A DNA stretch of 64,000 bases. Origin: Akanthomyces muscarius. Its lineage: Eukaryota > Ascomycota > Sordariomycetes > Hypocreales > Cordycipitaceae. The stretch covers positions 992,001 through 1,056,000 of the forward strand of contig NC_079241.1 in NCBI RefSeq assembly GCF_028009165.1, in the 5' to 3' direction. Position numbers and translations under genes: made by a program. Below the pieces are notes generated by a model. That model was not told the DNA's origin and searched no databases. It saw only the letters and a program-made list of their open reading frames with translations. Each line of letters opens with the position of its first letter. Position 1 is the stretch's first letter. Below, one piece after another: positions 1 to 64,000 of this stretch.

Positions 1-44
1 ATGTCCCCAGCACATGCCCTGGCAATCTGGGCATGCATGGACTA

Positions 45-86
45 ACGTCGGCCACCCACTTCCTGGCCCTACCCACCTCTTGGCCC
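45..86 (+). repeat. Left terminal inverted repeat of the pogo-type element
   Basis: Begins ACGTCGGCCACCCACTTC and matches the reverse complement of 8544-8585 with a single C/T difference at position 62. It is GC-rich, in contrast to the RIP-eroded interior that starts near 130. Confidence 0.92.
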
Positions 87-249
87 GACATACATCTCGC
101 GCACCACTTTCTAACAGCCACATAACAAGTCTAAATAAAATCAAAATAATATAATATATATACTATTAGATATAAAATTAACTAAATAATTATTCCTCTA
201 GTTTAATTATCAGAATATCTCTTATAGTCCCTATTAGTTGCCTTATAAG

Positions 250-1120
250 TTAGCTACGTGTATTTTTAATGTCTATAATTTGAATAAAGACGGAATTAAG
301 ATTAGTATTAACTTTCTTTTATTTTTTTTAGATTGATATCCTATTTAATACCTTAAGCTTTATATTTTCCTAGTTTAAAAGGACTAACTAGGCTTGTTAG
401 CTATTAAATTGCTTCTTAATTTTGCGTTATATTAGCTTAATAGTACACTAGCTAGTTACTAGATTCGTACTATCTAAAAAAAGGCGTTAGAGCTGGTATT
501 TATTAGATAGTGTTTTAGCCTCTAGTAAGCCTTTATTAAGTGCTAATTTCGGCTCTGAAGTTATTATTTTTAGTGTTGTTAGGACTAGATTAAGTAGTAA
601 CTTACTTATTAGTGGCTTTACTAATATAACTAGCTATAAACCAGACCTTCGCCACCTAGCACGAATATTTGAATCTGATAAACCGGATGCTCTAGCGATA
701 GTGTAACATTTAAGAAAAATCCTTTTTCTAATAGGCGTAGAATTATCGTTGTAAGAGCGATTACTAAGCTCCTTATAATAGAAGGCTTTAATTAAGCTAA
801 ACACGGCTATATTAAGAGGTTAAAGAACGTAAGAGCTATAAGCTGGTAGGAATAGAAGGTATATATTATAGCGATAATATTTATATAGAAATTCTATTAT
901 ATAATGGCTTCTGTGGCTATTAATAACGAGAAGGCGGCGCTAGCTTGTTGCTAGTTTTATCTCTAGAATAAAGATAGCTTATAGCTAATAGATCGCGATT
1001 TTATTATTAGTCTAACCTCGGTCTGTTACCTCGAACTTCTAGTCTTAGAATAGGCCTAATTCCTTAGGAAACCACTATTCCTAAACGTTCTTACCGTTAA
1101 AAAGAACTAGTAGAGTAAGG
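250..1120 (-). pseudogene. Pogo/Fot1 transposase, C-terminal part (RIP-mutated)
   Basis: Continues the frame broken at 7821. Across the junction, after removing one 5-bp target copy, the reading goes from TGKSL directly into TLLVLFNGKNV, then WFPKELG and TNNKIAIY, the order expected in Fot1-type transposases (LPPLVIFKGK, QWFP, TDNKIA). The second catalytic Asp region reads NSHRSH where family members have DxHxSH, a G-to-A change. Many stops are present. The 3' end is not clearly definable; 250 is approximate. Confidence 0.82.
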
Positions 1121-1541
1121 TGTAACAATAGCTTATTTACTAAGTCACAGTAGGTCTGTTTCTTAGAGAGTAAGTTAGGCTTAAAGCTATAGGGTAGCAC
1201 GTTTAAGTAGTATTATAAGCGTTTATTAAGAGTAGAACTCTTAATAGTGAAACTATTACTTAGATTAATTAATAGAGATCTAGACTACCTAGCTATTAGA
1301 ATACCTCCTCTTTAAGTACCTATCTATCTCTTTATTATATTTCTTAGATTACTTAGATTACTAGTAATTCTAAGTAATCTATCTAATAAAGATGCTATCT
1401 TAGATTACTACTAGCTTACTATAATCTATAATAATCTAGTTATATAACTTAGTATCCTAATTAAGCGGCCTATAGGCGCCCGCCTAGTCGCTCCTTAGGC
1501 CGCTTCTCTAGTCTACCTTATATACATTCTAGTTTATAATA
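1121..1541 (-). repeat. 3' LTR (element orientation)
   Basis: 421 bp; plus strand begins TGTAACAATAG, so the minus-strand LTR ends CTATTGTTACA with the canonical CA. Equal in length to the 5' copy. Preceded on the element strand by the polypurine tract at 1547-1556. Confidence 0.9.
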
Positions 1542-1546
1542 TAATA

Positions 1547-1556
1547 CTCCTCCCCT
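1547..1556 (-). other. Polypurine tract of the LTR element
   Basis: Minus strand AGGGGAGGAG, five bases inside the 3' LTR, where the plus-strand primer of LTR elements lies. It is a GC-rich exception in AT-rich surroundings. Confidence 0.65.
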
Positions 1557-4471
1557 ATTAGTCTTATCCTTAAGGCCACTATAGTTAGCCTATCTTATCT
1601 TTCACGTTTATAGGTCCTTTCTTCCTCCTATACTATTATACTTCACTATATCTAACTATATTACTAAGCCTTATTTTACTAAAACTAAATAGCGCTTAAA
1701 ACTAGCCGCTACTATTAAAGAATTTAGAGTTATTATTATACCTTATTCTTTTTACTATTCTAAGAAGCTTTCCTATAAAATAATAGAAGGTGTTTCTTAT
1801 TATAAGGAATATATCTATTAAGGTCGTTCTTATAATAGCTTAGAGGTGCTAGTGTCTTCTTTTAATTAGATTATTTTAGAATCCTAATGTTTATATTATA
1901 AAGAGGAGGAGGCTATTACTCTCTTTTAATGTCTTTAGTAAGAATCTTCTAAGGCACTAGCTAAACTAGAGCGTCTATAAAAATAATATAAGTCTCTTAT
2001 AACTTATAGTTCTATTATAGTTAAGTATAGTCTTTAGTTACTAGATAAACTTAATAAGTCTAAGCGAGCTAAGTTAGAGGCTATAGTAGAGGTATAGTCT
2101 TTTAGCTATATAGATATAGTAGACTAGAACGTTATTTTCTCGGATTTATTATAGATGCCTAAGAAAGAACTTAATAAGTGGAACGTTACTTATTAAACTG
2201 TTAAAGTAGGTCTAAGTAACCTATAAGGTTCTTAATAGGTTCCTAGGTGTTCTTAGAGTTTAGGTATCCTTTCTATTTAATTAGATATTTACATTTTTTA
2301 TAGTTTCCTTATACCTTAAGTATTTATTTAATTTTATATATATTATTATTTTCTATAATAATATTTATAGTAACTATAATATTATCTAGTGCTTTTTTAA
2401 GTAGTAAGATATAGAATATAGGATAGATCTTTATTTTATTAGGTAATAATAGTTTATAGTTAGTATTTAATATTTTTTATTTAATAAGGAATAGTCTAAT
2501 TTTCTTCTAGTTAAGTTTATTACTAGGTCGTTTTATTTTAATATTTTTATATATAAGGTAGACTTTATATCCCTCTTTTAGGATTAGTGCTAGTAATCTC
2601 TTTTTATCTATATAGTGCTTTATATAGTTTTATAAAAATATCTATTCTTATTATAAGTGTTTTTATATATCTATAATTATTATTATATATACTATAGCTA
2701 CTAGTATATTTATATTTTATATTATATATGTTTTAATAATAGGGTTAAATCTATAATTTACTTTAAATAGTGACATTTTTATATTATTAATTTTAGAGCT
2801 ATTATAAGCCTATTATATAAGTAGTAACTATTCTACCTAATTATCTTATTAGTAGTTAATATAGCTTTATAGATATTTTTCTAGTACTTAGTTTAAGATC
2901 TTAGTCTAACTATCTAACTATAAATAGAATACTATAAATAAACTTTACTTAATTTTTATTATTTCTATAAGGCATTTCTAGAAGTTTAATATAAATAATT
3001 TATTATAATCTAATATAAGTTTTATTAGTAATCTATATTAAGTAATAACTATTTTAAAGAATATATATACTAGGTCTTTAATATTACTAGATTCTATATA
3101 AGGAATATAATAGGTATACTTTATAAGTTTATTAATAATAACTAAGATACTATTATAGTATACTCCTATTATAGGTTCTTTAGACTTTAGTAGTTTAATA
3201 ATAAAGTCTATAGTAATAGTTTACTATACTCTTTTAGGTAGTAATATTAGTTATAGTTTACTATAAGGTGTATATTATACTAACTTTACTTTATTATAAA
3301 TATTATATTTTCTAATAATTTTTTATATAATCCTCCTACTCTTAGAGAAGTTATATAATCTTTATAGTTAACTAATTGTTTTTATAATACCTTAGTGTCT
3401 ATATAGTAGGTGTGTATATATTTCTTCTATAAGCTATTTTTATAATATAACTAGGACGTATAGTTAGTTATTATAAAAATAGTTATTTTCTTTCTATATA
3501 AAAAATAGGGTTAATCTCTAAGTATTAGTTAGACAGTCTCCTTAGATTCTTAACTTAATTCTTTATAGCTAGATATTATCTAGTTATACTTACTAAGTTA
3601 TATTAATTTCTTAAGTACTTAGTATAAGGTTCCTATTCTTAGTTTAATATAATAAGGGTATATTATCTACTTATTATTCTATCTTTAAATCCTCTTTTTA
3701 ACTAAGTGTATCTACTTTTCTATTTTTAGATCCTTTATAGTATATAATTTCGAAATTATAATCTATAAGGGTTTTATACTATCTAATCTATTATTTATTT
3801 AGATCTTTTATAGTTATAAAGGAGGTTAGGTTCTTATAGTTAATATAGACCTTAACCTTATAGTTCGCTCCTTTTAGATAATACTTCTATTCCTTAAAGG
3901 CTTTAATAATAGCTATAAGTTCTTTATTATATATATTATAGTTTAGTTCTAGTCTATAAAGTTTTTTTAAAAAGAATATAACTAGGTAAAGTTAGTCTTT
4001 ATTATCTTATTATTTAAGTTATCTATTAAGTATATAGTTAAAGGTATTAGTTTTAACTTTAAAGGGTTTATTAGGATTAGCTATAAGTAGAACTAGCTCG
4101 TTTAGGATTTTCTCTTTTAGCTTCTAAAAGGTATTAGCTTCTTTATCTATCTATTAGAATTTATTATCCTTCTTTATAAGGTTAGTAAGAGGAATTATAA
4201 TTTCTCTAAATTTATAAATAAAGTGTTAATAGAAGTTTATAAATCTAAGGAATCCCCTTATTTCTCTAATATTAGTTAGTATAAGTTAGTTCTAAACATC
4301 TTTAATCTTAAATAGACTTATCCTAATTTATCTTAATATAATTTTATATCTTAGGAATTTAACTTTATATTAATAGAATTTACTTTTAGCTATCTTAATA
4401 AGGAGCTTATTATCTTATAGTGTTTATAGTACTTTATATATATATTTCTTATATTCTTTAAGTGTATTAAA

Positions 4472-4510
4472 AAATATAAGGATATTATTAAGATAGATAA
4501 TAATAAATTT
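4472..4510 (-). pseudogene. Reverse-transcriptase catalytic core remnant
   Basis: Minus-strand reading KFIIIYLNNILIF. Gypsy reverse transcriptases carry YLDDILIFS here; both catalytic Asp codons (GAT) have become AAT by G-to-A change, as RIP would produce. The rest of pol can only be followed in fragments. Confidence 0.75.
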
Positions 4511-6492
4511 ATTAAGCTATTTTTATAAAATATTATTAATTATAGTTTAGAATATTATAAGTGTGTTAGTAAGGCTAAATAGTATTATAAGATACTTAAA
4601 GTGTCCTCTTATAGTTTAAAAGGCGGTTTTCTACTTATAACCCTTAGCTATATAAATTAGATTATAAGCTCCTTTTAGGTTAAGGGTAGTAAACTATTTA
4701 GCTTATCTAAGCTTATCTTATATCTCTATAATAAGTAGTAATAGATATTAGTTCTTAATTATAATCTTATTAAGTTACTAATAGTTAATATATAGTTATA
4801 ACTTTCTATTTTTCTTTAATACCTATAGGATTAGGTATCCTACTAGGGACTCTAATAGTTATATATATCCCTTTTATAATATCTCGTCTAGATACTCCTT
4901 AAGAGCTTTATTTTATATAGGGTTTTAAGGATATATTTTATTAAACGTTAGTTTAGTACTAAGCTAGAGCTTAATCTTATAGTCCTAGTGTAAATACTCT
5001 AATAGTCCTATTTCTAGCTCTCTACTAAATAGCTTACTATACTTTAAGTATTCCTTAAGAATCTCTATTATACTAGCTTTAATCTCTTTAGCGATTATAT
5101 ATATTCCTAAAGGCTTATCTTAATTTAATTAAGGTGCTCTTTATAAGCCACTCTTATTATTATAATTATATCTTAGTAAATCCTATTAGAGTTAGCCTAT
5201 TCTCTAGTTAACTTAGAGATTACTTACTTATAACTAGGGTATCCCTAATATAATATTATATTTTAAGATTACTATAATATCTAAGGTAATATAGTGTTTT
5301 ATACCTTATATATTAATTAAAAGTTATACTACTTTTATATTAACTACTTTTTAGCTAAATTTTACTATATATCCTTTTATAGTTATAAGTTAGTAAGGCT
5401 TATCTTTTATAGTCTAAGGTAATTATAGTTTATTAATAAGATTTAGTGAGATAAAGTTTCCTTATACTCTACTATTAATTATTACCTAGATCTTTCTTCT
5501 TATAATTTTTATAGTAATTATAAGGTATATAGTACTACTAATATTTATAGTATATAAAGACCTATTAGATCTCTATTAAGGAATTAGTCTTAATTATAAT
5601 AATAACTATTATTTCCTAATTCTTATTTAATATCTTCCTCTTATTAGTCTATCTTTTAGAATGTCTTAAAGATAGTTAGTTTTCTTTTATTAGAGCTTTA
5701 GTAATAGTTAGGTTATCTACCCTCTATATTAATTAAGTGTAGGTTAAACACACTTCTTATCCTTATACTATTTCCTCTATCTTTATAGTGTAAGGTTATA
5801 GTATAGATAGTATAGGCGTTTTTATCCTTAATATAGTATATTTAGGTATTAATTTTAAAAGAGATTAATAACTCTCTATATTCCTTAATTATCTAGTATT
5901 AAAGTTCCTTTTTAGTAAAAGGTCCGCTATATATATCACTATTAGGGAACTATTAATATTCGATTTTCTTCTAGAGGTAGCGTCTATAGTTATTAAATAG
6001 GTAAGAGGCCTATAAGATTGTTATATAGTTATAGTATATTATACTTACCTTAAGTGTCTAGGTGTTAACTCTTAGGATTAGTAATTCTCCTATCTTAGCG
6101 TCTATTAGGATAGCTATAAGTATAGTAAGGTCTAAGATGTTAGTTTTTTAGATAAGAACTAGTTTAAGTTATCTGTTTTAATAGTAAGAGCGTCCCTTAA
6201 TTATATGTTATTTAATTAGCTCTAAAGGTGTTATAAGAATATAGTTAAATACTTCCTTTATATCTAGAGTAGTAAGTGTGAGTTTATTATCCTTATTAGG
6301 CACTAGTTAGGTTCTAAATTCCTAATCTTCGTCTAAGTTAGTGTTATCTACTAAATAGTAGTAGCGTTTAGGCTTAGAGATATATTCTTCGCTATTTACT
6401 ATACTAAGGTTTTAAGTAGGTAAGTCTTTATAGTTAGCTATATAGAGTTTTCGTCCTTCTCCTATAGGTTTCTATTATTTCTTTAGGGCATA

Positions 6493-6534
6493 ATACTTAT
6501 TAGTAAAGTGTCTAGTCTTACTATAGTTATAATA
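6493..6534 (-). pseudogene. Gag zinc-knuckle remnant
   Basis: Fourteen minus-strand codons fit C-x2-C-x4-H-x4-C exactly, with all three Cys codons changed to TAT (Tyr): YYNYSKTRHFTNKY. TGT/TGC to TAT is the G-to-A direction seen elsewhere in the element. The position upstream of the RT core fits gag. Confidence 0.65.
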
Positions 6535-7399
6535 AGTTTTACCCTTTTCTTTATTTATAACGTCTAACTCTATTAGGCTTAGGTAAACACTATAGGCTAT
6601 AGATCTGCCTTATTATTATCCTATATTTAGTTAGTATTATTAGGTTTATAGTTTAGTGTTTCCTTACACCTATCCTCCTTTCTTAAAGCGCCTAGTGTAG
6701 TTTTAATTATTAATTTTAATCACTATTTCTATAAATATGTTAAAAGAATCTAGTTAATCTATTTTATATAGGTTATCTTTTATATCTTCTTAGAGTCTAT
6801 TATAGAAGAGTTCTATTTAACTTTTATTATCCTATTTAAGCTTAATAGTAATTTATTAGAACTTATATATAAAGTACTAAGTAGAACTAGTCTATCTTAG
6901 GGTCTTAAGTTTATATATAATAGTTTAGATTTTATCTAGGTCTCTAAATATAATAGTTAGGGCTTCTTTAAAGTTCATATAGTAAGTAAAGATTTAAGTG
7001 GTTTTATCTTTAAGGGTTTTATTATTAAGATAGTCCCTAAGAGTTAGCTCCTACTATTCTATCGCTTTACTAGTAAGAAGGTTTCTAATATAAAGTATCT
7101 AAGTAGTAGGGTTAGAGATAGTAGTGTTAACTTAAAGGTAGGCCTTAGCCTAAGTTAGGAACGTATATATATCTCTTTTAGTACTATTAAATAGCTTAGG
7201 TTTAGGGAACTTAAAGAGTGTAAGGGTTACTAAGTTATTCGCCTATATAGATTAGATCTAAACAGTAAGGGCTTTAATCTGCTATCTTATCTACACTATA
7301 TATTAGGTAGGGTTAGTAGTACTTCCGCTTATAGTAGATATTATAAAGGTTAACTACTTAAAGTTTTAAAGGTAATTTACTAAATAGGATTAATTAAAA

Positions 7400-7820
7400 T
7401 ATAATAATAGCTTATTTACTAAGTTATAATAGGTCTATTTCTTAGAGAGTAAGTTAGGCTTAAAGCTATAAGGTAGTACGTTTAAGTAATATTATAGGCG
7501 TTTATTAAGAGTAGAACTCTTAATAGTGAAACTATTACTTAGATTAATTAATAGAGATCTAGACTACCTAGCTACTAGAATACCTTCTCTTTAAGTACCT
7601 ATCTATCTCTCTATTATATTTCTTAGATTACTTAGATTACTAGTAATTCTAAGTAATCTATCTAATAAAGATGCTATTTTAGATTACTACTAGCTTACTA
7701 TAATCTACAGTAATCTAGTTATATAACTTAGCATCCTAATTAGGCGGCCTATAGGCGCCCGCCTAGTCGCTCCTTAGGCCGCTTCTCCGGTCTGCCTTAC
7801 GTGCATTCTAGTTCGTAATA
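7400..7820 (-). repeat. 5' LTR (element orientation)
   Basis: 421 bp, aligned with 1121-1541 over its whole length. The two copies differ mainly by C/T and G/A transitions. On the minus strand it starts TATTACGAAC, a RIP-altered TG end, and finishes at the inner edge by the gag region. Confidence 0.9.
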
Positions 7821-8445
7821 TAAGGCTCTTGCCTGTCACTAAGATATACTCGAAAATTATACTCTAACAGTGTAGCCTAGACTGTTTCTTTAAGGCAATT
7901 CTCTTCTTTAATAACCCTAGTACTAGTCCGTTCTCTTAGAGGCCTATCATAAGCCCGGTCTTGTCTATATTATATTAGTTGCTAGGTAGTATCTCTTTAA
8001 TAGCGCTAATTGTTAGAAGCTTAAAGAAACTCTATATAATATAAGTTAAAGCACTATTAATCCTTTTAAAATCAAGTCTCTTACCTCTTAAGGTCTTAAT
8101 TTCTGGATTTCTTTAAATAAAACCCTATATCTAGTTCTTACTAAGAGGTTCTGTGTTACCGTTAAGCTTAACTAATTTAGCCACTATCTGCTAGACCTGC
8201 TTATAGGTTGGCGGGTTGCCTAGAGTATCCTAAATTAATATCCAGCCTATTAAATCCTTTTCCTGTATTAATAGAAGCCTTTATATAACCTTAAAAGCGT
8301 CTTTGCGTGATGTTGTGCCTTTGAGTCGAGCTTGTATTGTTGACCGCGGTACTCCCTATCGCTCCGCTGTGACATAGAGCATTATGCCGCCAACCACGTC
8401 CTGAATGGCGTTTTGAAGGGCCTGCTTGGTGTATTTAGGAGGTAT
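7821..8445 (-). pseudogene. Pogo/Fot1 transposase, N-terminal part (RIP-mutated)
   Basis: Read on the minus strand from about 8445, where the initiator has become ATA. The frame shows a Psq-type helix-turn-helix (GVPRSTIQARLKG, near 8300-8340), then a CENP-B-like segment, then the first DDE motif as DKTGLMIG (7941-7966; DETG in intact relatives), followed by NGLVLG and ALKKQ. In-frame TAG/TAA stops replace Gln and Trp codons. The frame runs into the LTR insertion at 7820 and resumes at 1120, so this is the 5' half of one gene. It is non-functional. Confidence 0.88.
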
Positions 8446-8543
8446 TGTTGTATATAGAAAATTTGAAGTTAAGATAATAATAATTGCGCGAGAAAATACG
8501 GTTCTAAAAAGGTAGGTTGGGTGTTGAGGTGGCTAGGTTGACT

Positions 8544-8585
8544 GGGCCAAGAGGTGGGTAGGGCCAAGAAGTGGGTGGCCGACGT
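8544..8585 (-). repeat. Right terminal inverted repeat of the pogo-type element
   Basis: Reverse complement of 45-86 with one mismatch; followed by TA at 8586-8587, which pairs with TA at 43-44 as the target-site duplication. Confidence 0.92.
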
Positions 8586-8587
8586 TA

Positions 8588-9134
8588 CAGTCTACACCGC
8601 CTGCTATGATTGTGAGATAATGAAAGTACGACTAGTTATATTCGCATTCTTGGGGTGCTATATACAGACATTCTGCAGGCCAACGTGCTCGACATGTTCT
8701 GTGGCTCATAAGCTCCCATTTTTATTTTCTTTTGCTTCTGAGCTATAAGACATGCTGTACCAAGAACTCCTTTCGTCTAAGCTGCGTGACGTGTCTGTGC
8801 GACCTTTTTGTCTTTGACGTGGACATTCTATCTGGCCGGCGGCAGAGAAGCCATGGGCAGCTGAGCCGTGCATGGGCGGGTCGCAGTTCCAACTGTTGCC
8901 GAGACATATCCAAGTCGGAGGGCCGCAGAGAAGATCGAGCCTTGCCGCCTTGTGAGAATTCTTGTTTTTTTCTTTTTCAGCTCGCGGCTTTCGGTGAGGT
9001 CATCCTACATCACGATGGGCTAAAGGGAAACTTAATGTAGGTATAAAAAAGCTGCACTGGTTCGTCACTCCCCAAGCTCAGCGGACGGAAGTTCTTGCAC
9101 AAAAATTACAATTCTAGCATTGAAACCCGAAATA
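8588..9134. other. Upstream region of the 9135 gene
   Basis: Unique sequence just outside the transposon. Open frames at 8554-8748 and 8732-9040 lack start context, splice signals or protein-like composition. A pyrimidine-rich stretch (8960-8980) and a TATA box precede the next gene. Confidence 0.5.
9042..9049 (+). promoter_or_regulatory. TATA box for the 9135 gene
   Basis: TATAAAAA, 93 bp upstream of the chosen ATG, which gives a plausible 5' UTR of about 60 nt. Confidence 0.6.
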
Positions 9135-10034
9135 ATGCGTTTCCTTTCACTACCCCCAGCCTTGCTACTATCTGCTGGTCTTCTATACCAAATTGCCTTG
9201 GGACAAGAAGTGGACGAGGTGAAGCCGCCACTCGACTTGGCAGCGCTTGAAGCTGGCATTCCGAGAGACGACACTGTCGTCACAAACGACACTGGTCTAT
9301 TCGGATCCGCAGGCCCTAAAATTTTCGACCTCATGACGACCAAGCCCTCGTGGCCCAGGGACGGCCGCCTCGCCACCATGTTCCTAGAGGACGGCAGCCT
9401 CTTCGACATGCCGGACAACGAGTCCAGGCGCCAGATGGCCGTCATCAAGGTCTGTGGCAGCACATTCTCCTCTCCCAACCTGTACTGGAAGGGCGGCTTC
9501 ACCGGCCACCACATCCACCAGGACACCAAGGGCGACCAGAAGACCTTCTTCCCCGCCCTGAACATGGCGACGGAGAATGTCATTGGCGGCAAGCTGGCGC
9601 GCGACAAGCCGCTCGACATCCTGACGGACAGGACCAACTCGGCCTGCGGCGCCGCGCCGCCCGCCTGGAGCGACAACGGCAACTGGGGCAAGCTGGGCGA
9701 CATCATCGACCACTTCATTGCCCGGGCCATGGCGCCCAAAGACAGCTGCGCCGTGTCGCCCTCGCACGGCGGCGGCAACGGCCTCTCGTGCGCGCTGCCC
9801 TGTGACCCCATCAGCCCCCTGTGGCTCGAGTCGACCAACATTTACGTGCGGCAGATCCGTAGGTACAACGGCAAGCTGGAGTACTCGGTCGCATACAAAC
9901 TGCGCGGGCAATTCAACGCCGGGGATGGCAACGGAGGGCTCAAGAAGCCGACGTGGCTGAATGCGCAGTGCAACGGAGACAACTTGTACTTCAAGGACAC
10001 ACCCGATGATCCGACATATGTAGTCTTTTACTAG
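9135..10034 (+). CDS. Secreted protein of unknown function
   Basis: Single-exon gene, 299 aa. The start at 9135 (AATAATGCG) gives a classic signal peptide (RFLSLPPALLLSAGLLYQIALG, cleavage near residue 23); the TTG-led extension upstream lacks an ATG. The mature protein has about six cysteines (KVCGS, SACGA, DSCAV, LSCALPCD, AQCNGD) and a His-rich stretch GHHIHQD, suggesting a disulfide-stabilised extracellular protein, possibly metal-binding. No catalytic motif is recognised. It lies about 550 bp from the RIP-mutated transposon but keeps normal GC, so it escaped RIP leakage. Secretion is well supported; role unknown. Confidence 0.85.
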   Translation: MRFLSLPPALLLSAGLLYQIALGQEVDEVKPPLDLAALEAGIPRDDTVVTNDTGLFGSAGPKIFDLMTTKPSWPRDGRLATMFLEDGSLFDMPDNESRRQMAVIKVCGSTFSSPNLYWKGGFTGHHIHQDTKGDQKTFFPALNMATENVIGGKLARDKPLDILTDRTNSACGAAPPAWSDNGNWGKLGDIIDHFIARAMAPKDSCAVSPSHGGGNGLSCALPCDPISPLWLESTNIYVRQIRRYNGKLEYSVAYKLRGQFNAGDGNGGLKKPTWLNAQCNGDNLYFKDTPDDPTYVVFY

Positions 10035-10990
10035 TGAATGGGTGAAGGTCGATGTGTCTATTCTCAGATTAGATCCATTTTATAAACCGATTAGCATAGG
10101 GGACCTGAGTGCGGCTTAGCTCTTGCGTCTTTAAAATATACGGCAGCTATTCTCTCGCATGACTCGTACAGCATCTGCTCTCTCTTTACCTTCAATGGCT
10201 CATCGACAGCGGTCAGCAGCGTGGAACGTAAAAAGTACCGACCCTGCAAGTGCTAGAGTTTATGGGTTTAAGTTGCCGCCACAAACTTGTCCGTTTGTTG
10301 TTTTACAGTGGTATGATCCGCTGTACTCTGAAGACTTTCCAAAACCTGCCGCCAAACTGCAATGAAACTCCCATGTTATTCCAAGCGTTTTTGGATCAGC
10401 AACTTCTATGGTGGGCTGGTCAAAGTCCGGGCTGGGTGCGAGACCGCAGGAAAGTGGTATACATTCTGTCGTTTCGATTTCGACGTTGTCAAATAGCCAT
10501 ATTGCAATTAACTAGAGTTTTTCCAGGGAATATTTGCCTCCACGATACTGTCTTTGCCGGTGGGCAATGTCTGCGAGCTTGTTAAGCCGACAGCCGCGGC
10601 ATGGCTGGAATGCGGGCAAAGTTTCGCCAAGCACATCTCGACCGCCACATCGGCTAAAACACGAAACTGTTTTAATCAATCTAGAACTTGGTCGTCAACA
10701 TCAGTAGTCGGTTTCTTGATAGCGAATTCATTATTCTTTGCTCTAATGCTATGCGTCTAAATGCCAAAACCAAATTTCCCCGTCCTCCCACAGTGGTTTC
10801 AACGCTTTCATGCCCAGCACTTCTTTATGCTTGTAAAGTAGGAAAACACCAGACCCCATATAATGCGAATGAATGCAGCAAAATACCAACCAAAAGCCAC
10901 GCCCCGTAAATAGAACTAGAAATGTACAATATATCCAGTGTAGTTCTCATAGACAGACGCAAAAAAACGTCATGCTCTCATAGTATGAGT
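10035..10990. other. Convergent intergenic region
   Basis: Lies between the 3' ends of the 9135 gene and the GH5 gene. Only short frames (10159-10365, 10250-10585) without promoter or splice context. No gene is seen. Confidence 0.5.
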
Positions 10991-12247
10991 CTAATGGGCC
11001 ATGAGGAACAGACCCGCTCCGGCGGCAAAAGCAGCGAGAGCAATGCTGCTTGAGAGGCGCGAGGCCGCACCGTTAGCAGGCGTGTGCGACGGCGTCGAGC
11101 TGGGGCTCTCGTGAAAGATGGAGTCGCTCGTCCGCTGCGGGCTCTGGGTGGTGGCGGTGCCCGAGGTGGAAGGGCGTGCGGAGGAGGAGCTGGTGGACGA
11201 AGGGGGGCTGTACTGGCCGTTGAAGACGTCGAGGATGCACTGCTTCATGAGCTTGTTGTCGGTGTAATCACCCGGCGAGCCCGAGGGTGTCAGGGACATG
11301 ATGTACGTCTCGTCGAAGCTGCCGGCGCTCCAGCCGACGAAGCCGACAAAGACGTCCGTGTTTTCGCTCAGGTACTTGTTCTGCGCGCAAAACTTGACCA
11401 TGCACGTCGGGTCCATGGAGGCGCCCGTCTCGGAGACCATGGCGGTGCGGTTGTTGTCGCGCAGCCACTTGGCAATCGTCTTGAAGCCCTCGACGTTGTC
11501 GGTGGTGCACTCCTCGTGCTGGCCCGAGTTGTTGATGTCGAGGTACTTGTGCAGGTCGAGCAGCAGGCCGTCGGTGGTGCCGTCGGGGTTGGTGATTTTG
11601 CCGAGGAGATCGGCGCTCTGGTTGGCCACAAAGTCGGTGGCGCTGGAGAAGTTGTTGCCGGGGAGCAGGATGATTTGCGTCTTGGCGCCGGCCTTGCGGA
11701 TGGCGGTGACGGCGGCCTGGCAGGTGTCGGCCCATTTGGCCGTGTCGAGGTCGTGCGGCTCATTCATCAGGCCAAAGACGACCTTTTCGTTGTCGGCGTA
11801 CTTTTTGGCAATGTTGGCCCAGAGCTGGGCAAAGGTGTCGTCCGAGGGCCCGCCCTGGCCGATGATGCCCTTGTCGTAGCGCGCGAAGTTGTGCAAGTCA
11901 ATCATGCAGTAGGCGCCCGTGTCGAAGCACGTCTGCATCAGAGTGTCGTAGCTCTCCCAGCCCTGGGTGTCGAGGGTGCTGCCGCCCTTGTCGCCGGTGA
12001 GGAACTGCCAGGAGACGGGCAGGCGGAAGATGTTGAGCTTGTCGTCTTTCACAAAGTGCTCCATCTGGGCCTTGCCGTCGGCGCCGCCATAGTTTTTGAG
12101 AGGCAGGGCGACCGTCTTGAGCGGGCAGGTGCCGTCAATGTCGCAGCCAAAGTCGATGCCGGCCATGGCGACGCCGAGGTACTGCAGCTTAGCGGAAGCG
12201 CCGGCGGCGAGAGTCAGCAGCGCGGCGGCGCTGGTAAATGAGCGCAT
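10991..12247 (-). CDS. GPI-anchored GH5 endoglucanase (Cel5B-like)
   Basis: 418 aa, intronless. A glycoside hydrolase family 5 catalytic domain spans about 22-345 with the acid/base in GLMNEPHDL (E163) and the nucleophile in VSETGAS (E273), plus the conserved RLPVSW and DLHNF strands. Residues 1-19 are a signal peptide. A Ser/Thr/Pro-rich linker (348-390) is followed by a small-residue site (NGAAS, about 392-396) and a C-terminal hydrophobic tail, the layout of a GPI signal. It would hydrolyse beta-1,4-glucan at the cell surface, like the GPI-anchored Cel5B type, and has no cellulose-binding module. A 385-codon open frame on the opposite strand (11084-12241) is a GC-rich shadow. Confidence 0.92.
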   Translation of the reverse strand: MRSFTSAAALLTLAAGASAKLQYLGVAMAGIDFGCDIDGTCPLKTVALPLKNYGGADGKAQMEHFVKDDKLNIFRLPVSWQFLTGDKGGSTLDTQGWESYDTLMQTCFDTGAYCMIDLHNFARYDKGIIGQGGPSDDTFAQLWANIAKKYADNEKVVFGLMNEPHDLDTAKWADTCQAAVTAIRKAGAKTQIILLPGNNFSSATDFVANQSADLLGKITNPDGTTDGLLLDLHKYLDINNSGQHEECTTDNVEGFKTIAKWLRDNNRTAMVSETGASMDPTCMVKFCAQNKYLSENTDVFVGFVGWSAGSFDETYIMSLTPSGSPGDYTDNKLMKQCILDVFNGQYSPPSSTSSSSARPSTSGTATTQSPQRTSDSIFHESPSSTPSHTPANGAASRLSSSIALAAFAAGAGLFLMAH

Positions 12248-14555
12248 GGTGGATGTGTGTGCGGTACGTAATTATGTGTATACGTATATATTCCAAAAAG
12301 TATATCGAGAGGAATTGAGGTACACGGCTGTCTGCGAGTCCGGCGTAGTAATTAATATAGGCGACGGTTCCGGCAGGGAGCGGTTGGTGCACTCTCAAGT
12401 CTTATATAGAGTCTAGGAAGAGGGTCGGAAAACATAAAGTTGTCCAGGGAAAACGCCGCGGGAGGATGTCGCGGGTGGTGGCTGAATGTCTCGCGGGTGT
12501 CTGATGCGTGTAGGACAGCGTAGCGGGATGATGTCGTCAGAATATTAGGGTGTCTCTGACGTAGGTCTCAAATCGGCTAGGGATATCGCGGCGAGCCGTG
12601 TCAAAAAAAAGGAACAAAGAATCAAAGGAAAGAGATGAGAGACTCGACTGACCGAGAAGGCCGGTAGTGGGTTCTTATTAGAGTCGTGGGGTGTTGCGTG
12701 GCATTTCGTGTTTGGGAAGACGATGTCCTTGCAGGGGACTGACGTCGTAGCTTTTCTACGAGGCTGGTGTGGGCATCACACCCCGTGCCTCGTGTTTTCT
12801 GACACTACGCCAGAGCGAAGCAACCTTTTTCGGGCGAGTAAGCCGTCAAAGTAAATAAAGAGGCTAGCCTACGGGCGGCGCCCAGCCTGATGATGCCCCT
12901 AGTTGCCTAGTAGGCGGTGCGGTGGTGGGCCGTGGGTGTCGTATTTGAGGCTATTTTTATTGACCGGTGCCCCCAAGACGTCACTCAGCCACCTAGCCAC
13001 CTTGCTTATTTCTGAGGGGATTTTCACGGGAGCCTCGCGGGACCGCCGGCTTCAGTTGACAGGACGAAGGGGCCAATCCCCGTGCTGCTTGTCGCTTCAA
13101 ACTGGTCCCCTAACTTTTCAAAACAGCACAAATACGGCCGACGTCAATGCACCTGCCCCCCACAGGGGCTTCTTGACACTTGTCAGACCACCTATCAGCG
13201 CCGACCGTGACTCGGTCCCATCCAGTACGAGATGCCACTACGAATTGCCAGCAAGGGCGCTAGCTTGCAGGCATCGGGTGGCTGTGGGTGGCTGTACACT
13301 ACCGTATTCACCAGCCATTGTTATTTCGATGAATCCACTGGTCATGTAAATTCCCATCTGCTCGTCGCTTTTCCTGCTCATCTGGATCGTGTTGATGTAC
13401 TCCATATCACCAGTCAATCTTGAAGAATATGCCCTGTGTTTTGATTTACCGAACCCAGATTGCATGCATGTACTGGTTACTAGGCAGATCAGCCAGCGTC
13501 CCCTACAGCCAATCAGGGTTCCGTCCGTTTCTGTGCGCAGAAAATTAACCCGTCTTGGTGATGGAGGCACCGACAGGTAGGCCTTGAGCTGGACACCCAG
13601 AATGAGGAGAAATGTCTTGTTACACAGAACCAAATTTGAGAGTCGTGGTTGCTATCAGTTGAAATGTCTTTTCTGTGACATGTCAGGTTGTTGTTGCAGG
13701 CCCCATTGCAGCTTTCTCCTCAACTACTTATTGGTTTTTTCCCCTACCATTTAGTGGCTCTTTTTGATTTAGCGGGCGAGTGGCTAGTTGCTCTTCCACT
13801 TGTTCCTTTGATCTCCGTCTTGATACAGTCTTATGTAGGACTCATCGACTCCCTTCTTCACATTTGTATATCCTTTACTCGTGAGTGCTTTTTTGTCCAG
13901 CAAGTACTGGACTAGCTGTCTGGTAGTTGGTCGCTCCCAGTAGTCTGGGCGTCTGGCTCTCCCATTCTACAGTACAGATTACTGGTAGACGGATAAGTAG
14001 CTTTCCGCTTCTTCCTGCGTCACATGAGACTGCAAACCCAGCTTCCCTCGTTGATGGCAATGGGTCATGACAATCTAGCTAGGCCTCACAACAGCTGTGA
14101 GTAAGTCTACTAGCAGGAAATGACCCAAGTGTGCAACTATGGTTGCAAATTTTCATTACATGTAGTAAATGGCTTTCAAGAAGACTACGTTGTTGTCAAG
14201 CTTACTATATCCATAAACTTTTCTTTTCTAAGTATCGCTTGCCTTATTTATTGCTATAAACACATACTTATACGCAGATCATTATGAAAAAACATCTAAA
14301 ATCAGGGGCAGCATATGTATTTATCGGGAAATGAAGACTGATAATATGATGATAATGTGGTACACCGTCCTTTAAGGCTGTTGGAGCCATCAAGCAGAAA
14401 TAGTGGATCTAAAGTTGCGAGCTTCACCAAGAACTCTTACCTTCACAAACTTCGCATCGCCTGCTCATGAATTTGAAATCAGGTCCTACGTAACGAGGCA
14501 CTCGCAGAGACTGCGAAAATAAGTGCCTTTGTTTCTTTCTAAATTCCCCATCAAA
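12248..14555. other. Divergent intergenic region, no gene seen
   Basis: 2.3 kb between the GH5 gene and the 14556 gene. Short overlapping frames on both strands (12903-13349, 13238-13633) have no coherent start, splice or protein signature. It presumably holds both promoters. Confidence 0.45.
12401..12410 (-). promoter_or_regulatory. TATA box for the GH5 gene
   Basis: Minus-strand TCTATATAAG, about 155 bp upstream of the ATG at 12247. Confidence 0.5.
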
Positions 14556-15128
14556 ATGTCTCTCGCCGATGTCGACCCCAACGACGTCTTCTTCACCTTT
14601 TCCCGCCTCCGGCCCAAGTTCTCCTGCGGCCGCCGCGTCCAGGACACACTCGACGCCATCTTGAAACGGGAGCTCCGCGCCGAGGACTTGCCGCCCATCA
14701 GCGTGCTGCTTGACCCGGCCACCGGCCACCTCTTCAGCCTCAACAACCGCCGCCTCTACGTCTTCAAGACGCTGCAGGCCGCCGGCCGACTCCAGACGGT
14801 GCCCGCACGCGTCAAGCCCGTGCCGCAGACGAAGCGCATGCGGGACAAGTACACGGCGGACAAGTGCGCCAAGACGGCACGGCTGATGCTCGAGCGCGAG
14901 GCGGTCGAGCGGTTAGGGTCGGACGACGAGGCGGAAGGCGTGAATAGCGATGGGGAGGGGCAGAAGCAGACGGGTTCATCCGGGCCTGGGGAGAATTCTT
15001 CGCCTGCTGCTGCTGCGACGCCGGCTCCTAGTAAACCATCAAAACCCGTCCGAGACATGGACGATTGGACAGATGAGGAGGAAATTGGAAAGAAGAAAAA
15101 GGGAACAAGAGGTAAAAAGGGGCGGTAA
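14556..15128 (+). CDS. Conserved protein with ParB/sulfiredoxin-like signature
   Basis: 190 aa; the start at 14556 (TCAAAATGTCT) is the first ATG. The N-terminal half contains ISVLLDPATGHLFSLNNRR followed by LYVFKTLQ, resembling the loop-and-helix of ParB/sulfiredoxin-fold proteins, which bind nucleotides. The second half is low-complexity and acidic (about 120-175) with a basic tail KKKKGTRGKKGR that could bind nucleic acid or direct nuclear or nucleolar import. No catalytic Cys of sulfiredoxin (FGGCHR) is present. The fold call is tentative and the function unknown. Confidence 0.8.
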   Translation: MSLADVDPNDVFFTFSRLRPKFSCGRRVQDTLDAILKRELRAEDLPPISVLLDPATGHLFSLNNRRLYVFKTLQAAGRLQTVPARVKPVPQTKRMRDKYTADKCAKTARLMLEREAVERLGSDDEAEGVNSDGEGQKQTGSSGPGENSSPAAAATPAPSKPSKPVRDMDDWTDEEEIGKKKKGTRGKKGR

Positions 15129-15666
15129 TATCCATCATCATGTATAATTCTGTTAATATAGTAAAGCTTTCAAGTCATAATTTTTTTTTCTTTCAGCAGT
15201 TTCAAAACTTCAGCAGGAAGGGAAAAAAACACGGAAAAATGCATAGTATAAAAGCCAACTTTACCAGTACGCTGCACCAAGACAGACGATGTCTCGAGGC
15301 ACTTGATTTCGTCCCGCCCCGGAGTTTCTGGAATCGGTGATATCAACGACCCCTCATACCGCAGTACGAATTGCAAGCCGACTACGGTCACCCGCTAACT
15401 GGCATCGACCGATGTTTCCATCAAGTGTTGTCTGACTGGCTGGGTCCCTGAATAGAATACGATCTCGCCTGAAACTGCCACGCCAGGTACGAGATGCCCC
15501 AACGCCCTTTCGGCTAGCGCCGTCCGTCAAGTCGTCGATGAACCAGCGCCAGCCTCCTCTCACTCCATATGTGACGCCATCGCATCAACTGGGTAGTTTT
15601 GATCTGCAAATCTCCCTCAGACTCTAATCCTGCAGAGATCGTCTCGCACAGAAGCCGACACCTCGC

Positions 15667-17501
15667 TTACCTGCATTCCCAGCTGGATGCCTGCTTCGGA
15701 TCTCCTTCCACGTACGTCTGCGTCTGCGGATACCTGGGCATCATCCTGTCAGCAAACATACCTAAAAGCAAGACCTGTTCTCTGATTCAACTCACCGACA
15801 ATGCCGCCGCTGGAAATCAACCCCCAGTGAGGCGGTGTCGTCCACATACTTAGTCCCCTCGATGCTCTCCGGCGCGCGCCCGCTTTCCACCCATGCCACC
15901 GCCGCCGCCAGCACATTCGTATCGGCGTCGAACCCGCCTGCTGCTGCGCCTCCGCCGCCCTGGCCGAGAACCCACGCCCCGGGCCCGCCGCTGCAGTGCT
16001 GCATGCCCGAGACGCGAAAGAAGCGGTACCACGCGTCCAGCGCCACCGGGCTGTTCTTGGCCAGGCGCTCGTAGAAGCGCTCGCTGTTGAAGCTGGTGAT
16101 TTGCTGGTCCTGCCCGCCGTGGTACACGATGGCCCTGCCGCCGCGCGCCTGGAAGCGCTGCAGCGTCGCTGGGTAGGTGCGGATGTTGCCTGGGTTTATG
16201 TCCTCGCCGGCCTCGATAGCGGCAAAGCTAAACTGCGACATGTCCCAGCTGGGGTCGTTGGTCACTGCGTATCGATAGTACTCCTAGCCGCACGCTTGTG
16301 TTAACTTGTCGACCAAGATGGTAGTAAGACGCACTAAGAAACGTACCACTGAGTAGTTAAATGGCTTGCCGGCGAGCAGCTTGTCTGTTGCTGCAATCTC
16401 ATTGCCCGGGTTCATGCGCGGGAATAGCAGTGTCCCGTTTGGCCAGCGGTAGTCGGCGTATATCCTGCGTAGCTGTTCGACCTGTGCCTCGTTCAGACAC
16501 TCTGATTGTGGCCTCTTGTCGCACCCACCTGCACACAGTAATGTTTCTGGGTCAAAGTGGCATCGCGAAGGCACTTCAATGATTCCGTCCGCGACACCAT
16601 CGAGGTCATCACACTGCCTGAGCACCTCGTTGTGGATGAGTCCCTTCCAGGTGTCAATCTCAATATAGTTGGGCGACCCCTTTGCCCCCGTCATGTTGTA
16701 GAACATGGCCCTTTGTCCCTGGAGCAGATTGAAGACGACGGCCGGCGCTCCCGCCACGATGCCGTCGTAATCGTCGGGGTACATGTCCGCAGCTTGAATC
16801 CCCATGCGGCCGCCGAGGGAGCAGCCCAGGTAGTATGAATACGCTGGCTTAGAACCATAAAACGCCTCTGCAAGAAGCTTCCCTGCACCGGTGCCCGTAT
16901 GCAGACTAATCCATATGTTAGCCATAGTTGGGTGAAATCATTCTCGCAAGTGTGGAATAGGGACTCACGCGCGATGGGAAAAGTCGATAATGACATCTTC
17001 ATTATTCAGCATCGTGCGGGCAGATGCGCCATTGTGACCATTGTTAGTGCCGAGCGTCGCGAACCCATGCGCGCTGCCATACGCCAAGTCGGGATACTTG
17101 ATACCTAAAAGGTGTTAAAAGAGATGTTGTGCCCAAAAATGTAGACCCGTCATCTTACAGCCGTCAATGCCGCCATTGCCAGTCGACAGCAACCGCTTAC
17201 CTGCCCATTGCTCAGGCAGCCACAGCTCGAATGATATCTCGGACCGCTTTGACGTCTTAATGACAAAGCCGATGCGGCATAGATCTGTCTCAACTTTTTG
17301 CTTGTAACTGTTGCATGACGGGTCATTGTCTGGGAACTCTGCGATCGTCCCGCTCGCGAGATACTCGAGCCTTGTGAGCTGCGAGTTCTTCACAATTGTC
17401 TGTGGTTGGAACTGAAGACATCGCTGCTTGAAATTGGTAGCTGCTACGAGAATTGGTCCGTAAACCCAAATCGCAGCGAGCAACGCACAATCAAGTCGCA
17501 T
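15667..17501 (-). CDS. Secreted tannase/feruloyl esterase family hydrolase
   Basis: Five exons: 17501-17159, 17104-16969, 16905-16347, 16283-15796, 15733-15667; total 1593 nt, 530 aa. All introns (54-63 nt) are GT-AG. A signal peptide precedes the catalytic core. The family CS-D-HC motif is complete: Cys188-Ser189 in LGCSLGGR, Asp405 in HGGQDQQ, His442-Cys443 in GMQHCSGGPG. The calcium-loop signature CDDLDGVADGIIEVPSRC is present. The last 22 residues, including SSWECR, come from the small fifth exon. The family cleaves ester bonds of gallate, ferulate or related phenolics; substrate cannot be told from sequence. The GGIDGC / IKYPDLAYGS junction spans intron 1. Confidence 0.92.
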
Positions 17502-18032
17502 ATTGTTGGCATAAAGAGATGGCGAAAGAGGATAATGCTCGGACGCCGACACCGAAAAAAAAAAGAAGGCCACCATACTGCACTACCCCGCGTCGGCAAA
17601 TGTATCTCATCTCTACGATCGGCGACTTTTTATTCTGCGCGCCCCGCGCAATCAGACACCATTTAGGTCACCAACCTATTCTCGTACGCTTTGGCGGCTA
17701 CATTATGCATACCTCACGTTACCCAGCCAGGCTGCGAGCAATCACACAATCAATCGCGCCCAGATAGCCGCTCAACAAAATAGTGCCTCGGTCAGTTTAT
17801 GCAACAAGCCAAGATTGAAGAGTCTCTTAAAAAGACGAATTTGAAATTGGAAAAGAAGAGGGCTCAGTAACAGCCTCCTATGCCGTTGCTCGTGCGTATT
17901 TTCCGCTGCTATGTCTTAAAAACTTTTCTCCAGTCCTCGTCCTGTCTATTGGCCGTTTTTCTATGCGACGTTCTCTTCAGCCGAGTCAATTCGTAACACT
18001 CATGTCTATAAGCAAATCCATATATATACGCA
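17502..18032. other. Intergenic, upstream of the tannase-family gene
   Basis: About 530 bp between the 3' end of the MFS gene and the tannase start. No coding signal is seen; it presumably holds the tannase promoter. Confidence 0.4.
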
Positions 18033-19943
18033 TCAGTGTGCAAATCTGAAATCGAGTCTCTTGCTTCCTTTCTCTGCCGTTGTATCAACGTAGTCGCGCT
18101 TCTCTTCCGTTGTCATGCTGTCCCATTTCATCGACTTTGTCTTGTTGCGCCACATGTAGTATCCCTTGATGGCCAGAGTGAAGACAGCGTTCCAGGCAAT
18201 GATGCCCAGGATTGCCGAGTTTCCACGGCGGTAATAGGGCTTGTCGTCCTCTCGGTAGATCTACTCCAGGTTAGCAAAGTGTTGTGAGGACACATCCTCG
18301 ACGGTCGAGGAGGGCTCTTCGCTCACATTTGAGGCAATGATACTGCCTGCTTGCACACACATGTTGTATACCGCACTGCCGACTGTTCTCCCGGCCACAG
18401 ACCCAGCATTTCGCGAAGTCAGCGAAACTGTCAGAAGCCCTATTAGCAATCTTCACCTCCTGTCATTCGGGATTCCTTCGGGTCAGTCACATACCGACAA
18501 TAGAATGAACATATGGGTACCCAATAACCAACACGGTCAAGGCATAGCGCGCCCAGCTGCTGGCGCCGTCTGGTAGCAGTCGAAGCGACAGAACTAGTGG
18601 GAACAGCCACACGGAACAGAAAAATACCACCAAGAAGCGATTGTTGATCCATTCCGATATGCGCGTCCAGAAGAGCAGCTGAATCGCAAAGAGTACGTAA
18701 CCCGGAATCGTGAGCAGGTTCGTCTCAAACGTGTCAAAGCCCAGCTGGCGCAGGTTGAGCGTCAGGTAGTTTTGGATCGGGGCGACGGGTTCCAAGATCG
18801 TGAAGCCAAGGAGATAGATGGGCCACAGGTCAAAGTCGGACAGGGCCTGCCAGAGCAACGGCAGAGTCAGGCCTTGACGGTTGTGCATACCGCCCTAAAC
18901 AAAGCTATCAGTATGAAATTTTCATCATTTGGAGAACTTTGATGGGGATTTACCTTGCTTGGGTCATCGCGCAGAATTCGGTTCACCATGATGATCTCTT
19001 CGCGCTCATCGAACCACCCATCCTTGCCGCGCAGCCACCCCGCCGTCTGCGTCGGGCTCGGCGGCAGATAAAACCACGAGATGACGCCAATGAGTGCCGT
19101 CAGCCCGCCCTCGAGCACAAACAGCCAGCGCCACCCTTCCCAGCCGCCGATGCCGCGCATGTGCAGGATGCCGTACGCCAGAAACGCAGAAATGATCGGC
19201 GTCAGGTTGCTCGCCGTGTAAAAGTAGCTCACGCGGATGGGCAGCTCCTTGCTGTTGTAAAAGTACGACAGATACAAGATGGCGTCGGGGATGAAGCCGC
19301 CCTCGAACGCGCCCAGGAAGCCGCGCGTGATGAAGAAGCCCGTGCGGCCGCGGATCACGCACTGTAGCATGGCGACGGTGCTCCAGAGAATCATCTGCGC
19401 GGGCACCCACACGTCCGGGCCGAGTTTCTTGGAGATCATCTGCGAAGGCAGCTCGGCAAAGAGGAAGCAGAGGTAGAAGATGGTCATGCCCAGGTTGTAG
19501 TCATTGGTCGTGAGGTTGAGGTCCTTGAGGAAGCTGTCGGCGAGCGCGTTGGAAATGTTGCCGCGGTCGAGCTGCAGCGCAAAGAACATGATGCAGACCC
19601 AGGAGCAGATGCGGTAGTCAAGCTGCTCCAATATTAGCTTTTTTTTTCTTCTGAGAGGCAGATGTAGAGATTTTAAAGCAAAGAGGAAAAGAAAAAGAAG
19701 AGGATATACCTTTCGAACGAGACGCTTCTCCTCCTTCGGAGTCCATTCCGCCTTGGGGTCGTACCGGTGACGACCCTCATACTCGGGAATAGGCTCATAG
19801 TGCTCCGCGGAGCCGCCACTGATAAAGACGTTGCCGTGCAGGCGGTCCTTGGAAGAAGCGTCCGATGTGCTGGCCGAGTCGGAGCCGCTGCCCAGGGTAT
19901 CTAGCGCCGTGACGGAAGGCTCCTTGGCCGTCTGAGAACCCAT
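18033..19943 (-). CDS. MFS permease, allantoate/anion:cation symporter (Dal5-like) family
   Basis: Five exons: 19943-19710, 19622-18954, 18894-18495, 18439-18327, 18260-18033; 1644 nt, 547 aa. The start at 19943 (ATGGGTTCTCAG) is the first ATG. An acidic, Ser-rich cytosolic N-terminus leads to a 12-TM core with hallmark segments LDYRICSWVC, LDRGNISNA, FLGAFEGGF, DPSKGGMHNRQ (spliced across intron 2) and SRNAGSVAGRT near the end. The ACS family imports allantoate, ureidosuccinate, vitamins or sugar acids with protons; the substrate here is unknown. It reads in the same direction as the esterase gene, so a link to uptake of released acids is possible but unproven. Confidence 0.9.
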
Positions 19944-21976
19944 GGCTGTCAATGAACGCGCACTTGTCCGCTGACTGGACACTTGGCAATTCACGGAGGG
20001 AAAATGAGAGCAGTGCGTTTTGATCTGAACTGTAGCGTTAATATTAGAGACGGTATGGGGTAGATATACAATCTTCAGAGCACAGGGCTACCGACTTGTG
20101 TGGTCTCTCTCCGCAGGATACTACGGCGCCACGCCTATGATGCCATCGTATCCTTGTCTCATGCATATCTGCGCAGGGAAAGCACATCTATCGGTGCCGC
20201 TATCGCTGCTAAAAATCACCGCACTCGTCCAACGAGATTTCCCACCTTCGGCAATCCGCCCCCGCAAAGTGCAGCGTCGGTCATAGTTGGCGACATCAAG
20301 GCTCTAGCATATGGCGTCGTGGGGCGGCCCGATCACGTCAGTCCAAGCACGCAACTCCTCAATGGGAGCCAGAAACGGGGGACAACGGTAGCCTATCTCG
20401 GGCTTTCAATTGACCTATTGCTTTGTAATTGTAAAGTAAGACTCTTTAACGCACGAAATGGTGGGTTTGATTATTTTGCTTGGCATCTTCCCGGGCTATT
20501 ATCCTGTCCGCCTCGAGTCTAGATTGGCAGCGGCACGGCAATTACGCAAGGGAATTTAGGAATTTCAGAGCAAATGTCATAAATATTCAAGGTTTAATAC
20601 CCGAGCTTTTCCTTTGCGGAGTGCATGCTACGATTATCTTCGCTGCACGTCATCCGTCTCATTAATGAGGGTGGCATTAGCCCGGCACTCTCAGCCCCAG
20701 GTCCTCAGCCCAATGTGCCTGGATGAGACAAACATTTGCTAGAAGCACTCATTCCACACTTGGGGCTCCATTTTTGTTCACTCGCGTACAACCGTGAGTC
20801 GTGGACGCTGGCCACTGTGTGTAGTCGACGTCCGGGACATCGTGAGTTGCCCGTGGAAGCCGCTCACAGATGGGTACCAGTTACACTGTACAAGTATTTA
20901 GCCCATTGGGCCCCGCCCGCTTCCAATGGAATCTCACACGGCTCTCACTGATCAACGCTTGAGACGTCGTATCATAGATGCTGTACTTGCCCCTGCCGCC
21001 GACGTCGAAGGTACGTCCGTGCCACGAGGTTGGGAGAAGGTCGAAGCTAAGATTCGGGTCGCTGACGGATTCGCTCTCTACGGTCCAGAATGGGATAGCT
21101 TTGAATGCCGGTTCCTATACTAAATAGAAGATCCGCCCCGCAGACTGCCCAAGTGCTGCTGCTGAGGAAGACGTGCTCCAGTTCATTTCTCCTGCGGCAG
21201 GCCGCGGCAGTAGTTTCGCTCTTGCTCATATATGCTTCCAGGTATTAAGGGTAACAATCTTCTAGAGTTCTTCATCTTTGCGATGCGGTGACCGGCCAAG
21301 TTGTATTCACGGCGATATAGCCACCGAACGGGCAGTGTGGGACAACTTTGCAAAGAGATCCCCATGAAACACTATTATACTCCCCATCTTTACTTTGATC
21401 GTTTCGTATATAGCAGCCCGCGCTCGAAATAAAAGGGTTCAAAATGATCGGTCAGGTAATATTCTCACTCCTCAGTTGCGGCTCTGTCCTCGCGCCGACT
21501 TCAGGTCTGCAAGCTGAGCGCCCCCAGTACCACGCTCGGCACGATCCGTGCTCCCGCTAGCATTCCTTAGCACCAGCGCACAGCCATGCACGACCTGTAG
21601 CCCAGCGACTACATTTACAAGCTATTCGCTTTCAGCAGAATGTCGCTATGGCGTATAAGTCACACAGTAGCGCGGAGCGCTACCCTTGTCTAGCTACATA
21701 TATGCGGATGACTGAATTGGGTACGAGTCCGCAAGCACCACATCATCAAGATCTAAACATGTCATGGGTGGTCAAGCCAATGTGGCAGTGTTTACACAAA
21801 AGGAGACGTTGATTCCTGCGTGTAACTATCTAGTTGCAAACTTGCAATGCAAAACAAATTTCGCTTGATCTTGATACATAATTCGTAAAGGCTGCTCCAT
21901 TTTTCGAGCGCCATGAGCCAAAAAGAAAAATACAGAAAAGACGCACGTGCCAATCAGGCAGAAGCAATCTCGTAAA
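19944..21976. other. Intergenic region, mostly without genes
   Basis: 2 kb upstream of the permease. A 140-codon frame at 20100-20522 has TTG/GTG starts, no splice logic and no recognisable motif. The only candidate is the short frame at 21444. Confidence 0.4.
21444..21560 (+). CDS. Possible small secreted peptide or relic of one
   Basis: 38-codon frame starting MIGQVIFSLLSCGSVLAPT, which resembles a signal peptide. A TATATA lies 37 bp upstream (21407-21412). It then ends abruptly at TAG, with further related-looking frame downstream. It may be a truncated copy of a larger secreted-protein gene, or chance. Weakly supported. Confidence 0.2.
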   Translation: MIGQVIFSLLSCGSVLAPTSGLQAERPQYHARHDPCSR

Positions 21977-24319
21977 TTATTCCTGGAAGGTGGTATAGTC
22001 CAGGGTGTCCAGCATGGCGAGGTCGATGTTGGCAAAGATCTCGGGCTGGGTGTTTTGGGAGAAGCCCATGTCGGCGCTTGGCATTTCGCCAAACAGCGGC
22101 TGCATATCGTTGAGCTTGCCGGCATGGGCGTCAAAGAGCTGGAAATCAACATCATCGCCGCCAAGCGAATCATCGAAGCCCTCGTCCACGTCACGCAGAG
22201 AAGTGGGAGTGTATAGCATGGGGTTGCCATGACCGGTAGGAGAAAAGTGCGTCGGGATCTCCATGTCAGGCACAACTGTAGGCTGTGCCATCTGGAAACC
22301 GGGCATCTGTTGAGCCATCATCTTGTTGTACATCTGCTCGGCGATGGGCATCTGCTGAGGAAGCTGCATTCTCGCGGCGTAAAGATCTTCGTCGTTGATG
22401 ATGAAGGTAGACCCATTTTGATACGGAGGGTACTGCTCGTACGAAGAGGCCGACGAGGAGGGAGAAGGGTTTTCAAGGACGAGATCCATGGTGTCAATGG
22501 TCTCGGGAGAAATGCCGACAGAGGCCAACCAGTCGGGCTCGTCCTGAAACATGGGGAAATCGTTGGACTGCATGCCTTGGGGCATGGCGTCTTGAGGCGG
22601 CGTTGGCACACTGTAGCTAGGCGTAGTGTTGGGAGGAGAAAGATTGGCAATGGAGGGAGTATCCATGTTGGCAGGCTTAGAGGGCATCTTCTTGCCGGTG
22701 CCGGTGGACTTGGTGCGGACGTAGGTCCAGCCGTGAGCTTTCTCCATGTGCTGCTTGCAGTTGGATTCACGTTTCGACTTGTAGGGGCAAGGCTTGAAGA
22801 GACACTCGTGCATGGCAGGAGCGTCAGAGTGCTTGTCGTTGACGTGGCGGTCCATCTCCTTCTCGGTAGGCCAGCCGTAGTTGTGGTACTTGCAGGTAGG
22901 GATGGGACACTTCCAGGGACGAGAGTGAGTCTTCTCGTGCTTGGTCAGATCGCAAGGGCGCTTGAACTCCTTGTTGCAACCGGGCTCGCGGCACTTCTTG
23001 GGGGCGAGCTCTTCGGGAGTAGCGTTCTTCTTGCGGCGGGCCATGGAACGCATAATCTCCTCGTCGTCGTCGAGCTGCTCGCTGAGGGAGCGCTTGAACT
23101 TGACGGGGGCCTCGTTCAGGTCAACAGGTTTGCCAGTGGCCATGGAGAAGGCACTGCCGTCCTTCTTGACACGGACCAGCTCAGCTGGGCGACCATTCTC
23201 ATGAATGCCTCCAAACAGACGAATCTCATCACCTCTGAGGAAGGTATTAGCAGAGTGGCTGAGAGGCACAAATCGTGGCACATACTTATCGATGCTCATG
23301 TCATCGGAAAGGTCACCCTTTTCCTTGGTGGCGAGTAGTCTACCGTATTCATAAATTTGTTCCTTCAAGTCGATGAAATATCCGTTAGTGTAAGGGCGGT
23401 CGTCAAGTCGAACTTGCTCGTGGTCGGTGAGGTATTCGACAGTCGCTTGAAGACATCGGATCGAGGTGAGACAGAAATCCATGTACAGAGCGGCGGTCTT
23501 TGCCTTCTCCTTTACGCGCAATTTTCGATAAGCATCACTCCAAACACCAACGCCAGTCAGAAGCTGACTTACCGGAGCCTTAAAAATAAGTGTCCTCTCA
23601 ATGTCCCGAAGGCAGATAATATCCTTGGAACGAATGCGGCCGGGAATGTCCAGCACGATGGCCTCAAAGGGCTTGAGCGAGGGCTTCTCCAGAAGAGGAC
23701 GAAGCGTATGCTCGTGGATGCGATTCACAGCGCGGCGGCTGAGAGTGGGTGCCAAGTTGCTGTTACTGGCAGCGGCGGAGCGGATAGCCGCCTGCGCTTT
23801 CGTGTTCTTCTTGGAGGAAACATCGACAGCAGAAGCCTTGTCGTTTGTCGAAGCAAGTGAGCTCCCGAGGCCGCTGTCGGAAGCATGGTGTCTGCTGTGG
23901 CGCACCGAGCGGGGGCGGAGAACCCGACGCTCCTGCTCTTTAGCCATAGCTGGGTCGACGACGGGGAGTTCGAAGAGGCCACGAGGCACTGGAGCAGAGC
24001 TGTCGCGAAGAGGCGACTTCTTTCTTGGTTTCGAATCGGACAGAGAGGTCTTGGAGAGAGCCTCATCGATGTCGTTCAGAGTAGAGAGGGTCAAGGCCAT
24101 ACGGCGGCGGTGGGCGTCGGTCACGTCGTCCAGTTGAGATTGGGAGCGGGTGAGACGCGGTGGGAGATAATCCTCATCAACACTGGTCAACTTGGGTGAT
24201 GAAGGAGAGTGAAAGGTAGCACCCTTCTGGAGAGAGGTGGTCGTCTTAAGTGCCATTTCCTTCTCGGCGATGGACCCGGAACGAGTCATCATTTTGCGGC
24301 GTGGGTTTGAGAACGACAT
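21977..24319 (-). CDS. C2H2 zinc-finger protein, probable transcription regulator
   Basis: Open frame of 780 codons from ATG at 24319. Three zinc-finger-like units lie at about 443-527: CREPGCNKEF...H...H, CPIPTCKYH...H...H (interrupted by a YGWPTEKEMD loop) and CLFKPCPYKSKRESNCKQH...H. The N-terminus is Ser-rich and basic; the C-terminus (545-780) is Pro/Gln/Met-rich and acidic, suggestive of activation. Two stretches look like in-frame introns kept in the open frame: 23510-23572 (63 nt, starts GTAAGT) and 23235-23285 (51 nt, GTATGT, branch GCTAATAC, CAG). Removing both gives 742 aa. Specific regulator name not recognised. Confidence 0.85.
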   Translation of the reverse strand: MSFSNPRRKMMTRSGSIAEKEMALKTTTSLQKGATFHSPSSPKLTSVDEDYLPPRLTRSQSQLDDVTDAHRRRMALTLSTLNDIDEALSKTSLSDSKPRKKSPLRDSSAPVPRGLFELPVVDPAMAKEQERRVLRPRSVRHSRHHASDSGLGSSLASTNDKASAVDVSSKKNTKAQAAIRSAAASNSNLAPTLSRRAVNRIHEHTLRPLLEKPSLKPFEAIVLDIPGRIRSKDIICLRDIERTLIFKAPVSQLLTGVGVWSDAYRKLRVKEKAKTAALYMDFCLTSIRCLQATVEYLTDHEQVRLDDRPYTNGYFIDLKEQIYEYGRLLATKEKGDLSDDMSIDKYVPRFVPLSHSANTFLRGDEIRLFGGIHENGRPAELVRVKKDGSAFSMATGKPVDLNEAPVKFKRSLSEQLDDDEEIMRSMARRKKNATPEELAPKKCREPGCNKEFKRPCDLTKHEKTHSRPWKCPIPTCKYHNYGWPTEKEMDRHVNDKHSDAPAMHECLFKPCPYKSKRESNCKQHMEKAHGWTYVRTKSTGTGKKMPSKPANMDTPSIANLSPPNTTPSYSVPTPPQDAMPQGMQSNDFPMFQDEPDWLASVGISPETIDTMDLVLENPSPSSSASSYEQYPPYQNGSTFIINDEDLYAARMQLPQQMPIAEQMYNKMMAQQMPGFQMAQPTVVPDMEIPTHFSPTGHGNPMLYTPTSLRDVDEGFDDSLGGDDVDFQLFDAHAGKLNDMQPLFGEMPSADMGFSQNTQPEIFANIDLAMLDTLDYTTFQE

Positions 24320-27300
24320 TGTGGGAGAAACTTTGGGCGGGGAAGCCAGCTAGTAATAAACTACCACACCAATATGCAGGAAGCTGGCGGACAGAAGAGA
24401 CGTTAGCCGGAGATGGTTTGGCTTGGTCTAGGATGCAGGAGGGGTGGTATGAGTCACAAGCCGAAATCTCGACGCAGATGTCGAGGATCGGGAAATCAAC
24501 TTGGACGACGTAAATGGAGGACTAGAGAGGCGGAGCCGGACTAGGATAGAGGCGAAATGGAATAAAGGGGGGGCGTGTGATGTACGTGTGGTTTCAATCC
24601 GCGGATGTGATGGATGGGATGCGTCGAGTTCTTACCCAGTCGACGAGCTAACGTGCACTGGTGCTTCGCCCACCACAGGCGAGGAGGAAAGCAGAGTAGA
24701 CGGCGGGTTTGCGATGAAGCGTCGATGAATGTCGAGTTGCAAGAGTGAGTAGCACGGCAGAAGCAGAGGGTGTTGAGGCTTCGGTTATGGAAGGAGCTGA
24801 CAAACGGAGTGGCAAACGAAAAGAGGCACGGGCGGTGCGGGAAAGGCGGGAAAACGTTATAATATAGAAAAGAGCGCGGGAAAAATTACAGCGACAGTCG
24901 GCCAATAGCAGCGGCGGCTCGTGGCAGATGACGAGCAACGATCCGGGGTCACGGCGAGAGAAAATGGACGTGGCCTGAGGGGTGCGTATGTGAGAACGAT
25001 GGGCAGCGTTGGACGAGAAGAGGACGAGAGAAGAGGTGATGATGTACTCTGCCAACGACGGTGGGAAAAGTGGGCTTTCCAGCCCGGGGGGCGCTGCTGC
25101 CTAGACTAGCGCCCAAAGCGGACTAGCCGTCTGTTGAGGGCAGCGGGTTTGCGCAAGAGACTGTCCTTTTGCTTTGTGTTTGGGTCCATCCCCTGTCAGC
25201 ACTCACTCGCTACCTACCTACCAGTAAGAAATTCCGCGCGGGCGCAGCAGTCGCCGGTACGAGCTGCGCTAACAGATCCCACGGCACTGTTTCAGCGGAC
25301 ATGGCATCACCCAGCGGTCCGAGTCGGCATTGTTGACGCTGTCGGCCGCCCATCCTCTTCCAACGCTCTCTGCTGCCCATTTCTTTCGCTGCACCGGCAC
25401 AGGCTAGCATACCCAGGATGACGAGTCGCTGGCACTCTATGTCCGTCCCTCCCCGTCTTACGATAGTGCGTAAAGTACAGACTACCAGAACTCAAACACA
25501 AACACACCCCAATCCCACGAGCGCGCAAACCCCCCCCCCCCCCCAACGACTTAACCAAGTTCCCTGCGCCGGTGAAGACGGGCAAACAAATCTGGATGCA
25601 AAGCGCTGGCCAGACAGATCAGTTCCCCTCCTGACACTAAAGCAGCATTCAAGTTTCCAGTCGTCAGCGTTCGTATCTAATTGAGGCTTCTTTTATATGC
25701 ACCGCCTTCTGCTCAAGCCAAACGCCCCCTTTCATCTTCTGTTTCAAGTGTCCAGTCCTCGTGTGCTGATGACACGTCCCTTCTTCGCCCAGATGAGAAG
25801 CCGTCTTGTCCTCGACCAGCCAAGGCGTCTCCCTCCCTCTAACACGTCGCAGCCAATGATCGGCCAGCTTATGGTGAAGCCTGCTCAAGTGGCTCGCTCC
25901 ACTGCTGCGCACTGCCATCCGCACGCTAGCCCAAGGCACCGACATTCCCGGTGTCTAGTCGCCAGGCTGCCAGAATAAACCTACACGACCCAGCCAACCA
26001 GCACGAGAATATCAAGCATCGCGCCTGGGAATTTAAACGGCTGCCTGCATATTTCTAGGAACGAAGTCAGATCGCGCGGTTGAGTCGGGTCTATGGGGCT
26101 ATGGGCCTATTTGCGAACCTGGGCAACCTAAATCGATCGTGTCTCTTAGGTATTTCTGAAGCAGCCATGTGCCCCGGGACACCGTCTGCGCACCGGCACC
26201 GTACCACCATGATTTTCGTGATCAAGTAGATGAAGATGTAATTCCCCCAAAGGATAAAGGGACCACGCCATTCTCTGAACTGTACTGGCCGAAAAATACG
26301 ACGCACAGCCGCGCTCCCGAGGTAGTAACAATTTCATGATCAGCTACAGGGTACGGAGACTGGTGGAGTTGAACCATCGTTGAAGCCAAAGAATAGGCCA
26401 GTCGTTATTATTTGCTGGGAACGTGAGAAAATCAAGAGACGATGAGAACGAATCAGAAAAACAAAATAAAATCAAGTGCATAGAAATTTATTTTCTAGCA
26501 AGTCCCTGCTATCATTTACGTGACGTCTCTTGCTACCACTGACTTGCCGTACTAGTGCAAAATTCCATCCTGGCATCGAGTCGAGGTGGCATGTGTACAT
26601 GCACCGGCCGTATCAATGGGACTACCTATGTACCTTGCATGACTTTTCCCGATGCCAAAGTAGCGCATCGTGGCTGTCGGAAGCGGGCCAACACCACGGG
26701 AAATGATAAATTCTTAATTATGCATGGCTATCGACTCTGTTCGATGCGAATGACGATGCACTGGTAGAACGAGCATGCTCAATCGTCTTAGCTTCCTAGC
26801 TTCAAATGCTGAGGCTCTCATGCCGCAGGCTGTGGCTGATAGTCCGAGGTTTACTGTACTGCTCTGGAGAGGTTTGAACCAAAATCCAGGGTTATCTTAA
26901 TTTACTTGTTTGCATTTCCTTTTTTCTACAATTTTCTTTTTGGGGATGGATGTTGAAGAGGCTCACAAACAGCACCTGGCTGCGTTCAGAAATGGGTTCG
27001 GAAACGGTGAGCACGAGGTGGTGATCATCTAGCCAGTTGAAGCGAACGTTCAGTCTTTTTCATCTGCTGATGTTACTCATTTGCACAGCTACATTGTAGC
27101 CTTGTGATACAGAACTTAGCTAGACAGGGAAATGCCGAAATAAAGTGCTCGTGCGGGCTGATGCAAGTAATCGAGGTTCTATTACAGTGACCTGCTCGTC
27201 GCTCTGCATGCGTAAGCCGTCAGGCAGCTATGCTGCAGGCTAGAGTTATTTCAGACTCCACCGCCCGGATTAAATTTACTACATTCTATACAGATTTATA

Positions 27301-28031
27301 TAAAAGCAGGCTAGCCACCGGACAGCTGCGCCATAAAATCACCGTTGTACACACTATCCCGACCATCTAGTGAGAGTGTGAGCCGCCTGCCACTCCTGGC
27401 TTCGGCTACAATAAGTGGCACAATGAATCTGAAACGCCGATTTCTGCTTACTATTTGAGTTTGGGTTTACAAGGTCTTCGAGCGATCTAAATGCGGGTTG
27501 CCTTTGTTTTGGTACTTTGTCACTCCGCAGAGCACCACAATTGCGGCAAGGATTGTTGCTTTCAGTCATGCTCTAAGCTGCAAAGCAGTGATGAAGAAAG
27601 AATGCCTGGCTAAGGTTGCCGACTTTGTCCAGTTGACCCTAACTTCTGCAAATGTCTTTTTCTTTCCAACTGAGACCACAATGTGGTCTTTCACCATTCG
27701 TTCTCTGCGCTTCTAGGTACAAACCGAGACAAAGAAAGGTATCACTTCCTTGTATACGCACCATTTCTCTACAGTAAGGGTTTGTTCTATTATGACGGGG
27801 CCAAAATATGCTCAAAGGCTCCAAACGATATTGTCGAACGATGAATGACCTCAAACCACGGTCAGCTACCTCAGCGTCTCGCATATAAATTGCGTCGCAT
27901 GCGCTCGATGAATCCCAAGATATTCCTCGGCACCACCCAACACAGGCACCACAAACTTCTGTCCCAATTTCATTAACAGATCTATACAATTAAAAGCATA
28001 CAGATAAGCCACTACATCTGCAACATCCACC
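24320..28031. other. Long intergenic region, no gene seen
   Basis: 3.7 kb between divergent genes. It probably includes a long 5' leader of the C2H2 gene. A 15-bp poly-C run lies at 25530-25544. Frames at 24648-25055, 25134-25421 and 27639-27989 lack start context or motifs. No tRNA-like B box was noticed. Confidence 0.4.
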
Positions 28032-29024
28032 ATGGCAGACAACAACCAAAGCGGTCATGTGGACGATTACACTTTCAGTACTAAAGCTGGCATAGCTGAG
28101 TGGCTCGACGCCGTGATCAAGGAAGATGAGCTGGCAGGTTACCCGATCGAAAGCTCGGTCGAGGACTTTTGCTACGAGTTCGATACCAGTAGCGGAGACG
28201 AACCCAACGAGACAGAGCATAAAGGGTCAAGCTCTGATCCAGCAAAGACGGAGTCTGACCCAGACAAGACGGAATCCGCTATTAGTTCGAAGGAGACAGA
28301 TTCTGACTCCAACAGGACGAAATCCGTTCCCGGTTCGATGAGGACAAACGTTGGAGGCTACAAGACAAAATCCGCCCCCAAGCCACAGGAAGCAGACAAG
28401 TCTCCCGCCGAGACGAGCAACGAGGAGGTCCGCAACGTCACCCACAAACCCGACAGCCTCGAGGGCATGGTCCATCTGCAGCGCATCCGCCAGTACTTCA
28501 TGATGCCCAACAGCTACACCTTTGAGCGGATCTGCCAGTTTCTCGAGAATAACGGCGATGTCATCCGCCACCTGGCCACCTACACGATCCCGCACCCGGA
28601 CCAGTACCTCCCCGGCGAGGCCGACGACCTCCTGTTCGAGCCCCGCCGCGGGGCATCGCGCAAGGAAGCTGCGGATAGCATCCTCTACGACATCCGCAGC
28701 ATCATCTGGGGCTCGGATGCGATCCAGGCGCAGCTGGACATCGTCTATGATACTGAAAACAAATCCGACAATATTTGGTTCTTCGAGCAGCTGCGCAAGC
28801 ACCGGCACTTCAAGCGCACCCAGCGCGCCGTCGCCCACCTGCGCGCGACCGACCTGAGATGGAAGGCCATGGACGATGCGGCCAAGGAGAGGCGCAAGCG
28901 GCAGCTCGACGAGCACAGCGCCAGCCGCCTGAACAACGAGGTGCGCTTCGATAGCGGCTCGAACAAGCGACGGGGAGGAGATGATGCAGAGGTAAGCGGG
29001 GCATCCAAACGTTCTAGAGGCTAA
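28032..29024 (+). CDS. Orphan protein with degenerate acidic 10-residue repeats
   Basis: 330 aa from a strong start context (CACCATGGC). Residues about 65-118 hold imperfect repeats of roughly ten residues (DPAKTES, DPDKTES, SNRTKS, GYKTKS), encoded by about 30-bp DNA units. The remainder is a helical, charged domain (about 140-290) with IRQYFMMPNSYTFERICQFL. The C-terminus has bipartite basic clusters (SNKRRGG, SKRSRG) that could be a nuclear localisation signal. A possible alternative donor (GAG|GTAAGC, about 28990) would change only the tail. No family recognised; nuclear location is an inference. Confidence 0.75.
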   Translation: MADNNQSGHVDDYTFSTKAGIAEWLDAVIKEDELAGYPIESSVEDFCYEFDTSSGDEPNETEHKGSSSDPAKTESDPDKTESAISSKETDSDSNRTKSVPGSMRTNVGGYKTKSAPKPQEADKSPAETSNEEVRNVTHKPDSLEGMVHLQRIRQYFMMPNSYTFERICQFLENNGDVIRHLATYTIPHPDQYLPGEADDLLFEPRRGASRKEAADSILYDIRSIIWGSDAIQAQLDIVYDTENKSDNIWFFEQLRKHRHFKRTQRAVAHLRATDLRWKAMDDAAKERRKRQLDEHSASRLNNEVRFDSGSNKRRGGDDAEVSGASKRSRG

Positions 29025-29296
29025 TTACTCGCAGCAGGGCTGTCTTGGTCAACGAGGTAGGATTTCTCTTTGGCGTTGGGGTCTTACACAGAAGCAGGAG
29101 TTTGGTAATTCGTTTAAGCCTTTGCACCGGAGGCGGTTTTTGATAAATTTGATATTTTTTCTCTCGCGATATTCTCTATGATTTGTGCAGATATGCAATA
29201 CATGATGTGTAAAGTAGAAAACGAAATCAAACCCAGATGCAATTGTGTTTTTTAAACATGGCTCTCATGACCAACAAGGCCAAAGTAAAACTCCCT

Positions 29297-30655
29297 TCAT
29301 ACATGAGCCCATCCATTCTCCGCCAGGACCTGCATCTCGTTAATCAGGCAAAACACACCCGGCTCGTGCCTCGCCATGTCCTCCTTCTGCCACGCCTCGA
29401 CGCGCGAGCGCACCACCCAGCCCTCAAACGAGATGCGCGCCCAGCGCTTAACACGGTTGGTCCAGAGGCCGAGGAAGATGTCAGCGGCCGCGACCCACGA
29501 CGACGAAGGCGGGTGGGTGGCCTCGTACGCGGGCAGGTTGTAGCCGACGCGCACGCGCGGGTTCAGGTACACGCCGAGCGTCTTGGACAGCGGGTTGTCG
29601 GCGTGAATGAGGCAGCACTCGGAGCCCTCGAGGTGCTGCAGCGCCAGCGAGTCGGGGATGCCGCGGAAGCGCAGCTTGGTGGGGGACACGAACGGGTCGG
29701 CGGGCATGACGACTGTCGAGGACGCATGTGTTAGCCTATCTTCTTGGGGGAAAACAATTGGAGAAAAAGCTAGTCTACATACCGATGCCGTTCCAGCAGC
29801 TTGTTACAGGGACAGCGTCCTGGTTGTTGACCAGCGGCGACCGCGAGCCACGGGCCTTGAAGTAGGGCCACGTCTGCATAATATGCGCGCTCCCTTCAGC
29901 GTCTCGCAGCGCAAAAGTGTCATAGTATAAAGGCGGCTTCGAAAAGTCGAGCGAGCACGCGGCGCCATATGCGCCATCATTGGTATCCATTAATGTGACA
30001 ATGTCATCCGTCTGTCACCAAGTCAGCAAAGCTCTTTTCTCTTTGCAGATTGCCAGCACCATCTTACCGTAAACACGACATCATTCAAGAACAAAATCTT
30101 GTCAAAAGTGACTCCCTTTTTATACAAATCAAAAAGGTCCTGCAACGTCTTGTTTCGCAGCCTCGCCAGGTACGGAATCCTTCGCAGCTCCTTCTTCTTC
30201 CTCGCCGTCTCGATCCAGCCCTCGCTGCCGTCATCCCCCCTCTGTATCTCGTCGGCGTGCGTCACGTCCGACACCTCGACGCGGTGCGGCACCCCGCGGC
30301 TCTCGAGCTGGTGGTCCAGGTCGCGCAGGACCTCCTTGCTGTCGTCCCAGCTGCCGCTCTCGTAGACGCTCACAAAGACGTTTTCCGGCCCAAAGAGCTC
30401 CGTCAGCTCCAGCACCGCATTGTTCCAGTGCTTTTTGAGGATGTCGCCGTTGTTGAAGTGCATGCCGGCAATGTAGATGCGCTCCTTGGCGCGGCCCGTC
30501 TTGCGCGGCATGTACTCGCGCTCGCGGGCCAGGTTGTGGTGGATGCGCATGACGTCGAAGATGTTGAAGAGCACAAAGACGATCAGCAGCAGCCGAATCG
30601 CCTTTTTGCGGCCGAGGCGCCGCAGATACAGCGCTGTGGCTATGGAAAGCAGCAT
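29297..30655 (-). CDS. GT69 (CAP59/CMT1-type) alpha-1,3-mannosyltransferase
   Basis: Three exons: 30655-30068, 30011-29783, 29712-29297; 1233 nt, 410 aa. ATG at 30655 is the first ATG; upstream frame starts only at GTG. A basic N-terminus plus one hydrophobic segment (about 20-37, RLLLIVFVLFNIFDV) makes a type II Golgi protein. Family signatures: VFVSVYESGSWDDS, the acidic loop near FLNDVVFTTDD, SLDFSKPPLYYDTFALRD, and TSCWNGIVVMPADPF, which is spliced across intron 2. Relatives in Cryptococcus act in mannan or capsule glycan synthesis; the acceptor in this fungus is unknown. Confidence 0.9.
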
Positions 30656-31308
30656 GTTGCTGGTGGTCGTTATTGTTTGGTCGCGGGTCTCGTGTGTCGA
30701 CGTGCGATGGGGTTGGCTGGTGGCTTCGTAAGATGCATTAGGCCTCCTTTGTGCGGCGGCGCGAGTGACCACTGATCGTTCACATGAGGCCGATTGAGAG
30801 CCTCGATATCGTCGTGATGGTCGATTGGCGGTTTGATGTCAGCCTGTCACAGGCAATTTTCGCCAAGGCTCGAGGTCAAGGAGCTGCCGCCCTGACTAAC
30901 CTGAGCACAGCCTTGAGCTGGCCAGCGCCCGCCTCCTGCCAAGGGCAGCCCCTAGAGCCACTGCGGAGGTGCTATTGTTAGTGGAGATGGCCCCAACTTT
31001 AGCGCCCCTGGCAACTGTCGAAGGGCGATCCAGTTTATCGATGTGTCACCACGACGAGACAGTGTTATTTATTACTGATATGATTGGACAAAATATATTG
31101 TTCTGAAGGTCAACCTTCAGAAACACCTTTCAAACTTTTCTCATACATGTTTGCCAAAACAGCATACTTTGCAGTTTAATGTAACTCCCACTCCCAGCAA
31201 AATCGTACTCTAGATGCGAACAGTCATGGATTGAGCCTGGCCCAGACATCGTCATTTTGTTGATCCTGATCTCTGGTACCCGGACTCAGACCTGTATTAG
31301 TTGAACAA
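30656..31308. other. Upstream region of the GT69 gene
   Basis: Between the GT69 start and the 3' end of the Pmt4-type gene. No gene-like frame; presumed promoter and terminator sequence. Confidence 0.4.
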
Positions 31309-33727
31309 TTATTTGGCAAAGTGCAAGTCGTAGCTGAGCCACTTTCTAGCCTGTACCGCGTCGACGGAGAGACCAGGATAGCCGTACGTGAGCGGCAGGA
31401 AAAAGTACCAGCCGCCGGCAATGATGGCAGTAATGACGCCGGCCGCGATCCAAACGCCGACAACGCTCTGACCAGCAAAGCGCTCCTTGGCGGTAAGGTG
31501 CTTTTGGCCGGGTCTATCGGTGCTGGGGGCAGCGCCAGTAGTAAAGACAAACTCGACAAGGGCACCAGCCACCAGGCAAGAGGCAAGATGAGCTGGCAGG
31601 TAGTGATGCAGGAAGAGCTGGCGGCCCATCAGGAAGAATGGGAAGTAGTGAGTAGCCCAGCAAAGCCAGAAGAATCCTGTAGAGTTGTATAGTTTGGAGC
31701 GAGTACCTGGAAATACGGTTAGCTGTATTGCAACGAGAGTATGCGTGGAATGTCTACTTACGGCGATCCAGGGCATCGACGCCACGGCGGAGAGAGATCT
31801 GGTCCGCGAGGATAATGCCGGCGTAGATGGCAAGGAGACCGCTAGCAAACCACCAACCAAGAGGGTTGCCCACAAAGTAAATCTGCTGGCGAGTGTCGTT
31901 CTGGGTCCAGAAGCTGACACCACGGAGCAGGAATGGCCACTGATAAGGGTGGCTGGCGTAGGGGTGGCTGCTGGTCAACTTGCTGTTGTGATAGAACATG
32001 GCACGCTGAAGCTCAAAGTACTTTTGCAGGAAAGGCATATGCTTGACCTCGCGAGCGGGCTTCTCGCGGCGAGCGTCCTTGGCGTCAAGTGAGGTGATGT
32101 CTTCAGCGATCCAGACGTTGGAGCTAGGGGGGATCTGCTTGTTGCCGTTGATTTCCTGCTGCTGATGACCCCAGTCAGGCAGAGGCTTGGAGTGAGTCCA
32201 CATTGCAACCTTGCTCGGGTAGTGAATCAGCTTGAAGTGGCCGGCGACGGTCTTGAATTCTTGGCTGGCCTTGCCGTGCTCAATGCGAATCTCAAAAAGG
32301 GTGTCATTTTCGCGGCTGCCGAAAGCATCCTCCACGGAGACGGTGGTAAATTCCTGGTTGGTCGGGTAGTAGGGAGAGGCAACGTCATGGGAGAGCAGGA
32401 CAGTGTTGGTGGACACGTGCTTGAGGCGAACGACCGCATTGTTGAGAACATTGACACCGGTCTGCTTGTCATCGCTAGCAGGCATAATTTGCCAGTAGTT
32501 GTTGGTATCGTTGAACGGATATCCAGTAACCTGCTGGCCTTGGCTAGAAACACGGCCATCTTCGTAGCGAAGGGGGTAGTTCTCGCCGTGACTGTGAAGG
32601 TAGGCCTTGGTCTCCTTGTGGCGGATCGTAATGGTGTCGTAATACTGGATGTCGACAGCGTTGGCGAGCATAACATTGTCGCTAAGGGTTTCCTGGAACT
32701 CGGGAGTCATGAAGTCATCGCCAGGGCCGGAGCGGCTCAGAATCGTGAAGTGGACCTGGAACCAAAAGAGGTAGAAGATGAAGGGCATAACAATTAGACC
32801 TAGGGCACGCGCAGCAAAGTGCTTGGCGTACACAGGCAGGCTGAGTGCGCCGCCAACACGCTTGATGTCCAACAACTCCCAAAGATCGATGATGACGGCA
32901 GATCCAATGGCGACGAAGGCAAAAGTACCGACATACTTGGTGGACATGTCGCAAGAGAGCGCGAAGCCGGTAAAGATGAGCCACTTCCACCACTTGCGGC
33001 CAAAAGGCTCGTGGCGCTGCTTGTAGAACTTGATGTAGCAGAGCAAACTGCAAGCCATTGCCAGAATCAGGGTGGCATCGAGGAGGATGAGGCGTGTCTG
33101 GCCGATATGGGCATTGTCGAGAAGGACCAAGATGGTGGCGATGAGGCAGGCGGGCACCGTGTAGCCAGACTCCCACATGATGAGGTAGGTGACGGAGACC
33201 GTGAGGGCGCCAAGGATGGCGGGCAGAGCTCGGAAGGCCACATAGGGCACCTTGTTGTCAATGTAGGAATCGCCAATGTTCTCAAACTTGAAGTGGCCGT
33301 CGTAGCCGACCAGCCAGCCCATGAAGGCGAACAGAAGCTTGGCGAAAGGTGGGTGGACATCAAAGAAGTATGTACGCTCGAGGTAGTAGGAAGCAAACTA
33401 TGGCAGCAAGAAGGGTCAGCTTTTGCGACTCGGCATCGTCAGTCGTCCGGCGCCAGGCTGGGACTGTACCTTTCCAAAGTGGACTTCGTCAAAGACGACC
33501 TCGTTGGGATGGCTGATACCCCAGAAACGCGTGATGAAGCCGAGAATGGTCATGGCAGTCAGGGCGATTGTGTGGTCCCATTCGATTCCGCCCTTTTTCT
33601 GGGCCGCGGCGGCCTTGACGAGCTTGTCGAGTTCCTGGTCATCGTTGACAGCCACGTCGACGACCTTTTTGGAGGAGCCGACGTTCCGCTGGCGCAGAGA
33701 GCCCGGGGGAATTGCAGGAGACGCCAT
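31309..33727 (-). CDS. pmt4: Protein O-mannosyltransferase, Pmt4 class
   Basis: Three exons: 33727-33470, 33397-31762, 31706-31309; 2292 nt, 763 aa, the usual Pmt4 length. It transfers mannose from dolichyl-phosphate mannose to Ser/Thr of secretory and membrane proteins in the ER. Visible: the catalytic loop Asp80-Glu81 in VVFDEVHFGK, multiple TM helices, a lumenal MIR domain (about 320-500, DTITIRHKETKAYLHSH), SRSGPGDDFMTPEFQ typical of Pmt4, and the C-terminal SSHPYASHPYQWPFLLRG and STGFFWLCWATHYFPFF. Pmt4 favours membrane-anchored substrates, so the GPI- and membrane-type proteins of this window are plausible clients (inference). Confidence 0.95.
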
Positions 33728-35331
33728 GATGCTGCCAATGGGTGTCAGTGGAATTGGACGATTGGGTGATTGCGCGAGTCTGGAGCGAGACGCGGAAAGT
33801 TAAGGGCGAGGCGATGAGGAAGCGTAGTTGGCGTCACCTCCCTGCTCCCCTGGTGATAGCTACCCACCTCAGAGTAAAGAGCAGACGAAACGCGGTGCAG
33901 GTAGAGGTAGAAGAAACAGAATAATAGGACAAAAGAGCAAAAGAATGTAGAGAAGTAAAAAGTATTCAATGAAGAAAAGGGAATACGCGCAAGACCACGC
34001 GCACTCAGCACCGCAATGGAATGGATTTGCGATGAACCTCCTTTTTTCGTGGACTTGGACACGAACTGATGAAAGTTGAGACCGTGTCCACGCCGACTGG
34101 GGCGCGCGGGCAAACAGCCAGACAGCCACAGCCCACCAAGCACAACTGCTTGAGCTCCGAGTTTAGCGGTCCCACGGTGAATATTAGGTGCTAAAGCTGG
34201 TGCTATGATGCGCTGCGGCCGCTGTGGTTGGCTGGCAAGCTGGCTCGCTGCAGGGGAGTGGAGCCAGCTGGGCAGTTCCAGGGGTTGGCGAGCTGGGCGA
34301 GGCGGCCCCTGATGATGCTCGCGCCGCCCTGCATAGGGACGGCTGCGACGCTGGCTCTTTGACCACCTTGGTAATTATTACAGATGTAATAGTAGCAGGC
34401 AATGTCTCCGTTACTATGGAGTACTGGTAGGTATGTGTGCAAGATATCGCGGCGATGCAGGAGGGCTACCCTTGGGATCGCTCTGTACCTCTGTGTGGAA
34501 CAACCCGTACATGTACCGAGGCCACACGATATTGCACCAGAGATCAGCGAACTCATATACTTTTTGCCCATTCTCTTTCAAGTTCGAACCGACATCACAT
34601 AGCTATAGTTTGCCGTGACACCCTGAGAAATGCGTGGGATGCGACAGAGGCATTGGCCGGGCCGTTGGCTGGTGCGACCTTTGTTGCCGTGTAGACACGA
34701 ACTTCAGAGCCCAGGGCCACAGCGTACCATCAGCTACTCAATCGAGGAAACCCAGGATCTACCCGATCAGAATCGCAGCGTGATTTAAAAATAGCCGCCA
34801 ACTCGACCGAGACACGCAAGCTATTACCAGTAGGGAGTGAAGCCCTGGTAGCCTCAGTCGGGTACAAGGCGACGTACATACAGATACCTGGACTGCCATT
34901 CATGCCCACAAACGCACCCCCATAACTCCAGTCCATGCATAATTGGCATTACACCACAAAACCAAGCTCCTTTCCCAGCTCGCGAATCTTTCATGTAATA
35001 GTGTGGTACGAGAAACCCATTCGCAGTGGGCCGCTGACGAATTTTTGGGCCGGCAGAAACCGCCCGTTCGCGGGGCCGCCGCTATCAACAGTGATGCTGC
35101 CAGCGCGCCTCGAGGGCCTGTATGCCACAAGGCGGGGTGTCTGGCTTCTGTCCGCCGCCGGAGCTCGGAGCGCCCCAGCCGTCCTCCTTCCCAAAGATTC
35201 GAATTCATCGGAGCACTACAAAGACTTGTTGCGTCCCACGTTGGTAATTGTCATTTCCTCCTCTTCTCCATACCATCATCCCGCAAGCAAAAACAACAAC
35301 CTGACCTTTCAAAACTACACAGGTACGTCCC
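33728..35331. other. Divergent intergenic region (Pmt4 / RidA)
   Basis: 1.6 kb with both promoters. Several frames on each strand (34203-34571, 34900-35208, 35205-35591) overlap one another and lack support. Confidence 0.4.
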
Positions 35332-36081
35332 ATGTCCATGACCATCACACGGATTGCCCCGCGACGACTGGTCGCCCCGAGCTTCGCTCGCCCGCTCTTG
35401 GCCGCTTCTTCCACCTCTTGCTCGTCTGCCACCGCGACGCCCAAACTCAATCGCTCACCAGCTTCTCCAAGATTCGCATCCACCATGTCTGACCAGACCA
35501 TCATCTTCACCAAGGACGCTCCTGCTCGTAAGTCGCTCTCTGCTACCCACCGCCAGCGTTGCTCACCTTTGCTAACTTGCCCCTCCCCCACCTTTTAGCT
35601 GTCGGCCCCTACGTGAGTTCAATGCACCTCGAGCCCTTCCAACGACAATCTATCGCTACGTGTCTTTACAAATGGCCACTAACCTGCTCTCCCGCTACAG
35701 TCCCAGGCCATCAAGACCCCCTTCGCCATCTACTGCTCCGGCGCCATCCCTCTCACTGCCGACGGCACCTTTGTTGGCTCCAACATCACCACCCAGACCA
35801 CCCAGTGCTGCGAGAACCTCAAGGCCGTCCTCGCCGAGGCTGGCTCCTCCATCCCCAAGGTCGTCAAGACCATGATCTTCATCTCCGACATGGCCCACTT
35901 CGCCGTAAGTCTCTTTACTCTACGAATGCCCTGCGCGACCTATATACTGACCAGCGCACGGCAGGAGATGAACGCCGAGTACGAGAAGTTCTTCTCCCAC
36001 AAGCCCGCTCGCAGCTGCGTCGCCGTCAAGACCCTTCCCAAGAACGTCGACGTCGAGATCGAGGCTATTGCTCTGCCTTAA
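35332..36081 (+). CDS. RidA/YjgF/Mmf1 family protein with mitochondrial presequence
   Basis: Four exons: 35332-35527, 35600-35613 (only 14 nt), 35701-35904, 35965-36081; 531 nt, 176 aa. RidA proteins hydrolyse reactive enamine/imine intermediates from PLP enzymes. Signatures are APVGPYSQA (made by joining exons 1-3 through the 14-nt exon), YCSGAIPL, and the substrate-binding Arg in PARSCVAV. The first ~50 residues are Arg/Ser/Ala-rich with few acids, a mitochondrial targeting sequence; a second ATG (STMSDQTIIF) begins the conserved domain and could give a cytosolic form. Confidence 0.93.
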
Positions 36082-36210
36082 ATGTAGTCGTGACCCGTTT
36101 AATAAGAGCATATATTCCTTTACAATCACGTTTCGGACGAAATACCAAGTGGCGTATAATTAATCTTTGTAGATGTCGTGAATTTTCTATGTCGCCAAGC
36201 AATGGCTTGT

Positions 36211-37435
36211 CTAAGCGTCCCAAATAACGACACGACCATCAACGCCGCTGGCTGCGATAGCGTTAGTAAACGAGCTACACAACTTATCGGCACGATCAAC
36301 TTACAAGTAAATTTGGTAACACGGCCACCCGACGTCTCGTACGGGCGAATCGTAGTAACGGTGTTTTGATGAGTCGTCTTGAGCTGCGTGTCGTCCTTGG
36401 ACTTGCCCTTGAGATCCATCTGCCTGAACATGTTCAGAGCAGATTCCTCACGCTGCACGCCGGCAGCGGCCCCCTTGGCCTCGACGGGGCCAGCAATCTC
36501 CCAGCCCGACTCACCACCTTTGAAGCGGAACGCCTCGCAGTCGTAGCCGGCGGCGATGATCTCATCGTCCGACTTCCACAGCAGGCTCTTGAAGGGCAGC
36601 AGCTGGGTCGAGACGGTCAGCACGGCGCGGGGCGGCTGCTCCGGGCCGGTGGGGTAGACGACGGTGATGCTGCTGTCGTGGGCCGCAAAGGCGAGGGCGT
36701 CGCCGCTGGGCGAGAAGGCGACCGAGTGCACCCAGCCCGCCGAGTTGTTGAGGTACTCGCCGCAGACGGTGTTGAAGGGCAGGCGCTCGCCCCAGACGCT
36801 GGGCTCGGGCTTGGCGTCCATGCCCTTGATGAAGCCGGAGAAGACGCGCGCGTGGGCGTCGGTCGAGCCGGCCGCAAGGAGCACCGAGTTGGGGTGCCAC
36901 GCGACGCTGGTGATTGTGCTGCGGATCGGCTTCTTCAGGTGCTTCGACACCCACCAGTCGTTTTCCTCCTCAAAGTAGCAGACGGCGATGACGCGGTCGC
37001 CCGAGCCGACGGCAAACTTGGTCTCGGACGGCGACCAGCGCACAAACGTCGCGGCGCGGCTGATGCGTAGGAGAACCAGTGTCGGCTTGTATCCGGTCGG
37101 CGAAGGCTCCCAGACGAGGGCATTGCGATCTGAACCAGAAGAGTGCCGTTAGTGGCCCGCGACTTTCTGGCGCAGGGGCTGCGGGGTTGGGGTGGAAAGG
37201 GAGCCACGTTACCTTGCGAGCAAGTTACGATGCGGCCGCTGTTTGGCGCAATGTCGACACCAGTGACCGTCTTGTCATGGCCCTTGAGCTCGTCCTTGAG
37301 CTTAAAGGCATTTCCGACCTTGCCGTAGAGCTCGACGCTCGTGTCTCGTGCCACGGCGAGGACGCTGTGGTCGGTCGAGAAGGAGTGGTCGGCGATTGGG
37401 TTGTGGAACAAGTGGTGAACCTCGGGAGCAGCCAT
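36211..37435 (-). CDS. Arp2/3 complex subunit 1 (ARPC1/Arc40), WD40
   Basis: Three exons: 37435-37213, 37129-36305, 36251-36211; 1089 nt, 362 aa. A seven-bladed WD40 protein that nucleates branched actin with Arp2/3. Visible: N-terminal [45 protein letters not shown] (joined over intron 1), KKPIRSTITSVAWHPNSVLL, GWVHSVAFSPSGDALAF, and the C-terminal TSSGVDGRVVIWDA formed by the 41-nt last exon. The insert around 285-315 matches the actin-contacting arm region. Its 3' end converges with RidA, 129 bp apart. Confidence 0.95.
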
Positions 37436-37771
37436 TTTGAAGGATTTGATCGGATGGGGAGCGATAGGAGTAGCTCTCTACTATCGCGGGAAGCTTTGTC
37501 TGGCGAATGTTGGAATGACGAAGGTGTCAGGGAGTCTAGCGCTGGGCGGCAGTGATAGCGGGGTTGGCACATTACGTATGTCGCTGGCGGCGCAGCTTTT
37601 GGGAGGTGCCTGGGCAGATGCTTGTGCCCCCACGTTCTCAACACTATGTCCGCCGCAGCGGTTGTATATAAAATTTCGCTAATTCACTCTCTGCAAGCAG
37701 CTCACCAATCTAGACTGTTTCCTTTTAATCTATATAAATGATGCATACTATAGGAGGAATCTACTGGCGTG

Positions 37772-37852
37772 AGCACGGGCCCGCTACTACTACGGTTTTT
37801 CCTACCCTCATTATTATAGAAGTACCAGATAGGCAGAAAGCCTAGTTAGAGT

Positions 37853-37882
<30 letters not shown>
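37772..37882 (+). mobile_element. SINE-like or 5'-truncated LINE insert with (TAA)n tail
   Basis: 111 bp ending in a (TAA)n tract of about 10 units, flanked by perfect 14-bp direct repeats AATCTACTGGCGTG at 37758-37771 and 37883-37896. A short body, simple-repeat tail and 10-15-bp target duplication are the signature of target-primed reverse transcription. No pol III A/B boxes seen, so a truncated LINE tail is as likely as a SINE. Confidence 0.7.

Positions 37883-37884
<2 letters not shown>
37854..37884 (+). repeat. (TAA)n microsatellite
   Basis: About ten TAA units forming the 3' tail of the retroposon-like insert. Confidence 0.85.
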
Positions 37885-37885
<1 letters not shown>

Positions 37886-38089
37886 CTACTGGCGTGTCAG
37901 GCGGTTAGTGACTGGCCTTTGACACTCCCGACAGTCAGGGATTGGATCGTCTTACTCATAGTTACAGAAACCACATAAAGAGGAAAGAAATAACTACTTG
38001 ACTGTGAAAGATGAGGAATTCCTCAGACAAAAATAAAAATGACATGCAATACTACCAAGTGTAAATGTGAGAAAAGAAATCAGACTTAC

Positions 38090-38371
38090 CTAAATAATAG
38101 TTTCAAAGGGTGGAAGAAAAGGTCGGCGGGGCGAGCAGCATGAGAGCCGGCCAGCATAGCGAGCCATCGTGTTCTGTGAAAATGTCAACGAGTAAACCAA
38201 GTCCGTGCATACCTGTAAGAAATTGTCAGGCACAAGCCGGATCTCGTGCGAGGGATCGCAGTCACAAGGGCCAACGAAGAACTTGCACCGAATTAGCCGT
38301 ACAATGCACATTAAACAGCACGGATGATCTGCAACATCTTCTCGGAGAGTGGGCACGGCGATTCTGCCCAT
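38090..38371 (-). CDS. Weak candidate small Cys-rich protein
   Basis: 93-codon frame from ATG at 38371, with a TATA-like GCATATAAG about 100 bp upstream (near 38468). Contains CCLMCIVRLIRC and GPCDCD. A 39-nt in-frame stretch (GTATGC ... CACAG, from about 38212) could be an intron. No signal peptide or known domain. It may be spurious. Confidence 0.22.
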   Translation of the reverse strand: MGRIAVPTLREDVADHPCCLMCIVRLIRCKFFVGPCDCDPSHEIRLVPDNFLQVCTDLVYSLTFSQNTMARYAGRLSCCSPRRPFLPPFETII

Positions 38372-39902
38372 GAATGAGTGGCTGGCGTAACTGCTGAAAA
38401 GGTTGGCGAGAGGGCCTCTCTGTGGTTGCTTGCTGGACCGTTTGGAATAGCGAGTCGCGTCAAGGCTACTTATATGCGAACGACTAGAGAGGTGCCATTC
38501 TTTGATGAGACCAGATTCTTGAAGCAGAGCGTGACGCAAAGAACAAAGGGTCTCATTCAACTCACACCACTTTCAATATTATCATGCAAAGAACATGTGG
38601 TAGCAAAGACGTAATAGATCTAGGTTGAATAGAGAGCAAAGAATCCTTTCAACGTAAGGTGGTGCATCTGCTTTTTCAAGCTTAGTGAGGCCTTGCGCGA
38701 GCCATCCCTCTTGTGTCGAAGGCCTTCAGACAAAGAACAATTCAGCATAGAAACTGGTGGAATAGAGTTCCAAATCGATTTAAAAAAAAAGAAAAAAGTG
38801 TTTTATTTAACGTGAAACCAACTTTCTGCAACAGCTTTTATGCATTGCCAGTGGAATTTAACGCTCCTTTGTGTCCTTTTCCCAGCAATGGCCGGTGCAT
38901 ACTGGTATAATGCTACTATTGATGCAGGATGTCTCAAATTGATATCGGTTCGGGTAAGCTTTTTTGGCGCTACCGCTGATGATGAAGCCGCACTGAGTTC
39001 AACTTATAGCAAGTCATGAAGAGAACATGCGTGTCGATAAGTATATTTGTGTTGCTGTTTCCAATACTTTTGAGAAGCGTGCATTTTATGGCAAAAGCTC
39101 AATGCGAGACGAAAACTGAAATTCTCATTTCTTCCACCATTAGCTTCGTTACCGTTCCTGGCTGGCCTCCGCTGCCAAGTCACAATGAGTTGAAGTCTAA
39201 TATCAACAAGTGCCGCATGCATTCATCCTCTGAAATGCAATTGAAAGTCTAAACTGGACCGCTACTCACTATCATTACTAGGCCAAAATACGCCTTCCTC
39301 CCAGCCATGGTGTGGACGACGATTTTGAGAATGCAGCAGACAGCGAAACATCTGGCACTAATTAAAACTAGCCGACGGAGGAACCACATTGGGGGTGTCC
39401 TTGTATTTCCAAGAATCTGGAGCCTCGTTTTATTTACCCTCAGACCTTGATTCAAGCGACGTTTTTGTCATCGCCTTCCTACCCTGGCCCATGGTTATCC
39501 GTCTTGTCCGCGGACAACGTTTTGAGACAGGACCCGGGATCCGCCCGACTCTATGATGCTAAGCTCCGTGGGCGTACGGGCATTTATGGAGGGGCCTTGC
39601 CTCGGCTTGCCGTGGGTTTTACGGACCGGGTGGAGCTGGCCGCCTCCGGGACTTGTTGATAAAGTCCGTTGCTAGCTTTGCCAGCCAACATTACTCACAC
39701 TAGTCCGATCTATCGCTTGGCCTCCCACCACTCATCGCGCCCCATCGACCCGGTTGTTCGGCAGCGTCCAACCGGAGTGCCCGTAGCCATCGTGGATACC
39801 CAAAGCTATGCGGTAGTAGCGCAGTTGGCTTCATCTTGACGTAGCTTCCCTTCCTTTCCGGTATGGAAATTTTCGGGATCGACAATGTGAAATACAAGCT
39901 CT

Positions 39903-39910
39903 TATAAAAG
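39903..39910 (+). promoter_or_regulatory. TATA box for the dehydrogenase-propeller gene
   Basis: TATAAAAG, 113 bp before the ATG at 40023. Confidence 0.55.
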
Positions 39911-40022
39911 GCACCGTTGGCCTTCTCCGGAAGCTCGAATAGTTCTACACATTATTCACTCAACCATTTACCATATAATTCTACAAGCAAATCCCCTCGA
40001 CTTGCTCACAAACACAAACACG

Positions 40023-41867
40023 ATGGGATTCACACTACCTTCCACCGATGGCCGTGTCGTCACCCTCCTCGGTGGCGGCGTCCTCGGCCGCCGTATCGCA
40101 TGCGCCTGGGCCGCCTCGGGCTTCGACGTCATCATCCGCGACCCCAGCCAAGAGCAGCGCAACGCCGCCGTGCACTACTGCGAGACGAGCTTCGACCAAT
40201 ACTCGGACGCGAAGAAGCGCGGCTCCGTCACAGCCGCCGAGGACCTCAAGGAGTCCGTCTCCCGCGCCTGGCTGGTCATTGAGGCTGTCCCGGAGAAGCT
40301 GCCTCTGAAAATTTCCACGTTTGCCGACCTCGAAAAGCTCACAGCCCGCGACACCATTCTCTGCAGCAACTCATCATCCTACAAGAGCCGCGAAATGATT
40401 GACGGCCTGCAAGACGCCACGAAACAGCGTATTCTCAACATGCACTACTACATGCCGCCTGGCAATCGGGTTGTGGAGCTCATGACGGATGGCCACACTC
40501 ACGAGGCCATCTTTCCTTTTCTGGTCGAGAAGCTTAAGGCGGTAGGAATGCACCCATATGTCGCTCGCAAGGAGTCCACAGGTCTCATCTTCAACCGTCT
40601 ATGGGCTGCCATCAAGCGAGAAGTCCTCACGATCCTCGCAGAGGACGTTTCCACGCCCGAGGAGATTGACAAGCTTTGGCTCGAGGTCTGGGGCGGCAAC
40701 AAGGCCGGTCCCGTCGGCATGATGGACGCCGTCGGCCTCGACACCGTGTCCTTCATCGAGCAGCACTACATCAACGAGCGCGGCCTGCCCAGCACGCCCG
40801 TCGACTTTCTCCAAAAGTACATTGACGACGGCCGTCTCGGCACAAAGTCTGCCAAGGGCGGCCTGCTCCCGCCCGGAAACGCCACCCTCAGCAGCGGCAG
40901 CGACGCCGGCAACTACGACAACCTCAACGCGCCTCTCCTCTACTTCCTCGATATTGGCCTGTCTGCCGACCCCCTCGAAGCCTTCAACGCCGGCCGCGTC
41001 CTCGTCGGCGCCGCGGACGAGCGTCCTCTCAAGCCTCTCGTCAGCAAGCAGCACACGCCCGACGGCATCGACGTCGCGCTTTCTGCCGGCAAGCTCTTCT
41101 GGACGAGCATGGGCATCCCCAGCAAAAATGACGGCTCCATCTGGAGCTCCAACCTCGACGGCAGCGACGTCAAGGTTGTGATCGCCCCCGGATCGGTCCA
41201 CACCCCGAAGCAGCTCGTCGTCGACCAGGTCAACTCCAAGCTGTACTTTTCCGACCGCGAAGGCCTGCGCGTCTTCCGCAGCAACTTTGACGGCTCCGCT
41301 CTCGAGACGCTCATCGAGACCGGCGACTTCCGCAACGAGGAGCATGTCGAGGACCAGACGCGCTGGTGCGTCGGCGTCGTCGTGTCGCCCGCCACCGGCA
41401 TGTTCTACTGGACGCAAAAGGGCACCTCCAAGGGCAACAGGGGCCGCATCTTCCGCGCCGGCATCGACTTCCCGGCTGGCCAGACGGCCAAGAACCGCAC
41501 GGACGTCGAGCTGCTCCTCCAGAACCTGCCCGAGCCCATCGATCTCGACGTCGACGAGGAGGCCGGCCATCTGTACTGGACGGACCGCGGCGAGCTGCCC
41601 CTCGGCAACAGTATCAACCGCGTCAAGCTCGAGGGCATCAAGCCCGTGCAGGACCCCAAGGCCACTAGCCTGCCGGGGAAGAACTACGAGCTGCTCGCGA
41701 GGAATCTGCACGAGGCCATCGGCATCAAGCTGGACCTCAGAAACCGCCACCTCTACACGACGGATCTGGGCGGCGCCGTGTACAGGTTTAACCTGGACGG
41801 CACGGGTCGGAAGAGGCTGTACCAGGACGCTGGTGCCTTTGCAGGAATTGCATTGGCTTATGTTTAG
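40023..41867 (+). CDS. 3-hydroxyacyl-CoA dehydrogenase fused to a YWTD-type beta-propeller
   Basis: 614 aa, single exon; start at the first ATG (ACGATGGG). Residues 10-205 form the NAD-binding Rossmann domain (LLGGGVLGRRIA) with the catalytic His-Glu pair H141/E152 in NMHYYMPPGNRVVELM. Residues ~205-300 are the 3HCDH C-terminal domain (GPVGMMDAVGLDTVSFIEQ). From ~340 to the end, six repeats with LFWTSMG, LYFSDREG, FYWTQKG, LYWTDRG and LYTTDLGG are typical of LDL-receptor class B / SMP-30-like propellers. No signal peptide, so cytosolic. The propeller may be a lactonase or a binding platform; the joint reaction is unknown. Confidence 0.9.
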   Translation: MGFTLPSTDGRVVTLLGGGVLGRRIACAWAASGFDVIIRDPSQEQRNAAVHYCETSFDQYSDAKKRGSVTAAEDLKESVSRAWLVIEAVPEKLPLKISTFADLEKLTARDTILCSNSSSYKSREMIDGLQDATKQRILNMHYYMPPGNRVVELMTDGHTHEAIFPFLVEKLKAVGMHPYVARKESTGLIFNRLWAAIKREVLTILAEDVSTPEEIDKLWLEVWGGNKAGPVGMMDAVGLDTVSFIEQHYINERGLPSTPVDFLQKYIDDGRLGTKSAKGGLLPPGNATLSSGSDAGNYDNLNAPLLYFLDIGLSADPLEAFNAGRVLVGAADERPLKPLVSKQHTPDGIDVALSAGKLFWTSMGIPSKNDGSIWSSNLDGSDVKVVIAPGSVHTPKQLVVDQVNSKLYFSDREGLRVFRSNFDGSALETLIETGDFRNEEHVEDQTRWCVGVVVSPATGMFYWTQKGTSKGNRGRIFRAGIDFPAGQTAKNRTDVELLLQNLPEPIDLDVDEEAGHLYWTDRGELPLGNSINRVKLEGIKPVQDPKATSLPGKNYELLARNLHEAIGIKLDLRNRHLYTTDLGGAVYRFNLDGTGRKRLYQDAGAFAGIALAYV

Positions 41868-42103
41868 ACCGCATAAATTTCATGAGAAATGGTAGAAATC
41901 GGAAGACCTTATAGACACAGGTAGAAATTATTTGAACCCGCTACGAAGCGATAATTTTCCAGCTTACATGTGCTTGTGAATTACTGGCCCTATATATTCC
42001 CCTTTTACTTTGTTCTTCCATTCCATTTCTTCTTCGACATGTGCGCCAAGCCATTGCCATACATTAAAATCAGTACGTACATTCCCATCTCTTACACCGC
42101 CTG

Positions 42104-45100
42104 CTACAGGCATTCAATCGCACGCAAAAGAACATCAATACCCTTGTCATCAATTTCACCTCTGTCGCCAAGCAGATTTCCAACGTCACTCAGAATACCT
42201 AACGGAATGTAGCATCCAGTCTTGGCCTTGTCAAGAGAGTCCTTGAGCCTGCTCGTGTGCTCCCACTCCTTGGCCGCCACTTCGGCACGCTCAATGACGC
42301 GGCCGGAGATGCCGCACATTGCTGCGCAGTGCATACCGAAACTGCCTTCCGCGACACCATCCTCGAGCTTGTACAAGAAGGTGATGCGGCGCTCCGCATC
42401 GTCGACATGAATCTGCATGCGGCGAGCTCTGATCTCGGGGTGGTTTTCAAACTCAGTGGCGAGAGAATGGTAATGCGTAGCGAAGAATCCAACACATCCT
42501 ATGTGCGTCGCCACATGGTGCAGCACGGCTTGAGCAACCGCAACACCATCATACGAACTTGTGCCACGACCCAGTTCGTCGAGAATCACGAGAGAGCGGG
42601 GAGTGGCCTCCGACAGAATCTTCTTGGTCTCTGACAGCTCGACAAAGAAAGTAGATTGCGATGCAAAGATATTGTCGTTGGCACCCAGACGGGACATGAT
42701 TCTGTCCACAGGTGTGAGCTTTGCAGAGATGGCTGGTACGTAGCAGCCAATCTGCGCCATAATGACCGCAATGCAAGACTGTTTCAAGTTAGATCGGCGC
42801 ACTTGTATAAACCGGATATAGTTACTTACCATTCTGAGAACTGTAGATTTGCCCGCGGCGTTGGCTCCCGTGAGTAAATTAATATTGGCTTGCTCGCCAC
42901 CGAGCTTGATGTCATTGGGGATGAAGTCCCCAGTCGCGTTCAGCATACATGGGTGGCGCAGCTCCTCAAACTCAACGAGGCTTCGATCCTGCTCAACAAA
43001 CTGCGGGCGGCAACTGGGTTCGCCCAGGGAAGATGATGCCTTGGCCAAGCTGACCAAACAGTCCAACTGAGCGACGACCTGGATAGCGGAGAGCCAGAGC
43101 TCGTAGTCGACGTCAAACTTCTTGCAGAAGCGCGTAGCGACGTCACGAACCAATTGCGAGTGTGTCTCTTCTGCTTCCTGAAGCTCACGGACGAGAGCTG
43201 TCAGCTCCGTAAAATACCAACGTTTGACATCCTTGGTAGCAGACATCTGGCGCCAATTGGAAGGTACTTTGATCGTTTTGGGAGCCTCGATCTGGTAGAT
43301 TTCCTTGCCGACGTCGGTAAACTTGAGCGACTTGCACTTGAGTTCTGTCTTCTTATCTGCTAGCAGCTCGTGGAGCTGGCTCTTGATGTTCTCCATGCGC
43401 TCTAAACTAGCGTCAAAATCTTCTTCAATTCCGCGCTCTGGAATTAGAATCTTCTCCTCTTTAGCCTTGGATCTATCGAACGCATTTCGCCAGTAGGCTA
43501 GCGGCTCCTCGAGATTGGGCATGGCAGAGATCAGGCGATCAAGCAAGCCATTGCCACCTTGGAAAGCGGAAACCAGGGTCATGGTGTACTCAATCTGCTC
43601 AAAACCTTCGAGGACGCGAACAAAGTCCTCTGGCTTGCAAGAGCAGGCATGGATTCGGGAAATAAGACGCTCCAGGTCGGGCATCTTGACGAGCTGGGAG
43701 GCAAACTGTTCGCGAACAGACGGATCTTTGTTGAGTATGTCCACAGCGTCCAAGCGTTCATTGATTTTATCAATATTCTGGAGCGGGTGGGCGACCCATT
43801 GTCGGAAAAGGCGCTTGCCGAAAGGCGTGATGCACTTGTTAAGAAGCTGGAACAACGTGCCTTCGCCGCCGCCATTGACAGAGTTGGAGAAGATTTCGAG
43901 GTTAATTAGGGTCTGGCCGTCGAGAACAAGGGTGCCATCCTTCTGAATGGGATTGTACTTGGAGAAGTTGCTCTGAGAAAGCAAGGGTCGTTCCACTTTG
44001 AGGAAGCGCAGGTACCATACCAAAGCTCCGACGGCTGACATGAGTAGGTCATTGTTCCTTTCTCTCTCGAGAGCCTCTGGCCATGATCCCTCACCGCCTT
44101 CTTCCGCTGCAAAGTAGTTCGCAGCTGTCAACTCGCGTCTGCAGGTGTCGGCATCCCAAAACTCCACTTCAGGTTTCAAGTGTGTCCAGAGTGTGGTAGG
44201 GCTGGTGTTGTTCTTCAGTATTCTGTTGGCCTTGGTTGAAAGGCGAGATTTCTCGAGCAGCATCTCTCTTGGGCTGATTTGTGCGATGAACGTCTCAAAC
44301 TTCGTCAAGTCAATGTCATCAATGAATTCGGTCAAGAAGAAGCGGCCAGTGGCAGTGTCAACAAATGCGATGCCAAATGCAGGGAGGTCATCTATAACGG
44401 ACTCTTTGATTGCAACGCAGTGCGCAGCCATGTCATCTTGGAGCATGCCTCCGTCGACCAATGTTCCGGCGGTTAGAACGCATGCAAGCTGACGAGAAAT
44501 AACCTTGTCTGCCTTCTTGCCGGTCTTGTCTTGTCTTTCTCGCATCTCCTTGCCGAGATTCGTTTCCATCTGATCCACTCGTGCAACCTTGTATTGCTTG
44601 GCAATAAACTGGTTGACCCAATGGTCAAGCACACTCTCCGGGACTCCAACCATGCGCATATTGACGCGGTCCGTCATTTTGAAATCGAACTCTTGGTGGC
44701 CTATTGTAGCATCATTTTCATACAGTTCATAGAATTTTCCCTTTTTGAAAAAGACTATTGTGTCCCAGAGATTTTGCTTAATCTCCCAGTATTGCTTTTC
44801 AAAAGGTGAGAACTTGCTCCAGGCCAAAGGCGGGATAAAAATCGTTCTCGGGTCGTAGTCCGGGTCCCCGGGTTCACGCCTCTCCTTGTCTCTGATCTTA
44901 GAGAGCCAAGAGTAGCGATCTTCGGGTTCCTTTGTATAAGCCTTTTCCTTTTTCTTCGAGTCTTTGGCAGCCCGCTCGGCTGGCGTAGTAACAGGGCATT
45001 TCTCTCTGGACTCGGGGTCATAGTTCCATTGCTTGGCACTAGTGGGCGGCGGAATATCGGCCATAATCTCGTCCTCGTTCAAGTCGCTCAGCGCTTCTTT

Positions 45101-45909
45101 CATCGCGGGTGGGGATACGTTCGATCGCTTTCGAGCGCTGGCTGGCTGCGATGGCCTCTTTCGCTTCCTAGGTTTGGGAGTATCGCCGTCCGAGGCGTCC
45201 GAGACAACAAAGTCGTCGATATCGTCTGTCGGATGGCTTAGTAGTTTGCTAATTTTTCGGGGTAGGATATGCAGGCTCACCCTCATCGTCTAGTATTTCA
45301 GCGGAAGCATCCTCACCATAGTCATCCTCGTCGTCCACAACCGTCCGCGTCCTAGTGCGGCGGCGGTTTAGGGTCGATACAGGCTCATCGTCTTCTGAGG
45401 ATTCCGCGTAGCTAACGACTTTCCTTGACTGTGACAATTAATCAGACGGGGCTCGAACACGACAAGAGTGACACCGCGTGGGCCCTTGGAAGAAGACTTA
45501 CTTTCCGTCCGGGGCTGCTGCCAGCAGGGTCTTTGAGTGCTGGTCGAGGCTTGGGCTTGGCTTCAATGGCCATGGTCGGAGAACTCGGGGCATTCTCATT
45601 GCGGGACACTGCATCAAGATTCTCCTGCGAGCTATTGGGTTCCAACGCGTCACTCGAAGGCACAGGAGTCGAGAGTTTCTGGGCAGGCTTCGCCTTTGGT
45701 AAGAAGTTGGCCTTGGTCTCTTTTAGACAAGAACTGGGATCGGAAGAGACCTGTGCGCGTGCAGCTGGCGAGGGAGTGGCTGCCGGTGAAGACTTCTGGA
45801 AGAACGACATGATTGATTTTTGTTTGGCGGAAGAAGAGACGGATGCCGCAGCCTTTGCCGGCTGGCGCGCCGGAGTGCGCGTGGCATTGGTGTTGTCGCC
45901 GGCCATCAT
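42104..45909 (-). CDS. msh6: DNA mismatch repair protein MSH6
   Basis: Four exons: 45909-45502, 45428-45281, 45225-42830, 42778-42104; 3627 nt, 1208 aa. It forms MutS-alpha with MSH2 and recognises mismatches and small loops. The N-terminus has a PCNA-interacting box (Q30-K-S-I-M-S-F-F37) and acidic/basic linkers; GKFYELYEND carries the Phe-x-Glu mismatch-reading motif; TGANAAGKST is Walker A and LVILDELGRGTSSYDG is Walker B/signature; FATHYHSLA follows. The last intron (42779-42829, 51 nt, in frame) falls just after Walker A. The start may be 45909 or 45906 (two adjacent ATGs). Confidence 0.96.
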
Positions 45910-46470
45910 GCACGAAGCTGCAGGTGAACGCGTTTGCTGTGTATGCACGCGCCGCTGGCAAACGCGGCGAGGTATTCGCTCAACAATTTTGCAAATAAGT
46001 TATAGAAGCAGGCGCTTGGATACAGGCAAAAGACAAACGATGATCAAATGTTCAGAAAGCATCGAGGGGCGGCCCAGGAGATGGATGGGCGGACGAGCAC
46101 CCTCCACTTTAAGCTGGCGCGTGGTAAGTCAAAGTCGCGTTCTGGACAGGGAATCGCGTAAAGCGACGCCAGACAGCCAGCCAGGGTCTGTGGGGCGACA
46201 CTCAGTTACCCTGCAACTCCCATCACACTGGCAATTGTACAGCTTTCCCTTGCTTAACTCCTGAAATGTCCATGCCTGAGCTAACATGATATAAGCCAAG
46301 CCCTAAAAAGACACGCAACATTTACAGACGTTGTGGGTGGAGGACTGCTGTGGAATGGTTTGGGTGTACGCGGTGTAACACTATCAGTTGACAGCCACCA
46401 TTGCACGATGGTGGAACAAGAAACGGCTTCTACAGCGTCGAATAAATATTGTTAACGTACTGGTGTCATA
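45910..46470. other. MSH6 upstream region
   Basis: 560 bp between the MSH6 start and the 3' end of the FAD monooxygenase, both on the minus strand. No gene seen. Confidence 0.4.
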
Positions 46471-47730
46471 CTATTTACCCAAGATCCGGCGCAGTACTCT
46501 AGAAATAACCAACATGACCAGGAAAAAAAGATATCTCAAACCGGTGCTGTGACCCGCACGTAATCTCCGTCGCGCGCCTGTTACAACCTTGGTCGCGCGT
46601 GGAAAGCTAATATCATCATAAGCTGCGATAGCTTCTGCGAGCGAACCACCTTTAGCAAGTTGCTCTGCAAGATCCCAGCCATCACTCAACCCGAGATTCG
46701 CGCCGTACCCTGCAAAAGGGCTGAGTGCATGATTGGCATCTCCAATAAAGACAACTGGCAGTGTCCCTATCTCCGAATGCCGAAACGGCAGTTTGTCGTG
46801 TGCGTTAATGCACATGACCGTGTCGGGGACGGTTTGCGAGACGATTGTCTTGAATGGTTCCGCGATATGGGAGCCAAGCTCCGAAGCCCGTTGGATGACC
46901 CGCTTCGCATGCTCGACGTCGCATATCTCTGTTGATGTCTTGTCTTCGAAATGCCCAACAGCCCATTGGAGCTCAGTTTCCCCGGCAGGAGACATGAAGC
47001 ATGAGGTGCCCGTGCTGGATAATACGAAACCCCAGTTCCTGCCAACCTTATCTGGCAAAGGCCCGGAAAATCGTGACACTGCTGTTCGCAGGACGGCTCC
47101 TGTGTATACCAGTGTGTCGGTCGGCCGTAGATAGTCGCGAATCTTGCTGTTGGCTCCATCCGCGACGATGACAAGATCACATTCCATTGCTTTAACCTCG
47201 TTCTCATCGCCTCGAATTGTTCCTACTGCCAGGCGGCCGGTAGGCAGCTTTGACACAGACACGCACCGGGTGTTCCAATGCATGGCGCTGTCATGATCAA
47301 GTTGAGCGGCTTCAAGTAGTATTTGACGGATCTCTTTTCGGTCAATTCGTACGCTTGATGTGGGAATGCCATCCATCGGTGAGCGTCGATGGCTTGCGAG
47401 TTCTTTCCAGTTTGATGTCCAGAGCTTGAAACTCCCATCGCCGTCAACTCCAGCAATAGCGTTGCGTAAGACATTACCGAGAAGTCCCATTTTGCTCAAG
47501 GCGACAAGACCACCTGAGACATCATTGCCCACAAGAGATAGACTGTAGCCTCCGCGTCGTTCGAATGTGCCTTTGGGGTCACGGTCGAAGACCGCAATTT
47601 CCGGAAAGGGGAGATTGTGCTCCCATGTATTCCGCAAACTGGCTACAAAGGCGGAGCCAGAGAGACCCGCGCCGATCACAACTATTGACTTTCCCGAGAG
47701 GTAATGAGACGAGGCTCTGTCGGCAGACAT
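46471..47730 (-). CDS. FAD-dependent monooxygenase
   Basis: 419 aa, single exon. Class A flavoprotein hydroxylase fold: Rossmann GxGxxG in VVIGAGLSGSAF (about 17-28), a central DLVIVADGANSKIR (the DG motif), and the GD motif in VFIGDANHALSPFAGYGANLGLSD. A C-terminal hydrophobic segment (LRYLFFLVMLVISRVL) may anchor it to a membrane. Such enzymes hydroxylate aromatic or polyketide-type small molecules with NAD(P)H and oxygen. No biosynthetic partner genes are adjacent, so the substrate and any cluster role are unknown. Confidence 0.88.
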   Translation of the reverse strand: MSADRASSHYLSGKSIVVIGAGLSGSAFVASLRNTWEHNLPFPEIAVFDRDPKGTFERRGGYSLSLVGNDVSGGLVALSKMGLLGNVLRNAIAGVDGDGSFKLWTSNWKELASHRRSPMDGIPTSSVRIDRKEIRQILLEAAQLDHDSAMHWNTRCVSVSKLPTGRLAVGTIRGDENEVKAMECDLVIVADGANSKIRDYLRPTDTLVYTGAVLRTAVSRFSGPLPDKVGRNWGFVLSSTGTSCFMSPAGETELQWAVGHFEDKTSTEICDVEHAKRVIQRASELGSHIAEPFKTIVSQTVPDTVMCINAHDKLPFRHSEIGTLPVVFIGDANHALSPFAGYGANLGLSDGWDLAEQLAKGGSLAEAIAAYDDISFPRATKVVTGARRRLRAGHSTGLRYLFFLVMLVISRVLRRILGK

Positions 47731-48789
47731 TGCATATTCCCTTCGAAGAGCTGTAGTTGAAGGAGGAGAACGGTGAACGCAGTCAAAGGAGAGAACAGGG
47801 CTTATTGAAAATAGAGATGTATCATAAAACTCTTCGCCTTACAGGTATGAGTGGCTGATAGCGTTTGCGAACAGTCGCACAAGCAGCTTGGGGGTCGAGT
47901 GCTTATTGCTGTTCAGCACTCAATAAAGTGGCACGGATGTGGGAGATGCCGTGCTGAGTGTGCATACAAGTACTCCTTTCACGGTTCAGAAAGTAAAGAC
48001 AACCCACTGTTGGAACGCGGCCGGCAGAACTGGTGACCTACCCGAATGGAGTACGACGATGCGCGAGCGGAGGTTGCCAGCGGGTAAACAGGACGCCGTC
48101 AAAATCAGAGCGTGAGAGCAGGTGCAAGTTTCTTTTTCAACGGCTTACAGCAAACTAATTAAAGTCTCAAATATTTCTTGGAGCGAAACGCCCGAGTGGC
48201 CAGTTTCACAAGACACTGCCGCACCATCGCGGAGGGAGCGACGCTGCAGACACATCCGGTGCTTATATGAGCCGCTTTTTACAACCCTGCAAGACAGTAC
48301 CTAAATCAAGACAACATTACATTGTGGATTTACTCATCATTTGGCCTAGCGAATGAAATGCGAAACAAATAATAAACATCGCCGACGCCCCCCAAAAGGA
48401 GGGCGCCGGCTGTCCCAATTCGGAAATTCGTAATCATCGCGGACCCGCGCTGTCGGCCGAGCCGCTGCATGGGTGTGCAACTAGGTTTGAGATGCTCGGG
48501 GTGTCAGATAACACGGCCCTAGCTCGCGTAGCTGAAAAGTATGTGTAGAAGCCCAGAACCAGGTAGCATGTCGAACGCTGAATATGTGTGGGAGCCTCTC
48601 CTCTTGCTTTCTTTGCTGCGGTGTCGGGCTGCCTACTTTTAGCACCATACGTGGCGTGCAAATTCGCACCGGGACCCCGCAGTCGCACCGTGCAAGGCTG
48701 CCCCGCCAAAAGTTTTTCGCATCGTCGCATCGAACTAAACTATGCGAACATCACGGGAATAGGAACCAGGCGACAGAAAGCTTCGCAAA
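47731..48789. other. Divergent promoter region (monooxygenase / DPH2)
   Basis: 1.06 kb. The frames seen (47851-48036, 48434-48730, 48584-48805) are short and unsupported. Confidence 0.4.
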
Positions 48790-50379
48790 ATGTCCGCCGA
48801 ACTAGCTGCGGCGCCGATCCTGTCGACACCCGATGACCGTATATTCGAAGTCGCTGCTGAGCTCAAGGCGACCTCGTCCTTGAGCGACGATGAAGTCCGC
48901 GAAATCTACGATGTCGAACGAACGGTCACGGAGTTATTGGCTGGCAGCTGGACCAAGATTGCGCTTCAGTTCCCAGACCACATGCTTGTGGATGCACCAA
49001 AGGTTGCAGAGATATTGGACCGAGACATAGAAGGCCGTCGCGAAGGCAAGACGCCTGTCAAAATATCCATTCTCGCCGACACGAGCTACAGCTCCTGCTG
49101 CGTTGACGAAGTCGCTGCAGAGCATGCTGATGCTGAAGTCGCAGTGCACTATGGACGAACATGTCTGAGCCCCACGAGCCGAATTCCTGTGATATACATA
49201 TACACTACCCACAAGTTGGACCATGACGCTGTGCTGCAGAAGTTCCGCAAAGAATTTGGCGATGCAACCAGCAAAGTGGTCATCATGGCTGACTTGACAT
49301 ACCAAAGTCATGTGGCTTCGGTGGTGAAGCTCCTGCAAGAAAGCGGCTACTCAGATATAATCGCTACAGAGGCCACCAGGGACCCGGCCGGCGTGCTACC
49401 GAACAGGAGAATTGTCGACAAAGAATTAGACGCAGAGCAACTGAAGGAATACGCGTTATTCCATATCGCAGATCCACCACAGTCGCTTCTCCTAGCACTG
49501 AGCTCTCGCTTCGCCTCTCTCCATATCCTCTGTATCCCCTCGCCCTCGAACCTCACGATCGACAACCCCACGATTCAAACGGCCGGCCTTCTTCGGCGGC
49601 GGTTCGCCAAGGTCTTGTCACTGGCATCGGCGGGCGTCATAGGAATCCTGGTCAATACGCTGTCCGTGTCAAATTTCCTACCATCAATCGACCTCTTGCG
49701 CGCAAAAATCGACAGGGCAGGGAAGAAGAGCTACACGATTGTCGTTGGCAAACTAAACCCAGCAAAATTGGCCAACTTTGCAGAGATTGAGGGCTGGGTC
49801 GTGGTAGGCTGCTGGGAAAGCGGACTGATAGAAGATGACGCCAGCTACTGGCGACCGGTCGTCACCCCATTTGAGATGGAAGTGGCTCTGATGAATGTAG
49901 AGGACAGGATCTGGGGAGATGAGTGGTGGGGAGGCATCGAGAAGCTCAAAGTGGAAGACAAAGAGACAAAAACAAATGGAAGTCACTCCGCGCTGAATGA
50001 CATGCCGCAGGAGAATGAGGCGGACGACGACATTGACGAGGAAGAATCGATGCCGCCTGAATACGACCTCCGCACCGGGCGACTCATTAGCCAAAGCCGG
50101 CCCATGCGCTTAGCGGTCCGCTCAGCGGCTGCTAGCAGTGGGGAGAACGAAGACGGAGAGCTCAAGACCTCGGGAACCGCGCTCATCTCGAGAGCACCGG
50201 GCGAAATCGCCAGCATCAATGGTGTCGCCAGCCCAGGGGCAGAGTTTCTGCGCTCGCAAAGAACATGGCAAGGGTTGGGCACTGATTTTCAGCAGGAAGC
50301 TAGCACTCTGGTGGAGGAGGGCAGGAGTGGTATCGCGAGAGGCTATAAAGTTGGTGATGAAGACCAGGATAAGCATTAG
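48790..50379 (+). CDS. dph2: Diphthamide biosynthesis protein 2
   Basis: 529 aa, single exon, start AAAATGTCC. With Dph1 it transfers the 3-amino-3-carboxypropyl group of S-adenosylmethionine to the eEF2 histidine, the first step of diphthamide synthesis. The [4Fe-4S] cysteines fit those of yeast Dph2: C103/C104 in SYSSCCVDE, C125 in YGRTCLSP, C341 in VVVGCWESG. IALQFPDHMLVDAPKVAEIL is the family N-terminal signature. The acidic C-terminal region (about 395-430) is variable, and MPPEYDLRTGRLI is conserved-looking. A core gene in an otherwise mixed region. Confidence 0.95.
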   Translation: MSAELAAAPILSTPDDRIFEVAAELKATSSLSDDEVREIYDVERTVTELLAGSWTKIALQFPDHMLVDAPKVAEILDRDIEGRREGKTPVKISILADTSYSSCCVDEVAAEHADAEVAVHYGRTCLSPTSRIPVIYIYTTHKLDHDAVLQKFRKEFGDATSKVVIMADLTYQSHVASVVKLLQESGYSDIIATEATRDPAGVLPNRRIVDKELDAEQLKEYALFHIADPPQSLLLALSSRFASLHILCIPSPSNLTIDNPTIQTAGLLRRRFAKVLSLASAGVIGILVNTLSVSNFLPSIDLLRAKIDRAGKKSYTIVVGKLNPAKLANFAEIEGWVVVGCWESGLIEDDASYWRPVVTPFEMEVALMNVEDRIWGDEWWGGIEKLKVEDKETKTNGSHSALNDMPQENEADDDIDEEESMPPEYDLRTGRLISQSRPMRLAVRSAAASSGENEDGELKTSGTALISRAPGEIASINGVASPGAEFLRSQRTWQGLGTDFQQEASTLVEEGRSGIARGYKVGDEDQDKH

Positions 50380-50526
50380 CATGGAGCGGCGCCTTGATTT
50401 ATGGGACGGACATCATATCCAAGAATATATATGCATAAAATTAACTTGCATTCATTTATGAACATTGTACGCTCCAATTGGCCTCCCCCTACTGATGTTC
50501 TCTGTTCCAACGCTCCTCTGCCGCAC

Positions 50527-51138
50527 TCAAGCCGTAGCGCCATCCAATCCCCGCAGAGCCCGCCACTCATGCACCAACATACTCATGATAATTTCATCCC
50601 AACGCCTGCCGGTTTTGTAAAGCGCCTCCCTCTTCCGACCCTCTTCGCGAAAGCCGACGTTCTTGTACAGCGCGTAGGCGCCGTCATTCCACTCGTAAAC
50701 AGTAAGCCCGACCCTGTGCAGGTTGGCATAGTTGAACGCCCAGTCAAGCACCCAGTTGAGCGTCTCCTTGCCGTAACCCATACCCTGAAAATCCCTGTGG
50801 ATCCCGATGCCGATTTCCGTGCTGCCGTGCTGCACCGACGTCGAGTCCGAGGCATCCAGCACGACTTTGCCCACAGGCTCGAGCTTCTCAGTTGGTTCGG
50901 CGCTGCCGTGCCCCTCCTGCGCACCACCCGTGACGACTCTGTTGATGACGACAAAGAGAAGCTGATTGCCGTGGTGGCGCAGAATACCTTCGTGGAATGC
51001 GCGCGTCATGGGGCGCTGGATCTGAGAGCAAGACTTTGTCCAGGAGACGGGATCATTGTGCATGGAAAACAAAAAGGCATCGTGCTTGTCCGCCTCGAAT
51101 GCGGTGTAGACCAAGCGTTCGGAGCGGTGCGGGTTCAT
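50527..51138 (-). CDS. GNAT N-acetyltransferase (RimJ/RimL-like)
   Basis: 203 aa, single exon. The N-terminus SERLVYTAFEADKHDAFL and acetyl-CoA loop HRDFQGMGYGKETLNWVLDWAF (Q/RxxGxG/A form) followed by NYANLHRVGLTVYEWNDGAYALYKNVGFREEGRKREALY are diagnostic of GNAT enzymes of the RimJ/RimL class. The family acetylates protein N-termini or small amines; the substrate is unknown. The gene converges with DPH2, about 150 bp apart. Confidence 0.92.
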   Translation of the reverse strand: MNPHRSERLVYTAFEADKHDAFLFSMHNDPVSWTKSCSQIQRPMTRAFHEGILRHHGNQLLFVVINRVVTGGAQEGHGSAEPTEKLEPVGKVVLDASDSTSVQHGSTEIGIGIHRDFQGMGYGKETLNWVLDWAFNYANLHRVGLTVYEWNDGAYALYKNVGFREEGRKREALYKTGRRWDEIIMSMLVHEWRALRGLDGATA

Positions 51139-51930
51139 TCTCGTTGATGAAGGAAACGGAGCTTGAAACTTCAGAGGTGAGATGGAGAAAAGTAAAATGC
51201 AAATGGCAGATGATTCTTTTTATTTGCTTTCGGAGTTTCGCAATGATCTCAAAACTCGTCACTCAGCCTGATTTCAAAGGTTCCAAGCGGACAAAAAGAG
51301 ACGCCACTGTAGTAGACTGAAGTAGTAATTTCGCACTTCGTTTATCTTTGAATTCCCCTTTAATTCATGTAGTTGTACTCTCTGTATTAACTAGTTCCTA
51401 TTTTCTTTGTTTTCTTTTCTTCTAATTATGTTCCCAATTTACCTCATTTCTCTCTCTTTTACCATAGCTAACAGACGCTGGCGTCTGTTTTTGCTACCCT
51501 TTTGGGTTCGCAATGTTGCCTGGTGCGGGGGAGACGTAACCACCAACTAGGCTGACGCGTATCACGAGCTATCGCCAATCCCGTCACTTTAATTAGAGGC
51601 TTCAAATCGAACGCGCAGAGGATGCCTTCGATAACATTCCCACGACTTGCAATTTGACGCTTTTATTAAGCAAAACGTGAAAAGCCTCGGCGTTGGGCGT
51701 TTAAAGCTTGGCAGCTGAAAGATGATGTGCAAAATTGCCATTTCAGCAGCCTGTCTTCTCCACAAGGCGCCCTTCAGCCCTAGTCAAAGGTGACAAACCC
51801 CTGCAACGGTTGGTTCTGATGCGGAGACTTGAAATTCGCAACTATATAAAAGCCCTCGCCTTGTCTTCGACAGGGGAAAGCTGAAAGATGGTTTCGAATC
51901 GTGGTCGTTCGCCGTTACTGTGTTTCCAAG
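51139..51930. other. Divergent promoter region (GNAT / GPI protein)
   Basis: 0.8 kb with no gene-like frame. Pyrimidine-rich stretches lie at 51400-51470 and a TATA box at 51843. Confidence 0.4.
51843..51851 (+). promoter_or_regulatory. TATA box for the GPI-protein gene
   Basis: TATATAAAA, about 88 bp before the ATG at 51931. Confidence 0.55.
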
Positions 51931-52991
51931 ATGTTGGCAGTGTACATCGCGGCGCTCTTATTTTGCCCTCCGACAATTGCCCAAGATTGGGTTTCCGATC
52001 CGCTCACAAATGTCCGACCGAATAATATCACTGGGTTACCGTACTATATTTATCGCTGGACCGGCTCGTAAGTACACTGCCCATTGCAAGTTACGAGTGG
52101 CCACCAAGCTGACAATTGGCTACTGAGTAGCTACTACAATGGCTCAACAACAATTCGTATTGAACCGAAAGAGTTTCAAGAGAAATTCGACAAAGACACA
52201 GTGGTCACAGAGCCTGTCGAGGTGACCTATGAGAATTCTATTCTTGCAATTGTCAAATCCAACAGATACGCCGAAGACAATAATGAATTGACCTTCTCCC
52301 TGAGGTATTGGGACAAGAATTTGAACATCACACCAGCCTACGATGATGACGGTGGTCCAATCAACTCAATTCAAAATATCGATTCTGTTGAGTACGTCGG
52401 TAGCACATTGCATGTGCATGAACTCCGATGCTGATGAGCCGTAGTATGAACAGAAACCCGAAACCGTTCGGCCAATCGCGACCCTATTGGCAGCTGGAAA
52501 GTACGTACGGTTCGGGAACGTCGTACTCATTTAGCGGTCAAAGGAACTACTCGCAGACTCAGCCCCTCAAGTTCAACTGTTCTCAGTGCATGTCCAGCGC
52601 CGAGTTCCGCGGATCAATCCTGAATCCCGTCGCTCACAGGAGCGGCGGCGACCCCCTAAACGTCACAAACTTTCCCTTTGTGAGCGGGCAGTTCAACAAT
52701 AGATCGGCGTCTCTGAGAGTCACTGGTAAATTTGTAGGAGGCGACCGAGCATCGGGTGGCCGCAACACCACTGTGCACCTAGGTGGGCCAATCACGATAA
52801 GTTTCCTGGGAGAGATTGACGAGCTTCGATCAGATGTTTTGCTGCCGAGTAAAAATGGGACACCTCTATGGAACAGGACGCTTGGATTCGAAAAGCAGCT
52901 TTACGGAAACGCAGCATCATCAATCTGGGCGGAAAGGCTGGCCTTCTGGGCTTGCGTTTTTGCCGCTACGGCCACTTTTTGGAACTTGTGA
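51931..52991 (+). CDS. Secreted, probably GPI-anchored glycoprotein of unknown function
   Basis: Three exons: 51931-52067, 52131-52391, 52445-52991; 945 nt, 314 aa. Introns of 63 and 53 nt. The signal peptide MLAVYIAALLFCPPTIAQ is followed by a beta-rich, Asn-rich ectodomain with at least seven N-glycosylation sequons (NIT, NGS, NIT, NVT, NRS, NTT, NRT) and a lone C-x2-C (NCSQC). A small-residue site (YGNAASS) and the final hydrophobic stretch (AFWACVFAATATFWNL) look like a GPI signal. No family recognised. It heads the accessory-looking block that includes the 14-3-3-like and microexon genes. Confidence 0.8.
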
Positions 52992-53367
52992 ACCCCTGCG
53001 CACTTCATGCCACCCAAAGCTTGACGAGTAGGTCGAGGAAAAATTGGGAGGTCAGGTGCACGCCATATCTATCGCTAGTAGGCTTAAAAAAATATTAATA
53101 TTGTGATACCATACATATTCCATGATATCTGGACCTGTGAGTCAGTGAAGTCAGCTTCCCCTCATTGCTGCGCCACGTTTAGTGCCACTGTGGAAATTAC
53201 TTCGATGACCTGTGGATTGCGTATCAACTTGGGGCATACTTGAGCAAGTACATTACTTCTCTTAAAGAGGTAAGTTAAGACACATTTGATTGATCCGACG
53301 CTTTACTTCTCCCTTCCCGTGCGTCAAGTTCATGCCCAAGCATTATTGAACAGAGATATCTTCAAGT
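52992..53367. other. Short intergenic region with a possible uORF
   Basis: Between the GPI-protein gene and the 14-3-3-like gene. A five-codon upstream ORF (ATG at 53332, stop ending 53349) lies just before the proposed start. Confidence 0.35.
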
Positions 53368-54335
53368 ATGCCTCTTTCTGTAAGTGAAGAAAATCACACA
53401 AAAAGCAATTTGCATACTTGTCGATTGACTGCAAAATGAACCACACGTACTGAATGATGGGTACAGGATCGCGAAAAGTGAGTAGTGACATGAAAAAGAC
53501 CCCAAATGAGATACTTACAGCCTCCGCAGAAACGCCTTCTTGGGGCGTCTAAATGGCCAAGCCGGACGCTATGAGGCAACCAAGACACTAATCAAGGAAA
53601 CACTTGAGACAGGGGTTGAGCCGAGCGCGGAGGAACAAATGTTGCTTAGCATTGCATACAGCAAATTGCAGCATACTCTACGAGATTCTTGGCGGACCAT
53701 GTCGGCCCTTGAACAGGAAGAAAAAGCTAAAGCCGACAGCGACAAAGTCAAGCTAATTGAAGAGTTTCGTGAGGGGATTGAGCTCGAAATTGAAGATCTT
53801 TGCCACGAAGTGATTGGCCTGGTAGAGAAGAAAATTTCGCCAAGCGCCGCTACAGATGAAACGCGCCTCTTCTGCTTGAAGATGTTCGGATCCAATGATC
53901 TCCGCATAAGTACATTCAAGGCCAAAGCTAATATTTTGACAGGACAGGCGATTATCACCGGTACATTGCCGAATGCACTACCGACGACAAGCGCGCCGTT
54001 GAGACTGAACTGGCTGGCGCGGCGTACGACGTACGTAAAGCGACCAAAGGGCATAATGGCCGATGTGGCTAACTTGAAAATACTTGTAGGAGGCTGTCAA
54101 GTTTGCTCAGGATCGCTTTGATGCAGGAAGCTCTCCTCGATTGAGTGTCATGGTCAACGCCGCAGTGTTTTACCATGATTTCATGTACATGCAGGATTAT
54201 GCGGTTGAGCTGACGGAGAGCGAGCTGAAAAAGGCTGCAGAAGCAGTTGCCGATTCTGCTGGTGAAGATACCAGGGCGATCGCGGGGATTTTGCAGGCGA
54301 ACTTGCAGCTTTGGAAGGTCGACGAGGATGTCTGA
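53368..54335 (+). CDS. Divergent 14-3-3 protein with two 5' microexons
   Basis: Five exons: 53368-53379 (12 nt), 53467-53477 (11 nt), 53521-53883, 53943-54030, 54090-54335; 720 nt, 239 aa. The first two exons are needed to restore the family N-terminus (SDREN ... FLGRLNGQAGRYE). Then LLSIAYSKLQHTLRDSWR, EIEDLCHEVIGLVE, LKMTGDYHRYIAEC (across intron 3), and the C-terminal VNAAVFYHDF and LQANLQLWKVDED. Ligand-binding Arg62, the Arg-Tyr of YHRY, Asn of VNAA and Asn of QANL are kept, but the lysine equivalent to human zeta K49 is Ser55. Intron 3 uses an unusual donor (GTTCGG). 14-3-3 proteins bind phosphoserine clients; altered specificity is inferred. Confidence 0.85.
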
Positions 54336-54805
54336 AGTGCTTTGACCCACGAATCTTTACTCTGACCAAAGTTTCGTCGACGGCGATGAAAAGTCCCGTA
54401 ACAGATCTCTGGTTTCTTCTCTTCTTCGGAGCAATAGTCTCTTATTTTCAAGAAGTCTTGAAAGTACGGAGATGCGCCCATGCCCATTTTCCATGCTTTT
54501 TTTCTTTCCTTTTTTTTTTATCGCGCGCTTGTTGAGGCAAGGCTTGTTTAGTCATGCGGCTGTTGACTTTTCGATATGCACTGATTCATTCCCAAGAGAG
54601 ATTTCAAATACGATTCAATGAACTTTGATTCCACTATTACGCAAATGATGGGATCTTGATGCATTTCCCGCTAACAGTCGGCCGAGCTGAAACTTCAGTG
54701 CGCACTCAATGACGCAGCAACGAAGAACTCCATACAACGACTTTGAGCTTCCATATCCTCCAAAATGGTTCATTCGATCGTTTGCGAGAGAAAGTTTCAG
54801 GAAAT
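54336..54805. other. Convergent 3' region between the 14-3-3-like and microexon genes
   Basis: 470 bp. An open minus-strand frame (54615-54878) could be a long terminal exon of the microexon gene, but the acceptor for it is weak. Otherwise nothing seen. Confidence 0.35.
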
Positions 54806-56844
54806 TTATGGCTAGTCCGGCACAGGCTTGCTTTAGAGGATCAAGTAGAGAAGGGATCGTGACGGGTGAAGCACTCACGCACTAAATTGGTAGGGCTGCA
54901 TGAGAAGCTTGCTGAAGATGTGACGGAAGAAAACGCTGAGGCTAGTTATACTTACAATCTTGTTTTGTTGAAATGCTGTTAGTAGTGGGATCTCAACCTG
55001 AGGCAAAAGCGACACTTACACACTAAAAGTTGTCGATTTGTCAATGCACGGCACTCTTGATGAACATGGGTCTGGAACTCGACATACTGCTTGCTGTAAA
55101 ACATGTCAGAACAGAGATCGCAAGTGCTAGCACATTTCACAGAGTTCAAAGCCGCCATTAGTAACTTACACCCTGCAATTTGGCCCCAATTCAGCACTTG
55201 GACATGGTGTCGCGTTCGAGTATGCCTTCTTGAACTCACGGGCTGTTCCAGTCAGTATGCCAAAATTCTCTGGCTGAATAGCGTCCCGAAATAGAGCTAT
55301 ATACTTTCTTAAGTCCTGATATTAGTAATCGGTGCCCAGATGGAGAGGTATGTACGTACTCTCTGTATGTGTGTTTCAGTATATGTTGACAGAAGGCATA
55401 CGACTCAATACTCACGCACTGTTCTTGTCAGCTGAGCGGTCGGCTTACGTAGAGACGAATACGTACAATCTTTTTTTGTCAGCCCTATTGGCAAATTGCA
55501 TCGCGAAGCGCGTGTTTCTTCGCACTCACAGGCTGCGCTTCCGTCAGCTCGAGTCAGTCGTTGTGCCAATCCGCTGAATAACTCACGAACTAAAGTTCGG
55601 TTTTCTCAGCCATGTCATCTGGCCATCAAATGCAAGCTTTCACATACGTCCTGGGATAGAGATCGGTCAGTAAGCATCATTCCCTCGGTTTGCTGCTTTT
55701 TCACTAACTTCCTGTAGTTTGCCATAAGATCCGCAGTCAGTGGTGAAGTGTCGCAAATGTTAGTGGTAGGGGCACCCACGCCCTGTAGACCAGAAAAATT
55801 AGCGCTGAAGACACTGAACTTTTTCACGCAACTTACACACTGATTGAGCTTGGTTAGCCCGTTCGTTTAACTTGCTCGAAATTTGCCGACATACGTTCTA
55901 TTTATATGGTTAGATTCATGGGAAAATCATGATGATATATCTGAAACTCACGGTCTGTGCTCTTGTTAGTGGCAAGATGAGGCTGCCTTCGATAGTAACT
56001 CAAATACTCACGCACTGCGTCTGCCATCAGTCCTGTCGCTTGACTAGTTTGGAGCTGGCTGGCTTTATCAACTTACGCACTAAATTTCGAATAATCAGCT
56101 TTTGCACAAGCATATACAATTCGGAATTGGACAAAGTGACTTACTCGCTGTTAATTGGTCGTTAGAAGTAGACGTCATGCTTCTTGCCGAAAGCACTGCA
56201 CATACAAACTGTTCCGAAACATAGTCAACCACTGTGCACCGATGTTGAGGGGGCACTTACACCCTATCGAGATATTAAGCAGACATTCATTTCTTGTGCC
56301 GTCATTTCATACGTACGACCTGGTAAGATGTTAGCAATATATTCCCAATTTAAACAAGGTAGCTTACTCACAGGCTAAATGGAAGTCAGAGAACTGTAAA
56401 CCCGAAGGGAGTGTGTTTGACTGACGCAATTCCCCTGCGGCAATGAAAAGTGTATTAGTGACAAAAATCGAATGTAATTTTCTCTGCTGTGCCACTCACG
56501 TTCTGCGCGGAAAGCCATTAGTTCACAGTCTTCAGCCCTCGAATAGAAGAGAAGACCATACGCCCTTGAAAAGTTAGAAATTATTAAGCGACGGATTGCA
56601 GGCTGCGACTTACACACTAAGGGGCAGATAATTAGTAGTTGCAACTTGTAGGCCGGTGATAGCTGGGCACTATAAAACCTTCGCTCCCGCTCTGCCCTGT
56701 ACGTAAATATTTCACTATTAATACAAAAGGCGGATACACTGGGCACGGCTGCTGTCTGGTTCATACCCCGAGCTCGGCTCCCTCATGGGGGAAGGCCATA
56801 GCAAGGCTGGCCAGGGCAGTAATCAGGACGTAGAAGCTCTTCAT
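54806..56844 (-). CDS. Secreted Cys-rich peptide encoded by about 32 exons, 27 of them single codons
   Basis: Exon 1 56844-56767 encodes a signal peptide (MKSFYVLITALASLAMA). Then 56696-56679 (18 nt), 56616-56614, 56564-56562, 56502-56500, 56434-56426 (9 nt), and 3-nt exons whose lower coordinates are 56372, 56317, 56261, 56206, 56145, 56077, 56012, 55952, 55895, 55837, 55780, 55709, 55648, 55587, 55530, 55467, 55416, 55360, 55305, 55240, 55170; then 55093-55088 (6 nt), 55022-55020, 54958-54956, 54881-54879, and a proposed terminal 54811-54806 with TAA. Introns are 48-76 nt, nearly all GTRNGT...CTRAY...AG, all phase 0. Cysteine framework C-x4-C-x5-CC-x2-C-x6-C-x6-C-x-C; about 65 residues. Uncertain: exon 2 donor (GTTTTA), exon 18 donor (GTTAGT), exon 25 (two AGs), exon 28, terminal exon. 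Function unknown; it resembles small disulfide-rich effectors or inhibitors. Confidence 0.8.
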
Positions 56845-56950
56845 TTTGCTGCAGGTTAGTTTTCGCTCGGCGATGAATAATAGTTGTAAGTAAATGAAGA
56901 TAATTCGTAGTTTCAAGCAGACAGAGAAAGCTGCGAACAAATGAAGCCGC

Positions 56951-56960
56951 TATATATAGT
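56951..56960 (-). promoter_or_regulatory. TATA box of the microexon gene
   Basis: Minus-strand ACTATATATA, about 107 bp upstream of the ATG at 56844, supporting this ATG and strand. Confidence 0.65.
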
Positions 56961-58384
56961 ACCTCTTCAAGTAACAAAAGTAATGCTCCTTCCTATTTCA
57001 CTCTGGTCATATGGCGTGTTTAGCTGCTTTCAAGCTTATGGTGGCTGCTGTAGCCCTTCAGCTCTCGCGAACCGTACACATCGAGACTAACGTAAGATAC
57101 ACTACAGTCTGAGCTGCAATAAAAAAAGATGTAACTCGTCAATAGTCAAAATCCGGCTTATGAGCTGCATGATGCGAACAGTGGTCGAGGCCTCACCCGT
57201 TGCGCTGGCTGCATATTTGGAGGATCTGTTCCGGCGGTGGACACGCGAGCAGCCGCAGAGTGCTGCACCTACAGTGGGTGTATGTAGCCTTGTGGCGACA
57301 ATATTTTAGGCCGGCGATAGCGCGCACCCTACACGGACCAGAGCGCGAGGGGCCGAAGACCAGCGAGACACAATGAATCGGCTGACCGGAGCGAGCTCTC
57401 GCCGTGATTCTCTTTTGATTTGCTAACTCGCCAACACGAAACAAAACAAGTCTGCTGTTTCTTTCCTTGGGTTGCATATGGAGTGTTCACCAGACTGCTT
57501 TCCTTGTACGATATGCCCCGACTTCCTTGCACATACGAGGGTGATAATCGTACTCCGTACTGGTAAGGCTATTATTATGCAGCACACACTTCAGCCTTGC
57601 TTAAAACCAAGGGATCAAAATGCTGGGATAAGACTACCCACATCAAAAGCATGGCCCGGAATGCTGTAGCTGGCGGCCCCATTTCCCAGTCAATGGGTCT
57701 TGCGTTGCCAAGGACGAAGGGAACTTCCACGGTATCGCCCAAATGGATAAACTTTCAGCGACGCATCAAGTAACGTTAATACTTGCTGCGGCTAATCCGA
57801 CAGCCTGCCTCGATTCCTACCCAGTTCGCTGTCGCCGCCTTGCTTTGGAACGAATTCGCCATGCGCAGGGTAACCTAGTTGGAGGCTGAACTGTCTGAGC
57901 GTGGCACTCCACTGTAACGGTGACTGCAAGTGGCAAGCTCGAGGCTCCATACGAAGGCTAAAATGGCTTCACTGTCTAGCTCAACGGGTCGCTAATTAAA
58001 AGCCAAGACAAGCAATCAGAAACATGTGCGACATAGCTATTAAGACCCGCCCAGCTGATCTCGGATAAAAGGCAGCCACGCCGCTTTCTTCACTAATATT
58101 CATCTTTTAACTCATCAAGATGCGCCAAGACGCCGCTTTCCAGCCCTACGCCTACCACATCGCTGCCGCCTTGACTCGGTGCTAGCGCCGGCACTGCCAA
58201 TGACGGCATGGTCGTAATTGTGGGTGCAAGGACCCAGCAAGCAGGACCAATACGAGGATATCCGATCTATTAAAGGAAATTTCTTGGGAGCGCGCTAATG
58301 GTCGCTGTGGATTGTTAAAATAGTGCCTTGGTATGACGTCGATGGATAGAATTTCTATTGAGTTGACTGAAGCTCGTCGTTGTG

Positions 58385-58391
58385 TATAAAT
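58385..58391 (+). promoter_or_regulatory. TATA box for the GMC gene
   Basis: TATAAAT, 72 bp before the ATG at 58457. Confidence 0.55.
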
Positions 58392-58456
58392 TGGGCAGAT
58401 TCTCATCACTATGCGAATAGCTTCCGAATACCCTCGTCACCACCACACACTTTGCC

Positions 58457-60211
58457 ATGAAATACTCGAATGCGATTTTCCTGGCAGCGCTAGCTAGCGC
58501 CTGCCCGACTCCAAAAGATTGGACCCTGCGACAATGGGATGCTATTATTGTTGGCGCTGGTACCGCGGGTATTATTGTTGCCGATAAACTCAGTGAAGCT
58601 GGCCTCAGCACTTTGCTTCTTGAGCAAGGAGGCGCATCTTACGCCATCACTGGTGGGACTGAGCGTCCATCTTGGCTTGAAGGCACAGATCTGAGCCGGG
58701 TCGACGTTCCTGGACTCTGTATGCATTTGTCCATCTCCCACATGTTCACCGGCAGCATTGCTTACACCCGTTCACCAGACTCTAGCATTTTCGGAACCCC
58801 GGATTCTAATTTGATTTGTAAGCCCGAAGCAGTACGGGCGTTTCAAGCGTGCACCATGGGTGGAAATAGTGCCATCAATGCCGGTCTATATTTTCAACCG
58901 CCATCGTCTGACTGGGACGACTACCACCCGGAAGGATGGCACAGTGCAGACATGCAAGGCGCTACAGAGCGTCTCTTACAGAGGCAACCAGCCATTACAA
59001 ACTATTCTTCGGACGGCAAGTCGTATGTCGAAGATATTCAAAACGCCACAAAGAGCTGGCTTGTGGACGGCGCCGGTTACGAAGACGTCTCCTTTGCGGA
59101 TGAACCGGACAAGAAGGAAAAAGCTTACGGTCGCCCTGTTTACAACTACATTGATGGGCAAAGAGGAGGACCTGTGAGAACATACTTGCAGACTGCGCTT
59201 TTGCGGAAGAATTTCCACCTTTCGACCGGAGTCAAGGTCAAGCATGTCAACCACGAGGGCGGAAAAGCTTCTGGTGTGGAGATTGACCTCGGCAACGGCA
59301 CAACAAAGGCTATCCGTCTTGCGCCGAGCGGCCGTGTCGTTTTGAGCGGCGGTGCACTCCAGTCACCCCAACTTCTCATGCACTCTGGAATTGGTCCTCA
59401 GGAGACTCTGCAGAAACTTTCCGACAAGTCCTTTGGCGCCTACACTGAAGCTTCCTCTTGGGTCGTGCAGCCTTCTGTAGGCGAAGGCCTCTTTGACAAC
59501 CCAAACACCTTTATCCAGCTGTCCTCCCCCGCGATCCAGTCGTACAACTACAAATATGACGAGATTGATACGGAGGACAAAGATCTTTATCTGAACTCGA
59601 GAAGCGGACACTACTCGTTCGCGTCGCAGGCGGCCGCGTTCTGGACATATATGCCACACGAGGACGGCACTCGTTCTGGCGTGCAGGGCACTATTAGCTC
59701 GACCGGCTATGCCAAGTACATGGACAACCACACCATTACCCTCAACGTGTATGGCACCTCCGGCCTTCTGTCCGCCGGACGTGTCGAGCTATCCGACGAT
59801 GGCCAGTTTATCGCAGGTGCCAGTGCCGATACGTACTACTCCAACCCCCGTGACGCAAAGGCCATTGCGGCGTTTGTGCACGACATCTTCCAGGCTCTGC
59901 CTCCGTCGACTCCCGAGTCTCCTGCCGCTGATGGTCTGACGCCGCTGAACATTGCGCGCGATGCGACTGCGGACGAGATTGAAAAGTACATCACAACACC
60001 CTCAGACTACGCCCGCGGACAGGTGAACCATTGGTCCAGCTCCTGTCGCATCGGGAAATGTGTTGACGCGGACACGAAAGTTATTGGAACGGAAAATATT
60101 CACATCGTTGACGCATCCATTCTAGCACCAATGACTGTCAATCCTCAGTTCGCAGTCATGGTCGCAGGTGAAAAGGGAGCTGAGAGAATCCTGGCCTTGG
60201 TCGGGAAATAA
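58457..60211 (+). CDS. Secreted GMC oxidoreductase (cellobiose-dehydrogenase-type flavin domain, AA3)
   Basis: 584 aa, single exon. Signal peptide (MKYSNAIFLAALASACPTP), then the FAD-binding DAIIVGAGTAGIIVADKLSE with LLLEQGG (about 28-60), GMC signature region TMGGNSAINAGLYF, RVVLSGGALQSPQLLMHSGIG, and the C-terminal active-site His in QVNHWSSSC and Asn of MTVNPQFAVMVAGEKGAERIL. It lacks the N-terminal haem domain of true cellobiose dehydrogenase, so it would need a separate electron acceptor. Such enzymes oxidise sugars or alcohols outside the cell and can feed peroxide or LPMO chemistry; the substrate is inferred only at family level. Confidence 0.92.
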   Translation: MKYSNAIFLAALASACPTPKDWTLRQWDAIIVGAGTAGIIVADKLSEAGLSTLLLEQGGASYAITGGTERPSWLEGTDLSRVDVPGLCMHLSISHMFTGSIAYTRSPDSSIFGTPDSNLICKPEAVRAFQACTMGGNSAINAGLYFQPPSSDWDDYHPEGWHSADMQGATERLLQRQPAITNYSSDGKSYVEDIQNATKSWLVDGAGYEDVSFADEPDKKEKAYGRPVYNYIDGQRGGPVRTYLQTALLRKNFHLSTGVKVKHVNHEGGKASGVEIDLGNGTTKAIRLAPSGRVVLSGGALQSPQLLMHSGIGPQETLQKLSDKSFGAYTEASSWVVQPSVGEGLFDNPNTFIQLSSPAIQSYNYKYDEIDTEDKDLYLNSRSGHYSFASQAAAFWTYMPHEDGTRSGVQGTISSTGYAKYMDNHTITLNVYGTSGLLSAGRVELSDDGQFIAGASADTYYSNPRDAKAIAAFVHDIFQALPPSTPESPAADGLTPLNIARDATADEIEKYITTPSDYARGQVNHWSSSCRIGKCVDADTKVIGTENIHIVDASILAPMTVNPQFAVMVAGEKGAERILALVGK

Positions 60212-61346
60212 TTGACGAAAAGGAATCTAAGGGATGCTTTCGTAGAAGGCCTGAGCTCGACGAGAAGCGACATGGGCCCCATCTGATTGTGGAAAACTGT
60301 GTATATATAAAAGGTGATATTCTAATCGCCATGTACTTTATTATCATCTAGATGCTGTCCTGCGATACGAAGCTCAGGAAATCCATAGAGGGCTTGCTAA
60401 AGTGAGCTAGACTTTAGGCACGATTAGCTTTGAGGGAAATAGCAAAACTAATTATGAACAAATGTTTCTCCATCTTGGTATGACATTCTATGTCATTTCT
60501 CTGCTGAAAGAATGGGCTGATAAATGCCCTGCAGCGCACAATAAAAGACTCCCCTGAAAAAGTCTATACCGTTTCCGCCTCCGGGCTACCTCTAGAAGTA
60601 TGCGTTAAAACCGCCGTTCTATATACTACTCGTATAGTAAGAATTATATATATAACTCTATACAAGCTAGCCTTAAGTGTTATACTTATCGATAGTTATT
60701 AGAGCTTTTTAAGCTATTATAATTTATTATTAAAAGGTAAAAGTTAAAATATTTTCAATAGATATTTACTTAATAAGTTAAAAAGTTTATATAATTAATA
60801 AATAAAAAGTTTATAAAATAAATTAAAATACTATTTATAAATAAAGTTTAAGAAGTTAGAAATTTTTTATTTTAACCTTTTTATTTTATTATTATTATTA
60901 AATATTATGAATAATAAGTTCTTATTATAGTAAAAGATAAAAAATGCACTTTTAGTATAATCTATTTCAAAAGGCAGATTATACTTAAGGTGCCTAGCCT
61001 TTAGTATATAATTATAATCACAGTAAAGGAGGAGTTCATAACGTCTACTATCAGCGGGTCTACATTCACGTTAGACTGGCTGTAGAAGTAGTAGCATCAC
61101 TTTACACCGTTGAGGACTGCGTACTATCGTCAACACTACGCTGCGTGCAATGAGGATAGTGGGCGAAAACTTATGCGGACGATCCGGCCTCGCCAACCCC
61201 CTTTCATCCCAACGTCGAGCCACGTATAGGATTCCAGCTCTTTTTGGCCTGGACGATGAGATGGCTGAGCTCGAGGATACTCCGACACGGCGCGTCAGTC
61301 CAGCTAGCCACCTGCTCAGGCAGAAGCCAGTATCTCTGATGAACGA
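60212..61346. other. Convergent intergenic region
   Basis: Between the 3' ends of the GMC gene and the C2H2/fungal_trans gene. Contains the AT-rich relic at 60600-61030; a 74-codon frame at 61150-61374 is unsupported. Confidence 0.45.
60600..61030. repeat. AT-rich, probably RIP-degraded transposon relic
   Basis: About 430 bp of very low GC, rich in TA, with sharp edges into normal sequence, like the RIP-mutated element at the window start. Contains a perfect inverted repeat AGTATAATCT (60954-60963 and 60976-60985). CTAGCCTTAAG-like sequence appears near both ends in opposite orientation, a possible eroded terminal repeat. No coding remnant. Confidence 0.55.
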
Positions 61347-63422
61347 TCAACTGTCAATCATGTCCAATACTTGAGCCAGTTTATTCGAGAACCAAGCCGC
61401 GTTTCCCCAAGGGCCGAGATGTCGAAGAATTCTGCATAGGGAATAGGTCGCATTGCGACTTTGTGCCGCAGAAAGTGGCTGGCTGATGGAGTTCCAGTTA
61501 TGCTCTGTGAGGACTCCAACCTGTTGAGCGAGCAGAAGCTCTGGATGATCTTGCAAGTCGCCTGACCAGCTAGCCATGACATCACCCTGGTTCGAAGCGA
61601 ACAATGAGTACACAGCTAAAACGAGTCCAGCGTGCCACGCGCAGCGTGCGACATGCATTGCTGGTGCTTCGCTGACACGGAACTCCTCGAGTGACTTGAG
61701 TATGAGGATTGCATGAAGAGACGCAGTACAGGCATCCTTGGAATTAGCCCAGTCTCGCAGTGGCGGTGAAGACAGCGCGAGAGACGGGGTTCGCTGAAGC
61801 ACGGTTGGATCTTGGCCGACAGTTGTGCAGCTTTTCTCCATGAGCTCAACATCACAGTTCATCAGTAGAAAGCACGAATGCCATAGCACCATTGGAGACA
61901 GTCGGTGTTTTCGTTCGGGGCAAAGTAGACTTTGCCGTTCCTCCAGCCACTTGACGAGTGAGCTCTTGATATGCGATACGTCCTTGATTCTTCTGTCATC
62001 CGAGGAAACAAGCTTGCTGTGAGTAACCTCAGCGACTATATGAGCCAGCTCTGCACAACTCGACAGCATTGCTACCGGCTGTTCGGTTGTAGACACAAAA
62101 TGTCTGCGCAACGATGACCACTCGTCTGCCGTTTTGGCAAGATACAGAGTATCTGGTTCTGCCGCACGCGGGCATATCTGGGTCCGCAATTGTGCCGGTT
62201 GATTCGCGGTCGCAGCAATCTCGCCGTTGTGGATCTGAACAGCGGCACATAGGCGAAGAAGAGTTTGCTCATTTACCCAACGTTGCCAGTCCGACGGTGC
62301 TCTGCAGCTCTGGTCCAAAGTGCAAGAGTGCAGAGAGCTCGAGTCGCAGGATTTTGCTACCGAGTTGCAGTATTCCTGCATCGACACAGCCAACGTGCCA
62401 TGAAACAGACGGGCCGTCCGTAGGTGTGTGGCTTGGCCGGACAGAATCACGCAGCTCTGCCCAATGACGGATGCTTGCAGAACAGCCAGGGTCAGGTTGC
62501 TCTCGCGGGGTTCCGTCGAGGAAGAAACTAGTATCGCCTTCCGCACGCCTTCAAAGAGCCGCACAGCATGACGATACGCGCCGACGCTCCCATCTGCGAG
62601 GGCACCAAGGGCGCAGATGTTGAGCAGGAGCAATGGATGCATCCGAGCTGGTTCAAAGGTGGGCAGATGAACAACAGGGATCAGAGGCCAAATGTGAGTC
62701 GTGTACAGGTATATGCATCGATTCAAAAAGTCCGTCGAGGGAAGCATGGTGTCCGGAACACGCTGCCAAAGGCTTTCGGCGAGGGCATCACGTGAGGCCT
62801 CGTCGACTCCTGACTGTGATGATGGTGCTACTCCCCCGGCAGCTGGTGAAATGTTGCGAGCCTGAAAGTGTAGCGTTTCAAGTAGCTGTCCTGGAGAAAA
62901 TCCAAACTGAGGCGGGGTAGCCAGGATGTCAGGACCTGACGAAGGTGATGGACGCGCCGACAAGTAGGGCCGAGGGAAATCTGGTTCGCATATCCCCAGA
63001 TCTCCCGTGGAGAAGGATGAATCGAGATTCAAGGCACTATCCCATTGCCAGTCAAAGTTTTCAAAGGCAAACTGCGACAGCACGTCGGGCGAAGATGAGG
63101 TCGGCGCACAATTGCGGCCGGCGTCGTGATCCGACGGCCCGACATTGCTGGTTGGATAGCGGGTGCAAGCCTGACTCGGTGTAGCTGTGCCATGACTTGC
63201 CGCAAGCGCCACGTTGTCAAGCCTTGGTGACAGGTCTTGTGCGTCAGGATGGAGGGAACGTTGGTGGCGACGTAGCGTGTCACGACGCGAAAAGGCCGCG
63301 GTGCATTGTGGGCAGGCAAAGGGTTTCTCGCGGGTGTGAACGCGAATGTGTCGTTCGTAGTGCTCCCTTTTCGAATATTTGTTGCCACAGATGCTGCAAG
63401 AAAGTATGGTGCGGGTCCGCAT
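61347..63422 (-). CDS. C2H2 zinc-finger / fungal_trans transcription factor
   Basis: 691 aa; first ATG at 63422 (upstream frame begins only at TTG). Two tandem C2H2 fingers at residues 9-58 (CSICGNKYSKREHYERHIRVH; CPQCTAAFSRRDTLRRHQRSLH) with a TREKPF linker, then a Ser/Pro-rich linker, then a fungal-specific regulatory domain from about 250 (FLNRCIYLYTTHIWPLIPVVHLPTF). This C2H2-plus-fungal_trans layout is common in ascomycete regulators of metabolism and development. Target genes are unknown; the nearby secreted-protein genes are possible targets only by proximity. Confidence 0.9.
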   Translation of the reverse strand: MRTRTILSCSICGNKYSKREHYERHIRVHTREKPFACPQCTAAFSRRDTLRRHQRSLHPDAQDLSPRLDNVALAASHGTATPSQACTRYPTSNVGPSDHDAGRNCAPTSSSPDVLSQFAFENFDWQWDSALNLDSSFSTGDLGICEPDFPRPYLSARPSPSSGPDILATPPQFGFSPGQLLETLHFQARNISPAAGGVAPSSQSGVDEASRDALAESLWQRVPDTMLPSTDFLNRCIYLYTTHIWPLIPVVHLPTFEPARMHPLLLLNICALGALADGSVGAYRHAVRLFEGVRKAILVSSSTEPRESNLTLAVLQASVIGQSCVILSGQATHLRTARLFHGTLAVSMQEYCNSVAKSCDSSSLHSCTLDQSCRAPSDWQRWVNEQTLLRLCAAVQIHNGEIAATANQPAQLRTQICPRAAEPDTLYLAKTADEWSSLRRHFVSTTEQPVAMLSSCAELAHIVAEVTHSKLVSSDDRRIKDVSHIKSSLVKWLEERQSLLCPERKHRLSPMVLWHSCFLLMNCDVELMEKSCTTVGQDPTVLQRTPSLALSSPPLRDWANSKDACTASLHAILILKSLEEFRVSEAPAMHVARCAWHAGLVLAVYSLFASNQGDVMASWSGDLQDHPELLLAQQVGVLTEHNWNSISQPLSAAQSRNATYSLCRILRHLGPWGNAAWFSNKLAQVLDMIDS

Positions 63423-64000
63423 AGCAAGCCGGGACAAGACCTCGCGCGAGGCGTCACCCCACACTAAAGCTGTCAACTGTCGCGCTCAGCTCATGTATCT
63501 TGCTGAGTGTGGGACATTCAGTTCGCATGTCAGGGAGGTGAAGTAAGAGTCGTTGCGGGGCAGAGGAGAATGACAAGCAAGCAGTGGTCCCTCGATACTG
63601 TTGGGCGTGGGGTGCACGGCGGTTATTCTTATCCACGACGGATTACATAATTTACTGTGGGCTGGATCTTTGGATGCCTCTCCGATTTGTGCTGGGTTTC
63701 TTGTGGGCGACCGAGCGACAGCCGAACCAGCCAACCGTCCATGTCTTGTTATAGTACTGACTCTGTACGTATCGTATTCACCAGTGTTCATTGGCCCTCG
63801 TCAATTGACTACTCTGTAAACCGTTGGTCCAATTCCACTGTCAGTCTGGTACCACGCTACTGGTACTGGATCTGAGGCGAAAGTTTTAAAACCTCTCTGC
63901 CAGGCATATCTGAGCTGTTTATTTTTGAGGCTAGTTAGGCTGCCTTAGGACGAACCCGCCTAGAAATTGGTCGGCTACAAGCTCCATCGGACACTCCCTT
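63423..64000. other. Upstream region of the C2H2/fungal_trans gene
   Basis: Presumed promoter. No complete gene is recognisable before the window ends. Confidence 0.4.

What the first reader, a model, noticed from the sequence alone, without database searches (positions are those of the whole stretch)
54806..56844. A gene shattered into an array of single-codon (3-nt) exons
Seen directly: on the minus strand, a donor and an acceptor facing each other across exactly 3 nt recur 27 times at about 60-bp intervals, e.g. ATTTAG|TGC|GTGAGT at 54879-54881 and ACGCAG|TGC|GTGAGT at 56012-56014. Each intervening 48-76 nt contains a branch-like CTRAY before its acceptor. All exons are multiples of 3 and all introns phase 0; the concatenation begins with a signal peptide, has no internal stop and gives eight cysteines in a tight framework. 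Chance would not give this. Isolated 1-6-nt exons and schistosome microexon genes are known; a tandem array of one-codon exons is, to my knowledge, undescribed.
Basis: partly seen in the sequence, partly recalled or inferred. Interest (0 to 1): 0.98.

Follow-up and report, generated by a model that had tools for sequence, protein, structure and literature searches.

The report
Genes shattered into single-codon exons
In one (likely fungal) genome, four genes carry runs of 12 to 30 consecutive three-letter units, each set between a splice acceptor and a splice donor, so that the cell is predicted to stitch part of each protein together one codon at a time, a gene layout that our literature searches did not turn up elsewhere.

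Summary
On the minus strand at 56844-54812, 27 single-codon exons (runs of 3, 21 and 3) alternate with 31 introns of 48-76 nt. The acceptor-NNN-donor motif occurs 22 times in the array; each other spacing from 0 to 15 nt occurs 0 or 1 time. Pattern searches of the same genome found three more arrays: A2 (30 consecutive single-codon exons), A3 (18) and A4 (12). Chain lengths of 18, 30, 18 and 8 compare with at most 3 in shuffles and at most 2 in 226,900 control bases. Spliced A2 gives a six-cysteine, knottin-like peptide. A1, A2 and A4 never use NAG codons, which would make tandem acceptors (0 of 9; 61% in long open frames). The triplets thus behave like real exons, but no RNA was available. 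In A3 the introns differ by about 10% while the triplets between them differ by 65%: introns and codons have separate histories. My reading: introns multiplied locally between codons until exons reached one codon, and intron-defined splicing reassembles the frame. Splicing is predicted, not shown; the origin is inferred. Schistosome microexon genes and aphid bicycle genes are the nearest kinds; no one-codon arrays were described in the passages I saw.

The parts
56767..56844 (-). Exon 1 (78 nt): start codon and a hydrophobic N-terminus read by eye as a signal peptide
   Evidence: no signal-peptide predictor run
56679..56696 (-). Possible exon 2 (18 nt), weak donor GTTTTA; may be part of a longer first intron
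   Evidence: sequence
54879..56616 (-). Array A1: 27 single-codon exons plus one 9-nt and one 6-nt exon, separated by short introns (all 31 introns of the gene model: 48-76 nt, mean 58.9); runs of 3, 21 and 3 consecutive single-codon exons
54812..54826 (-). Last coding exon (15 nt with stop); acceptor ambiguous by 4 nt
   Evidence: sequence
54677..54741 (-). Block behind the stop codon holding two stretches (18 and 16 nt) found identically behind the stop codon of array gene A2 (L002:5772 and 5799)

Best explanation
In four genes of this (likely fungal) genome 12 to 30 consecutive triplets each sit between a splice acceptor and a splice donor, and they are predicted to be single-codon exons that the spliceosome joins one by one into a continuous reading frame. 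In A1 and A2 the array is almost the whole mature part of a small cysteine-rich protein that is probably secreted; in A4 it is 12 codons of a longer, probably secreted protein; in A3 it would add an 18-residue loop between two ankyrin repeats. How it would work (inferred): short introns, mostly with good donors and with a branch-like word a short way before the acceptor, are recognised by intron definition, so exon length hardly matters; because neighbouring sites overlap, the introns must leave one after another; and every codon exon is symmetrical (phase 0), so a missed exon costs one residue and not the frame. How it arose (inferred): introns multiplied locally as exact donor-to-acceptor units between codons, cutting a coding stretch down to one codon per exon; A3 would be a young array, A2 older, A1 and A4 so old that intron similarity has decayed to background.
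For: Shown: motif counts; chains of 18, 30, 18 and 8 in A1-A4 against at most 3 in 300 shuffles each and at most 2 in 226,900 control bases; all exons listed in the models multiples of 3, 0 stops in 87 single-codon exons (chance 0.015 for uniform codons); 73 of 96 introns are not a multiple of 3. GTRAGT donors: 17 of 31, 26 of 33, 17 of 19 and 8 of 13 in A1-A4. If the array were skipped, A1 and A2 would keep little beyond the leader (sequence). A2 spliced: C-x6-C-x7-CC-x4-C-x7-C; best solved relatives Ep-AMP1 (E 0.08) and palutoxins (0.24 and 1.2); 1,685 of 200,000 residue shuffles fit a loose knottin pattern. NAG, which would set two acceptors in tandem: 0 of 9 NAR codons in A1+A2+A4, against 60.6% in 43 stop-to-stop runs of at least 350 codons, P 2.3e-4; third-position G 9 of 87 against 26%, P 2.4e-4. 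Origin: the 17 A3 core introns differ by 0.10 per site, the codons by 0.65; within ten bases of the codon on either side entropy is 0.0-0.6 bits, in the codon about 1.5; intron and codon distances are unrelated (A3 Mantel r 0.03 and -0.04, P 0.34 and 0.67). Mean intron identity against shuffled middles: A3 0.81 / 0.54, A2 0.62 / 0.53, A4 0.53 / 0.52, A1 0.52 / 0.52 (A1 and A2).
Against: No RNA evidence. No homologous protein in the large protein set for A1 or A2 (both queries short); for A4 only its own unspliced start. No intronless paralogue of A4 or A2 found in the genome (the A2 query of 34 residues had no positive control); A1 was not searched that way. With A3 included NAG is 2 of 12 (P 0.0025): A3 uses NAG in 2 of its 3 NAR codons and reads as a normal ankyrin junction without the array, so its triplets may not be exons. 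A1 has weak spots: exon 2 donor, ambiguous last acceptor, no CTRAH word in 6 of 31 introns. A2 and A3 use few distinct codons (12 in 30 and 8 in 18), which fits copying of codon plus intron better than insertion into an old exon. The exact 3-nt step is not explained by random insertion. A2 and A3 introns were found only in their own arrays, unlike dispersed introners.
Confidence: 0.8

Rival explanations
1. The arrays are intronic: one long intron is removed in steps (recursive splicing) or at once, and the triplets are landing sites that never reach the mRNA.
For: Acceptor facing donor resembles a recursive splice site; A3 without its array reads as a normal ankyrin junction (YHYDP then TPLSRAA; sequence, with Pfam ankyrin hits on both sides); A3 carries NAG triplets.
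Against: A1 and A2 would then encode little more than a leader; the A2 triplets spell a knottin-like framework; A1, A2 and A4 avoid NAG; no stop in 87 triplets; recursive sites need no 3-nt spacing (established knowledge, recalled).
Confidence: 0.12
2. Same splicing, other origin: a unit of one codon plus one intron was duplicated in tandem again and again, and the codons then changed very fast under selection or targeted mutation.
For: Explains the exact 3-nt step and constant phase; few distinct codons in A2 (12 in 30) and A3 (8 in 18); an A3 block of two introns and two TAT codons is repeated with identical introns; A3 would add about 16 residues to an ankyrin loop (usual loop length recalled).
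Against: A3 codons differ at 0.65 per site while introns differ at 0.10, and even intron pairs at most 5.3% apart have codons 0.55-0.61 different; intron likeness does not predict codon likeness. Codons would have to change many times faster than the introns beside them.
Confidence: 0.35
3. Chance, minisatellite or assembly artefact.
For: A3 is scored as a tandem repeat of period 85, 17 copies, and part of A2 as one of period 70-74.
Against: Chain lengths far above shuffles and control DNA; A1 and A4 introns are not repeats of each other; the start of A4 up to its first array triplet recurs in a source tagged lgn whose longest contig is 4,321 bases, so another assembly, though perhaps of the same reads; a minisatellite does not make one triplet per unit vary while its borders stay fixed.
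Confidence: 0.02

Closest known systems
Schistosome microexon genes (MEGs)
   Same: Signal peptide mostly or entirely in the first long exon, then a central coding part mostly of microexons; 26 of 33 microexons (79%) of MEGs 26-32 symmetrical; small secreted proteins (passages of PMC4671649).
   Different: MEG microexons are defined there as under 36 bp; here 87 exons are exactly one codon, in unbroken runs of up to 30, and introns are 48-82 nt. No sequence comparison with MEGs was made.
Aphid bicycle and megacycle genes
   Same: Fast-evolving putative effectors with many unusually small internal exons, nearly all of one phase; a megacycle gene has more than 100 microexons (passages of PMC9168663).
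   Different: Bicycle exons are almost all phase 2; here all are phase 0 and most are 3 nt. The passages gave no exon sizes.
Human RPS24 microexons
   Same: Three consecutive microexons, one of them 3 bp, shown by RNA data to be included or skipped (passages of PMC12686416).
   Different: Sizes 3, 18 and 22 bp: one single-codon exon, not an array; alternative, not the body of the protein.
Isolated ultra-short exons (1-nt exon in Arabidopsis APC11; 1-nt exon in Fusarium CYP621A; 3-bp exon in Drosophila homothorax; 20-nt microexon in Trichoderma Xlr2)
   Same: They show that spliceosomes, a filamentous fungus's included, can splice exons of 1-3 nt (PMC12940212 passages; PMC4674806 and PMC7392893 seen in the listing; PMC11121469 passages).
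   Different: Single exons in ordinary genes, not arrays.
Introner-like elements and sister (stw)introns of fungi
   Same: Near-identical introns multiply, in Hypoxylaceae seamlessly and without short flanking duplications (abstract and section 18 of PMC8469720; abstract of PMC4457414).
   Different: Those spread over many genes; here copies were found only within one array, at 3-nt steps, and the introns do not fold more strongly than shuffled ones, as terminal inverted repeats would make them.

Membership tests
Schistosome-type microexon gene | Central coding region mostly of microexons under 36 bp | tested here: met
   A1 and A2 models; in A4 the array is 12 codons of a longer protein
Schistosome-type microexon gene | Most microexons symmetrical | tested here: met
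   All exons of A1, A2, A4 and all 18 A3 triplets are multiples of 3; in the hand-chosen models this is partly by construction
Schistosome-type microexon gene | Long 5' exon with signal peptide | tested here: inconclusive
   78- and 84-nt first exons, hydrophobic by eye; no predictor run
Schistosome-type microexon gene | Long 3' flanking exon | tested here: inconclusive
   Coding part only 15 nt (A1) and 6 nt (A2); 3' UTR unknown
Schistosome-type microexon gene | Descent from the helminth families | not tested
   No comparison with MEG sequences was made
Aphid bicycle gene | Internal exons of phase 2 | tested here: not met
   All phase 0 in the models
Introner-like element | Near-identical introns in many unrelated genes | tested here: not met
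   A2 and A3 introns match only their own arrays (the search scores best candidates only)
Stwintron | An internal intron splits a donor, branch point or acceptor of another | tested here: not met
   Every intron in the models has its own donor and acceptor and they do not nest
Knottin (inhibitor cystine knot), A2 peptide | C-C-CC-C-C spacing (pattern recalled) | tested here: met
   C-x6-C-x7-CC-x4-C-x7-C; loose pattern met by 1,685 of 200,000 shuffles
Knottin (inhibitor cystine knot), A2 peptide | Significant relation to a knottin family | tested here: inconclusive
   PDB best E 0.08; Pfam Toxin_7 E 0.024, 15.3 bits, below its cut-off of 27
Knottin (inhibitor cystine knot), A2 peptide | Disulfide knot | not testable with these tools
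   Needs the peptide

The most novel reading that the evidence does not exclude
A genome in which introns multiply inside a single gene in steps of exactly one codon, until the exon equals the codon: the splice unit becomes the unit of the genetic code. The introns are copied as exact spliced-out units and the codons are not copied with them, so the arrays record intron birth at different ages; symmetrical one-codon exons would let a cell make libraries of secreted peptides that differ by single residues through exon skipping. The 3-nt floor may reflect the three exon bases that U5 snRNA loop 1 holds during splicing (recalled, not tested).
Probability: 0.35. Interest if true: 0.98.

Novelty: categorically new. 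Interest (0 to 1): 0.94.

Why it matters
If the predicted splicing holds, a one-codon exon is not a rarity but a repeated architecture, and gene finders, which handle very short exons badly (PMC12940212 passages), may have missed whole peptide families. The four arrays, from closely alike introns (A3) to unrelated ones (A1, A4), may form an age series that makes intron birth, an old open question, directly testable. It also asks how a spliceosome handles overlapping acceptor and donor sites across 3 nt dozens of times in one transcript.

Tried and rejected
Chance and minisatellite readings: rejected. Protein homologues: none for A1 and A2; A4 found only P0001, an unspliced reading of its own start from a source tagged lgn. 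Pfam: nothing for A1 or A4. PDB for A1: three chance-like rows, best E 0.13. Intronless paralogues: none for A4 or A2. Copies of A2 and A3 introns outside their arrays: none. Ankyrin exon 3' of A3: single copy. Target-site duplication: introns flanked by the same codon on both sides number 1 of 24 (A1), 2 of 29 (A2), 5 of 17 (A3) and 0 of 11 (A4), permutation P 0.64, 0.70, 0.12 and 1.0. Intron folding: no stronger than shuffled (the first 12 inner introns of A1, A2 and A3 and the 11 of A4). Candidate loci without arrays: L003-L021 and L040. Naming the organism: the 5.8S search found nothing, the terminal repeat L039 held none of three rDNA words, a paper search on assembly size found nothing; the species stays unknown. 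Rfam on the window: nothing. The pattern listings show only the first 100 of 211, 127 and 107 hits, so further arrays may exist. The distances leave gaps out and do not separate A2 from A1 and A4 (0.25 against 0.26); for A2 the identities are used instead.

Full report
What was checked. On the minus strand the motif YAG-NNN-GTRNGT occurs 22 times within 54806-56844; each other gap length from 0 to 15 occurs there 0 or 1 time. Chaining, with exons chosen by hand, gives a gene from 56844 to 54812 with 32 exons, 27 of exactly one codon, and 31 introns of 48-76 nt. The single-codon exons fall into runs of 3, 21 and 3. The longest chain under a fixed regular expression is 18, against at most 2 in 300 dinucleotide shuffles and at most 2 for the same spacing in 226,900 control bases; no spacing from 0 to 9 exceeds 3 in the controls. 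About 60 kb of that control is the rest of the window; most of the remainder was fetched because it held motif hits, so it is not a random sample (in L003-L021 the 3-nt spacing occurs 26 times and other spacings from 0 to 12 occur 6-14 times). The encoded protein (68 residues with the doubtful exon 2) has eight cysteines spaced C-x4-C-x5-CC-x2-C-x6-C-x6-C-x1-C behind a hydrophobic start.

It is not alone. An own-genome search for an acceptor, a cysteine codon and a donor returned 89 hits. Seven of them lie in A1, and five form a second cluster on contig C11. The fetched stretch (L002) holds array A2: 34 exons, 30 of them consecutive single codons, and 33 introns of 56-82 nt. A search with other codons showed a third cluster on C3 (L025). 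This is A3: 18 single-codon units at 77-85 nt spacing between two exons that encode ankyrin repeats. Hits 380 nt apart on C6 led to A4 (L026): 14 exons, 12 of them consecutive single codons, in a gene for a small protein with a hydrophobic start. Nineteen other loci fetched around one or two hits, and one more around a loose pair, held no array. The listings of three searches were cut at 100 hits, so four is a lower bound.

Are the triplets exons? Four lines say yes. First, reading: 0 stops in 87 triplets (chance 0.015 for uniform codons), and in A1 and A2 little of a mature protein would remain without them. Second, product: the A2 triplets give C-x6-C-x7-CC-x4-C-x7-C. The nearest solved sequences are Ep-AMP1 (E 0.08) and two palutoxins (E 0.24 and 1.2); that these are a plant and a spider knottin is recalled. 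Pfam Toxin_7 scores below its cut-off; 0.84% of residue shuffles fit a loose knottin pattern. Third, codon choice: a triplet NAG would set two acceptors in tandem. Among Lys, Glu and Gln codons, NAG is used 0 of 9 times in A1, A2 and A4, against 60.6% in 43 stop-to-stop runs of at least 350 codons (P 2.3e-4), while the exons of 9 nt or more in the same genes use NAG 12 times and NAA 6 times. G in the third position is rare too, 9 of 87 (P 2.4e-4). Fourth, of 96 introns in the four genes (31, 33, 19 and 13), 73 have a length that is not a multiple of three, so these would break the frame if kept. A3 is the exception: 2 of its 3 such codons are NAG (all four arrays together: 2 of 12, P 0.0025), and the ankyrin junction reads normally without the array, so for A3 the exon reading is uncertain.

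How it may have arisen. The four arrays differ in intron likeness. Mean pairwise identity, with the value for shuffled middles in brackets, is 0.81 (0.54) in A3, 0.62 (0.53) in A2, 0.53 (0.52) in A4 and 0.52 (0.52) in A1. A3 core introns differ by 0.10 per site, with two pairs identical. In A3 the ten bases on either side of the triplet are nearly fixed while the triplet is nearly random (entropy 0.0-0.6 bits beside it, about 1.5 within it). Codon distance does not depend on intron distance (A3 Mantel r 0.03 and -0.04); introns at most 5.3% apart still have codons that differ at 55-61% of positions. The copied unit therefore seems to end exactly at the splice sites, which suggests intron copies inserted between codons, for instance from excised intron RNA (inference). 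Against it stand the low codon variety in A2 and A3 (12 distinct in 30, 8 in 18), a duplicated A3 block that did carry its codons, and the exact 3-nt step; these fit repeated copying of codon plus intron with very fast codon change. I hold insertion somewhat more likely but do not consider this settled. No target duplications, no unusual folding and no copies outside the arrays were found.

A1 and A2 are probably related: two stretches of 18 and 16 nt are identical behind both stop codons; the flanks around them align poorly. Around A1 lie ordinary genes: MutS-type, FAD-binding, diphthamide synthesis, GNAT, GMC oxidoreductase, and a zinc-finger gene with a fungal transcription factor domain. 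With a 36.2-Mb genome in 12 contigs this makes a fungus likely; the species is unknown.

What is known. Seven searches of an open-access library for this architecture listed no array of one-codon exons; I judged by the titles and abstract beginnings shown, and two of the lists were far from complete (20 of 205 papers, 15 of 80). The nearest kinds are schistosome microexon genes (passages of PMC4671649), aphid bicycle genes (passages of PMC9168663), the three consecutive microexons of 3, 18 and 22 bp in human RPS24 (passages of PMC12686416), isolated exons of 1-3 nt (passages of PMC12940212; listing), and multiplying fungal introns (abstract and section 18 of PMC8469720; abstract of PMC4457414). 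PMC11121469 (2024) says that functional microexons had not been described in filamentous fungi before and reports one of 20 nt (passages).

Verdict. The pattern in DNA is certain, and it recurs. That it is spliced as single codons is likely (0.8) but unshown. The function as a secreted cysteine-rich peptide is inferred. I call it categorically new because a run of up to 30 exons each equal to one codon, and introns whose copies are decoupled from the codons between them, match no kind that I could find. A cautious reader may instead call A1 and A2 an extreme form of microexon gene.

Noticed in passing
G000 contig C1:7424532-7449728 (L039 covers part): A motif occurs five times at exactly 6,299-base steps up to near the contig end: a large tandem repeat, not identified.
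   Followed up: partly
Genome-wide, e.g. C3:897368, C8:684624, window 1164 and 7443: The 12-mer TAGAGAGTAAGT makes up more than 40 of the 100 hits listed, on many contigs, and looks like part of a dispersed repeat.
   Followed up: no
L025:9393-9901: A tandem 99-nt ankyrin-coding repeat lies about 4 kb beyond array A3 (ankyrin by eye).
   Followed up: no
L002:1324-1484: A glycine-rich (by eye) 63-nt tandem repeat upstream of array A2.
   Followed up: no
window 54677-54741 and L002:5772-5814: Two exact stretches of 18 and 16 nt shared behind the stop codons of A1 and A2: a possible shared 3' UTR element or a trace of common descent.
   Followed up: partly
window 2325-7029 and 60763-60823: Tandem, mostly AT-rich short repeats, possibly decayed elements.
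   Followed up: no
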